The notes below the pieces were generated by a model. That model had not been told where the DNA came from. It did no database searches and saw only the letters and a program-made list of their open reading frames with translations. The position numbers and the translations under genes were made by a program. A stretch of DNA of 64,000 nt from Gordius sp. MW1 (lineage: Eukaryota > Nematomorpha > Gordioida > Gordea > Gordiidae): contig OZ038533.1 of assembly GCA_964036665.1 (NCBI GenBank), positions 5,788,413-5,852,412 of the forward strand, in the 5' to 3' direction. Every line of letters starts with the position of its first letter. Position 1 is the stretch's first letter. Shown in pieces: positions 1-64,000 of the stretch.

Positions 1-234
1 TTTTTTATATTTTATGTTATAATTACGCCTTTTGAGGATCTAACCTTAAAAAAGGTTTTTAAATGTTCTCATTGTTTTCCTGATATAAATGCTGCCGAAA
101 ATACTGGCAAAATTGCATATGTAAAATTAATTTTATTTTTTATCAAAAATCTTTAGGTAAAATCCATACATATGAAAAATATAAAACACGATCAGTAAAT
201 AAATAAAAAGCGTGACTACACTTCATCATCATCG
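1..234. other. AT-rich flank, no gene seen
   Basis: No open frame, splice-like exon or recognisable repeat end is visible. It lies just beyond the C-terminal end of the decayed reverse transcriptase that follows. Confidence 0.4.
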
Positions 235-1800
235 AGGGCCAGAGGCCAGGTGTCGGAACATTTCTTTATAATTGTATTTGGCTATTAAAATTCCTATTTT
301 TTGGCGCAAAAGAAAACTTGCTGAGAATTTTCCTCGGGAGATCTCTTTCCTATCAATTTAAAGAAGGCTAATTTGCCAAAAGTAGCGGAACAGGAAGCCA
401 CGATAGGGATAAAAATTTTAGAAGGAATTATATCACGATATTTATGAGTTTTGTGTGCTTCCGCTAGAGCTAATGGGTCAGCGTTATTGTTAGAGGGTGC
501 AAATACGTCGATGCAGGTAAAGTCCCAAGATAGGAACTTACCATCATCCCATATTGTGGATGTTCCAACGGGGCGCATTCTACCCTCAAGAGTGGGTTCT
601 GATGGTTCGAGAATAGAAGGGAAGTCGGCTTTTAGTAAAGCGGTTTGAATCAAAAGGTTGATCTTTTGATCGCGAATGAAACGGAATTTGTTATGTTTAC
701 AATGTAAGGGGTGATGGGCCCAAACATCAATTTGTTTCTTACAATTTTTACAAGTCAATTGCTTGCAAATTGGGATCCCCAGTCTCAAGGCGATCGCGTA
801 AGTAATTTCGGGGTTTGAGAGTAAGAGCCCAGAGAACTTGCTTGGAATGCATTCCAGCCATTCGTGACCAGAGTCAGTCGTTAGTGACTGAGATTGAAAT
901 GCTGTACGGCGTCACAACTCGAAAGTAGGTAAGCGACGGAGCGTGACATTATACTGGCATCTCAATCTCGTTGTTTGACTGAATTTGGAATAATGGTTTC
1001 TGGCATTACATTTTCGAGCCATGATGTTAAAGCTGTTTGCGTTAAAAATTTTACGTTTGGGTGGTCACTTTAAAAACGAGATCTTTAACTAGAATGTAAG
1101 ACGAGAGAAAGGCTAGTAGGCTAATGGTCAAAGGGGACCTTATTCCTAATCCTCCAAATTTAGTTGGAAGAGTGGCTTGTAACCAGCTAGTATCATTAAA
1201 AGATAAGTTTAAAATTTTTTCTAAGAGATTTTTAATTGTGGATTCGTATAATTTAAGAATATCTGTGTGTAAAAAAGCAGCAGCTGATCTAAAACAATGC
1301 TAAATCTTGGAAATATTAAAAAAGTTTTTTTTTCATAAAAAAAGCGTGATGTATTGGTAACAATTTTAAAAGTTCCATTTTTGAAGCCAAAAAAGCTAAA
1401 TGTTTATTTAAAAAGTCCTGCAAGCACGAATATCCGCCTATGGGTGAACCGACCGTAGAAAGTTTTTCCTTAGCCACGGTGAGATAAGGTTTAAAAATCG
1501 AATATTGGTCGCAAGCAGGTGGTTGTAAAATTTCGCATTTGGCATAGTTGAGCGATAGATTTAAAGGTACACAATAGTCTTTAATGATGGTGATGGCTTT
1601 GGCGACCTGATCATAGCTACCCCCGCCAAAGTCGCATCATCTAGGTACCACACGTGTAATGATAGATCGCACTGATTCTTAATTTGGTTAATAAATATCT
1701 TTATCCCGCAACAAAATAATGGTGGCCCAAGGGGATCACCAAGATTTTTTGGGGTTGTGGCAAAAAAATTTTTATAAAAACTTTGTTGCATAGTTTACTA
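235..1800 (-). mobile_element. Decayed non-LTR-type reverse transcriptase, palm to C-terminal domain
   Basis: Read on the minus strand in several frames, this is one degenerate RT gene. From its N-terminal side (high coordinates) it shows GDPLGPPLF followed by WYLDDATLAG, the RT catalytic YxDD region, at 1561-1791. Next come a KCEIL-type segment, a GSPIGG segment near 1430, a FGGLGIRSPLTISLLAF segment near 1140, and a last open stretch at 294-788. That stretch has paired cysteines (CKNCKKQ), HHPLHC and a WDFTCIDVFAP segment. This order is that of a family of invertebrate RT-like genes with a C-terminal region resembling a Cys/His plus nuclease-like fold. Frameshifts and stops break it at least three times, so it is dead. 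The 5' half of the RT is not visible. The exact clade is inferred, not established. Confidence 0.75.
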
Positions 1801-2379
1801 TTTGTATTATTTTTTTAAAATGTCAAAGATTCTTGTCAATATCCCCGTTCCATTTTGTGCTTTGACAATTCATTTGAACAAACTTATTATACCATGTGAA
1901 ATTTTCCATATTGTTTCAACTACATCACTTTGTTTTATTTATGAATAAATTTTATTTATTTTATGCCCTAAACATGAGGGTCTGAGACATACCAGTGTGA
2001 TGTTATTAGAAAAAATACACAAAGTAGTAGCGGAATTTTAAGTTTGTCCAACGTTTATGAGGGAAAATTTTTTCAATTGCGTTTGACCCATAGGTATCCA
2101 GGTTTTGGATTAGGAGGGAGCGAAAATGTTTTAAGTTCAATTAGGGGGGGGGGGCAAAACATAATTTTTTTTTAATTGTTAAGGGTTTTTGAAGTAAAAA
2201 TTTTTTTTGTCCCCAGCAAGGCAAAAAAGCTAGCTACGCCACTGGATATGTAGATGACTGGATATTAGTAATTGGTGTAAATTAAATACCCTTAAAAATG
2301 TAAATAAATAATACAGTCAATTTTTTTAGTCGTGTATGTATTTTTTGTATACCATTTAATAAAGATATCTAGTATTAGG
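1801..2379. other. Intergenic DNA with a decayed MITE scar
   Basis: No gene is seen. At about 2089-2244 a G-run segment ends in AGCTAGCTACGCCACTGG, the usual right end of the hAT-type MITEs of this window. The left end is too worn to define the borders. Confidence 0.4.
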
Positions 2380-2527
2380 TAGATCCATTCTAAAATAAAT
2401 ATCATTTACACAATAAATAAAAATTAAAAATGTAAAAACTGTGATGAAAGTTTGTTTATAATATAGCGCCATCTATATTTTGTATAATATTAATTCATTG
2501 ACGTTTGTTCAAATTTATAAACTACTG
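2380..2527 (+). repeat. Core fragment of P-like MITE (subfamily B)
   Basis: The segment, with a TATTTACACAA-like start, the AAAAATGTAAAAACTGTGATGAA motif area and 'atagcgccatct', recurs nearly unchanged at 53380-53515. In reverse it recurs at 29540-29690. It is the internal core of the subfamily B element. Both ends are missing here, and a complete subfamily A copy sits 30 bp further on. Confidence 0.65.
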
Positions 2528-2557
2528 AGTAGTGATGTTGATTTGCTCCAGTGAGCA

Positions 2558-3001
2558 CATGGACTACATAGACTGCCCATGTCATATGTTCCATATGGCA
2601 AATTGAGTGTGAAATTTGCCTCCATTTTGATGAACACTACCGTCCTATATAACTTAATGGCGTTTTGCGTTGTGCCGTTTTGTTCGAACAGGAGAGGAAA
2701 AGAAAAAAGGTTTTGATTCCATGAATAAATAAGATATTACAAAATATATGATATTTTTAAAAAATAAGATCAGTAAAACATTTCAGGCCTGAATGAAAGG
2801 AACGCCTAAAATTTTTAAAAATATCATACATTTTGTAATATCTTACTTATTTATGGAATCAAAACCATTTTTCTTTACCTCTCCTGTTCGAACAAAACGG
2901 CACAGCGCAAAACGCCATTATGTTAGGACGGTAGTGTTCATCAAAATGGCGGAAAAAACACACAAATTTTATACCGTGAAGAGCAGTCTATGTAGTCTAT
3001 G
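2558..3001. mobile_element. P-type MITE with THAP-coding inverted repeats, copy 1
   Basis: A 444-bp element flanked by a perfect 8-bp target duplication, AGTGAGCA at 2550-2557 and 3002-3009. The ends are near-perfect inverted repeats starting CATGGACTACATAGACTGC and ending GCAGTCTATGTAGTCTATG. The arms are about 200 bp long, so the whole element can fold back. Inside each arm, on the inward strand, is an open start MAFCVVPFCSNRRGKEK (2655-2706 in the left arm; MAFCAVPFCSNRRGKEK in the right arm). This matches the N-terminus of a THAP zinc finger (M-x-x-C-x4-C, then basic residues). Both reading frames stop at TGA after about 19 codons. THAP plus 8-bp duplications points to the P-element superfamily (inference). 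There is no transposase. Confidence 0.85.
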
Positions 3002-3009
3002 AGTGAGCA

Positions 3010-4583
3010 TTGCTCACTGTGAGCTCGGCCCCCTCACAAGCACTGTGTATCCTACTCTACTCATGAGGCTGTTGATGTATCAGATGCAAATGGAGAGGCG
3101 AAGGGGTAGTAGCAAAAAGTAACTCATGTATAGAGCTGTGTGCCTGAGCAGCATTATAAGTTAACTAACAGATTTAATATGAGCAAATGCTATGTGAGCA
3201 AGCAGTTTCTCTAAACTGCTCATAGCATCTCATATTATAATGTGATAATAAAAGCCTGCGATGAAATAAAGCCTGTTTTGTTTTAGTACATTGTGTTGTT
3301 CGACAATAATTATGGCTTTTTGAATAGGCGTAAGTGTGATTTCCTCATGGGGGGGGGGGGGGTTATAAAATTTTTAAGATAAATCTTTTTTGTAACTATT
3401 TTTTTTGGATCTATATGTTTTGTTTCCTAAAAGTTTAAAGTGATATTCGCGTAAAAATAATAAATTATAAAAAGTAAAATTCCAACAAATATTTTTTATA
3501 TATATATACAATGTAAAAATTATTTAAATTGAAAATCATGGGAGGGGTTCCAACCGAAAAACCACCCCCTCCCTACGCCAATGGCTATTTGTTATGAATC
3601 TATATTTTTTTAAGGCGATTTTTTTTGCAATTTTCTTTATATATGGCTAAAATATGTTTAACGATATTACAACTTATTTTTTATACATGCCAAAAATTTA
3701 TTTAATTATAAATTATTGAATTTTCTGTCTCACCCAGATGGTAATTTTGTTGACAATTTTAATATGGTTTAACTTTATATTTATCGTTTTTAAGAACAGA
3801 TATCAATGTTATAATTTTATTAATGGTGTGAACTAATTTTTTGTTCGATTTTCAATATATATATCTAAAAAAATTTTCAAAATTTATTTTTTATAAATGG
3901 CGAAATTATGTTTTAATGCATAAATATTTTTTTTGACATTTTTAATAGACTTAATGTTTCTAAATTTATATTTAATAATATTTTTAGTCCAGGTCACAAT
4001 GCAAAGTTTTATAAAAGATGGGAAATTTCGCTTTATAGAATATTCTATATCTATATAGATGGCTAAAATTTGTTTAATGAATTCAAAATTTACGCCTTTA
4101 TACATGCCAAAAATATGTTTTATTGTTTAAATATAAATTTTTGAATATTCTGTCTCACCCAAATGTTAATAAATTTTTTGACATTTTTAATATGGTTTTT
4201 TAAGCCAGGTTTTTTTGGGTTAAGCGAATAATAAAATGAGGAGAGAGGAGGACTTTTTAAAATAAGAATAACAACGTTTCATGCTATGAGAGATAGGGAA
4301 GAGGGGATAGGCGATATGTCACATCATAAGACATAATTAATTAACACATTCGTTTCGTTGAGCCAAATGGATGAGCAACTTGCTATCAGCAATTGCTCGT
4401 ACAAAACTACTTTTATTTAAAGTTGTTAACAAACTAATATTCCTACTGCTTGAGCTTGTATTTGCCGTTACAACTTAACCTCTTAAGCATTTTACCCCTT
4501 GATGACAAAGCTTATGCGTCCGAGCACATATGCTAGCTATGTGTTTACGTCCAAGTCGGAGCTTTAGAGCAACTTAACTACTA
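3010..4583. repeat. AT-rich region with degenerate direct repeats
   Basis: No gene is seen. A G-run MITE scar lies at about 3348-3590. Between 3640 and 4210 a unit recurs two to three times: a 'ggctaaaat..tgtttaa' segment near 3643 and 4059, a 'tacatgccaaaaat' segment near 3684 and 4102, and a 'ctgtctcaccca' segment followed by 'tttttaatatggttt' near 3725 and 4150. The spacing is about 415-425 bp. A third, poorer copy lies near 3895-3960. Confidence 0.55.
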
Positions 4584-4731
4584 TACTAGTTAGGAAGGTA
4601 AATTGACTGTTATGGCGCCAAATGACATGGTTAAAATAAAATACACCAGTTGTTGTCTTCAAAATGAAGGAAAATTTGGCACACAATATACCATATGGAA
4701 CATATGGCATGAGCAGTCTGTCTAGTCTATG
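4584..4731 (-). repeat. P-like MITE subfamily B, one end only
   Basis: It ends in GAGCAGTCTGTCTAGTCTATG, the family's terminal repeat. Inward it carries 'ccatatggaacatatggcatg', 'caccagttgttgtcttcaaaatg' and 'aaggtaaattgactgttat', exactly as in the copy ending at 53649. The other end is missing. Confidence 0.7.
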
Positions 4732-4739
4732 TATACAAC

Positions 4740-6164
4740 ACTTACTAATTAAATTGCCTAAAGCTTATAATTTTGCCTCTAACTCTATTATTGTCAAACT
4801 TATGTCTTTTATAATTCTACGACTATGCTTCGGTGCTTGCTGTTAAACTTATTGACCAACACGTTATTGTTTAATAGGTCCTTGTTATTTACTCAGTGGG
4901 ATAAAGGTGAGAAATTTTTAAGCTCCAGCAATTGATTTTTTAATTTTATATAGGATAAACGAATTTTCGGGGTTATTAGTAGCCTTGACAAAATTTTGTA
5001 TTTTCCACATAAATTTTTTTGGCTTTATATTTTGCATTAATTTAAGTTTTATCTTATAGAGGGATTTTTTTTATATAAAAACCGTCTATTGATTAAATTT
5101 TTATTAGCAATATAACATGTTAAATATTAAAATAAGGGTCGGGGCTATTCGGAGAGGGGCTAGTTCTAGCCATTTTTCATTATGTCTTACAAATGACAAG
5201 ATTTAAAATACAAAAATTTTGTTTATAATTTAGGGTAATTTAGAATAGAAATAGACTATGATTATACTATAAAAAGCGATTAAAAGTTTTTTTCCATTGC
5301 AGAATCTGTCTTTAAAGTGTACTTAAGTCAGATTGTCATATTGATCCTTTTTTTATTTGTATTATATAAAATAGTATCATATTACATTTGCATCTTCTAT
5401 GTTTTTTATAATTTAACAATCTTTTCATTGATTTGAGTTAGCATACACTAATAAGAAGTGAAAATATCAGGGTTAATCTTTCCTATGAACAGGGCTATAA
5501 CCAGCCCCGGGCACTTTTAAAATTTCTTGGATTTTGGATTTTTTTAAACTCAATTTTTGAAAAACTATAAACACCTTTTTAAAATTTTTTTTTCTTCTAG
5601 TAGAAATAGACTATGAAAATGTATTCCAATAAAAAAATTATAAAAATCTTTATAGTTTTTTTCAAAAGTGATTAAATTTTTCAGTGCCATTTATTCCCGG
5701 GTCTCCCCTACTAAAAACATTTTTCGGCTGCCATATGTCTGAACTTAAAGGCTCTAGATAATACTCAAAAATTCCATGAAATTGATCGTTTTTATAACAA
5801 GCTTTTAGCTCATCTTAAAATATAATTAATTTATGGTATTTTTATATCCTTTTACTTAAACATAAAATCTATTAACTTTTATTCGGGAAAATAATATTTA
5901 ACAACTCGATAAATACTAGTTTAATTAAATCTAACAAAATCTGGATCCGGGGACATAAATCATACAGAATAAAAAAATTAAGAGGGGGAAATAAATGAAC
6001 GAACAACCTCAGCTTTCACTTTCAATATTATAACGATAGAATTGTTGACGTTTAACGAATGGTAAAACATATATAAATAAAAATAATTAATTTCAAAAAT
6101 CGGCCTACAAATATTATTATTTCCTTTAACCTAGTTAATGTCAATAGAACATTAAACTTGGGCT
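4740..6164. other. AT-rich intergenic DNA, nothing recognised
   Basis: I see no exon, no conserved repeat end and no RNA gene in this stretch. Confidence 0.4.
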
Positions 6165-6200
6165 CAGTAGCGTAGCCAAATGGGGGGGGGGGGGTGAGCT
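6165..6200 (+). repeat. Left end of a hAT-type MITE
   Basis: CAGTAGCGTAGCCAAATGG followed by a G-run is the left terminus of the 'GCGTAGCC' family. No matching right end is found nearby. Confidence 0.45.
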
Positions 6201-6379
6201 TTTGAATTTTTTTTTTATGAATAGTAAATATATTATTAAATTAAATAAGACTATTTATGGTTCCATAAAAAACTAACAAATTATAGATGCTTTAAATGTT
6301 TATATATATTTTCCTATTTCCGAATTCACTTGCCAAAAAAACCTGAGCATCTTTGCCCTCCCACAACAAGTCAGTAGCA

Positions 6380-6550
6380 ATTTTATAAGTTAGGGAGGTA
6401 GTTCTCTTCGGAATTCTGAATACTTGATTTCCCATTCATATTTTGATAAATATTTTAGATATACATTCTTGCTATCTAAATAATTGCAAAAAAGGATTTT
6501 GACATGATTCAACTAGCAAATAACATTGCAACCAGTGGCACACCAAAAGG
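6380..6550 (+). repeat. Interspersed repeat C, partial copy
   Basis: It shares 'ggtagttctcttcgg', 'gaatacttgat' and 'aaggattttgacat' with copies at 17277-17665 and, in reverse, 30180-30690. No ends or coding content are recognised. Confidence 0.5.
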
Positions 6551-6714
6551 AATTTGTTGGGGATTTTTATCCGTTGAGTTAATAATTGTCTATAAAATTC
6601 GGGAATTTGTTATTAATATTAATTTATCAACTTTTGATTGGAGACCCCTAAATAAGAGGAAAAATGGTGTACAAACTATTTTTTGGAAAATTATTGGCTT
6701 TATATGGGCATGTA

Positions 6715-7050
6715 CATGGGCGTAGCCAGCTTTCGGATTAGGGGGAAGCGAGCAAAAAAAAAAAAAAGGTCTCGACTATCCAAATCCAAAAATTTTCCTC
6801 GAAAATTTTCCTGAGAGCAAAAAAAAAAAAAGGTGTCGACTATCCAGAGGGGGGGGGGCAGAGCAAAATTAGGGGGGAGCAGAGCAAAATTAGGGGGAGC
6901 AGAGCAAAATTAGGGGGGAGCAGAGCAAAATTAGGGGGGAGCAAAACATAATTTTTTTTTAATTCTTTAGGGTTTTTGTATTGAAATTTTTTTTTTTTAA
7001 ATTAGGGGGGAGCAGTCGCTCCCCCTTGCTCCCCCCTGGCTACGCCCATG
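6715..7050. mobile_element. hAT-type MITE with internal tandem subrepeats
   Basis: The ends are CATGGGCGTAGCCAG and CTGGCTACGCCCATG. The flanks GGCATGTA (6707-6714) and GGCATGTG (7051-7058) match at 7 of 8 positions, as expected of an aged 8-bp hAT duplication. The interior holds two copies of a block containing 'ggtctcgactatcc' or 'ggtgtcgactatcc' next to A-runs, and four to five copies of a 20-bp 'agggggagcagagcaaaatt' unit. The first block also occurs in the element at 40686-41013. Confidence 0.85.
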
Positions 7051-7214
7051 GGCATGTGGTACATAAAAATATGCAAGATATGTTAAACAATAATCATGTG
7101 AGATGGGCAATTAAATTGAATCCAGGATGGAATTTTCGTAAATTTAATAATATTTTAATATATTTTGAAATTGTTAAAAAGTTTAAAACAAGTTTAAAAG
7201 CCCAGATAATTTTT

Positions 7215-8126
7215 CATTAAATAGTGAAATTAGTCTTTTAAAGTAGTTCATTCCGCCTTTTACTCGATGTTGCAAACGAATTTATAATATCATCCGGGGA
7301 AATAACATTTATAAAGTCATGTTCTAAGCTCAATAAAGCTAAGGAAGATAACTTATCTTGTCCAATTATGGAACGAAGATAGTTTTAACCCATTTTAGCA
7401 ATGAGAACGATCCTTCGCATGAACATGAAGTTATTGGGATAGTTAAAATTATTTTAATCAAAATAATAAAATTTAGAAACACTATTAAGGGCAAAATTTT
7501 AATAAGTGAAAAATATCATTGCATTTAATTTTATTCGTAAAGAATTATATATATTACATAATTTGTTGCCATTAGTATTTCGGCATCTGGCAGTTTTAAT
7601 TCATAATGGTTAATTACTTCTGATAAAAGAGATATATGGCAAAAAAGGGGATGAAGGGTTTAAACCTTCCATGGGCGTAGCCGGGGGGGGGGCGGCCGCC
7701 CCCTCTAAATCTAATTTTTTTTTGAAATTTATTAAAATTATGGCTAAAATTGAAAAAATAATCATTTTGCCCCTCCCTAAATCATTATTGCCCCCCTCTA
7801 ATTCAAATGCTGGCTACGCTCATGAAACCTTTTAAGGACCTATATAAATTACAATTAATTTTCGAAAATCTTATGTTTATTTATGCTATTCTATCGATGA
7901 TAGGATAATATAAATCAATTTAAAAATCAATTAATGAATTGGTAGATTCAAAAGAGTAAAAAGTGTCATACTTTTTTGGTTTTTTAATACGTTTAGAAGG
8001 TACTAAATCAAAAATTGAAGCTAAATCTTTCGTCTTATTATAAAGAATTTGATGGTGATCCTCATTTCTAATATCATTTAAAGTTAATATTAGGCTATAA
8101 ACCGTTAAATTGGATTTATTAAACAA
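7215..8126 (-). mobile_element. hAT transposase relic (hATC dimerisation domain)
   Basis: On the minus strand, at 7215-7430, the frame (with shifts) reads IPITSCSCEGSFSLLKW, then SIIGQDKLSSLALLSLE and FINVISPDDIINSFA. This is the C-terminal hAT dimerisation pattern (P-x-S-x-x-x-E-x-S-F-S-x-L-K, then Q-x-x-L-x-x-L-x-x-L-S-x-E), closest in style to ZMYM1/DUF4371-type hATs. An upstream open piece at 7920-8126 includes LASIFDLVPSKRIKKPKKYD. A 155-bp MITE (7670-7824) interrupts the relic. Stops and shifts make it non-functional. Confidence 0.7.
7670..7824. mobile_element. Short hAT-type MITE inside the hAT relic
   Basis: The left end is CATGGGCGTAGCCGGGG and the right end is GCTGGCTACGCTCATG. The 8-bp flanks are AAACCTTC (7662-7669) and AAACCTTT (7825-7832), differing at one position. 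It is nested in the older hAT transposase relic. Confidence 0.8.
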
Positions 8127-8229
8127 AAATTTGGGCTTTATATTATAATTAAGTTATATTCAAAAACAAATTAATTATAATATTCATATATTTTTTCTTA
8201 ATTAAGATAAAATAAAAAAATTGGCTTAC

Positions 8230-8317
8230 GGGGCCCATGGGCCCAAGATTTTTCCCTTAGGGGGGGGGGGCCGGGGCCCGGTTTTTGCTCTTGGGGGGGC
8301 CCTAGCTACGCCACTGG
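8230..8317. repeat. Worn hAT-type MITE
   Basis: A GC-rich patch with long G-runs, unlike its surroundings, ends in CTAGCTACGCCACTGG, the family's right end. The left border is uncertain. Confidence 0.45.
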
Positions 8318-8476
8318 CTAAAACCTTTAATATATTAGATTTAAACTTATTACAAATAAAGAAATATGAAAGTTATGAATAGGTTAATTGTAGACAATGA
8401 TTGTTGAGAGAGTTTTTTTAATAATGCTTTAATTCAAAGATTAATTAACGACAAAGCGATTAATTCAAAAGGATCA

Positions 8477-11233
8477 ATGAAATCTAAAATTAAGGTAATA
8501 TATATCTTAATTTTTTGTGGAATGCAAACGCGCAGTTCCCTAATCGACGAGACATTCCCTTATGATAATCCAGGAAACACAGTATTTAAATTTCAAGAAC
8601 AGTTTGACAATTATTTTAAAGCGGCTATGCTAAGATACTACAGTACAAATATATCGGAGGATATGTTTTATGAAATAACATCGTCCTATTTTCAAAATGA
8701 GCTCAGAAGCGTAGGCATATCTTATAACTACCACTTTAATAGATACATAAAAACTGTAAGTCTGCATCAGGCTACCCTATACCTCGGCGAAACGTTTTTC
8801 TCGGCAAAAGATGCAAACTTGTATAATACATTGCAATTTACTTGCTACTATAATCAAACTTCACTTGATGCAATGATTCTATGGTTAACCAAAATAAATA
8901 GCCCCACAAGTCGCGAGGTAATTAACGCGTCTGATTGCCAATTACCACTTTTCAATGAGCCAAACAGGGATTTTTTATTAAAAATGGGGGCCAAACACTT
9001 AGCCTTAACTATATTTGCCGCTCTCATTTTCTTGCTCGGAGCAACTTTAGCGGTATTTGTAGTGTATCAATTCTTCAAAATAGCTAGGACAAAGGCACAT
9101 CGCCTGAAAAATGAAGCAAATGATGTGAAATTTTCGAATCAGGATATCGTTGTAGGCTACAAAAACAACTTTGCTCATCATCAAATTTTATTATACAGTA
9201 TGTGCATTCTATGTATTATAGCCCTTCTAGTTATTATGTACATTAATTTACAATCCAATGACTTCCTAGCGCTCAATTATCGCAAGATATTTCTAAATTT
9301 AAGATATCACACGGTGAACATATTTATATTTGTCGTAGGATCATTTGATCAATATGCATCTGTCTTATACGGGCTACTAGACTCTATGGCAGAATTGCCT
9401 TCGACATTAGTTAAAATAAATTTTAAACAGGCCCAGGGCACGCAGTCATTACTTAAACGGAATTCCAAATATATGATACTAGAAAAAGAGATTAAGAATC
9501 AATATAAATCCTTACAGAAGATGAGTTTAACCACAAACGATAACGTATATTCCTTAATTACACAATTGGTTTATGTTAAACAGGAGGCAAACCGAGTTTT
9601 CAGCAATAATTCTCGCTTATTCCCTAATTATAATGATTGGAATCAGGATTTTCAAATGTTTATACACAAATTTACCAAGGTATTATTCTACGCTAATTAC
9701 GTCGATGACCTCGCTAACCCCATTACAAAATACACTTATCTAATTAAAGACAATATAAACAATATTTTAAACACTGAGTTAACTAAGTTCGCCAATGATT
9801 TTTCCAAGTTGAAAATAAAAATGGCTACCCTGATCCCCTCCGCGGAAACGATGATGGATATTGTCGATAGGTATCAACTTAAATATGGACTTTACGAAAT
9901 GGCAACTACATTCGCTTTAATCAAATATGATGCATTTTTAAAACGCACCATCTCCTTTACGAGCTTCATCATTTACTTGTATTTAGTTATTTTAGTAGTA
10001 CAAGCCCTTGTCACTCTCTTTTTTTGGTCTACCAAGCACCAATTCAATTCTTCCATAACAACAATGCTGAAAGCGTTTTTATATTTAATCCAAACGTTTC
10101 TAATTATCTTCTTCATCATTTTCTTAACAGCCTCTCTCTACTTAAACGGCCTGATCCTACCATTGCAGCATTCTTTTTGCGGTCGGCCTCTAAAAAGTAT
10201 AATTAGTGATAGTTATGGAAAATTCGATAATGATATTTTTAAAAGTATATCCTCGGATAACTTGTATAATAATTCAATGGAATCGCTGCTCGATCGTTGT
10301 CGAGATCATTATTCTTTCTGGGAAGCACTAAGCTTTCAGGATTATTTTGACATGGAAAGTCTAATGAACGAATGGTATATCAACAGTCGTAGTCTAATTA
10401 AATTGTACTACAAAAACATAAATTTAGATAAAAGCGCAAGCGCTAATTATAGAAAGATTATGGAAATAATTTTACAAGTTAAAGATCTATACTATCAAAA
10501 CTTTTCTGCTCTAACCCTAAACTTCAGCAAATTTACAAAATCAAGCTTGATGTACCATGTTCATTACTTAAAGAATGTTAGCTCAACTAATCTAACACCC
10601 CATTTACTTGCATATCAAGATTTGTGGAATTTAAATAAAGATAATGCAATCGCACCATGGGACTCGGAATTTATACTAATTAAGCAAACCGTTAACAACA
10701 CCATCCTAAATTTAGATGGTTTCAAACAAAATTTAAGCGAGAGTTCTTTACATTTAAATAATGTTCGATCAGAAGTTTTGCAAAGAACTAAAACTGATCT
10801 ATTTTATGAATATGAAAACGCATTTAAAGTATATGATTGGTTATTAGAAAATACAATCCTGGGTTTAAAAAAAGGATTGCCTTGTCGGCCCGTGTATGAT
10901 TTTGTTAATAGCCTTCAATACGACATTTGCAACACTCTACTAATGCCTTTATCTACCCAGACTATGCTAATCTTAGTAATGTCGTTTTTTCTACCGTTAT
11001 TTTTTGTAGTAAATATGATTTATTACAAATTTCTACCAAATATTAAATCAAAAAATAAACCTAACTCATCACTTTGGCACAAGCTGCAAAATTTTTGGCA
11101 CAAAATGATTCGCATTATAAGCAATCCACGTTCATGGATAAGAAAAGGCAAGAACAAAAAACATTCAAGTTTCTTCACTACTGGAGCTCTTTTGACGCTG
11201 AAAAAGAATAAAAAAAGTGTCCAAATTTCGTGA
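8477..11233 (+). CDS. Prominin-like pentaspan membrane glycoprotein, single large exon
   Basis: A 918-codon open frame starting at the first ATG after an AT-rich leader. The protein has a signal peptide (about 1-20), an extracellular N-terminus, and TM1 at about 172-200 and TM2 at about 236-258 with a basic cytosolic link. A large loop follows (259-492), then TM3 at about 493-517 and TM4 at about 533-558. A second large loop (559-827) precedes TM5 at about 828-854 and a basic cytosolic tail of about 64 residues. This five-helix, two-big-loop plan is that of prominin (CD133), which organises cholesterol-rich plasma-membrane protrusions. Family-like landmarks are the Cys just after TM4 (SFCGRPL), LLDRCRDHY early in loop 2, and GLPCRPV...YDICNTLLMPL before TM5. 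N-glycosylation sequons are numerous. The Cys-rich stretch typical of vertebrate prominins after TM1 is not seen. One uninterrupted exon is unusual for this normally intron-rich family. A short 3' exon may extend it. Identification is by topology and landmarks, not a search. Confidence 0.8.
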   Translation: MKSKIKVIYILIFCGMQTRSSLIDETFPYDNPGNTVFKFQEQFDNYFKAAMLRYYSTNISEDMFYEITSSYFQNELRSVGISYNYHFNRYIKTVSLHQATLYLGETFFSAKDANLYNTLQFTCYYNQTSLDAMILWLTKINSPTSREVINASDCQLPLFNEPNRDFLLKMGAKHLALTIFAALIFLLGATLAVFVVYQFFKIARTKAHRLKNEANDVKFSNQDIVVGYKNNFAHHQILLYSMCILCIIALLVIMYINLQSNDFLALNYRKIFLNLRYHTVNIFIFVVGSFDQYASVLYGLLDSMAELPSTLVKINFKQAQGTQSLLKRNSKYMILEKEIKNQYKSLQKMSLTTNDNVYSLITQLVYVKQEANRVFSNNSRLFPNYNDWNQDFQMFIHKFTKVLFYANYVDDLANPITKYTYLIKDNINNILNTELTKFANDFSKLKIKMATLIPSAETMMDIVDRYQLKYGLYEMATTFALIKYDAFLKRTISFTSFIIYLYLVILVVQALVTLFFWSTKHQFNSSITTMLKAFLYLIQTFLIIFFIIFLTASLYLNGLILPLQHSFCGRPLKSIISDSYGKFDNDIFKSISSDNLYNNSMESLLDRCRDHYSFWEALSFQDYFDMESLMNEWYINSRSLIKLYYKNINLDKSASANYRKIMEIILQVKDLYYQNFSALTLNFSKFTKSSLMYHVHYLKNVSSTNLTPHLLAYQDLWNLNKDNAIAPWDSEFILIKQTVNNTILNLDGFKQNLSESSLHLNNVRSEVLQRTKTDLFYEYENAFKVYDWLLENTILGLKKGLPCRPVYDFVNSLQYDICNTLLMPLSTQTMLILVMSFFLPLFFVVNMIYYKFLPNIKSKNKPNSSLWHKLQNFWHKMIRIISNPRSWIRKGKNKKHSSFFTTGALLTLKKNKKSVQIS

Positions 11234-11380
11234 AACTTTTAAGTATTTAAAGAAGCCACTTTCAATTAATTTGTCCGTTTTATGAATTTAACCTTAACTA
11301 AAATTTGGTCTTAAACTTAATTATATAGACATTATGATATTATAATAAATGAGTGACGCCTAACGACAATCTATAATAAG

Positions 11381-11580
11381 ATCCGCAATTTATGCTGAGG
11401 TCGGATTCGCCAAAAATTTTCCGTCCAAACACGACACTATCCGATTTTATAACTGCTCGCCCCCTGCCTTCCGAATATCTAAATTTACGAAAGTCAGCTT
11501 CCTTGTATCTGATTAATGAGATACTGAGCTCACCTATGAAGATTAATGCAACAACAAAATTACAGCAATTTATTAATTAA
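11381..11580 (+). CDS. Possible terminal exon of the prominin-like gene
   Basis: A donor at 11217 (AAAAAAA then GTGTCC) and an acceptor ending at 11380 (ataataag) would join in phase. They would add about 66 residues, including FMLRSDSPKIFRP and SEYLNLRKSASLYLINEIL, before a stop at 11578-11580. Composition is protein-like and the first in-frame stop comes after a natural length. The donor is a weak match, and the unspliced frame has its own stop 17 nt further on. It may therefore be an alternative tail, or just a chance open frame. Confidence 0.4.
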
Positions 11581-13908
11581 GCATAATGGCGATTTTGACA
11601 CTTTTAATAAACCTTAGCAAAATAAACAAATGTAATAGAAACTGCTGTTTTGAAACTATTCAAGATAAAGAGACCTTTAAATCGTAAAAGTCGAAAATAA
11701 GTTATAGGGGTTGCTAAAGTATAATCATATTAAATGTGAGTGTAACTTCATGATTATCATCAAATGAAAAGGTTATTAATTTAAGATACCAATTAAAAAT
11801 AAAGGATATATTGTTTTTTTTTACCCAGAATGTCTTTCAGAGGGCAAATAGGGAGGTAAAACATCCTCGAATTGTTTCCCCCTTATTTAAAGAAAAGTTG
11901 GATTAATTAGCATATTAATGCATATTGTGTCTTTTTTCTGGATTTAGAGGGGGCAGTCGCCCATCCCTGACCCCCCTCGCTACGCCTATATGCATTATAT
12001 TTAAAAAAAACAGCAAGATAACGGTTATATCATGGTGATAAAAAGCTCGTATATAGTGAGTTTATAGAAAAATGTATAAATTGTAAAAGAAATGCTTTGA
12101 CTGTTTTTAAATTGCATAAAAAGCTTATAAAAATGGCTATTGGTCGCTAAATGTTTTAACTCTGGGAATTTTAAAAGCTTTAAAGATAGTTAATCCACAC
12201 CTGCTATATTATTCAATTTCTAAAGAACAATTATAATAAAATCATAACATTTTGGGTATTTAAAAATTCATTTGAAAAAAGATATTTCTATTTAACGAAT
12301 AGTTGATTTTAACCAGGATATTAAAACTAAAACTTTCTGCTAGGCTAGGCACATATTAGTAAAATTATATTAAAACCGCTGATTTTTACAATTTAATTTT
12401 TATTCTTCTGGGGTATATCGATATCAAAATAATGTCAAAAATATTTTTGATTTCGCGCAATGTAGATAGTAAATCTATTCGCATTTCATGTTAGAGTTAA
12501 TGCAAAAATGGTGGTGTATTAAAAAAAATCGGCAAGCATAGTAAAATTTTATTTATTAATCATCATAAATTTAGTTGATTAAACCCTCTTCGGGAGGCCA
12601 AAAGAGACGAGGCTTAAGGGGGAGGCCATTCTTTAACAAGGGGCCCTCGCTATTCAGCTCCCCCCCCCCCCCCCTTATCTAAGACACTCATTCAAATATT
12701 TTAAACTTTGTCCCTGTAACTCAATATAAAATTAATAAATGTTCTATTATCAGAGTGTATTGCTTGAACTTAATCAAAATCACCATTTTAAAAATAATTA
12801 TATTTATACCTTAAATTAAGTACGTCTTAAAAAATATAATATGATACTGTAGTGTTTAGGATTTATATTAAATTTTGTAAAAAATCGTTTATTTGCTAAA
12901 TGCAAATCATATTTGGCTGTACAATAAGTGAGTGAGGTTTAAATGCTTATTAAATTAATAAACAATTAAGCTATTTGAAACGACCATACTCATGGTAAAA
13001 ATTTAAAATTACTACTTCCCCTTTCTGAAAAATTGTAAACTTCTGTTGGCTTGCTTACAAATTAATTTTTTAAAACTTAGTCCATGTTAACGATAAGTTG
13101 TCAATAGAAACGAAACACATCAAAGTTAACAAAAATTTTCATGCAGGAAATATAGTCAACATAAAAACTTTCTTTATATAACAGGTATCATTTTGACTAC
13201 AAAATAAGAGAAAAAATTCTTATTAAATTATGAAAAAATAGCTTAAATGGAAAAATAATAATAAAGTGCGCTTGGAGATAAATCAGAGTAAATAAACTTT
13301 AAATAATACATAATGGGTTGACAAAACCTTTTGAAAAATAGTTATTATCATAGGTAACAATTTCTTTTGTTTCGCTTTGATTATAAACAGGTAAAGCTTA
13401 TTTAAATTTCAACAATATATTTTTAAAATCTCTTTAACTTTTAATCGATAAGAAGGCAAAAACCCATTTTAATTTTTGTTGCTACTTTAGAAAAAAAGTT
13501 AATATGATATTTATACTACAAAATCAACAAAAAATTATTAATAAATATAAATTTATAGAAATAATTTATAAAATTAAATAAATTAAAAATGCTAAAATAA
13601 TAGGCACCATCTACCTTTCGGGTCTTTACAAAACTTTTTAATCGATGCCTTAAAATGGCATCCTTTAAATCTCGCAATGTTAATGATAAAAACTTATAAA
13701 TTAAGCAGTTTATAAGTTGTACACGTATCACAGAAATACAATAATAGGTATTATAAATAGCGGGATTTATCAAAAGTACGATTATATCATATGAGAGATG
13801 CGCCAGACACGATTAACTATACATTCGAGCTTAAACATTTTATAAGGTTTGGTGAGATATAAACGAAGCTCATAAGTACAGCCTGTCAGGGGCGGAGAAA
13901 ACAGTCGT
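11581..13908. other. Intergenic AT-rich DNA between prominin and ARP1
   Basis: No exon is recognised. MITE scars of the G-run type are visible at about 11945-11990 (right end CTCGCTACGCC) and 12590-12680 (long C-run). The ARP1 3' UTR presumably occupies part of the right edge. Confidence 0.4.
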
Positions 13909-16905
<2,997 letters not shown>

Positions 16906-17276
16906 GCTACTTTATTTTACATATCCACATGATAAAACGGGTGTAAGTCAAAATTTATCACTTAGGTCGAAATTAATAACATTGTGATTCGTCACTTAGG
17001 CGCAAAAAATAATCTTACCATTGGCCTAAAGGTTGGTTTTGTAGGGTTATTTAAAATCAGAACGAATTAGAAGATTTATATTTGTACAAAAGACTACCAC
17101 TATATTCATTTTAAATGTTTATTAATACATTTTTTTATGAAATAATTATTTTACAAAAAAGCTTTTATAAATTAATTTTTCTTCTGATTTATTTATTTAT
17201 TCATTTGCCAAATAGACTAAGCCGAGAATTTTTTCCACAAAGTTGACTTGCCCTCTCACACCTAAATATCATTTTT
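16906..17276. promoter_or_regulatory. Upstream region of ARP1, no motif recognised
   Basis: By position it should hold the ARP1 5' UTR and promoter. I see no clear TATA, initiator or repeat structure in it that I could defend. Confidence 0.3.
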
Positions 17277-17665
17277 ATAAATTATTGGAGTAGTTCTATT
17301 AGGCAATTCGAATACTTTATTAAGTTTTTCAGCATTGCAACTCAGAAAAATTTATAAGAAATACTATTTGCGAACAAGTTTTTTTTTATTAGTGAAAGCT
17401 AATTTGATGTAAGACAATCTTAGATTGGCCGTGAGACAAAATTTTTGTACTTTTAACTAAATCCTTTGAGGGTTATTCAAATTAAATTTTTTTATCTCCT
17501 TGATAGATTCCTTTATTATACAAGTTCGATAACCAACAAGTCCTGATAAACTTAAAATCTTGTTTACGCAATATCCGCTCATCATTGTGCTAGATACTCA
17601 GGAATTTTTATTTGCTGAATTTTATTGACTTGATTTAAATGCCATAAATATCAACTAAATTAAGA
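17277..17665 (+). repeat. Interspersed repeat C, copy 2
   Basis: About 390 bp matching, in order, the reverse complement of 30180-30690. Shared blocks are 'ttggagtagttct', 'aatttataagaaa', 'gcgaaagctaatt'-like, 'cttgtttacgcaatatccg', 'tcaggaattttt' and 'tttaaatgccataaatatcaa'. Short indels separate the blocks. No coding frame or terminal inverted repeat is recognised, so the class is unknown. Confidence 0.6.
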
Positions 17666-19289
17666 TGGTATATGGTAGCTGGCTTTGTCTCAAACTTAAG
17701 AGACCTGTGGTCCTAATGTCCTCTACACCCTAACAGCTTCCAAAATGTTATTAAAGCCACTGCCTAATATAAATACATCTTTTTGTCTCCCCATAACAAC
17801 ATACATCTCGATAAAATGGATTGGCATTATTAATAGTCCATAGTGAATGTTCCCACCTCGAGTAAATTTTGGAATAGAAAATGCTGAGCAAAAGAATAAT
17901 TAACCTTGCCTTATCATGTTTATTTTTTATTAGGTTTCATATTTTATACACAGAATTCATATCTTTATAGAAGTCAGATTTGTTAAAAAAATTTTTTGCC
18001 CGAACCTGGCCCGGTCCGATTTTATAACTAAATTGCCCACCTGGGACCGCTTAAACCCTTCAAAGAGTCCGCCCGACCATGTCCTACATATTAAAGCTGT
18101 CATGATTTTTAACATTTGTAGCCGTAATTTCGTTATATTTTCAAAACTATAGACTTAATTCTTGTTTAATTAAGATAATAAATATTAGCAATAAATAATA
18201 AAAATTCGACAATAAAACACACAAAAATAATGTATACACTATATAAAAAATCATAATAGGCCCAAATAGCTTGAATTTGTAGGGTGTCTCCAGGGCCCGC
18301 CGAAAAATTTAATTTTAGAATGTGGCATGGCCTGGCTTGGGCCGAACTTTTCCCAGCTCCCTATTTTAAAAATTCAAAAAAATTGCGCATTTCCATGACC
18401 CCTTACGAAAAAGAATTTCAAATAGAAGTTGTTTAAATGCCTGAATGCCCTCCTCAACACTGAAGTACAAGGCCACAAATAAAAGTAAGACCGGGAGAAA
18501 AAATCGCGTCAAAAATATTAATACCCTTAAAAATCCTTTACATCAATGTTCCCAAACTTCCCATCTAGCCAATTACTGATTGTCAAATGGTGAATTCATT
18601 AAAAACGAATAGGAATAAAATTATACTAATGGTAAAAATATGGATGAGCTAATGAAATAGGCTTTTTGTTGTCAGGCGCGATATTGTTGTTTAGATGCGA
18701 ACTTTCCCGCGATTATGAACTAATAAAATCATAGACCGGCTAATAGCTGATAATTATTAAGTAAGGGTGTAAGCCGCCTGTTTAAGGCATATTTATCAAA
18801 TTAACGTTACTACTCCCTTTATTGAATAACCTAATGATAGATATTGAAAGTCAATCCTTTAATGCTCTCATTATTCTTTCTTCCATTTTTGCAATTTATC
18901 ACTGCACAAGTACACGCATTTAAAAAATCTACATAAAATGGCGGCCTAAATGATTGAATAAATTCTAATGCAAAAAACCACTTTTCGTCAGTGTATGGCT
19001 TTATTAGTCTATGCCCACAATACAATGCCAAAATTATTTCTTTTATAGATATTAAACCACTAACTGCGCTAATGCCCTTTTTGCGTGTGAAGACAAAAAG
19101 GATTTTATTGTTTTATGAAAGCGTATAGTGTGAAATTTTTTGTTACCAATTCAATTAGTGATATGCGAATGATCTAACAAAAGAGGACGATTTCAAATAG
19201 TAGTGTCGAGTAAATAAAGTAGTAAATGAAAAAAGGGATTGAAAACTGTCGCTTATTTGAGCAAGATAGAGGTCTTTGTTTAAAACTAA
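17666..19289. other. Intergenic DNA with GC-rich hAT debris
   Basis: At about 17995-18365 the sequence carries 'gaacctggcccggtccg', 'gcccacctgggac' and 'gcatggcctggcttgggccg', the G/C-rich motif style of the element at 51796-52924, but no clean ends. A minus-strand open stretch at 18831-19031 includes CTCAVINCKNGRKNN, faintly THAP-like, with no other support. No gene is called. Confidence 0.4.
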
Positions 19290-20080
19290 CTCACAACTTA
19301 CAATCACTTCCATAGAATAACACAGATCTTACGATGGACCTGTACCTTTGCCCTCTAACCTAGCATCTTTTCGTATTGACTTCTTTTTACGCAACCTTTA
19401 TTTTGATCTAACATCGAACCCAGATATGTATACCTGTCTACTTTTGAGTATTTTAAGTACTATGTTCATATAGCGATAGAGTGCCTGTAACATTAATCTC
19501 CATGTATAACGTTTTTACCCCTTTATTAAATCAAGAGACGCCTTGTCATAAGCAATCTCCGGGTCGTAATATTCAAAGGATGATTTATTTTCTTTTCCTC
19601 ATACTTATTCATCATATGGCTTAGTCGACGATCCATCGTAAAGTTGACGGCCACAAATCCATATTAGTGAGATAAATTGTTCTTTAGCCTTAAGATTCTT
19701 TTTATAAGTTTCACGGTTAGCTTGATAGCTCTACAATTGTTATAATCATGAGAGTTCTCTAGGGCTATAAATGGGAATAATAATCGCTCTCCAAAGATTG
19801 GGAATTTGCTCTTCTGCTGAACTATATTCAAAATGTTGGCCATGAACTCCGTTTTCCCGGCATCCTACCGATTCTCGAAACTCCATCTAGTCCATTAACT
19901 TTATCTTTTTGCATATTTTTCATTTATACCCTGATATTCCGCCAAAAGAAATTTAATTATTTTTTTTTGGCTCTATGTCAGGAAGGACTTGTCATTTGCT
20001 ATATCTAGAAGTATCTATAATCCTTCTTTTCGCCTTTCCATTTTTTATTTCAGAAATTTTATTTATAATTTTCCGTATAG
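19290..20080 (-). mobile_element. LINE-type reverse transcriptase relic
   Basis: Read in shifting minus-strand frames it gives AIIIPIYSPREL, then YNNCRAIKLTVKLIKRIL (the 'NYRPISLLSV' block of non-LTR RTs). YGFVAVNFTMDRRLS (the 'QFGFRxGRSTxDAI' block), KYEEK and IAYDKASLDLI (the 'DxxKAYDxV' block) follow, then a short decayed continuation. Block order and spacing are right for a LINE RT. Every block is in a different frame or interrupted, so the relic is old. The ends and clade are not determinable by eye. Confidence 0.55.
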
Positions 20081-22215
20081 TCTTATAATAGAAATTGAAT
20101 TTATTTAGGCCATTGTTTTTTTAATTCCGCGCATTGATCTTATAAAGATCTACTTTTTTTTAGTTATATCATACACAACACATATCTAAAAATAATTAAC
20201 ACAATTAATAATCTATAAATGAAAGGGATGGGGAAGCGGGCGCGTGTATAAAATTATTTTGTATATATGCATGGGATAGTGATGGCACGTGGGATACCAC
20301 AATTCCTAAATCTTTTTTCCAATATCGTTTCAATAACCCAAGTTGGTGAGCATACGCAAACAAAAGGGTTAAAAAGTAGCCATGTCCAATCTTTACTATC
20401 CACCAGCCTAAATATTTTTTAATTTCCACCACCGACCTTTAACGATTCGCTCTGCACGATACCGACATCCTATTCAAGAGTTGATTACCAATTAAGTTTG
20501 TATCCCTCTCCCTCCTGGGATTCGGTTTTACTTTACCTTGCCTCTCGGCGGCTATGGGTAACTTTTTGGCATTTGTTTAATGCTCTTTTTCATTGACGCG
20601 TTTACATTCCAATATGATAATTGCATCCTTTGTACATTTAAATCCCTTTATCTAGTTGTTCGTTAGCAGGTAATCCAATTGTCGCTTTGTTAGAGAGCGA
20701 AAAATGCATTGTGCCTAGTTTAAGAAGGACGCCTTAGCTTGCTGGATACGATCCTAAAGCAAAATATATATATAAGGAGTTCTTTAAAATTGTAGTAATT
20801 CATCGTATAGTTTCCACCCTTATACACTAAAATGCACCACAGGCCTTCATTGCGTGTTAATTTAATCAAGCCCATCACCAAGTCATCTCCTTTAACAAAT
20901 ATCGGAATTGCCTAAATCGTTATTTTATTTCACGCTTTCACTCCTAAATCCTCGAGTTCCATTTCACGGGATGCTTTATGACCTGCACTTTGGCTATTAC
21001 CAATTATAAAACACCTCTTGGCGTCTGTTGCCACCATTTAAATAAATATAAATAGCTTGTTAATTTCTTCAGTGGTATTTAGCAAAATAATGAAGCGTCT
21101 CGATCAACTAAGTTACTAGATTATTTAATTTTTTTAATTATTATATATATATTGCAATTCTCACATTTTTAAAATATCTTTAGCGATTAATATAGAATTT
21201 ATAAAAACTAAACGACAATTTTGGAAATAAATGTTTTTTTAATAACCCAGGTAACTTCTAGTTTCTAATGTATTTCTTTATCAAATAAAATAAAGGGATG
21301 ACTTATTAAGTAGTTCTATAACATAAAAACTTAGATTTAAAGCTTAACAGCTAAAATTATAGATAATCAATTAATTCTATTTGGTAAAACTTTAAGTTAT
21401 TCATTAAATAAGAAAGGATTTTTAGGTTAATAATTTGTACAATATAATTCAAAAAAAATCTATAACTGTAATGCACTTCATCTGGATATAAGAAAAATCG
21501 TTTTTGTTATCTTGCGAGAGGTAATCAGTGCTTAGGGCTAAAAACAGAGATTAACATTAACTTTATCAACGAAGTAAAATTTGATATAAACCCACATATA
21601 TTAAAATACTGTAGTGACCGTTATTAGTTATTTAGTTAGCTTCGTTATTTGTAACATAATTACCTGTTTTATAAATATATGAATTTATCGTCTGCGTTAT
21701 ATATTATCGTCTGCTTATAATTACTCGCGGGATTTGAAATAAAAAGTTGTTGTTTCGTTTGGAATCTAAGTTGTTTTGGTATTCTACCCTTGCCACTTCA
21801 CTACAAATACAAAACTATGTAAGGATTAAATTGTTTAAATAAATTTGATGATGGTGTTTATTAAGTTCCTTGATATTAATAAGCAAGCAATGTCAACCTA
21901 TTTTTTGAAGTTTTTTTTTTATAAATAATATGATTATTGAATTTAAGTTTTTTTAAATAAAGTCTACGATAATTTTATATCGGATTCCGATTTTGTTAGA
22001 TCTAAATTAATTTTTTAGAAGCAGCAAAAACTTGGCTTAATTGCTATAACATAACCAGAATCTATACGTACTAAACCATAAAAATTAATATCAACGTAAT
22101 TTATATGCGTAATTGCATAAACTAAATCCAAAAATTTATGAGTAATGCTCCTATTTTATTTTCGAGCACTATCATATAAATAAACCAGTTAGGTAATAAT
22201 GCGTATGGTTGGTAA
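20081..22215. other. Intergenic region, possible LINE continuation then AT-rich
   Basis: 20081-21050 is less AT-rich than its surroundings. It could be the upstream part of the LINE relic on the minus strand, but I recognise no endonuclease motif. 21050-22215 is plain AT-rich DNA and should include the 3' UTR of the receptor gene. Confidence 0.35.
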
Positions 22216-23619
22216 TCACAATGTACTAACTCTGCATCTTCCTTTAAAATATTTTGCCATAAATGCTTTTAGCAAAGCTCTCAAATTGGGATCGCATGCT
22301 ACAAATGCCATGATATAAAATGAGAAATCAGAAATTTCCAAAAAGGAAAACATTAAATGTTGAATTTTGAAATGGGGACAAATCTTAAACGGTCGTACAA
22401 TAACACATTTTATTATAAAATTGAGGTTATAGGCTATCATTGGACACGTTATTAAAAAGTATCCCAAAATTACGACAGCTAAGGTGTGTGCTTTAGCTTG
22501 TGCCTTTATCCATCTATTATTACGGCTCACAATTGGCTTACTTTCAATACATTTTCGGTTGAGAGAAAATTCGGTCATTGATATGGAGAGGTATGCTGTC
22601 ATTAGCTGTCCGGCATAAAGAATTTTTTCAACTAAAGTATCTGGCATATTCGTTACCTTCTTATTAATCAAAAATGAATTACGTATGTTTTTAGTGGTCT
22701 TATTGATTAAACTATTTATATTTGTCGTTGTTGAACAGGATGTTTCATTATTTAGCCTAACTCCCATTTTTTCTCCAACAGACATGGATATTTTTGAAGA
22801 AATAACCTTAATCTCATTGGATGGGGGAACTGGGGTGGCAGCTTGAGAAATGAGAGGGTTAACGCGGTGTAACCTCTTTAATTTTTTGCTAAAGAGAAAC
22901 GTTACATAACCCAACATGATAAGAGATATTATAAGTATAAGCATGTTGTTAATGGCGACGTACATGCCCATAGCTAAAGGAACGTGGCCCATAATAACAC
23001 GGCATTTTTTGGGAAGAGTCTCGGGAGCATCGGCAGTTTCAGGTGCTAGAAAAAAGGTAATTTGATGCATTTTGTAAGCCGGTACGTTGGTGAGTATGAA
23101 GGATGAGGTATATAGGTAGGGATATATTTTGTAGGCCCAATGTCCCCTTATTCTTTCGATAGTCCTATACTTGATCAGACACAAGTAGCGGTCGATAAAG
23201 TAAGTGATCTTTGTCCAAAACGCCACGTTAAGCAGGGCCGGAACAGTTACTATATGTAAGCGCTTCAGCAACAAATACCAATGGCAAGATTCGAAGTAAA
23301 TGTTGCGTACTATACAAACCACGTCTAATACATTGATTATGGATACCAGGCAATAAATGAAATTTACACCGCACATGAATTGGAGGTGATAATAAGCGCC
23401 ACGGGTCGAGTTGTAATTGCTGGCTAGAAGGTAAAAGAGGCTAAAATTCAGGACTAACCCCAATCCGACGAATAGGCTGTAAAACACGCAATAGGCCACT
23501 CGAACCGTGTAGGTTAGCGTACTAATGTCAGTATGAGTCGTGTAGAGGCGATTGTAATCTACGCAACCTGGAAGCTGACTTTCATCAGCTTTGGGAAAGT
23601 CAGGTGCCATGAGCGACAT
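22216..23619 (-). CDS. Orphan rhodopsin-like (class A) GPCR, intronless
   Basis: A 467-aa single-exon receptor acting at the plasma membrane. Seven hydrophobic segments are visible: about 38-66, 77-105, 113-145, 163-182, 208-243, 379-403 and 420-442. C112 before TM3 and C206 before TM5 are placed for the conserved extracellular disulfide. TM3 ends in DRY (143-145, IDRYLCLIKYR), the class A G-protein switch. The third intracellular loop is long (about 245-376) and rich in Ser, Thr, Asn and Lys. TM6 has a Pro in LITCPMIAYN. TM7 has DFSFY where class A usually has NPxxY, so the TM7 motif is altered. A basic tail of about 20 residues follows. The start is the first of two close ATGs (M1, M4); the upstream sequence is AT-rich and closed. 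Nothing in it lets me name a ligand, and peptide- or orphan-type is only a guess. Confidence 0.85.
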   Translation of the reverse strand: MSLMAPDFPKADESQLPGCVDYNRLYTTHTDISTLTYTVRVAYCVFYSLFVGLGLVLNFSLFYLLASNYNSTRGAYYHLQFMCGVNFIYCLVSIINVLDVVCIVRNIYFESCHWYLLLKRLHIVTVPALLNVAFWTKITYFIDRYLCLIKYRTIERIRGHWAYKIYPYLYTSSFILTNVPAYKMHQITFFLAPETADAPETLPKKCRVIMGHVPLAMGMYVAINNMLILIISLIMLGYVTFLFSKKLKRLHRVNPLISQAATPVPPSNEIKVISSKISMSVGEKMGVRLNNETSCSTTTNINSLINKTTKNIRNSFLINKKVTNMPDTLVEKILYAGQLMTAYLSISMTEFSLNRKCIESKPIVSRNNRWIKAQAKAHTLAVVILGYFLITCPMIAYNLNFIIKCVIVRPFKICPHFKIQHLMFSFLEISDFSFYIMAFVACDPNLRALLKAFMAKYFKGRCRVSTL

Positions 23620-24690
23620 GTTTTAGCACATGTTTATAGGGTTAACACGACAACATAAATATTATTTGAATTGCAACGTTTAATTTGTATGTTTAAGTAA
23701 ATGTATTTACGAATTGACTTCTTATATACCAAAATAATATAGGAAAAAATATGGGATTCACTTTTTTGGGGATATAATATGACGACATACATCGAAGTTT
23801 AAGAGGGTTTGATAGCCTCCCGGATATTGTGTACTAGTTTAAAAGATGTTATGACCTAGGAAATTAAGGTTCAGTTAAACTGCAATTTACAGAGCACTTT
23901 TACCTAGAAAAACGTTATGTGATCCATCATCCTTATGTCAACGCAATGAAAAATGGCAATGCCAACAACGCAAACAACTTAGGGGGACGAGTGCCGATAA
24001 TTTTGAAATTGTATCTAATACACCTCTTTTCCTCTTTGAAAGTCATTACTTATTTATGATGACAAGATGATGGATAATAAACAATTGCACATCATATAAC
24101 TTTTTGTAATTAATTGACGTTACTGTTGTCCAATCATTGACATCATCGAAGACGATGCTTGGCTTTCTACAGAATCTCACGTTTTTATCGTGCTCGTTAA
24201 TTATTTTTTAAAACATAGAGCATTAATGGGCCTTTACTCATTGTCGTGTACCCATACACGAAGAATGAAATTAGCGTATCCAGAGATACGATGATGAAGA
24301 TGTCTTCCCACACACCCCCCCCCCCCCCCCCCCCTCATCTCATCTTATTCAAAAATTAAAGTTAAGAGTTCAACACGCGGTACAATCTTTTGATCTTACA
24401 CGTTGTACACTCATAGCGTAGACCATTATTCTTTTACATTTAATTTCTAGTACGCGTATACCCCTTTTTAAAGATATGAAAATGGTGTCAGTTTTTAAAG
24501 ATATGAAACTCATAAACATTGTCTCACTCATTTTCCATCACATTATTAAATGACGCAATAAAACTGTTAATTTAAATTTAATTTGATGATTTTAATTTAC
24601 TTTTATCGTATGCACGTGCAATTTTGGCAATTAGCATAATTATAATGCTTTTAATATAGCCAAAAACAATCCATTTTAAATTATTAGCCA
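23620..24690. other. Upstream region of the GPCR and intergenic DNA
   Basis: No exon is seen. A long C-run with CACACACC lies at about 24308-24334. The receptor's promoter should be near 23620-24000, but I see no defensible motif. Confidence 0.35.
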
Positions 24691-24714
24691 ATTGCTATTG
24701 GATGTTATTTAAAT

Positions 24715-24850
24715 GCTCAGTAAAAAATTTAAAAATGCTCAGTACAATATGCTGAGTATTTTATTAATGTGCTCAGTACAAAATTCAAAAATGCTCAGTA
24801 AATAAACTTAGTAATGCTCAATTATAAATATAAAATGCTCAGTAATTTCA
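24715..24850 (+). repeat. Degenerate tandem repeat of TGCTCAGTA
   Basis: Seven or so copies of AATGCTCAGTA or close variants are separated by 10-20 bp of A/T spacer (for example near 24714, 24735, 24770, 24793, 24834). One copy is inverted (tgctgagta). Function is unknown. Confidence 0.65.
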
Positions 24851-24937
24851 AAATATTGAATATTAATCTATTTAGCGCTAATGTTGTTTGAGGAAATTAA
24901 TTAGTTTTTTATTTTGGCTAAATTAAACAGATTTGAT

Positions 24938-25575
24938 CAGGCGCGTAGCCAGGATTTTCTCAAGGGGGAAGAAAAATTCAAAAAATTTTTTAACACTTAT
25001 TTATAATGTAACAAAAATAAACTTAGCGTACAATATATGCGAAACTTCAAGGCACTATATAACCAGTTTGGAAAATCTCTTCTTCATTAATCAGAGGATT
25101 TACTATCGCTTATATACCTTAAAAAAGGACATGGAACTTATACAAAATTTTCAGAAATTATTATCATTTAGGTAAAATTAAATAATGGCGGAAACCAAAG
25201 CAAATTTATATGAGTTTGATCTAAAAAAAATTTTCTCAAGTTGCTAATAAGCAAAATTATACAGTAACTCAATCTGTTTAGTTGACATTTTTTAGTACAA
25301 CTAAATGAACGGTGTTAGATAAAAAAAACAAGTTTTTCATAATTTACAATCAATAGTGGAAAATTATAATGGTGGGGTGCAAGTTTTAGTCGAAAATTAA
25401 TTTCAAAAAATTGAATGTATATATTATGTTTCCAGGCTTTTATAAATGTCTCAAAATCTATTATGCAACTACTGTAATATTTTAGCCCATTTAATCTAAT
25501 TATTAATCAAATAAATTTTCAAATTTTGGTCAAGGGGGTAGAATCCCGCTTTCTGCCCCCTTGGCTACGCGCCTG
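24938..25575. mobile_element. 638-bp hAT-type MITE
   Basis: The ends are CAGGCGCGTAGCCAGG and CTTGGCTACGCGCCTG. The 8-bp flanks GATTTGAT (24930-24937) and GATTGGAT (25576-25583) differ at one base. The interior is AT-rich with no transposase. The left end is repeated as a solo end at 28794. Confidence 0.85.
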
Positions 25576-25974
25576 GATTGGATACCTGATTCTTAAAGTT
25601 TTATCAGTTAAAAGGTATCTTAGTGTCTTGAATTTTCTTTAAGTCCTCCCTTCTCTCCCTTCAAATAAATAAATGGCAAATTAGAAAAGCTATGAAAAGT
25701 AATGACCTATATTTCCCGTTCTAAAATACACTGTCTTTCCCTTCTTAAATTTTACTATGCCCAAGTTTATAATGTAATTTTTTGCAAATTTTATTGAGAG
25801 TTATCAATCTTAAACTTTATAGTGGCAAAATATAAGATTTTAATTTGAATATAATCACAAAATAATTCTTAACAATTTAAAACGGAAAATAGAAAAAATT
25901 TTCTGGATACAACTTCATTTCAAAACCTAAAAATCGTTATATATTGAGTGTTAAATAATCTAAGCTTACCATTA

Positions 25975-26720
25975 CTAAACAATAAAGATTGATTTAGCCT
26001 TTAAGGGTCTGCCTCCCTTTCTTTTTTGCCCCACACTTTTGGCTTCTTTAGGTGGTTGGCAAAATTTAAGTTTAATTGCCAACAGATCCACATGCTTGCA
26101 AATATATTGTTTAAAAAGCAATGGACAATTGCACTTGCCTTCAAACCATTTTTCACAATCATTTGGCAATTCACATAGCCAAAGCCAAAAATTCTTTGAC
26201 ATTGCTAATGTCATTATCCCTAATCATAATACTTCTTGCTGGTATACAATACTCACTAAAATTAAGATGTTTTTTTGGCAGGCTATTTATATTATTTCTT
26301 GCAAATTCATAACCTTCAGCCCATAGCTTCAAATTTATCATAAGTGCTGATAATTTTTTTTTGAGTATTTATATTCAGAGGACTAAGTTGTAACCATTCC
26401 AAAGCCATGAACCTACAAAAGGTAGGTCTCTCAGTGAAAACTCATCTTTTATTAGCCTATTGGCTGCTTCTAAGGCATTATTTGTACTGGGAATACACTA
26501 TCTATACCCCTCATACTATGTCTCATTTATATTGATCCATTCTTTTTGAAATAATGGCAAAATTTAAAGGCCCTAGATGTTCCATAAATAAACTAGACTA
26601 AATGTATTTTTAAATACCTTAGCATTCTGAGACAATTAAATTCTATCAATATCATTTAAAATTTCCTTCCTGTACACTTTGTCTCCAGTATTATAGTTGT
26701 TAAATTGCTAAGTAGCTTCA
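25975..26720 (-). mobile_element. Mutator-like (MULE) transposase relic with SWIM finger
   Basis: The open piece at 25975-26214 (minus) contains CNCPLLFKQYICKHVDLLAI, a SWIM-type zinc finger (CxC...CxH). GQKRKGGRPLKAK follows, the usual basic C-terminus of MULE transposases. Upstream on the same strand, in broken frames up to about 26500, are STNNALEAANRLIKDEF and SLRDLP. These are the segment after the third catalytic residue in this family. The catalytic DDE core is not recognisable. Terminal inverted repeats were not found. Confidence 0.75.
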
Positions 26721-27035
26721 ACTAAAAACGCGAGCACGAACACTAGCTGGGTAATATGCTAGTTTAACACAATGAGTGCTAGCTGCTCGGTGCGATAGTT
26801 TTAACAGTAGCACGTAAAAATGCTCGAGAGGTTAGTCGAAGCAGCCAAATCTGTTAAAAAATTTAGGAGGAGCTCGAGCAGTAAATTCAAGCAGATAGTA
26901 GATTGAATTGCTACTTGTTAAAATTATAATTTTAATCCTATATATATCATAAATAAATTAAGAACTTTGCCCCGTTTTGCCCCCCCCCCTTATTTTTTAT
27001 CCTCTTTCTCACCAGAGGGGTGCCCCCCCCCTAGT

Positions 27036-27131
27036 GTTTCGATCTCGTCTCGTCTCGGGTCTCGAAATCAAAATCTCGTCTCGTCTCGGGAGCGATTATG
27101 AAAATCTCGATCTCGTCTCGTCTCGACTTTT
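27036..27131 (+). repeat. TCTCG-rich tandem tract
   Basis: Three blocks of (TCTCG)2-4 (near 27038, 27073 and 27107) alternate with 'aaatcaaaa' or 'attatgaaaa' spacers, giving a nested repeat of about 35 bp. The G/C content is far above the surroundings. Confidence 0.75.
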
Positions 27132-27429
27132 TAAAAAAAATATATACTGAATAAAAATTTCTCCTGTTTTATTAAAAATATTAAATAAGTGTTACAAAAG
27201 CGAAATGGCAAATTCTTATATTTTTTAAAAAAACTTTAATACACAAACTTTTAAAAGATTTAGCGGGACACGACATCTCATTGACAACATAAGTATATGA
27301 ATTGATTTATAAAGATAACATTTTTTATGGAAAGTGCAGACTAAAAGACTATACATAAATTTGAAGTATAGAAAATTAAATGTGATTGTTCTAGCAAATT
27401 ATAACAGTTGTATCAAATTCACTGTTTTT

Positions 27430-27474
27430 GTCAACTATAAATAGACTTAAATAATACGTTCATTTATAGTTGAC
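27430..27474. repeat. Small inverted repeat
   Basis: GTCAACTATAAAT at 27430 is mirrored by ATTTATAGTTGAC ending at 27474, with an 18-20 bp loop. No neighbouring gene explains it as a terminator or operator. Confidence 0.6.
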
Positions 27475-28170
27475 TTAGTTGCATAATTGAGCAAATTGAG
27501 ACCCTTTATTAACCCTGGCTAAAGCTTATTAATAGACTAAGTCTATTATTACCATCATCAATTATATGCCATAGTGTTCATTGCATGTTTACTATAGCGT
27601 TTTAAACCATAAAGTGTGAGTGACTTTTAATGATAATATTATTATTTACAGAATTGATAACTAGATGCACATATCAAAACGTTGTAAAAACAACAATAAA
27701 AGCAGCATTATTATAAAATTAAGAAGATAGGCTTTAAGCTTTAAATTGCACGTATTTAAATTTATGACAGAAATCAATAATCAAAATTATATTCCAAATA
27801 ATTACTTTCCAGTTCCAACTAACTTTGCCATTAAATAATTATTTATCGAATACAGTATAGGTTCGTGTATTTATTTTATATTGCACAATTATGGAAATAT
27901 AATAAATTTAAATGTACCTGCCAACCCAGCGTATAATGTGAAAGAACCAAAAAAATTCACCTAACACTGAAAGGGTTAGGCGTAATTTATACACCAATTA
28001 CCAAGCTTGGCAACACGCTGGGAAAAACCAGCCAGCGTTTTTACAACACTATTCCATACCATTCTTTTTTTGCCCCATTTCGCAATATGCCCTTTTATTC
28101 CCTTATCTTCGCTACGCTATAACTTAATTTTATAAAAAATAGATTAGGTTTGTTTGATTAATAATATTTA

Positions 28171-29395
28171 AGTTTGAGCACTGCACGGGCCGCCCCCGAA
28201 GTCCGACCCGTCCCGGCTCAAAAATAATAAAATAATCAGGCCTCGGACTCGGGTCGGGCCTAGTATGACAAAGCCGCGGAAGTAAAACTCTAGGCTAGAC
28301 TTAATCAATTATGGTTTTATAAACATGCATTTAACAGATACAGTTGACATTTTATCTTTTAAATATAAATTCCAGCCTGCTGCCTGGTTCATTCGGCCTG
28401 CAACTGTCGTCGTGAATTTAATTTTTGGGTTGGCCAGGCGGGCACCATTACAAGATTCGGGCAATTAGCGCTTAATGCGTTTTTAATATACTGTGATATT
28501 TTGTTTAGGTCTATTAGTTTATCACTTTTTTTGATTCTATAATGTTAATTAATCGCAGTTCTCATCCATAAAAAAATCGAGTTAAATCAAAAATTGTTAA
28601 AATATAACAAAATTATTGCAAAAAATTCAAAAAAATCATCATTTCGAGCCGGGCTGTTCGGGTAACCTTAATGAATTGGGCATGGCCGGGCTAACTTCTA
28701 GATGGGTTCGGGCGGGCCTGGAACAGCAATCCAAAATAATCAGACAAATATGACCTATGATCAAGATATTTCTCTGACTAGAAAAGAACGTTAAAGGCGC
28801 GTAGCCAAGATTTTAAGGGGGGGGGGGGGGGGGTTCAAATTTTTTTAAATAATCTCTGCCTTTAAATTAGATTATCTGGCGGGCATCATATAAGATTCGG
28901 GCCTAAAAAGATTTATATATAGTGTATTATATTGTTTTTGTGTATTATTTTGTCACCTTTTTTTAACGTTTAATATTAATCGTGTTTTTTATCTTGAAAA
29001 GTATTAAATTTATAGTTTTAAAAAATAAAATACTGCTAAAAAATTTAAAAAATCAATATTTCGAGTCGGACAGTTCGGAAAGCTTTGATAACTCCGGGAA
29101 GGGTATAGGGCGCGGGCGATTAATATAGTTATAAAATAGCACCATTCGGTTAAGAAATCTTAACAATTTAACCTCTAAAAAGATGAATTTTTTAAATTAT
29201 GAAGCGTCATAAAAAACAGTCATTATCAATGTTTGTAATTTTTGCCCATAAATTTTCTATCTAGATTTTGACATAAGGCAAGAACATCCACGATGAATTG
29301 TTAATAAAACCAATTTATTTCAACGTACTAATTAATAAGTTTTAGATCTTTTTACTATAGAAAATTTCTTTCAGTAATTGTGGTTTTGAGGAGAC
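28171..29395. other. GC-rich transposon debris
   Basis: 28185-28265 ('gcactgcacgggccgcccc', 'cggactcgggtcgggcc'), 28380-28450, 28650-28720 and 29060-29120 repeat 'cgggcc', 'gttcggg' and 'gggcggg' motifs. They resemble the element at 51796-52924, probably a decayed, segmentally duplicated relative. The left end of a hAT-type MITE (GGCGCGTAGCCAAG then a G-run) is at 28797-28833. No gene is seen. Confidence 0.45.
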
Positions 29396-30072
29396 CATAG
29401 ACTAGATAGACTGCTCATTATGCCATATGTTGCATATGGTTAAATGTGTGTCAAATTTTCCTCCATTTTGGAGAAAGCAACTGGTGTATTTTAACCATGT
29501 AATTTTGCCCTAAAACAGTCAATTTACCTTCTCAACTAGTTTATAAATTAAAACGAACGTTAATAAATTAATATTATACAAGATATTGATGGCGCTATAT
29601 TTTTAAACAAACTTTAATCGCAGTTTTTACATTTTTAATTTTTATGTATTGTGTAAATGATATTTATTTTAAAATGCTGTTTTTGATATCTATCCAATTC
29701 AATGTTTTTTTAATTTACCTTTTTAAGATTATTTAATTAAATTACTAATTTCTGTATGACCACTACCATATAGTCAATAATTTTCAATCCGTTTATATAA
29801 ATGTCATTGTATAAATACGGTGGATTTGGATTGATAGCGTAGGTAGAGGGAAATGGAACGCAATATTTCGGACACATCTTAAGAAAAAAAAACCCTGAAG
29901 ATGGACCATAAGTGTCCGAAATATTGCGTTCCATTTCCCTCTACCTACGCTATATCAGTCCTAATCCACCGTATTTATACAATGACATTTATAGATCACT
30001 ACCATGTTCACATCAAAATGGTGGAAAAATGGGTACACAATGTGCGTTGGTGAGCAGTCTTTTTAATCTATG
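29396..30072. mobile_element. P-like MITE carrying a ZP-exon-like insert
   Basis: A 677-bp element. The ends CATAGACTAGATAGACTGC and the inverse of CATAGATTAAAAAGACTGC are flanked by GAGGAGAC (29388-29395) and AAGGAGAC (30073-30080), an 8-bp duplication with one mismatch. The left half is subfamily B core. The right half is a fold-back: about 79-bp arms at 29801-29880 and 29910-29988. On the minus strand, 29766-29833 reads NPNPPYLYNDIYINGLK then IIDYM. That is about 87% identical over 68 nt to exon 8 of the ZP gene at 46057-46137 (NPNPPILYNDIYINGLK then IFDYM). Most differing codons are synonymous. So this copy either captured an exon of a ZP paralogue, or the exon derives from such an element. 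Confidence 0.8.
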
Positions 30073-30179
30073 AAGGAGACGAAGGTGTGGTTAGGCAATG
30101 GTTTTAATAACATGTTGTAAGCTGCTAGAGTGTCATGGACATTCTTGGAAGGACAGGTCTTTATAGTTTAAGACATATC

Positions 30180-30690
30180 CATATACCATAAATCATCTTA
30201 TTTTACTTGATGTTTGTGCCATTTAAACCATATCAGTAAAATTTAGCCGAAAAATAGTTCCTGAATTCCAAGCATAATAATTAACGGATCTTGCGGAAAC
30301 AAGATTTCAAGTTATTTAGAACTTGTTTTTTATTTATCAAAAACCGTTCATAAACTTGTGTAATAAAGGATTCGATCAAAAAGATAAAGTTTTTTATTTA
30401 GATAAACTTCAATCGATTCAGTTGAAATATTAGTACGTTAGGTTTAATTTAACATCTAAATAATTAGCTTTCGCTAATAAAAAAACTTATTCGTCAATAT
30501 TGTTTCTTATAAATTTTATTTGAGTTTCAATGCAATGTTTTCCACCAGTTGAATAACCTGTTAAATGTCAAAATCCTTGATTTGCAATTGTCTGCATAGT
30601 AAGGATGTATAGCTGAAAAATTTAACATTTTATGAAAGGAAAATCAAATATTCCGATTGCCAAAGAGAACTACTCCAATTATTTATAAAA
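30180..30690 (-). repeat. Interspersed repeat C, copy 3
   Basis: The reverse-complement counterpart of 17277-17665, longer by internal insertions. It starts (minus sense) at 'ataattggagtagttctctttgg' and ends near 'aaacatcaagtaaaataagatg'. No coding content is recognised. Confidence 0.6.
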
Positions 30691-33600
30691 CTATAGTCGT
30701 AGAAGAGCCAAGTAGTGTAGTGGGGAATGCTCAATCAATCTTTTTGGCATGTGAACAAGTGAATTAATAAAAAGAAAATTAAGGATTAAAAGTTTTTTTT
30801 GTCAAAAATTTAACTCAAAAAGAAAAAGTGTATAGTATTATAAGTTTCTTAGTCTTTTATGAAACTATTTAAATACTTATAATTCATATAAAAATTTATC
30901 TCTTTATTAACAATTATTTTTCTGATTTTGCTAAGGTACGATGGGAAAATTCCGACCACCCCCCCCCCCCTTGGCTAAGCCAATGGAACGTTTAAAAAGT
31001 CATTTAATTTTCCTTTTGCCCAGAAAATATTTCACTAGGATTTCACCTGAGGTGGAAGCTATCAGATGATTTGTTAATAATGCCAATTTAATATTATTTC
31101 TTAAATAATTTTTTTGATTTAATAAAATATTATTAAATTATAATATATTTAACAATGGGCTCTTGATAAATAATGCATTAATAATATCTTCAGTATTACA
31201 TTTGCACTTAGAAAAAACGTTGAGGGTTGAATTAATAAAATTTTTCGCGTGTGATCTTTCTTCCAAAGATACAAGTTGCAAAGAGGTCCTTTTAAATTTT
31301 CTCATTATGCCAACCACAACCATTGTTCGAGCTAGAGATATGCACGAACCTTTTATGTTTTAGCCCACCAGTATTAAAATTCAAAAATCCAATCCCGTTC
31401 CGCTAATTTTTTGCTTAGCAGGGGCCCAGAACACACCCTTCTTGAAAGAAATTCTTATATAAGCTGCAGCAAATTTTTTGTCAAATTAAATCAATTATTC
31501 TATGCTGAAAATGCTCAATAATAAACACGTTCAGTAATCATTCGTCATAAACGGGGTTTTATTTCTTCAGCCACCCGCCGTTTAACTTTCACTAGTAAAC
31601 ACTGCTGAGGAAAACATTTAGGTTCAATATAATTGGAAACTCTATACAAGGTTGATTTTATTTAACATAAATTATCTAATTTTGTTAATTTTGAACCTTT
31701 TTAAAAAAACTTTCGGGGCCCATTTATTTAAAAATCGCAAGTTTTATTGATAAATGATGAGAAAACCTTATCATTAATAATCATTATTGAAAAAATTCAA
31801 TGACATAAAATTTGATAGTATCAAAAACACACCATTTTTATACATTAAAAAACAAAAATAAAGTTACTATTTAAATAACCTTGCAGGTAGGAGTCGGGCT
31901 TATTTATAACTAGGCCCGGCTCGAGCTCGTTTGATTAAATTAAAGCCCGTCCAAGCACGGTTCGTAATTTTTTTAAACAAAAAGCCCTTTATACCCGGCA
32001 TATTTATAGGCCATCCGCAGGCAGGAATCTTATAAATGTAACTTTGCCGATGCCAACTAAATTTGCTTTTAGAATTGGCTATTATGTCATTATTATCTAA
32101 AAGTAGACTTTAAAAATCAATTTATTAAATCAGTAGTATTATTAATTCTTAGTTGGATTGTTTGTTAATTTTTATTGTAGAATTAGCACACTCGGTTTCT
32201 TAAGAAAAGAGAGATAAAGTCCATGAATGAAGTGTGAAAAGCGCGTTGTAAAATAAAAATTCACTTTGAGTTTTAATTATATTTGTATTTTATTTTATTC
32301 TATTCTGTTCTCTAGAGTATTATGCAATTTCTTCAAACTAAGATACTAAAGTTAGTTTAAAAAGGCATGTTGTTTAAAAATTACATTTTAATTACCTTCA
32401 TTACTAAAATGTGGTCGGTATTAGCATCTTACCCATCTATTTTAAAAGTTAAGAATTTAAATTAATTTATCTTTTTAAAGAGACACTAGGGACTGAAAAT
32501 TTTTGATTGAACAGTAATTGAATTAGTAGGCATTCATAATTAAATCTCAAATTTAAGGTAATTTATTATTTCTATCAGGGCAACAGCAACAAGAGAACTT
32601 AAAATCATTGAGTTTTTCCATATGTTTCAAAATTTTTAGAATTTTTTTTATCAATGGGGATGGGCACCTTTGCCTATGCTACGCCACTGCTCTCCCTTTT
32701 AAGAGTTTAAATTACCTACATTTACAAACTCCCTATAAACAAAACCATATCTCTTCCATGTCTTTGAATTTTTATTTTTTAAGTTATACCAACCTGGTAA
32801 ATATAATTAGCTGTTATACCTTAAAATTATAATCTTTAGAATTATTACGCGATGAAAGGTTAACTTAACACAACATAAACACACTTATGGTTTGGATAGT
32901 AAAAAACAAGTTGCCAGCAAAACAAAAAAATTAAAGGCTTTTGCTGTTACGACAAGGTAAAAAGAGAAACTGCTAAAAGCATATGTCTTTGAGGGAAATA
33001 CCTTAGTGCTGTCATTGTTATAAACGATAATGGGGCGGAATAGAGGTATGGAGGGGTAAAAGCTAGGGGGAAGCTAGGGTTAAGTTGACCCAGATCCATC
33101 TACAATATATACCGAGTTAGGGAGGGAGGGGGGGGGCTTATGAGGAGGGAGGATTTAAAGGTTGATTAAATTGCCCGTAAAGCAGTGCGGAGCGGATAAT
33201 TTACTCGTCTGTTTCAACATTGAGAGTTTCTAAATTACCTTCTAGACATAAGCCTTCGGGCTCTGGCAAATCTCATGCGTAGATAAGAAAATTTCAATAC
33301 TTTCCTGCGAATTTAATTTTAACATATTTGCAGATTTCCTATAAATTTGACCCTAAATGCTTTTACTGAATTTTTAGAGAGAATGCAATATCCAGATAAG
33401 TTTTTATAAATATTTTTCATTTTCAAACAATTAAGCAAATTTAAAAATGATGCTAGCGTCAGTTAAACTAGCACAACAGGTAGCTTTGTGTATGGGGAGG
33501 GAAATCTCTAGGAATGGAAGAGGGGGAGGAATAGTGAATTAAGGGATTGATGGAAGAGTAGGGGCGGAGGGTATAGAGATGGAAAGATTCATGCGATTCA

Positions 33601-35600
33601 ACCAAGTTTTAGGGAATTATTTTAATAAATTAAAAAGCGTTCGATCAAAAGCAACTCTCTAATTTGTTTCATCACATTTCGCTGGCGGCTCCTTAGAGTT
33701 AATTATAATAAAAAATTAGTATAAGATAAAATGATTTTTGCAAATAATTAAAATCCACATTTTCGCTATGCATAATTTTTAGGCCTGTGACATTTTCAAT
33801 CAATCGATTTTTATTTGTCTGGGATGTGATCGGAATTGGCTGAATTTTTTAAAGTGTTATCAAAATATTATGCCCAATAACACGTCATCATAATTATTAT
33901 ATTTGGACCCGAGTGTGTGCCGCTTAGCTGATAACCTTCACAGGAACAAGTAAGTCTCTTTTCATCTCAATATTTCAAACTTTTTTTCGGAATAAATCAC
34001 AATCACCTAAGTTTTCTTAAATTTGTTAAAATTATTGTGACACACAAAATATTTACTAGCTCCATACAATATTACTATAGATTTATGAATATTTTCATTC
34101 GATTTGGCCTAAGTTTTGAGATAAAGACGATCGGCAGAATTTAATTAAACATTGACCAAATTAACAAATATTGATTAAAAATATTTTGATCGCACTATTC
34201 TTTAAGAATAAAGGCTTACTATGTTAAATTCAAAAATCTTTTATTAAAAATAATTTCAGATAGGATTTAAATGTTTCTAAAGGTCAAGTTGTTGATAAAA
34301 AATCTTCAATCTCTTCTGAGCTAGCTCTAATAACATGAAAATAGCACGACTAATTTTTGGCTACCATTTTAAAGCAACTGTCGTTCAATCACTTGGAGTT
34401 ACTCCGAATCTGCTTCAGTTTAAAAATATTATACTAAGCACAACCGATTTTGAAACGATATATTGTTACATTTAGTAATCATTATTAAAATATTTTTTGC
34501 ATATAGTATTTGAAGGTAAACGTTTTTTAATTCTCTTTAATCCAACACATTTTAAATCACAATTACGACTCATGTTGTAGTCAGCAGATACAAAGAAATA
34601 TAAGTATCTGAAAATTTCGGTTTTATTTAGCTAATTCAAATAACCGTGTTTTTTCGAAACCTTACAAGCTTCACTATATATAAAGGGTGAGGTTGTTCGT
34701 TGTTTTTCACTATTTACTGTTATTGCCACTATATTCTTCAAAAGCATAGAACCCTATCCATTTTGGATTCATAAATATTATGAATCAATATGACCTCATT
34801 CGACTGCCGTAATTAAAATTATTAATATCATTTTTTTGAACTATGTTCAAGGTAGAATGGTCATCTTTGACGGGGGCGGGGGTTATGATTTTTGATACTG
34901 TAATTAATTAAAATGATAAATAGAAAAAAGCTAAAATAAATTTTTGAAGACTAAAAAGTTTGAGTCATAATCATAAGCTTATTAAAAGAATGTGGCGAAC
35001 AAATTGCCTAATTTAGGGTCCTTTATTGTATGGGATAATTTTATTCCTATTGTTACAAAATTGACCTAACCATAAGTATAAAATGAAAAACGAAAAAAGT
35101 TTAGAAAATAAAATTATTTCGGGTTATACATTTTACAAGATCTTTAATTCAAAAATTAACAGATGTCGTTTAATGCAAAATTGGTCCAACTTTGATTTTT
35201 TAAGATGGCGTGTTTTAATATACGTATCTAGGCTACCCACCCCACTTCGCCAGTTAAAACTTTGTTATAGTTAACGCCTTTAAATAGTTGATAATTAGAT
35301 ATTTTTGTCAATGTCAAAGCTTGAAATTTAAACATTTGGAAATCATATTTAGCCTTATTCAATATTTTGTAACTAGCCCTTGACTTTTTAACCAGGCCTA
35401 TTAATTGCATACCTTTAATTCACCATTTATTTTGATAGTCATATAGGGTAGATGTGGACCTTTTTAATATCCTATATAAAAATCGTTAATTTATTGCTTA
35501 TTCTCCAATGACCATATCGAATAAAATTATATTATAATCTTAAAAACCGTTAAAAAGACATTTCAAAGTGTTTCCACCCGAGTAAATTATTAAAAAAGAT
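30691..35600. other. AT-rich intergenic DNA, no gene recognised
   Basis: Solo right ends of hAT-type MITEs lie at about 30955-30985 (C-run then CTTGGCTAAGCCAATGG) and 32640-32690. A GC-rich scar with 'actaggcccggctcgagctcg' lies at 31885-32020. Purine-rich G tracts occur at about 33030-33145 and 33490-33570. A good splice-donor context (ACAGGAACAAGTAAGT) at about 33942-33957 could end a 5' UTR exon, but nothing ties it to a gene. Confidence 0.35.
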
Positions 35601-37560
35601 ACTATTTTAGAAAAATCGTTCCTCTAGCTCTTAAAGAAACCCAACCTGTTACAACTAACAAAATACATCATGCTCGATTAAGGCCCTTAATTGACCTACA
35701 TAAAGCTCGATATTCGTTACACCGACATTACAATACCCAGCCGGTTTTGTGGTAAATTCACGTCCTGATAGGTTTAGAATAATAAACTGGTCATTAAAAA
35801 GACGATATCGAGTTTAATGGACCAGTTTAAATACGACAACAAATCCCCTCGCGCCCTTCTTCTAAGGGGATGTCACTTTGCAATTGACCTAGTGGCATGG
35901 AAAAATCATGCTGCGTACTCATAAATGCCATCCCATTGAGTGAAACAAATCACATCAAAGCTAGCGAATTGTTTAGGGATTAGCTACCCTCCTTTATTTT
36001 AGTGTGATAATTACATAAAAATAACCGGACTTGCAAAGTTTAAATGCAAAATTTGAGTCGCCTAAAATCAAAGGACTCCGCTGTGTTGGTATATTATATT
36101 GCAATTTTTGATGACATTGAAATGCTGAGCATGCTATACTAGCCTATAGGCGTTAAAGATAACACTGGGCAAAAAATGGTTACCATATTTAGTAGGGGAA
36201 AATATCAAGATAATGGGCGAAGCCGGAATTTTAATTGGAGGATGAGACAAATAATAGTTAGGACAGGGACGGACAAATGGGAAATTTACAATAAAGTTCT
36301 TGAATATAAAGGGGTAATAGCTTTTAAACTTGCGGACTGTTTTGCTAGATCAAAAAGATATTAGATACTTTACTTTGGAACTTTTGCCTGAAACTTTTAT
36401 CGCATTTCGAAGGTTTTTATACCTCTTAAGACATCCATAAGGAGAAAAAGCTTGAATATGTAATCCCCTCCCACCAGAAAAAAATGACTCCAAGAGTTAA
36501 AAGGTAAAGCATTTTTTATTTCTTTGACTTTCACTCCTGCTAGGTCAACTAATCCAAACTTTTGTACAGATGGTAGAACCAGGTAGATCAAGTGGGGAAA
36601 GAATGAAGATAAAAACATTGTACACACATTTTTCACAATACATTGGAAATGGCATTTTTTTATCATGCCCGATTGCTAATTCCTCAAAGAAGGCTACCGC
36701 GCATAAATTAACCACTTTATGATTATGCATGTAGTCAATGATTGCTCGCGATTATTTTCGATTGCATAGCTAAGAGGGAAATAATGATTTAATGTGATGA
36801 GGAATTTGTAACAATTTATTTTTTATTGTAAGGATAGGTAGGGGAGCCCTTGAAACTCCATATACGAGCTCCAAGGAGTTAATATTAGTGTTTGATCTTA
36901 ATTAGTTTGCTTGGTTGGGCGCAAATTACATTTGAACCTTATTAAAGAACATTTATATAACTATTATAATAATTAACGTTTTTATTTTTAAACCTTATTT
37001 TAAAGCTTATTATTATGAGCTTCTAACTTTTATATGAAATTTCCGTAATATAGAGCTTAATAAGTAACCCGTATTCTGATTTCACCGATGCATCGACCCA
37101 AAAATCTGATTTAATAAAATAAAAGAAATAAAATAATAAGTTTAGCCGAAATATAAGCAATTTGATAATTTATTTTAACCTCCCTTTTTACATTATTCTT
37201 TAATTAAAACAAGCAATAATATGATAAACGTCAAAATTGTTTTTAATAAAAGAATGAGGTAACACTCAATCATGCTCACAATTGATTTTAAGAGTTTTTA
37301 GGGTAAATAAATAATTAATCACTTAATTAATGTTTAATGTTTGTCATTTGACCTAAAAATATTAGTAAGGATGCAAAGTGAATTAATTATGTGCAATAAA
37401 TACAATGATGATTTTTCTATTTATATAGGGATCGGGATTCAAGAAAACTTTGGCATTTATTAAAGCTGAGAAGTCTAATGTTGGTTCGACCATATGAACT
37501 TTGAATTTATTCCAAGGCCCAGCATTCTCAGAATTGCTGGTTGGAGGTGGCTTCTGGTAA
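35601..37560. other. Region with coding-like fragments of unknown origin
   Basis: This stretch is less AT-rich and holds open pieces on both strands (36176-36364 plus; 36397-36730 minus), broken by stops. The minus-strand pieces vaguely recall the core of a piggyBac transposase (an 'ALPFNSWSHFF...LLMDVLRGIKT' run) but lack convincing landmarks. At 37431-37556 there is an acceptor- and donor-bounded segment with no continuous frame. I treat the region as unidentified transposon debris. Confidence 0.3.
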
Positions 37561-40500
37561 GAAAATTTTTAATCTTCAATTGCAGCAATTTTTAAATTAA
37601 AATCTAACAGTTTTGTTGACCCATTTTGTATAGAGTTTAGAAATTAATATTTATTTATATTTATAATGATAGGTTTCAATTACCCAAATAATTCCTTCCA
37701 ATTTAAAAGGACCTTTCAAAAGGTGTAAAAATTTGTAAAAATATTATAAAACCAGCTAAATTTTTATTAAGCTTTCATAGAATGTGGCAGTTTTTGTATT
37801 TTTCTGTAGGAATTAAACAATTCAAATATTCAATATTAAAAAGCGAAATACATTTTAGTCCCAGACGTATTCGTATAATTTTAGTACCATTCTTAAGATA
37901 TCCTATACTCTTATATAAAATTCTAATTTCAATTTTTTTTATTATCTTCCATAAACTAATAATAAAAATGCTAAAAAATTATCAACTAACTCAAAACTTA
38001 TTTTGCGTTTTTAACATGTCTTTATGTAGGCCAATTGTTAGAACGTTGGCGCGTGCAAACTAAAAAAGGTGTTGAATTTCACAATTCTAAAACTGATAAA
38101 AATGTCTTTTTAACTTTGCTCTTTCTAACTCGCTCTTCTGCCCCCTATTCCCTCCTATTTCCTTTTTCGATTTTATAGTTTTTATTTTATTAAATTGTTA
38201 TAAATTAGACTTCATATTATTTTGAAATATAGCTGAGCTGAAAATTTTTAAGGCTCTTGAAGAGGTAATTTAACAATTTTGAAAACTAAATCCTATATGA
38301 TTAAGGAAAGGAGTGAGTTAAATCGACTATGTCTATAATAAAAAGACTAAAAATAACGTGGGATATATAATTACATTGTCGCTGCCTACTTATCGAGGAA
38401 AACAAGGGAAAAGGTTTGGATCGACAATTTAAGGAAATTAGTCTTTTAATTATCTCCTAGATCTGGAGCCTGCGAGAGAAATCAGGTTGAGAGGTTAAAA
38501 GATAAGAGACTCTAGAGAATCCATTGAAATTCGAAACAGAGCTAGGGTGTATGAATTAGAAATTTTTAAAAAACAATGTTTTTCTACCATAAAAGCGTTT
38601 TGTCGATTCACATTTGTCAAGTAGGTTATCAAAATATAAGTGCGATTTTGTATTCCTAAAATCCTACTCTATAATTTATATTAATGAATAATTTAGGTCA
38701 AATACATAAATAACATCCCTTGTAATTTAAAGATTTGAGTATAAAACATTTGCTGTATTCTAGTTTGCGATGCAAAACAGCTTGTTATTCGGGTTCCTGA
38801 TAAAACCTAGATATTAACTAGGGGTCGGGTCAAGTTAGGGTTGAAATTGAGATTTACATAAAATTTAATAATCCACTATGCAAACAACAATAAGGACGAA
38901 AGAGTAAACTATTTTTTAATTTTCGTCGAGTTATTTAGAAAATTATTAACGAGACGGGGGGGGGGGAGATAATTACCCTTCTCCCCTATAGCCCAGCCCA
39001 TGGTTCAGGTCTCTAGTTGCTATTTCTAGATATAAGGGTTTGCGAATGTCAAAGGTTTAGTAGCTAAAGAGCTTAATTTATTATTAAATTTGCCCAAACC
39101 CTGCTGCAAATTACCCCCTTTTCCGCATTTTTCGCAGTTACCAATGTAATCCAGCCCATTTAGCAACAATTTTATAAATCAACCACGCTTTAAATAAAAA
39201 TATATAATATTAATTTATTAGTTTAAACATTAAATTTATTAATATGTATGTTTAATATCATAATAACTTTGCTTTTTTATTATTAAAAGCTTAGATATTT
39301 AGGCAATCCGTGTTTTTTCCAACTTTAAACTAAAAGGGTTTTCAAAAGATAATAATTTAATGGAGCGGGCTATAGAAAATAATTTGCAGCATTACGCCGC
39401 CCTTTATTAAATTTGCCGACTATTTTTGAAATAAAATTTTGGCCGTTATTGACGCTGAAATATGCAATCAAAATGGAATAACAGTTTATGTCATAATACA
39501 AAGTTTTTAAAGATGTTTAATAAGTGAAAAGGAAGCACACCATTTCAAGACTAATATATAAAGTCTTAATTTTGTGCCCGCTGGTCAGGTTATACAAAAA
39601 ACGCTTCTGGTTATTGTGATAAAAATCCTAGATTAAAAAAGTTCATTCTATTTAATTATTAACACAAGAGTTGTTAAGTTTTATTGTTTTTCCTAGAATA
39701 TAGCAAAATAACCAAGGTGAGTGTAACCTTAATATATAATTTTGTGAAAGAACAATTATAATTACAGTCAAAACCGTTTTAAACCGATATTTTATATAAT
39801 TATCTGGTTGATTTAAGGACTCGAAAATGTTTGTGAATATCCGATGTTGTACTATTAAGCGATTGTCAATAAACGATGCTTTTGTTAAAATTATCGTTAA
39901 AAAAACAAAATGGCGGTTAACTTCGCGATTAAAAGATTTTCGCGATGTCCGATTTGCGATTAAGAAGTTTCGACTGTATTGGTAAGATTTTTCACTCAAA
40001 AAATCATCCTCTATATATTTGACTCAAGAAAGGATAAGCGAAATTAACAAAGTTTCATATCTTAAGTCATAAAATAGTATTTTTTTAATTGCGAATTAAA
40101 CTCTGACATTTTTCCATAGTCAAATAGTTTGCGAACTCTTTATAAATCGATATAATAGCAATTGGAAAAAGGTTACTTGAAATTTCTATAAAATCAAATA
40201 ATAGTGACAAGAAAGAGAGTACCAGAGCATTTTTAATAACTGCCCCTTTAAGCAATATTAAGGGGGGAGTCAAATTAAATCAATTTAAAAGTCTGCCTTG
40301 TAAAAAAACTACAATTCAAATAATTTCAGGGTCAAAATTTTTAAAATAATTAATTTTTCAAATGGAAATTTTCTCGCGCCCTATGAAGGTTGAAATATCA
40401 TTTCTGGCCTAAATTTTTTGAAATTAAATGCAAGTCAATTGGGTTTAAAATAATTATATATGACACAGATACTGGTAATGTTTTTGAGTGTACAATGTCA

Positions 40501-40677
40501 ACGCAAATCGGACCCATTCTTGCCCAAAGAAGATCCTTGGCCTATGGACCACAATTCACACGTTTTCATTGAAGGTATTTACTTTGATTTTATTCATTAA
40601 CACATCACTAAAATGGTCACTTTAAAACCGCTAATTCTTATAAAAATCATAAAATTAAATTAATCACTATATTTGAT
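37561..40677. other. AT-rich intergenic DNA
   Basis: No exon or complete repeat is recognised. A G-run scar sits at about 38955-39000. The missing first exon(s) of the ZP gene, with its signal peptide, may lie in or left of this region. Confidence 0.35.
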
Positions 40678-40685
40678 AAGACATT

Positions 40686-41013
40686 CATGGGCGTACGCAG
40701 GGGGTGGAGGGCAGCTGCCCCCCCCCCCTTAATTTGAAAAAATAAATTTCAATACAAAAACCCTTAGAAATTAAAAAAAAAAGTTTTGCCCCTCCCCCCT
40801 AATTAGCCAGAGGGGGGCAGCCGGACTCCCTGCCCCCCCCGGGAGTTGCTTTTTTTTGCTCTCAGGAAAATTTTTGGATAGTCGAGACTTTTTTTTTTGC
40901 TCTCAGGAAAATTTTTAGAATAGTCGAGACCTTTTTTTTTTGCTGTCAGGGAAAATTTTTTTGTTAAAAATAATCTGCCCCCCCCCCTAATTCAAAACCT
41001 GGGTACGCCCATG
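40686..41013. mobile_element. hAT-type MITE with perfect target duplication
   Basis: The ends are CATGGGCGTACGCAGG and CCTGGGTACGCCCATG. A perfect 8-bp duplication AAGACATT lies at 40678-40685 and 41014-41021. Inside are three tandem copies of a roughly 42-bp unit (TTTGCTCTCAGGAAAATTTT, then a 'gatagtcgaga' segment and a T-run). The inverse of this unit is found in the element at 6715-7050. The perfect duplication suggests a fairly recent insertion. Confidence 0.9.
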
Positions 41014-41615
41014 AAGACATTTGTTAAATATTAAAGTGAGAGCTAGGATCTATTTATAGGGGTTTAATAAATTAATTTCAAGCAAAGTTTTGCTGAATTT
41101 TATCGTTTTCCTATAATTGAGGTATAAATATAATTTTTGTCCAAACTATTGGGTACAAAGAGTAAAGAAAGTGAACAATTCGTGAATTAATTTGAACTAT
41201 CATTAACCGATTATTCTTAAAAAATATACCAAAACTTTAGAAATGGGAACCACAATTTGGCTAAAATCTTTTTCTTAGTCATTCCCACTTATAATCCCTC
41301 ATACTTACATTAATTTAAGAAAGATGAATATCTGGGCGCCTCTATTTGAATTAGAGTCTTTATAATTTAGTGAGGGGCAAAATACGCCCTTTTTAACTTT
41401 GTAATTAATTTGTATTGGAAAATATAATTGGATTTAAGGTGGAACCGTAGCTAAGTCATTTGAAAGCATCAATTAATTAAAACAAATTATGATATTACCA
41501 ATTTGTATAGGAAAATAAATGGATTTTAAGGAGGCTGGCGTGGGGTACTACTGCCTTTCCCAACTAAGTCAATCTATTAGAGTCATCAGTTAATTAAAAT
41601 AATTTATGTCATGGC

Positions 41616-42075
41616 CATAGACTACATAGACTGCCCATGTTATATGTTCCATATGGCAAATTGTGTGTGAAATTTGCCTCCATTTTGAATAACACTACCG
41701 TCCTATATCACATAATGGCGTTTTGCGCTGTACCGTTTTGTTCGAACAGGAGAGGTAAAGAAAAAATTTTTTGATACCATAAATAAGTAAGATATTACAA
41801 AATATATGATATTTTTAAAAATTTATTATTGACACATTTCATAAAAATTAAAAATGTAAAAACTGTAATGATGTTAAAATTTTTTAAAAATATAATATAT
41901 TTTGTAATATCTTACTTATTTATGGAATCAAAACCAGTTTTCTTTACCTCTCCTGTTCGAACAAAACGGCACAGCGCAAAACGCCATTATGTGGTATAGG
42001 ACGGTAGTGTTATTCAAAATGGCGGAAAAAAACACACACATTTTATACCGTGATGAGCAGTCTATGTAGTCTATG
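41616..42075. mobile_element. P-type MITE with THAP-coding inverted repeats, copy 2
   Basis: A 460-bp sister of the element at 2558-3001, with a perfect 8-bp duplication GTCATGGC (41608-41615 and 42076-42083). The ends are CATAGACTACATAGACTGC and its inverse. Each arm again begins an inward THAP-like frame, MAFCAVPFCSNRRGKEK, that stops after about 19 codons. It sits just upstream of the first visible exon of the ZP gene, probably in that gene's first intron or promoter. Confidence 0.88.
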
Positions 42076-42362
42076 GTCATGGCCTGATGATTAAATAATA
42101 TTTTTTGAATTATATGTTATTTAAAAATGACCTAGCTTTGATTCAATATAATAATAATTTATTTAAGTGTGGAAGAGTAGGCAAAAGTTTTATAGCAAAG
42201 GGTTTATAAAAACCTACCAACTAGCTTTTTATAAAAATGATTATATAACCTTTTGAGGTCAATTTATTTATTTTTGAAAGAAATCTGCCATCCAAAATAA
42301 GTATAGCATGCTTAATTCCCTTCACTTTAATATATTATGGTAATATTCTTTTTTTTTGCCAG

Positions 42363-45300
42363 ACGTTCAACTGAGTTGTGATAGTCAGTTTTTCAATGTG
42401 ATAGTCAAATTTACGAACCCATTTTACGGGGTCATATATACCAAGGATTACTTCTTTACAACCGCTGACAAATGCAGGATCGAGGGCCAGGGCAGAGATA
42501 CCGTCAATTACCGTATCTCCTTTAATAACTGCGGCTCAAAGAAGAGACGAGATGTAAATAACTTATCACAAAGAACATATTTTAAAAGAAAGTTGGTTTT
42601 ACTAATTCTTAATAATGGTTTGAGCATTCTGAGTTTATTTAACATATTTTAATTCTAGTTTTAAATAATAATTTAGAAAACTTAAATTAATGAATTTTGT
42701 TTATACAACAAATTGGAATTACCTGAAGCATAAATATTTGATAAAAACTGAGGGCAAAATTTATAAAACTAGCATATTTTTTGCAAGATTCATATATACT
42801 GACTTTCCTCTAATAAATTTATGGATATGTGATTTTAATCAAATGTTTGTTTTTATAGTTTAAAGCCCAAACTTACCACGAAAATATAATAGTGGTAAAA
42901 ATCGAAAAATCATGGCCCATCATTACAACCGAGGATCGCGGATTTCGTTTAATGTGTTGGCCGGTGAAAAAAGTTCCCGACAAATCATCTCAAAAATATG
43001 CCACCATTGATGTGCCGTAATTATAATCATTTCACACTGATGTCAAAATTGCATGTCAATTTTTAATATTAATTTAACAAAAGCAATTTTTTATAAAATT
43101 ATACTTATTTTAGTTTACAAAATAGATCGTTCATTATATTATATATCTTTGTTCACAGTCTCGTTTAATGAGTATAAAAGTTAATAAATTTAATTACGAT
43201 TTTAGTATGATTTTGAGGGTTAAAATTAAGATTTTAGACAAAAATTTAGGAATTCACTAATTCATAATCCTATAATTGAAATCTTTCATAATAAATTTGA
43301 TTTAATTTCCTAGTATGATTCCGGTTGAAAGTCAAAGGGTACCTAAAAAGTCTTTAACAATTCCTGACTGTTCAATGAAGGTTATTAAAGGACTAGATGT
43401 TAGGTCTGGACCTTCCGATAGAATGATAATCGGACAAACGGGCAGTGTGGTTGTTTCTCTCCCAGATGAAAGTAAGAATTTCATTTTTTTTAAATTTATT
43501 AAATAAAATTATTTTTTTCTCTACTTAAATGTTTATTTAATGGTATACAAAGAATTACATACACGACTAAAAAAATATAAAAACGCGCTATAACTAAACG
43601 GATGGCATTGATCCGTGTATGGAAATCGTGTTGGATTTAACGATTTCCATTGTGATCCTATTTAAAATAACCTTCTATATATAAATATCAAGGAAAATTT
43701 GACCTATTCCTCTCTCAATGTTCGGCCCATGATGGTAAAGATATGCACGATGTCCAACTTATTGACGAAAATGGGTATGCTAAATATACAATTAATAATA
43801 GAAAAATTTCATAATTTTGACGTTTTTTTTATTACTAGTTACAAAATACATATTTTGTGAAATTGAATGAAATAAATTAAAAAAGGTTTGTAAATATATG
43901 GATAACATTCAGGTATTGCAAATGAATTATATTAACAAATAGTAATGTTGATTTCTGTCTTGTAAAAAAGATTGACGATTATTATGGGATAACAAAGAAA
44001 TTATTTTTCCTATTTTTTAGAAAAAATGTTAGGCTTAAGGACCAAAGGGTGTTGGTGTAGTTGTCCCAATGGGACAAAAAAATATGTTTGCAATTTTTAT
44101 TCAATTCTCGTAATTTAATGTAAGTTTCTATTTGACATATTGACTTTTGAAATATTTTAGATAAATAAATAAAATTCAAATGAATAAATTTTTAAAGAAA
44201 TTTTTATATTTATGTATATTTTAAATTTGACAGATGTCCTACGATGCCCAAAATGGTTCGAGAAGTCAGGCACGTTAGAATACAAGAAACGAGTTATTAT
44301 TTTTTCCCCTTCAAAGTTTTCAAATTTCCCGACACTACAAATGTCTACTTCCGCTGCAATGTTACCGTGTGTTTTAAATCCTGTAGTCAGGTAATTTTAT
44401 CACGAAACATTGATCATTACAACTTTATTTAACTAAATTTTAAATATATGAGTAATTAAGTTTGATCCATTAGTAATACCATAATATGCATTTAGAAAAT
44501 ATATTATTTTAAATTTTTGCAATTTTAATAACTTTGGCAAGGCTTTAGACTATATAATTGAAATTTATACAAATAAATATGGTGAATTAATTATAGTTTT
44601 TCAATCGAAGCATATTCTTCAGAAGAGCAAATCAATAAAGTCATGAGTATAGCTATAATTAAGGGGGGGGGGAGAAATTTAGGTAGAGGCAAAATTTTCA
44701 AATTATTAAGTATAATTCATTTAAATATATGTAAAAACGTGCAAGAGAGGGTGGTAGGTTGGCCCTTCTTGCCACTCTAAGGAAACCCGTGATTTGTTAC
44801 TTTTTGCATTTATATGAGGCATATTATTCACTTTTTCGTACAATTATTTTATAGATCTGTCTCTACAAAATTTAATTAACGATTTAGTTGCAATGCGGTA
44901 GAAATTTATGGGATTATGGCAACTACAATACGGCTCCTCAGATCGAAAAATCTTTGTATTTCAGGAAAAAGGGTCAGCAATTATTAGATCGCCAGCATAA
45001 CAGAGTTATAGGAAAACGAGAAATTACCTATTACCCTAACATAACCCATTACACCGCTAAAAGATTGCCAGCATACAGACAAGGCTTGAAATCGTATGTA
45101 ATGGGAAATCTGCAATTAACAGATGACACATTGGTAGCTAATGAAGAGGACGGCACCAAAATGAGTAATAATTTTTTTTAATAATTTTGCGCTTTAGTTT
45201 ATAAATCATAATTGTGATCGTTGATATACTAATCTAATATATAATGCAAGAATCATATTGTATTTGTTTATGAGATATTAATCTTACAGAGTTTGGGATG

Positions 45301-47096
45301 AAAATTTCTTTTTAACTCTAGAAAAACGAGTACATTTTTAAATTAAACTTGGTTTTGATAAAGGCAATATTCTTTGTTTTGGTTAAGTACATATCCAGTT
45401 TCTTTTAAATTATTAAAAATAAAACCCTTCATATATTTTTAATGAACAATAAATTTAAAAATCTATAAAAATCAAAAAATTTATAATGTTATTAAACAGC
45501 GCTTTACCATTCATTTCCATTTTAAATACATTAAGCCATCGTATATCCTGAAAATTTTGCCGAAGAACTTAAAGCTTCGTTTGACCGCGAAGGCACGCCA
45601 TTGGTTGCATATCAACCAACCACATTTCTTGACTCCTCCGTATCAACCAATGACAACAAAGACACATCAAAATCATCCACGAGGAGTGCAACCCTAAAAT
45701 TCATTCCCCCATCTGACTCCTTTTTGAGATGGGACGAGCAATTCGATACATCCTACTACGGCGGACAGAAAAGTATTAAATAAATATTTTTTAAGGCGAG
45801 TGAAGCCATAAACCTCAAATTGGCTTTTAAACACTCAGTGGGTTTGTTAAAAATAGTGACCCTAATGGACTCCTTCCTTAGATAGCTGTAACTTGGTTAT
45901 TTTAAAAGATTGATTTTCAAACTTTATACAATATTTTAAGCTTGATACGTAAGTTGATGTTATTGTATAAAATTTAATTCATTTTTAATTTTCGAGACTT
46001 CATCTTCTCCCTTTTTTATTTTTATTATATTTTCCCCTGATGATAGACTTTTATAGCCAGAAATATTGCGAATCCAAATCCACCAATTTTATACAATGAC
46101 ATTTACATAAACGGATTGAAAATTTTTGATTACATGCGTAAGTTGATATACAATAATTTTAACGCTTAATTTAGTAATTATAATTTTAAACCAATAATTT
46201 GAACAACGCCCCCGTCCAAATCTTTCCTATAATAAGACTGTGGTCTGAGAACTTTACTTGACCAACAGAATGTTCAAAGCAGAATTTAGGTGTGAAATTA
46301 TAGTTTGAATTACAACGCCTTTGTGGGTACTTCCAGAAATTTCGACCAAGTTTAGTATTTAAAATAATTAAAGGGTGGTGTGGTAAAACAAATTATTTAT
46401 ATCATAAAAACTGAGGATATGAGTATTAGGGACCATCATCCTTTACCCCTCTCCAAAATACCATACGTTTTGTCTTTTTATATTAACCATAATAAATATA
46501 TAAGGTTTAATGTTATGACAAAACTATTTGTATTTGTAATAACAGTAAATGTGATTTGACTGCGGTTGTATACGTTAGGTACGAGTCAGCTGATAGCATT
46601 AAGTCGGAGCGAAATAGCGCGTTGCAAAAATGTTTTCGCCTACGCCATGGCCATCTTGGCCTTTGGGCTATGTGTAGTTATAGGCGTGTGCCTGGGCATT
46701 AGACAATTGTGCAAGCGAAGAAAAGGGCCTAATTCGAGTTATTCGTCATCAGCTGATCGTAGCTCGGAAATTTACGGCAAATCACGAAACGATGGAGCCC
46801 AAATGCTATGGAAATATTGGCACCGATCCAATTACCCACCCTCTTCCATGAACAGCTGTATCACTGGAACTGGATCAAGTCGTCTAAATCCTAATATCTT
46901 TCCGAAAAGCACGATTGACAAAATTTCATCGGATAAGTCTCTGCGCTACGAAAATACTTTAAGCGACCATTTGCAATCTGTCGAGGAATCATCTGGGTCA
47001 AAAGCGTCCAACATTTCTACAATCTCCTACACACCCCCACTCCCCTCAGTTATAAAAACTAGAAAATGTACCCAAAAATTTTTAATCCTAAAATGA
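42363..47096 (+). CDS. ZP-domain transmembrane protein, nine exons, 5' end missing
   Basis: Exons: 42363-42553, 42859-43016, 43314-43471, 43693-43774, 44234-44390, 44888-45164, 45536-45772, 46057-46137, 46579-47096. All junctions are GT-AG and all phases agree, giving about 618 residues. Exons 1-5 form a zona pellucida domain, the extracellular polymerisation module of apical-matrix and cuticle proteins. Landmarks are DVQLSCDSQFFNVIVKF, FYGVIYTKDYF, FNNCGSKKRR, GFRLMCWPV, IPDCSMKV, LFLSQCSAHDGKDMHDVQ, LIDENGCP, FKFPDTTNVYFRC and the cysteine cluster VCFKSCSQLQCG. A linker with dibasic sites (exons 6-8) follows. One TM helix (about residues 466-488, starting NVFAYAMAIL) leads to RQLCKRRK and a Ser-rich cytosolic tail of about 130 residues. 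The first exon starts in mid-codon, so the signal peptide lies upstream and was not found. Exon 8 has a close relative inside the MITE at 29396-30072. Confidence 0.92.
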
Positions 47097-47309
47097 TGAT
47101 GTGTAAAATGGCTTATTTTTATTTTTTAAAATTAAACCATGTTACAAACGATATTTTATTTATAACCAATACACTGGCGATGTACGAAATACGATTTCAC
47201 ATAAAAATTCTCTGTTACAACGTCGTACAGTATTATCGCTATATACACTAATATCCGGAAAGAGATCATATTTAATAATATGAAAATTATAAAAAATCTG
47301 TATGCCCTA

Positions 47310-48933
47310 TCAAAATGGGTATTTTAAATCGACATCCTCCCGTTTAATAACGGGTTTAATAACATGATCTTTAGAGCTGTCAAGTTCGGTCTTATGATCA
47401 CGTATAAATGCCTTGAAATTATGGGCAAATAAGAGATCCGACGTAAAGAGAATCTAATAATTTATAGAAAGATTATATATCAAAAATACATAGATATTAA
47501 TATTGATGTGGGACAACATCCCCTTTTTGCATTAAACACTATTATATTTTGAATTTTTGGATAAAAAACGACAAAAAGAAAATCAATAATGTAAACATAT
47601 AAATTTCCTAAATGTTTTGAGACGAGTCCGTCACAAATTATTTACCATATTTTCAACATAACTTTTTAATTTATTTATCTCTCCTTCCCAAAATATGTAA
47701 TTCTCCTTACCAATAAATTAGTTTATAATTTACTTTTGGCGTTATTTCTTTAAATCTTAATCAGTATTATGAAACCTCCTCACAATAAGTCCAGTTATAA
47801 ATTGCCATAAGCTTCTAGGGCAATCTACTTTATAAAGAGTCAAAATAAAATTATAAAAGCATAGAATTTGAATTTGCTCTTTTTTATTATTCTGCGCGGA
47901 AAGCAGCCTTTTAAAAGCCAAAAAATTACTTGTGCCAGTGTGTAGAGCATGGACATAGCGTAATAGAAATTAGCGTTGCCAGAATCCGAGTATATCCAAA
48001 GGTACCACACGACTGGCGCTACTATGATAGAGGCCAAAAAGAGGCAGAGGTATACCAATGTGCTCCTCATATCTACATATATAAATAATTTTTCCAGTCT
48101 ATAAAAAATATGGTAGCCCATACAATTTAATATGGCAAACTTTTGATTTTAAGATGAAACTATTAGAAAACTTAAAAGCTACGTTGAATGTTTTTCAAAT
48201 TTGCTAAACCAAAGCATATCTCTGATGTTTAAAACTCAAATAATAATGCAAACAAAAGGTTTGGTCCAATTCCAAATCTTCAAAAATATCGCGAAGTTTA
48301 TTATTCACAGTCACATTATCATAGCCTTTGCATCGATCTTGCCAAACTTGTCTTTTCGCAGTGTAACAATATGTGTGCACAGAATCTCCATTTAAGAAAA
48401 CAAAATAGCCGAAAGGATTAAATCAGAAATCTTTAGATTAGTTATGCTAAATTTGGTACTTTAATCTTCAAATCTCTTCAAGTCAGTTATTGATGTGAAG
48501 TTAGTGACAAATGAATGAAGATGAATCGCTATTCAAAAAAGAGTCAAAGCGTTTATAAAATTTAAACGAATTTGCCAAATTAATTCACGCTGTAAAACCC
48601 GGATAAAAACATAAAAAATATCTTATTTTTGTGAAATAACTATTTTTCCTTTTTATTATAAACCTTAACCCATAACTATCTATCCATTAATCAAGAATCT
48701 CTATCATTATATATATTTTTTTCTAAAAATGTAAGAAATTAGCTTTGGTAAAATGAGTTAAAACAAGAAAGAAATGAAGGAAATTATAGCAAAAATATTA
48801 AAACTTACAAGGGAACAGGGTATACCAGGCGGGCACTAAGCTTAAAGCCAATCCCATATCTCCCAAACTAGGGTAGGGGTCGAATGCGAATAGCAGCAAT
48901 AACGATATGTAAAACAAGAAGAAAGGATCCGAC
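47310..48933 (-). CDS. PIGU: PIG-U (GPI transamidase subunit), last three exons
   Basis: PIG-U is a multi-pass ER membrane subunit of the GPI transamidase, which attaches GPI anchors to proteins. Exons (minus): 48809-48933, 47930-48072, 47310-47453, with GT-AG junctions and matching phases. The product reads FAFDPYPSLGDMGLALSL, VPAWYTLFPYMRSTLVYL, then APVVWYLWIYSDSGNANFY (family 'LWHLWIYAGSANSNFFYA') and YTLAQILFTSDLLFAHNF (family 'GQILLISDYFYAFLRR'). It ends in a charged tail, REDVDLKYPF. Three to four hydrophobic segments are visible. The family has about 435 residues; only the last roughly 137 are here. No N-terminal exon was recognised up to 64000, so either a TE-filled intron separates them or the gene is truncated. 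It converges on the ZP gene with about 210 bp between stop codons. Confidence 0.88.
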
Positions 48934-49371
48934 CTTTAAATCACATTTTAAAATCACAACAGAGTATTATTTTAAATATTGAATTTAATACAAAATTAAC
49001 ATTATAAATATTTGATACGTTTTAAAAAAAGATTAATTAAAATATGGAACAAAGCTAAGTGTTTTTAAACAAATTTACAAGTGTTACTGTCATTCTGTAT
49101 ATCAAACAAATATTTTATTTTGAAAATTTTTTGATACCTTCCATGTTAAAATACTGAAATCGGACACTATTTGTCGCATCTTAGCGCCACACCTTAAAAA
49201 ACCACCTTCATCAGTCTCCGAAGATTAAAATTAGTAAGATAATTTTGTTAATTTATAATTTACTAATAATGCGTGCATGATAAAGTTTAAACAATTTCAT
49301 AAATATATATTAAAACAAAATAAGATTAGGGGTCAGTTAACACGTGTTGTTCAATCAGAAATAAGTTCACT

Positions 49372-49480
49372 CATGCCCCCCCCCCCTAAATGACAAAAAA
49401 AAATTTCAATACAAAAACCGTAAAAAAAAAAATTTGTTTTGCCCCCCCCCCTCCCAATCCAAAACCTGGCTACGCCCATG
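49372..49480. mobile_element. 109-bp hAT-type MITE upstream of the visible PIG-U exons
   Basis: The left end is CATGCCCCCCC and the right end is CTGGCTACGCCCATG. A perfect 8-bp duplication AGTTCACT lies at 49364-49371 and 49481-49488. The left terminal repeat has lost its 'GGCGTAGCC' part, so it is probably immobile. Confidence 0.85.
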
Positions 49481-49590
49481 AGTTCACTGATAGAAGTTAA
49501 TTGTATTAGATAATAATTAAGTTTCTTAAAATTAAATTTTTTTTGCACATTTACGCAAAAGTCTTATTGTAAACTAAGAATTAATTTCAG

Positions 49591-49721
49591 TTTGAAAGAA
49601 GGGTCTTCACCTGTACTTAATGGCCAAAGGAATGGCGTATATGAAGCAGGGAACCCGGAAAATCCACACGAAGAAGGAGTGAAAATGGGGAAAGGATTCT
49701 GCAAACGTGTACCAAGACATA
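49591..49721 (+). CDS. Orphan exon-like segment
   Basis: A good acceptor (ttaatttcag, ending about 49590) opens a plus-strand frame. The frame reads LKEGSSPVLNGQRNGVYEAG then NPENPHEEGVKMGKGF and CKRVPRHTQ, before a CAG-GT donor-like site near 49722. The base composition is unlike the flanks. I do not recognise the protein, and no neighbouring exon was found. It could be a relic of a captured gene. Confidence 0.3.
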
Positions 49722-49949
49722 CCCAGGTTGGGTGTATAATCCGTAACGTAAAATCTGTATTAAAAAAATGTGCAAAAAACTTTATAAAAATTCTTTTTAC
49801 TGTCTAACAACCCCTTCTCAAATGTGCAGTCAGAAGATCGATCCCGCCAGGTATTTGGCCAGTTAATATTTGTTAAAAATAGTTATTTAGCACCCCTAGG
49901 GTCTAGTTAAGAAGAGCGTTGAAATTTTTTAGAAAAATAAAGCACATTA

Positions 49950-50897
49950 GAAGTTAGGGGTCACCTAAAAGTGACAATAAAAACACCACAAATACAACAT
50001 TTAAATTTTTCTATAAATCAATTACAATAAAATTAATTATGAGTCATGTTAATTAGTCCTGCATATTAAATGAAATCCGGCATTACAGTAAGAACAATAA
50101 AGGTGAGTGTCCTCCTGACAAACTTTACAGCGCCTGGGGTAAACAGGCGTCTTTTTAATGTTTCCAGATATTCGGTATATAACTTGTTAAAGAAGAGTAA
50201 ACAATTTATTTGGGTTGAACACCATATTGAAATAAGAACTACTAATGATCTTATAGAGTTCCATAATGAAATATACTCATTATGTGAATTGTATATTTGC
50301 CACGCATTTTGACACGCCGCGTCTATGCCAATTGCAATCAAAGGAAAATACCATTATTTACGCAGTAAGAAATCCTCGTAGAATGAATATTTTGGTCAAA
50401 TCTATCCACCTAACATATAAATCTATCGTACATTTGAACCATTTCTCGACTTTAACTTATAGCCTGAACCTATTATGCCTATTTTTCTTATACATAGTTT
50501 CCATGACAATTGGATAACATGCTGACTACACTGTTGTCATTCCATTGTATTGCTACTAAATTTGAAGTAATCTTTTTCTTAAAATATCCACGTTCCTTTT
50601 TTCAAAAACTTTAGGATCCCTTAGCGGACATTTTATTCAATTTTTCGGTCTGTTCCTATCGCGTCAACATTGATTTTTTAGAGTGCATTTAACAATTTGT
50701 GGTCGTGAAGTAATTATCAAAATATATATTACAAGGAGAATATTTCTCTAGTAATTTATCAAGAAGGTTCATTATGACAGCTCTCCCTGTACCAAGTGTT
50801 TTTTGGTAGGGTAAACCAAAATTTATAACCAAAGCGCATTGCATTGGCTTTCTTTTTATAAATTGTTTGGTGGTATAATGTCCATAATAGGGGACGA
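49950..50897 (-). mobile_element. piggyBac transposase relic A, C-terminal part
   Basis: Minus-strand pieces in broken frames are IVPYYGHYTTKQFIKRKP, then VIMNLLDKLLEKYSPCNIYF and DNYFTT (a catalytic-Asp block). The 'GIDAACQNAWQIYNSHNEY' block near 50300 comes next, followed by a C-terminal zinc-binding segment (RCKVCQEDTHLYCSYC) near 50080-50140. The set and order are those of PGBD3-like piggyBac transposases. Near its far end lies a 16-bp palindrome, GTCACCTAAAAGTGAC (49962-49977), also found at 55998. The rest of the gene lies beyond a 4.1-kb hAT insertion, at 54988-55460. Confidence 0.85.
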
Positions 50898-51795
50898 TAG
50901 AGATGACACAAGGGAGAATATTCCAGGTAAAATTCCCGTTTTCCAGGAACATTCCTATGGGAAAAATGAATTTTTCTTATGATAATTTTTCATAAAAAAA
51001 TTAATGTTATAATATAAATTTAAGAAATATTTTATTTGTTAACTGATTTTAATTAAGTAGAATTATTATAATTTTACTTTGAAACTATTTTATATTAAAA
51101 CACTTAATTCAAGTAAAATATAAAGAAATTTAAGCTAAATTTAGCAATTTAACTTTGAAATTTGAGTTGCCATGTTTGTATTCAGGGTAGTTACACATAG
51201 TTGTAATTTAAATAAGCATTTAGTTAAATTTGTTTGACTTTAAAGTTGATTTGGCACCATATTTTTTAATTTTAATTCACACACACACTCACAATTAATA
51301 TAAACATTTCAATTTAAACTCTGTATTCAGATAAGATTACACTTATTTGTAAATAAAATGTTAAGTCAAATCAATTTGCTTGAGATTTGATTACCCTTTT
51401 TCTTAAATCAATTTATAAACTTTTTTATTAAGGTAAAAATTTTGTCTACTTATTTGTATGTATATAAAAATTGATAATGATAATTAGAACTTATTAAAAA
51501 GATTTTTAAACAAGAAAACCATCTGATGTATTTGGAATTATTTTTGTAAACATACATCCTCCAATAAATAGGGGTTTATTAATATCTGCAATTCTTGCAA
51601 TCTTAAATATAACATCCCTAATTCAAAGATTTCCCATATCCATTAATTTTGAATGTCTACCCATATCCATAAATTTCCAGAGTATGTGAGGGAAAAAATG
51701 CTTACAATTAGAAGTTGTTTCAATTTCCCCGCAATCATCTCCAATTTCTGCGGTGTTAGAAGACAAAGACCCCACTGAAAAACACCTGTATTAAC

Positions 51796-52924
51796 TAGAG
51801 ACCTGCACGGGCAGCCCGAGGCCCGGCCCGGAAAATCCCGGGCGGGCCCGGGCCTTAAATTTTTAGGCTTTAAAATTCCGGGCCGGGCCGGGCCTAATTT
51901 ATAAATTATAGGCCCGGCCCGGAATTATTTAGAAGAGTCTAAGTAGTCTTTTATTCTGTTTAAAACAATCTTTAATATTTCAAAAAATTAATTACAAGTT
52001 ATTGAATCTGAAAACACTCATTTATTCATTTCGCGCTTATTCTAATATAAAAACAATTAAGTATGGAACAAAAAAAATCTACTGCTAATAGCTGAAAATA
52101 TTCAGAAAGAATTTTATAAAGTGAAAGAAAATCTTAGAGAAAAGAGTGAAGTATGGAAAAGATTATAAGAAAATAAATTTTGTTTTTTGTAAGATTTGCA
52201 GGAATGTGTTATCCTATAATTCCTGCTCATTAGGCAATATTTATGTTAGTTTTGATAATGCTTAATATGGAACACCCATCTCCAAAAACATAAATGCTGT
52301 AAAGAAGTCCAGGAAAATAAAAATTGGACAATTACCTATGCAAGCCACTTTTAACAAAACTTACAAATCCTGCAAAAATCAAAAAAGATCTCATATCCTC
52401 AATAGCCCAATTTTTTAGAAGGGATATGGCATGAAACATCTTCTATGAAGAAAGAGGTAGAGGAAAATGAAGTTGACACCAACACAAAGTTAAAGATCGA
52501 CGAGAAAAAAAAATTATCGGATTGGTCGAAAGACCACAGTGGTCACTTCCAGCGCTTAGCCCTCTTGTTTGTAAGATTTTTTCGAGACCTGATTTGGCCT
52601 CGAGTGAAAGGTGTTTTTCGTCAGCTGGCCGCATTTATGAAGAGCGGAAAACAAATCTAAAACACGGAAATTTTTGATGCCTGTGCTTTTTGCATCAAAA
52701 TAGTTTTATTATCAATTTATAATTTTTTTTATGTGCGTTTTATTATTTAATGAAAAATTTTACCAAAATTAAATTTGATTAAGTTTCTGCAATTACTAAA
52801 ATTCCGGGCCCGGGCCGGGCTCGGGCCTTGTTTTGCTAAAATACGGACCCAGGCCGGGCCTATTTTCTCATTTTAATTCCGGGCCCGGGCCGGGCCTTAA
52901 AAAAATTGATTTTGCAGGTCTCTA
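51796..52924 (+). mobile_element. GC-rich-ended hAT element with BED finger and hATC relics
   Basis: 1,129 bp, ends TAGAGACCTGCA and TGCAGGTCTCTA. The 8-bp flanks GTATTAAC (51788-51795) and GTGTTAAC (52925-52932) differ at one base. Subterminal regions are dense in CGGGCC/GGCCCG repeats. Inside, 52140-52235 reads EKSEVWKR...NFVFCKICRNVLSYNS, a BED zinc finger. At 52598-52680 the frame gives SSERCFSSAGRIYEERKTNL and then NF, stop, CLCFLHQN, the hAT C-terminal signature. The catalytic middle is deleted, so it is an internally deleted non-autonomous copy. It sits inside the N-terminal coding part of the older hAT element. Confidence 0.88.
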
Positions 52925-53308
52925 GTGTTAACATCAAATTTATTCACTTCAAAAAAAACCACATCAAATATTAATCTGTACTTTGATAGCATGACTCAGC
53001 ACATTAAATGAAAAGCTTGCGCTGGCTATCTATATGTCTAAAGGTCCCTTTAATATATCTGAAAATTTATATTGAAAGGACTTTTTTAAATCTAAAAAAC
53101 CTTACAAAGTTCAACCTAGAAAGGTTATAGGAGGTCCTTCGCTAAATGATCACTTTGACAAGATGAAAACAATTATAGATGAAAAATTCAAATGAGGCTC
53201 TAATTTTACGTTGGTCAGCGATGTTTGTACCAATATTAAAGGAAAATCTATTATGAATTTCTTTATAATGTCATCAAAACCCATTTTTCTAAAATCTATA
53301 AATACAAA

Positions 53309-53649
53309 CATAGATTAGTCAGACTGCTCATCAACGGACAAAATGTGTACCCTTTTTTCCACCATTTTAAAGCTTCTAAAATAAATATCATTTACACAAT
53401 ACATAAAAATTAAAAATGTAAAAACTGTGATGAAAGTCTGTTTGATAATATAGCGCCATCTACATATTGTATAATATTAATTAATTGACGTTCGTTAAAA
53501 TTTATAAACTAGTGAGGAAGGTAAATTGACTGTTATACCACAAAATGACATGGTTGAAATACACCAGTTGTTGTCTTCAAAATGGAGGAAAATTTGACAC
53601 ACAATTTACAATATGGAACCTATAGCATGAGCAGTCTATGTAGTCTATG
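53309..53649. mobile_element. P-like MITE subfamily B inside the hAT transposase
   Basis: 341 bp. The left end is CATAGATTAGTCAGACTGC, the right end GCAGTCTATGTAGTCTATG. The flanks AATACAAA and GATACAGG match at 5 of 8 positions, consistent with an old duplication. The hAT protein reads into it as KPIFLKSINT and resumes after it as DTGSNAHNG, so the insertion point is clear. An inward ATG frame in the right arm, MSFCGITVNLPSS, is the position equivalent of the THAP start in subfamily A. Confidence 0.8.
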
Positions 53650-54987
53650 GATACAGGGTCGAATGCCCACAATGGCGTGAGTATATCTCTAGTGTACTTC
53701 CCAAAGTGATGCAGGAAATTGGAACTCAAAAGTTCCTTGCAATACATTGCAAAAAATAGGAAGACCTGAAGAAATAGTTAATTCTCAACTCCCTTTTATT
53801 GAGTGCTTTGGCTGTGCAGCACACGGGCTTAATCTATTAATTAAAAATATTTGCAATAATGTTGCCACTATTCAAACTATAACGGCAAAAGTTAAGCAAA
53901 TTTTTTATATTGTCTTCAACTTTCAAAGAGAAACAGACTAAAAACCAATCAATAATCTTAAAAATCCCCTATCCAACAAGATGGGGTGGTATTGTAATAA
54001 TGCTCGTTTTTAAATAAACAAAGATATTCTTTAAGAATTAGCTTTCATGGATAAATATAGCGATCGCAGCAAACGTTTTAATTTGATTGACTATGATGTC
54101 TTTCGGGGGAAAATTAGAAAATTGACGCTTTTTTAAATGTCATTTTGACGAAAATAACTCTTATAGAAAATGAGAGTTACTTGTCCCAAAGCTTTTTAAA
54201 GCATAAAAGCCCATTTTACTGAAATTTCTAGCAGGGAATTCAGCCAACAATACAGTTTAAATTAAAAATTCGTTAGCAAAAGAAAAACGTTTTTCTGTAA
54301 GAACTTTCACATGGCGGCAAATTTGCTTTATCACGGTATTGTGGACGTCATCTCACGACTAAAGAAATTGGCGAAGCCGTTCAAGCTATTAAAATTATCT
54401 CTCAAGGCGTAGATCTAAATATAGGCAAAGTTATTGCCAATTTGACAGAGTTTTGCGCAAAAGACGGGTTATTTGCCGAAAGCTGCATATGGGATAGTGC
54501 AGGCTATAATTCATACTTGATGCGGTGAAAAGTGCACGAATCAACCCTTGTCAGAAGTGGCGGTAAATTTCTTTCTAAATCCTGCCACTGAAAGAATTAA
54601 GTCTACGCTTGGAACTGTTCATTCAAAATCACGAAATCGGAAGAAGAATTACAAGGTCAAAAAACTAGTTATACGATACTGTCAGTTTTAATGCATACGA
54701 TCTCACTAACTTTTTCTGATGAATCAATTTTATCGCTTAATGACGATAGTCAAAGTTCAGATATCGACAACTTTTAACTTTTATTGTAATGTTAATTTGA
54801 AATAAAAATATTGTATATTACTGGACATAAAAACTTAATTAGCATTTCGTTTTATATAGTGTGTAAATTTTTTATTTTGTCTTAAACACTATATTAATTA
54901 AATTTTTTATTTTTCCTATTAATCCCTAAATTATCGTTCCGGGGAATATTCCCTCAATTAAAATTCCCAGAAAAATACCCATCTCTA

Positions 54988-55460
54988 GGGGATGATGGTT
55001 TAGCCCATTGAAATATCTGATGCTTTTACATATTTGAAATTTTTCTTATAACGTATATTTAAAAGATTAAAAAACTTAGGCACTTTGGCAAATTTGTAAG
55101 TGTAGTTTAACTTCAAATTGTCGCCTAAATGTAAGTATTTAGTTAGCTTCTGAAACCTACTATGGAGCTTTTCATATGAGACGATCTGATTGTAGTATTT
55201 AGATTGCAGTTCCCAAAATATTTTAAAATCTTTCGGTTAGATATCTTGTTAGAAATAAGCAATACTACACTCATCCTATTCAATATTAAGATGGCTGGAA
55301 TTTAAAATTGGAATATAACAAAAAGTGTCACAATTTAAATTTGCTCAGAATAATCTTCTAGGGTTGGTGACGGCTGTACTATCACCTTCGTTATGACGAA
55401 ATGAAACAAATCTTTTTTCATCATCCTGCCTATTCAAATTAACTTGAAAGAATAGACCCC
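54988..55460 (-). mobile_element. piggyBac transposase relic A, N-terminal part
   Basis: It continues the relic across the hAT insertion. On the minus strand: ELQSKYYNQIVSYEKLHSRF, then QKLTKYLHLGDNLKLNYTYK, FAKVPK and SDISMG, stop, TIIP, ending exactly at the hAT target site. Each block matches the plus-strand copy at 56700-56940 (DLQSDCYNQMVSNGMRRNRF; FAKVRELSLKYAIS). Confidence 0.8.
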
Positions 55461-55467
55461 TTCAAGA

Positions 55468-55740
55468 GCGGTGGGAAAACCCGGGGTTTCATATTCCTAA
55501 GCCTGAGGTTTGGAGTTAAGGTTATTTAAAAGCTCGGGGTTTTAAAATACCCTAATTCAAAACCTTTTAGGTCAACCTTGGATTTTGTATCCACCTAAGG
55601 GTCTCCCTAAAATCCCACCTTAAAATTTTGGGCTAGATTCAAACTCTAGCCCAAAATTGTAGGTCGGAATGAATCTCAAACCCCATTTTTAAGGTTGGGT
55701 AAGGTCATTATGGGGTTTGCAAACATATGGTATTGTGACA
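55468..55740. repeat. GGGTTT-rich repeat with a hairpin
   Basis: It contains repeated 'ggggttt', 'cggggtttt' and 'ggttaagg'-like words and a clear hairpin: ATTTTGGGCTAGA at about 55623 is mirrored by TCTAGCCCAAAAT ending near 55660. It interrupts the 5' part of piggyBac relic A. Its class is unknown. Confidence 0.5.
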
Positions 55741-57895
55741 GAAGTAAAGTCGCTAAGCCTTTTTTTAGTTTTGTCCAATTAGCTCATGCTTATATCCTCC
55801 GGATCTATCATTGTTAAAATATTCTATTCCAAAGTTCACGATTTTTTCAACCCTCTCAAATTATTCAATTTTATGGAAAAAATATAAGTTATAAATATTT
55901 TTTGCATGTTTTGAAAGAGTAATTTCTGCCTTTTCTTTTGATATAAATTAATTTTAATGATTATTTTTTTATCCTAGCTTTTTTTAACTTATAAAATGTC
56001 ACCTAAAAGTGACATTGGGAAAGGTATTTTTCGACTTTAAGTTATTCAAGTATTTATTAACCTTGCCTGTTAACACCTAAACTATTAAAAATTAATTTAG
56101 GCTTGTGTAAGCCATCTTATTTTGAATATTTCTCATCTACTCTTGATCTTTAAATCCACAGAGACAAAAAATTTTGTAAGAAAGGTTTAATTTTGTACTT
56201 GAAATATATGGGTTTCAATAAACTTTTTATTAATTTTTAAACAATTTGATCGTACTGCTTCTAGGACATTGAATGATCTGCTGGAAGAATTAGAATGCCC
56301 TTAGATATAGAAGAAGTTATTATTTATCCTCCAAGTGAGGAAGGTGACACGGATCAGGAAAGTCCGATCCGGAGCATCTATCGAAATCAATGATTACCTC
56401 TTGTATAGAGATAATTCGTTCATCCGATTTAAAAAGTTCATCTTTCCAAGGTGATTTGAGCTGGCAGGACGATGAAAATTATTTATTCCGTGTGGTCGGA
56501 AAGAAGATGATACTAAAGGCGTCGATTTAATTAATCTACCCACCCCGGGAGATTATTTTGAACAATTTTTTTCGGATGTTGTGAGACTTTTGGTTGATAG
56601 GACTAATTTATATGGCAGTCATCATAAGAATAATTTAAACTTTAAAAAGGATTGTAAAATCTTCATTGCTATATTACTTCTCACAGGATTCCCAACCCCA
56701 AAGAATGTAAAATGTTTTGGGATTTGCAATCTGATTGTTACAATCAAATGGTCTCTAACGGAATGCGCCGTAATAGATTTCAAGAGATAACAAAATGCTT
56801 ACATGTTTACAATTTGAAGTTGGACTTAAAGGACAAATTTGCCAAAGTGCGAGAGTTATCTCTTAAATATGCAATTTCAAACATATTTCAAATATAAGAC
56901 ATCAAACATTTCAATGGACGAAAACATCGTCCCCTATTATAAACACCATACCACCAAGCAGTTTATAAAAGGAAAGCCACTGCGGTTTGGATTTAAATAA
57001 TGGTCAGCGGCAACAAGGTCTGGGTACCTTACGGCTTTTGATGTTTATCAGGGTGCATCGTGTATTTTACCACATCGAGAAATTCTGGGTTTGGGGGGAG
57101 CTGTCATAATGGACCTCCTTGATAAATTGCCGGCAAAATATTTTCCATATAATATCTATTTTGATAATTATCTCACAAGCACAAAATTATTAAATGCACT
57201 CTCAAAAATGAAAGTTGGCGTAACAGAAACAGTCCGTACGAACCGAATAACATGTCCACTAAGTGACCCTAAACTTAAAAAAAAGAACGATGTTATTTTG
57301 AGAAAAAAGTTGCATCAAATTTATTAGCAATACAATGTAATTACAATTGTGTAGTCGAGATGTTATCTAATTGTCATGGAACCCAGCCTATAAAAGAAAT
57401 AGGCAGAATAGGTTCAAGCAATTAAGTGAAGTCGAGAATACGGGTTGATGTCCGTTTATGGTGCAAATGTACAATTATATGGGTGGGGTGGATAGATTTG
57501 ACCAAAATATCCATTCTACGAGGATTTCTTACAGGGAAAAAAATGGTATTTCCCTTTGATTGCATTTGGCATAGACGCGGGGGCATGGCAAATATACAAT
57601 TTAAACAATGAATATATTTCATTATGCACATTTAGAATGTCAATAGAGGTGTCATATTTCAAAAAATATGGTACTCAGCCAAAAAGAAGTGTTTATTCTA
57701 CTTTAACAAGATATAAACCGAATATCTCTAAACATCAAAAAGAAGCCTGTTTACAGAGGCGCTGTAAAGTTTGTAAGAAGGCCACTCGTCCCCTCGAGTG
57801 CATTATTTTTCAAAAAAATTTGACCGGCCAAAAATTAGTGATACCTGGCGGGTTAATCCAATGTAAAGAATTTAATTTTTCAGTGGAGTAACTAT
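55741..57895 (+). mobile_element. piggyBac transposase relic B
   Basis: A second, head-to-head copy of the same family. 55741-56270 is non-coding and holds the palindrome GTCACCTAAAAGTGAC at 55998-56013. Coding blocks are LPTPGDYFEQFFSDVVRLLV and a KKDCKIFIAILLLTGF block (56540-56690), then DLQSDCYNQMVSNGMRRNRF, SNISMDENIVP (shifted, 56905-56935) and GGAVIMDLLDKLPAKYFPYN followed by IYFDNYLTSTKLLNALSKM (57091-57200). VTETVRTNRITCPLSDPKLK comes next, then MGWVDRFDQNI near 57480 and the GIDAGAWQIYNLNNEYISLC block. The C-terminal cysteine cluster QRRCKVCKKATRPLEC is near 57750. Several stops and frameshifts kill it, but it is better preserved than copy A. Confidence 0.88.
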
Positions 57896-58299
57896 ATATT
57901 CGTTACAAATTACGATAGAATATATAATAGCATTAGACGAGATTGATTGCCAGACCATAAAAATTATTGTTTGTCATTACAAAAACTCAGCAATTAAAGG
58001 CTTTTTCAATAAATTCATATGTAAATTTTAATTTAAACCTAGCGAAAGCTAGCAATTAGCTGATACGTCCTCCTCGTAAACAAAATGAAGAAGTGAATTC
58101 AATTAGTGGGGATTAGAATATTATAAAGTTAAAATCTTTTAACATTTTTTCTCTAAAGCTTGACCCAGAATCTACCCAAAAAATTATAAAATCTCAATAA
58201 AGACGCAATCCAAAGTAAAATTTACACAAATCGTTCATAATCCAAAGCAGTTATAATTGAAAACACTTTTTCTTATGTAATAACATTCAAATTTTACAG
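57896..58299. other. AT-rich spacer
   Basis: No gene or recognisable repeat end. The right edge is an acceptor-like tract (aaattttacag) before the next segment. Confidence 0.35.
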
Positions 58300-58399
58300 C
58301 TTAATATTATTTCAAACTCGCCCCAAAGAAATTGATGAAATTTTAACCCGATCCGAGCAAACACTTTATGGAGAGTATCATGAGATTAGTATCAGATAA
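58300..58399 (+). CDS. Orphan terminal-exon-like segment
   Basis: After a good acceptor (attcaaattttacag) one plus-strand frame reads LILFQTRPKEIDEILTRSEQ then TLYGEYHEISIR and a stop at about 58397. Composition is protein-like. No partner exon or family was recognised. Confidence 0.3.
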
Positions 58400-58420
58400 G
58401 CTTTATACATTACTTGTCAA

Positions 58421-58605
58421 CTAAACAATTGCCGAGGTAATTCCAGGAACCAGTCCCATATATACTACCACCCAAATGAAAGCACAAAACGAACAAAAAT
58501 CCTGTAAATGATAGGGTTATAAGGGCGAGCAAAATAAGCGTAGCCTTGGCACTTTCTGAGTGGAAAACCCGCTGACCTGCTACTTGCACCTCTCCCCACA
58601 CCTGT
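58421..58605 (-). CDS. Orphan exon with a membrane helix
   Basis: Acceptor aaacaacag ends at about 58606 (minus strand). The frame VWGEVQVAGQRVFHSESAKA leads into a hydrophobic helix (TLILLALITLSFTGFLFVLC) and FHLGG, followed by a donor-like GTAGTA at about 58471-58466. The open frame runs on to a stop at 58410. It clearly looks like an internal exon of a membrane protein. It does not resemble any part of PIG-U that I know, although it is on the same strand upstream of it. Family unknown. Confidence 0.4.
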
Positions 58606-59622
58606 TGTTTAGATAAGATATTTATTTGTTATATTTATGTGTGTTCAATAATGCATATGTAAAAATGAAAACACTGTTATTTTTGACTCAAATTTAAGAC
58701 CCATAATGAATTTTGGCCTAAGCAAATAGTGAGCGTTGCTCACGCGGGCAATTTAACAACTTTAGTATTTACAAAAATAATAAATTATGATGCTTGTAAT
58801 CTCTAAAGGATGAGTCATCTATTCGAAATCGTATTTAAATATCTAAATTTAATCCGCAAAGAAAATTTAAATTTAAAGCGATCAACACAAACTAGACCTA
58901 AAACTCTATCACTATATTTAATTAATGATTTTAAATTTTATAAAAAGTAACTGTAACTTTAGTTGAATAGTTACTGAATTAATGTAACTAACTATAGTTA
59001 CAGTTCCTCTGAAGCTAAAACAACTGCTTACAGTTTTCTGAGAAAAGGAACTAGCACGTAATTACGTACTTAACACTTCAAGTCTTTACACATTACAAAA
59101 TCTATTAAACAAGATTCATAAAGCTCAAATGCTTACAAGCTAAAATTATAAAAAAAAATTTATTTTACAAATGGAATTTTTTTTCAAAAATATTAATCTT
59201 TGGTCACTAAAAACAAAGGTTAGTATTTATAAAATAATAATTTGTAGCACATTATTTGATTAGGATAGTGGGAAAAGTAACTATATTTTTTAAAATTGAC
59301 TTAAAGGTTGTGTTAAAAAATAATTTTTCGAAATGACCTTGATGAAAAATAAATTTGCAATAAACATGGATTAGATAAAATTCTTTTTTTTATTTACCAT
59401 ATGACACATTGGATTTTTGCTTGGTTTAAAGAGATTATCATCTATAGTTGTATTGTATAAATGAATCAACATCCCAGTTGGAATCAACAATATCATGGCA
59501 TGGTAATGGTGAAGTTGTAGGATGGATAAGCAAATTGAGCAAATTAATAAATTCCCTAAAATAAAACCATGTTATTTATAGTTTTAAATTAATGGAATAC
59601 TTATGCAAAATTAGTAGTGGCC
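58606..59622. other. AT-rich intergenic DNA
   Basis: No gene seen. A short TAACTATAGTTA palindrome and related words lie at about 58960-59010. Confidence 0.35.
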
Positions 59623-60359
59623 TAGAGACCGGCAATGGGCCTGTTTAGGTGAATCGGCTTGCCAGTTCAAACCTGGCTAGAGCTCGTCAAAATGATTAAT
59701 AGGCACAGGCCCATTAGGTAATATAAAGCCCACACCCAGTGTTAAAAAAATTATTTTGCTCTATTTTAATTTGTACCTTTTTTATATATGTTATATTGTT
59801 AATAGTGATAGTGTACAAATAAATCTCAAAGAATTTCCGTTCTCAGACGAGCTTCTTTTTTTCAAGAGGGGACCTAAAACATTTTTACACTTGTTATAGG
59901 GATACATAAACTTTATGTCCAATTAAATACATCAAAACCCTTGGCAGACGCCCCCCTATATCCTAAAACAACGTTTACCCCACTCAAAATTATTCATACC
60001 CCCCTTTATGTGTACATATAATCTTCATTTACAATGCAGTTGAGATATTGTTGAATGAATTTATTATGAGGAAAATATAACTTAATTTTCCTTTTTAATT
60101 ACTTTTTTAAAGAAAATTCAATAAACATTAAGTAATTATTTAATAGAACATATGCTCTTGTTAATAAATTTTTTAAAAATAAAAACACACAATTGTGTAT
60201 ATTATAAAACACATACAAAAATCCATTTGATTTTGTAACTGGTTTTTAAAAGGCCTTACATATATCTAAGCCCGGCTGAAGCCTTCTAGGTAATAATATG
60301 GCACGTCCAGGCTCAGCCCCTTATTTTATTTTAAAGCAGCCCAGGTGTGCAGGTCTCTA
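59623..60359. mobile_element. Second GC-rich-ended hAT element, non-coding
   Basis: The ends TAGAGACCGGCA and TGCAGGTCTCTA match the element at 51796-52924. Subterminal G/C motifs (GGCACAGGCCCA, AGCCCGGCTGAAGCC) are present on both sides. The interior is AT-rich without transposase. No clear target duplication was found, so it is older or was truncated. Confidence 0.65.
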
Positions 60360-61740
60360 GTAGTTCTTATTTTTGAAAAATTTCCCTAACTTTTTTGACA
60401 ACAATATTAAGAAGCTATTAAACCTAATACATTGCAAATAAAGCAAAAGGAAAATTTCTTCCAATTTGTATATTTTGTAAAGACGTTAAAATGTTTTATA
60501 AAATTTTCGAAACCCGTTTCCACCCTCGCATTTTATCAATCCTAAACTACCATTATTGGAAACTAATTTTATAAATTATAATGGATTGATAGTACATAAA
60601 TACATACGTTAGAATATTTTTACACTTTTCAGGATATACTATATATTAATAACATTAGCTAATGACAATTTAGACATAAATTAGCTATTTTAAGTTTAAC
60701 AAATTTGTAGAATACTATATAATTATCCAAAAAAGAAAAAGTTTTTAAAATCATTAATTTAAATGATTAAAGATGTATAACACCCTAAGTAAATTAAATT
60801 AATTGTATAATTCGTTGTTATATTGAAATTGTATAAAAAACAAACCCTTTAATGCATTGTATAACAATGAGCAGAGTATGAGATGGAGGAATGATGATGT
60901 GCTTTGAGTTGTACACATAATGATGATAACAGGATTTAAATAATACCTATTAGCAAAATAAGCAATTTAAATAAAGTTACATCATAAAAATAAGAGATTA
61001 TTTTTGTTTATTCTAACATTACTTTAAGTTCTTACATAGCAAAGAAAATGTCAGCAAAGTTTAAAGATCCACAATCATAAATTTTGCTAGAATAATTGCA
61101 TAAATGTTTTCCAATTTGATGTAAATGCATTGAAATAACAATTTGCAGAATCTATTAATAATAAATTTAATCTAAAAAATTTACCATAAACACAATAAAG
61201 TTCCATTTGCCAAAATAATTGTTCATGTAATAAAAAAGCCTAAGATCAAGTGGGTTCTTTAATCTAAATAATTAATAATTCATTTTTATTACTTCGTGAA
61301 AGATATCCCCTTCATATGGATCAACACCCAATTCATATAATTTTATACCTTCTTTTACTTTAATTGATATAATAATACCACAAGCCACACTTACCATTTT
61401 CCCATCTATTATATGGACTTAAAATGCTTATGCCGTCAAAAAAGTTTAAAAAATCAGTAAAGAGATATGCTACTAATCGTATTATAACTCCATATACTGC
61501 TAACGAAAGTGTATAATTCATATTTTGCACTTTCTAACGTCCTGAATGTATGCAAACACTAAAGAGCACTGCTGTCCATATTTTAGAATCCAAAGAACAG
61601 GCGAAATGCACCCCGGGCGAAAGGTCAACACGGTACATTAAAACATCTGTATATTATCTCGATTTGTAAACATATAATATATATTATATTAATGAGGATA
61701 TTAATTTAACGTATTTAATTTCAAGAAGACAATATAGAAA
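60360..61740. other. AT-rich intergenic DNA
   Basis: No gene, exon-like segment or transposon end recognised. Confidence 0.35.
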
Positions 61741-61744
61741 AATA

Positions 61745-62320
61745 AAAAGCAGCAAACATTTGATCAATTACAACTTTATATAAGGTTTCATATAAAGATA
61801 TAAATTAATATTTTATATAAGGTTTCATATAAAGATATAAATTAATATTTGCAATTTGTGCATGTTATTGAGGATTATCATTTTTAATATTAACAAATAA
61901 ATTAACAGCTGCTTAAGACATGCATTAGTAGTTGTAAATAAGGTTACTGATCTATATACAAAGGATAGAAGTTATTAAAAATATTTAAAGATACAATATA
62001 TTTTATTTCATAATTGCAGTACAAATAATTTAGCAAATACTTGATAAATTAGATTTGCATAAAAAGAACAATATTAATAAATGATCATGTTTGATATTAA
62101 CAATAAAATTAAGAGGTGAAACTGATAGTATATAATGTTTGTTAGGTATTTACATATGAATTAGTAATTGCAAATAAGTGTGCCTATCTATTTACATAGA
62201 ATATATTTTAGTTAAAATCATTCAGGTATAAAATATATTTTATTTATTAATTGCAGTACAATTTAGCAAACATTTGATAAATTATATTTGCAAAGAACAA
62301 TATTAATAAATGAATCAACA
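61745..62320 (+). repeat. Degenerate tandem repeat, period about 230 bp
   Basis: Blocks 'aattgcagtaca..ttagcaaa', 'cttgataaatta.atttgca' and 'aagaacaatattaataaatga' occur near 62018-62085 and again near 62250-62315. A partial earlier copy lies near 61745-61775. 'atgttattgaggattatc' or 'gctattgaggaatatc' also recurs. It looks satellite-like. Confidence 0.6.
61775..61848 (+). repeat. Perfect 37-bp tandem duplication
   Basis: A 37-bp unit beginning TTTATATAAGGTTTCATATA is present twice, back to back, without mismatch (61775-61811 and 61812-61848). Confidence 0.9.
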
Positions 62321-62540
62321 GTTGAATTAAGTGTCCTTATATATATAATACAATAATAATGCTATTGAGGAATATCATGTTTGATATAAACAATGAAATA
62401 AAAAGTTGAAATTGTTAGTATATATTATTTATGTTAGGTACTACTATTCTTTATGATGCAGTCATTTTGGTGAATTTAACTTTTTTTAGACATCCATTTC
62501 ACTAGTACTCCATCCAAAGCCCAGGAATTTTAGTCTGATT

Positions 62541-62880
62541 GCCCAAGGCATTACTCACTGGAGTAGGAATTGCTATCGGCAATTGAGATTGCAAAGCTAA
62601 AAAATATCAATATTGTTAATTAAAATTATCATACTTGGTGGTGAGGAGTGTCTAATAATGCTACCTCCAGACACTCTAAATTGTGTATTGCCCAAGGAAT
62701 TACACACTGGAGTATGAATTGCCCTCGGCAATTGAGATTGCAAAGCTAAAAATGTCAATATTGTATATTAAAATTATCATACTTGGTGGGGAGAGTTTAA
62801 TAATGCTACCTCCAGACACTCTAAATTTATAAATTAAGATCATTGGAGAATGACTAAGAATACTGCCTCCAGACCCTAAG
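62541..62880 (+). repeat. Tandem repeat of about 149 bp, 2.3 copies
   Basis: Unit 1 starts at 62541 (GCCCAAGGCATTACTCACTG) and unit 2 at 62690 (GCCCAAGGAATTACACACTG). They share 'ggcaattgagattgcaaag', 'ttatcatacttggtgg' and 'aatgctacctccagacactc'. A partial third unit ends near 62880 ('actgcctccagaccct'). Confidence 0.85.
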
Positions 62881-62941
62881 TTTTGTGGAATTATGTAAAA
62901 TTTATTCCCATTAAAAAAATATTCCTTTATGTTGTCAAATA

Positions 62942-63095
62942 CAGCGTTTTTCTAAACTTTTGCACTTCGTATTCCTCTCCTGCACACTAGTAGGAGAGAA
63001 AAGGGGTAATCCATCATAGCGTTTAACATGAATCGCTCACCTCCTACTAGTGTGCAGGATAGGAATACGAAGTGCAAAAGTTTAGAAAAACGCTG
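62942..63095. mobile_element. Snapback MITE with TA target duplication
   Basis: 154 bp with 55-bp terminal inverted repeats differing at one base, starting CAGCGTTTTTCTAAAC and ending in its inverse. It is flanked by TA on both sides (62940-62941, 63096-63097), as in Tc1/mariner elements. The 44-bp loop has no coding potential. The near-perfect arms suggest a recent insertion. Confidence 0.85.
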
Positions 63096-63190
63096 TAAAT
63101 CTCGGAAATGTGATTATTCTAACTTTAGATTATTTGACGCATTACTTGACACATGTGCAGTTCGCCAGCTGTGCAGGAGCATATTTTAAG

Positions 63191-63430
63191 CATAGACTAC
63201 ATAGACCGCTCATCACCGTATAAAATATGTGTGTTTTTTTCCACCATTTTGATGCACAGACCATGTAGCAATGATTATATAGAGTAAAGTAATTTTTGTA
63301 GATTTAATTATTTTAAAAAGGTGAATGAAACATATTGAACTAGTTAGATATCAAAAGCAGTATTTTAAAATAGATATTATTGATTCATTTTATAAAAATT
63401 AAAAATGTAAAAACTGTAATGATATTAAAT
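63191..63430 (+). repeat. P-like MITE, one end only
   Basis: It starts CATAGACTACATAGACCGC with the 'right-type' subterminal sequence (ccgtataaaatatgtgtg, ccaccattttgatg). It continues into the AAAAATGTAAAAACTGTAATG core. No second end is present before the next segments. Confidence 0.7.
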
Positions 63431-63487
63431 ATAACATTTATATAGAGTAGTAGATTGATAACATATACAATGATTATAAACTTATAC

Positions 63488-63641
63488 CTGGCTTTATGTC
63501 CAATGACAAGCTCCATCTCCTTAAAGTGGACTCTGATGGGAGGCAAAACATTTGCCTTAAATATCCGTATGAGTTGGCAGTCCTTTTCTTGGGAACTGGT
63601 TTGGAATAGTTTGTTGAATCATTCAAGGGAGTGGCTTTAGA
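63488..63641 (+). pseudogene. Unidentified coding-derived fragment
   Basis: One frame reads KLHLLKVDSDGRQNICLKYP then YELAVLFLGTGLE, a TAG stop, and FVESFKGVALEL. Amino-acid texture is clearly protein-like. It directly follows the P-like MITE core, so it may be a leftover of a longer element or a captured gene. Not recognised. Confidence 0.3.
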
Positions 63642-63733
63642 ATTATAGGTTCGTCTTTTTGGTGTATCTTTCTAATAAATCATTTATCACAATACATAAA
63701 TATTGAATCAATACTCAATTTGTTAGTTGGGAA

Positions 63734-64000
63734 TCTATACATATAAAGTAAAGTGTATGTGTGTATGTATGTATGTAAGGGCTAAATTCTGAAACTACCG
63801 GCCCGATTCGCGTCAAATAGCCATAGATGCCCAGGGCGGCCAGGAGTAAAATAGCTTTTTCAGAACCCTAAAATTCCTTTTAGTTTTAAAAATATCGGAC
63901 ATTACGTTTTAAAAAATGGTTAAACTCTGAAACTACCTGCCCGATTCGCGCGAAAATTTAGCCATAGGTGCCCAGGGCGGCCAGGGGTAAAATAGCTTTT
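63734..64000 (+). mobile_element. Helitron-like 5' end
   Basis: Begins TCTATACATATAAAG, then a GTAT-type run (63752-63780). Two direct copies of a roughly 120-bp unit follow, containing 'ctgaaactac.gcccgattcgcg' and 'gcccagggcggccag' (63789-63870 and 63922-64000). A TCTATAYATATAAA start followed by a 'ctgaaacta..gGCCGATT' stretch is typical of invertebrate Helitron/Helentron left ends. It runs off the window, so no 3' hairpin can be checked. Confidence 0.55.

Follow-up and report, generated by a model that had tools for sequence, protein, structure and literature searches.

How did a stretch of a MITE and an exon of a ZP-domain gene, some distance apart in one window (the whole 64,000-nt stretch of Gordius sp. 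MW1 DNA that we analyzed), come to share a sequence that reads as protein? The resemblance itself is real. Positions 29766-29833 (minus strand) and 46070-46137 are identical at 59/68 positions with no gaps, and in 20 64-kb sequences drawn from a dinucleotide model (one strand) the 68-mer scored at best 35-38/68 without gaps, which confirms the match described in the first-pass annotation; its statement that four of the six differing codons in this 68-bp pair are synonymous also stands on recount. Two origins had been proposed on this basis, namely, that the MITE captured an exon of an expressed ZP paralog or that the host exon was recruited from a transposon. The MITE and its contents are arranged as follows.

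29396-30072, no strand: P-type-looking MITE copy, with terminal inverted repeats at 29396-29417 and 30051-30072, interrupted by a fragment of a Penelope-like retroelement (PLE)
29768-29996 (approximate), minus strand: nested 5'-truncated PLE fragment, placed by the match of its 3' end to the copy L079 and by its target duplication

The flanks of the MITE copy, GAGGAGAC and AAGGAGAC, match at 7/8 positions. Family members are about 445 bp in size, and the 29 fetched relatives measure 438-468 bp, have ends near CATAGACTAGATAGACTGCTC and, by hand count, carry an exact 8-bp flanking repeat in 12 cases and a 7/8 repeat in 6 more. When the genome was searched with 29388-30080 as the query (40 of 2631 first-look candidates scored), the matches of the 39 scored copies besides that of the window were confined to query 4-385 and 601-693, and query 386-600 found no match in any of these 39. 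The 68-bp segment, whose presence in most copies of the MITE had been suggested as a test, is thus absent from all 39, and rather than a component of the MITE it belongs to a second element bounded by its own target duplication (CACTACCAT, CACTACC(AT), at 29761-29769 and 29997-30005). The middle of the window copy, approximately 29768-29996, is this second element. The constant 3' end of the nested element lies at 29768-29875 (minus strand) and an inverted arm at 29893-29993, and the two match the 3' end of L079 at 99% over 108 nt and 95% over 101 nt.

These observations bear directly on the hypothesis of a Pack-MITE-like capture, in which the MITE would have picked up an exon from an expressed ZP paralog. 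The coding-like differences between the two copies, with synonymous changes in 4/6 codons, speak for such a capture, but the segment is foreign to the MITE family, it is a PLE end with its own duplication inside the MITE, and nine other ZP-like loci match query 1-62 alone, which is just the ZP-C part. We therefore assign this hypothesis a negligible probability. Classification of the locus as a Pack-MITE or transduplicated MITE was likewise rejected: the segment is lacking in 39/39 other scored copies and has a separate duplication, so that no host exon is carried as a component of the MITE.

Relatives of the interrupted MITE occur elsewhere in the window. A fold-back MITE at 41616-42078, bounded by two copies of GTCATGGC, is its kin (83% over the first 75 nt), and the arms of that MITE contain, by eye, a peptide start ..MAFCAVPFCSNRRGK.. 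that we take to be a THAP-like motif. Positions 53309-53649 and 2261-3001 hold more pieces of the same family.

The second element is a Penelope-like retroelement, as indicated by a GIY-YIG domain in its ORF, tandem units sharing pLTRs, an inverted shorter copy plus tail, and short target duplications of variable length. Long copies (L070, L079, and L081) carry RT/GIY-YIG coding sequence upstream of the common 3' end; in L079, the ORF spans 790-2880 and the tail 3537-3665. GIY-YIG scores exceed the Pfam cut-off of 22.6 bits in L079 (28.7), L080 (23.4), and L081 (28.4). Pfam RVT_1 reaches 27 bits on a piece of L070, below its cut-off of 29.6, and is not among the Pfam matches of the L079, L080, and L081 ORFs, so that the RT label rests on this weak match, on weak PDB sequence matches to reverse transcriptases (best E 0.0028), and on motifs read by eye, including a catalytic YVDD.

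The family is abundant and its copies are structurally consistent with one another. A 30-nt part of the 3' end has 265 genomic matches at no more than three mismatches, and the reversed-pattern control has 0. A genome search with the nested element (40/482 candidates scored, identity 97-100%) recovered copies in which one end, the 3' end, is constant and the other, the 5' end, is variable. An inverted second arm, starting 25-37 nt inside the constant end, is present in 20 of the 38 distinct loci L001-L038 (L039 duplicates the window locus; L006, which has a short outward piece only, was not counted as two-armed). Exact flanking repeats of at least 8 bp (8-15 bp) surround 17/20 two-armed loci, compared with 8/380 mismatched pairs. 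The tandem PLE at L080 has a period of 2957 bp, with successive units identical at 300/300 nt, and a genome search with an RT piece returned 143 matches, some of them in tandem at the same spacing. We had also considered the segment as a terminal inverted repeat of a second MITE; this reading was dropped because variable 5' ends, a one-sided tail, and variable duplications do not fit it, and it is further undone by the RT/GIY-YIG coding sequence upstream.

Other features of the family can be noted here. Tandem arrays with a spacing of approximately 2957 bp occupy G000 C8:28243892-28278101 and C5:442516-461795, with two oppositely oriented halves. The window contains a third PLE tail fragment at 60511-60651 (plus strand), which is of an L080-like family and matches the start of the ORF at 72% over 47 residues with one internal stop. 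The end of the L079 ORF (2733-2821) is repeated in decayed form at 3066-3150, about 330 bp downstream in the 3' region, and L081 has a similar decayed repeat.

Many PLEs carry a hammerhead ribozyme in the pLTR, and membership without one is possible. No Rfam hammerhead was found in the window, in 20 of 68 loci, at 3500-3700 of L079, or at 45900-46200 of the window; the Rfam microRNA-family matches among the 20 loci are long hairpins below their gathering scores. By eye, a CTGANG-ATG..GAAA core like that of PLE hammerheads can be seen at window 46038-46064 and at the equivalent position of other PLE copies, and one stem pair there is A-U or G-C depending on which of the two subfamilies a copy belongs to. 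In the copy within the ZP gene, ATA stands in place of the PLE start codon.

Why, then, does the end of this retroelement look like coding sequence? The reading frame of L080 starts MVAGRPKYLNPFPPSHFINPKLPLL.. and aligns to the tail peptide ..KYRVPFPSTYAINPNPPILYNDIYINGLKILDYI with 49% identity over 35 columns (E 1.7e-6, tblastn without composition correction), and the peptide NPNPPxLYNDIYINGLKIxDYM common to the MITE segment and the ZP exon is the N-terminus of the PLE ORF. Known relatives offer a rationale. As far as the consulted portion of its description goes, reverse transcription of Poseidon of Anolis begins inside the template ORF, each of the two target strands is cleaved and extended, and the start of the ORF coincides with stem II of a hammerhead (PMC11167929). 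The corresponding portion for Adineta Penelope describes a pLTR with a 31-bp tail that carries the first 12 to 22 codons and an inverted pLTR that is the shorter one (PMC3846280). By analogy with this literature, reverse transcription would start a short way inside the template ORF, and copies would as a result end in the first codons of the polyprotein, here approximately 40 of them.

This accounts for the coding look of the differences between the two copies and means that the synonymous differences need no ZP paralog. The earlier reading that the copies diverged under protein constraint does have a foundation, in that the segment is coding sequence from the N-terminal end of the PLE ORF, but the constraint is that of the PLE. 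A ZP paralog behind the resemblance was not confirmed: the segment is a repeat with 265 matches for its 30-nt part, and what had been taken for a ZP exon captured by the MITE is another transposon nested inside the MITE. More generally, since the 3' end of a PLE codes for the beginning of a retroelement protein, annotators may mistake such ends for host exons.

The other member of the matching pair lies in an intron of the ZP gene, with the following features.

40460-47096, plus strand: gene for a ZP-domain membrane protein, modeled by eye from open frames and splice consensus
40460-40574, 42363-42553, 42859-43016, 43314-43471, 43693-43774, plus strand: ZP exons 1-5
44234-44390, 44942-45164, 45536-45772, [46057-46137], 46579-47096, plus strand: ZP exons 6-10, the bracketed one being the candidate
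45948-45958, plus strand: upstream target-site duplication CGTAAGTTGAT, 11 bp
45959-46136, plus strand: PLE fragment, inserted sense-wise in ZP intron 45772/46579 and defined by homology to other copies
46057-46137, plus strand: candidate cassette exon of 81 nt (80 nt of PLE plus 1 nt of the duplication), phase 1-1, open
46137-46147, plus strand: downstream target-site duplication CGTAAGTTGAT, holding a GTAAGT donor with GT at 46138

The candidate is the ninth of ten exons in the present model and was exon 8 of the first-pass annotation. Pfam CUT_N (27.3 bits, cut-off 27) and Zona_pellucida (25 bits, cut-off 24.6) were detected in the exons scanned. The intronic PLE fragment starts with approximately 15 nt of the inverted arm, with an inverted 17-nt match at its 5' end, and from about 45973 on, other PLE copies are homologous to the intronic stretch and to the exon alike. 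A genome search with the exon DNA (40/357 candidates scored) gave, among the matches listed, 29 loci besides the gene itself (L010-L038), all PLE copies by eye. It is very probable that the match arose because one PLE family inserted twice, independently: one copy would have landed in the MITE (29768-29996) and another, sense-wise, in the ZP intron (45959-46136).

Given a peptide common to the PLE and the ZP gene, transfer in the opposite sense could be imagined, with an ancestral PLE capturing an exon from the ZP gene. Against this, the same N-terminus occurs at 49% identity in L080, a divergent tandem family, the ZP copy is within a few per cent of a single young PLE subfamily, and it includes noncoding PLE sequence upstream of the exon as well as a target duplication, so that we find such a capture highly improbable. 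The transfer was from transposon to host by way of a Penelope-like element. The second of the two proposed origins, in which the host recruited its exon from a transposon, is supported in its source and direction, with two amendments: that source is a Penelope-like retroelement rather than the MITE, and the exon is a candidate.

A further suggestion was that hairpin RNA from the nested fragment regulates the ZP gene. The fold-back containing the segment exists as described, its arms 29834-29875/29912-29953 (100%) and 29796-29836/29953-29993 (95%) being nearly continuous, and it is very stable (MFE -134 kcal/mol, z -21.7). However, exon 8 and the nested element share no exact match longer than 18 nt, and fold-backs are common in this PLE family, with a second arm in 20/38 distinct loci. 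Silencing of the ZP gene finds no support in the sequence, and we judge a regulatory hairpin to be very unlikely.

The question that remains is what the intronic insertion does in the ZP gene. We hypothesize that the PLE copy would bring an AG as 3' splice site and that the duplicated target would bring GTAAGT as 5' splice site, and that a 26-nt deletion, found in no other copy, would turn the enclosed 81 nt into an in-frame cassette; the candidate exon would then optionally add 27 aa to the protein, placed between its ZP-C part and its membrane span. The candidate (80/81 nt) and its 3' splice site do lie in the inserted element, and its 5' splice site lies in the duplication. The AG ahead of 46057 is within the PLE, and its motif is present in 15/36 sampled copies. 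In 14 of these 15 acceptor-bearing copies the equivalent exon measures 107 nt and in the remaining one 104 nt; every one of the 15 has a stop in the phase-1 frame, and in none is the length divisible by 3. It follows that the private deletion, that is, the lack of 26 nt that other copies have between 46070 and 46071, makes the exon work. The exact deletion junction occurs once in the genome. With two mismatches there are five matches (the control gave one, on the reverse strand), none of them a PLE tail copy with the deletion: four have no tail match and one has only a 17-nt match.

The rival view is that the "exon" is a fortuitous open stretch of an intronic PLE copy that is not spliced into ZP mRNA. 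Three observations favor it. The gene is open with and without the candidate exon (639 vs 612 aa). A GTRAGT occurs within 16 nt in 1/210 exact tail matches, where 0.98 is expected by chance at the rate of the window itself. Finally, the numbers of differences from the subfamily majority are about equal in the intronic part (3 plus 1 length difference) and in the exon (5, 2 of them nonsynonymous). Specifically, the exon differs from the majority of the 15 copies synonymously at 46067, 46085, and 46106 and nonsynonymously at 46125 and 46136, and the intronic part of the insertion differs at 46029, 46045, and 46047 and by one length difference; columns 45968-45977 also differ and were left out because they lie at the edge of the element. 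The exon bases at 46067 and 46106 occur in 0/15 copies, and that at 46067 is usual in the other subfamily. From approximately 46071 on, the frame of the exon is the PLE's own coding frame, so we did not use these differences as evidence of selection. Against a fortuitous stretch, acceptor, donor, phase, and frame all fit, the frame is opened by a private deletion where all 15 copies with the same acceptor have a stop and none has a length divisible by 3, and a GTRAG lies within approximately 40 nt downstream in 0/36 sampled copies. On balance, we lean modestly toward the fortuitous stretch. Inclusion of the candidate exon in some ZP transcripts, as predicted from its splice signals and frame, is a reasonable prospect, if short of an even chance; that an animal ZP-domain gene acquired a new in-frame coding exon from a PLE, by re-use of the retroelement's own polyprotein frame, is a proposal we hold a little more tentatively still.

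Nested transposons and intronic PLE copies are ordinary, and a claimed animal Pack-MITE is hereby removed; what replaces it is a well-defined case of possible exon birth that lends itself to testing. If spliced, the exon would have been made by a retroelement insertion, the element contributing one splice site and the duplicated target the other. The insertion would have made an exon almost ready for use, one 26-nt deletion setting the frame, and PLE tails, which end in coding sequence, would be natural exon donors. A coding exon born of a PLE, with its donor taken from the target duplication, would add a fresh case of exonization; no PLE-derived coding exon was found among the open-licence titles and abstracts listed or in the part of PMC12910113 that was consulted.

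The window MITE presumably belongs with P-type MITEs, which it resembles in its CATAGACT.. terminal repeats and in the 8-bp duplications of many copies of its family, but here the MITE is merely the landing site of a PLE. The PLE itself shares with Penelope/Poseidon-clade elements, as far as the consulted portions of two descriptions extend, a GIY-YIG ORF, tandem units, and a pLTR ending inside the ORF start (PMC3846280; PMC11167929), together with a shorter inverted copy at the other end, short target duplications, and an ORF start at a CTGANG-ATG core. It differs from those elements, on the same partial view, in having no Rfam-recognized hammerhead and in that its copies are mostly short. 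According to the portion consulted for Adineta, the one-sided tail is 31 bp there and approximately 25-37 nt here, and the coding tail comprises 12-22 codons there and approximately 40 here (PMC3846280). Transduplication into Turmoil-1 of C. elegans, in the part of its description consulted, likewise involves coding sequence common to a transposon arm and a host gene; in that case, however, host exons moved into the transposon, the opposite direction to that found here (PMC2572040). Another parallel is with exonized transposable elements, which, in the excerpts consulted, similarly consist of intronic transposon sequence with splice signals and an open frame; the ZP candidate is distinguished from them in that its frame is mostly the retroelement's own coding frame and its putative donor comes from the target duplication.
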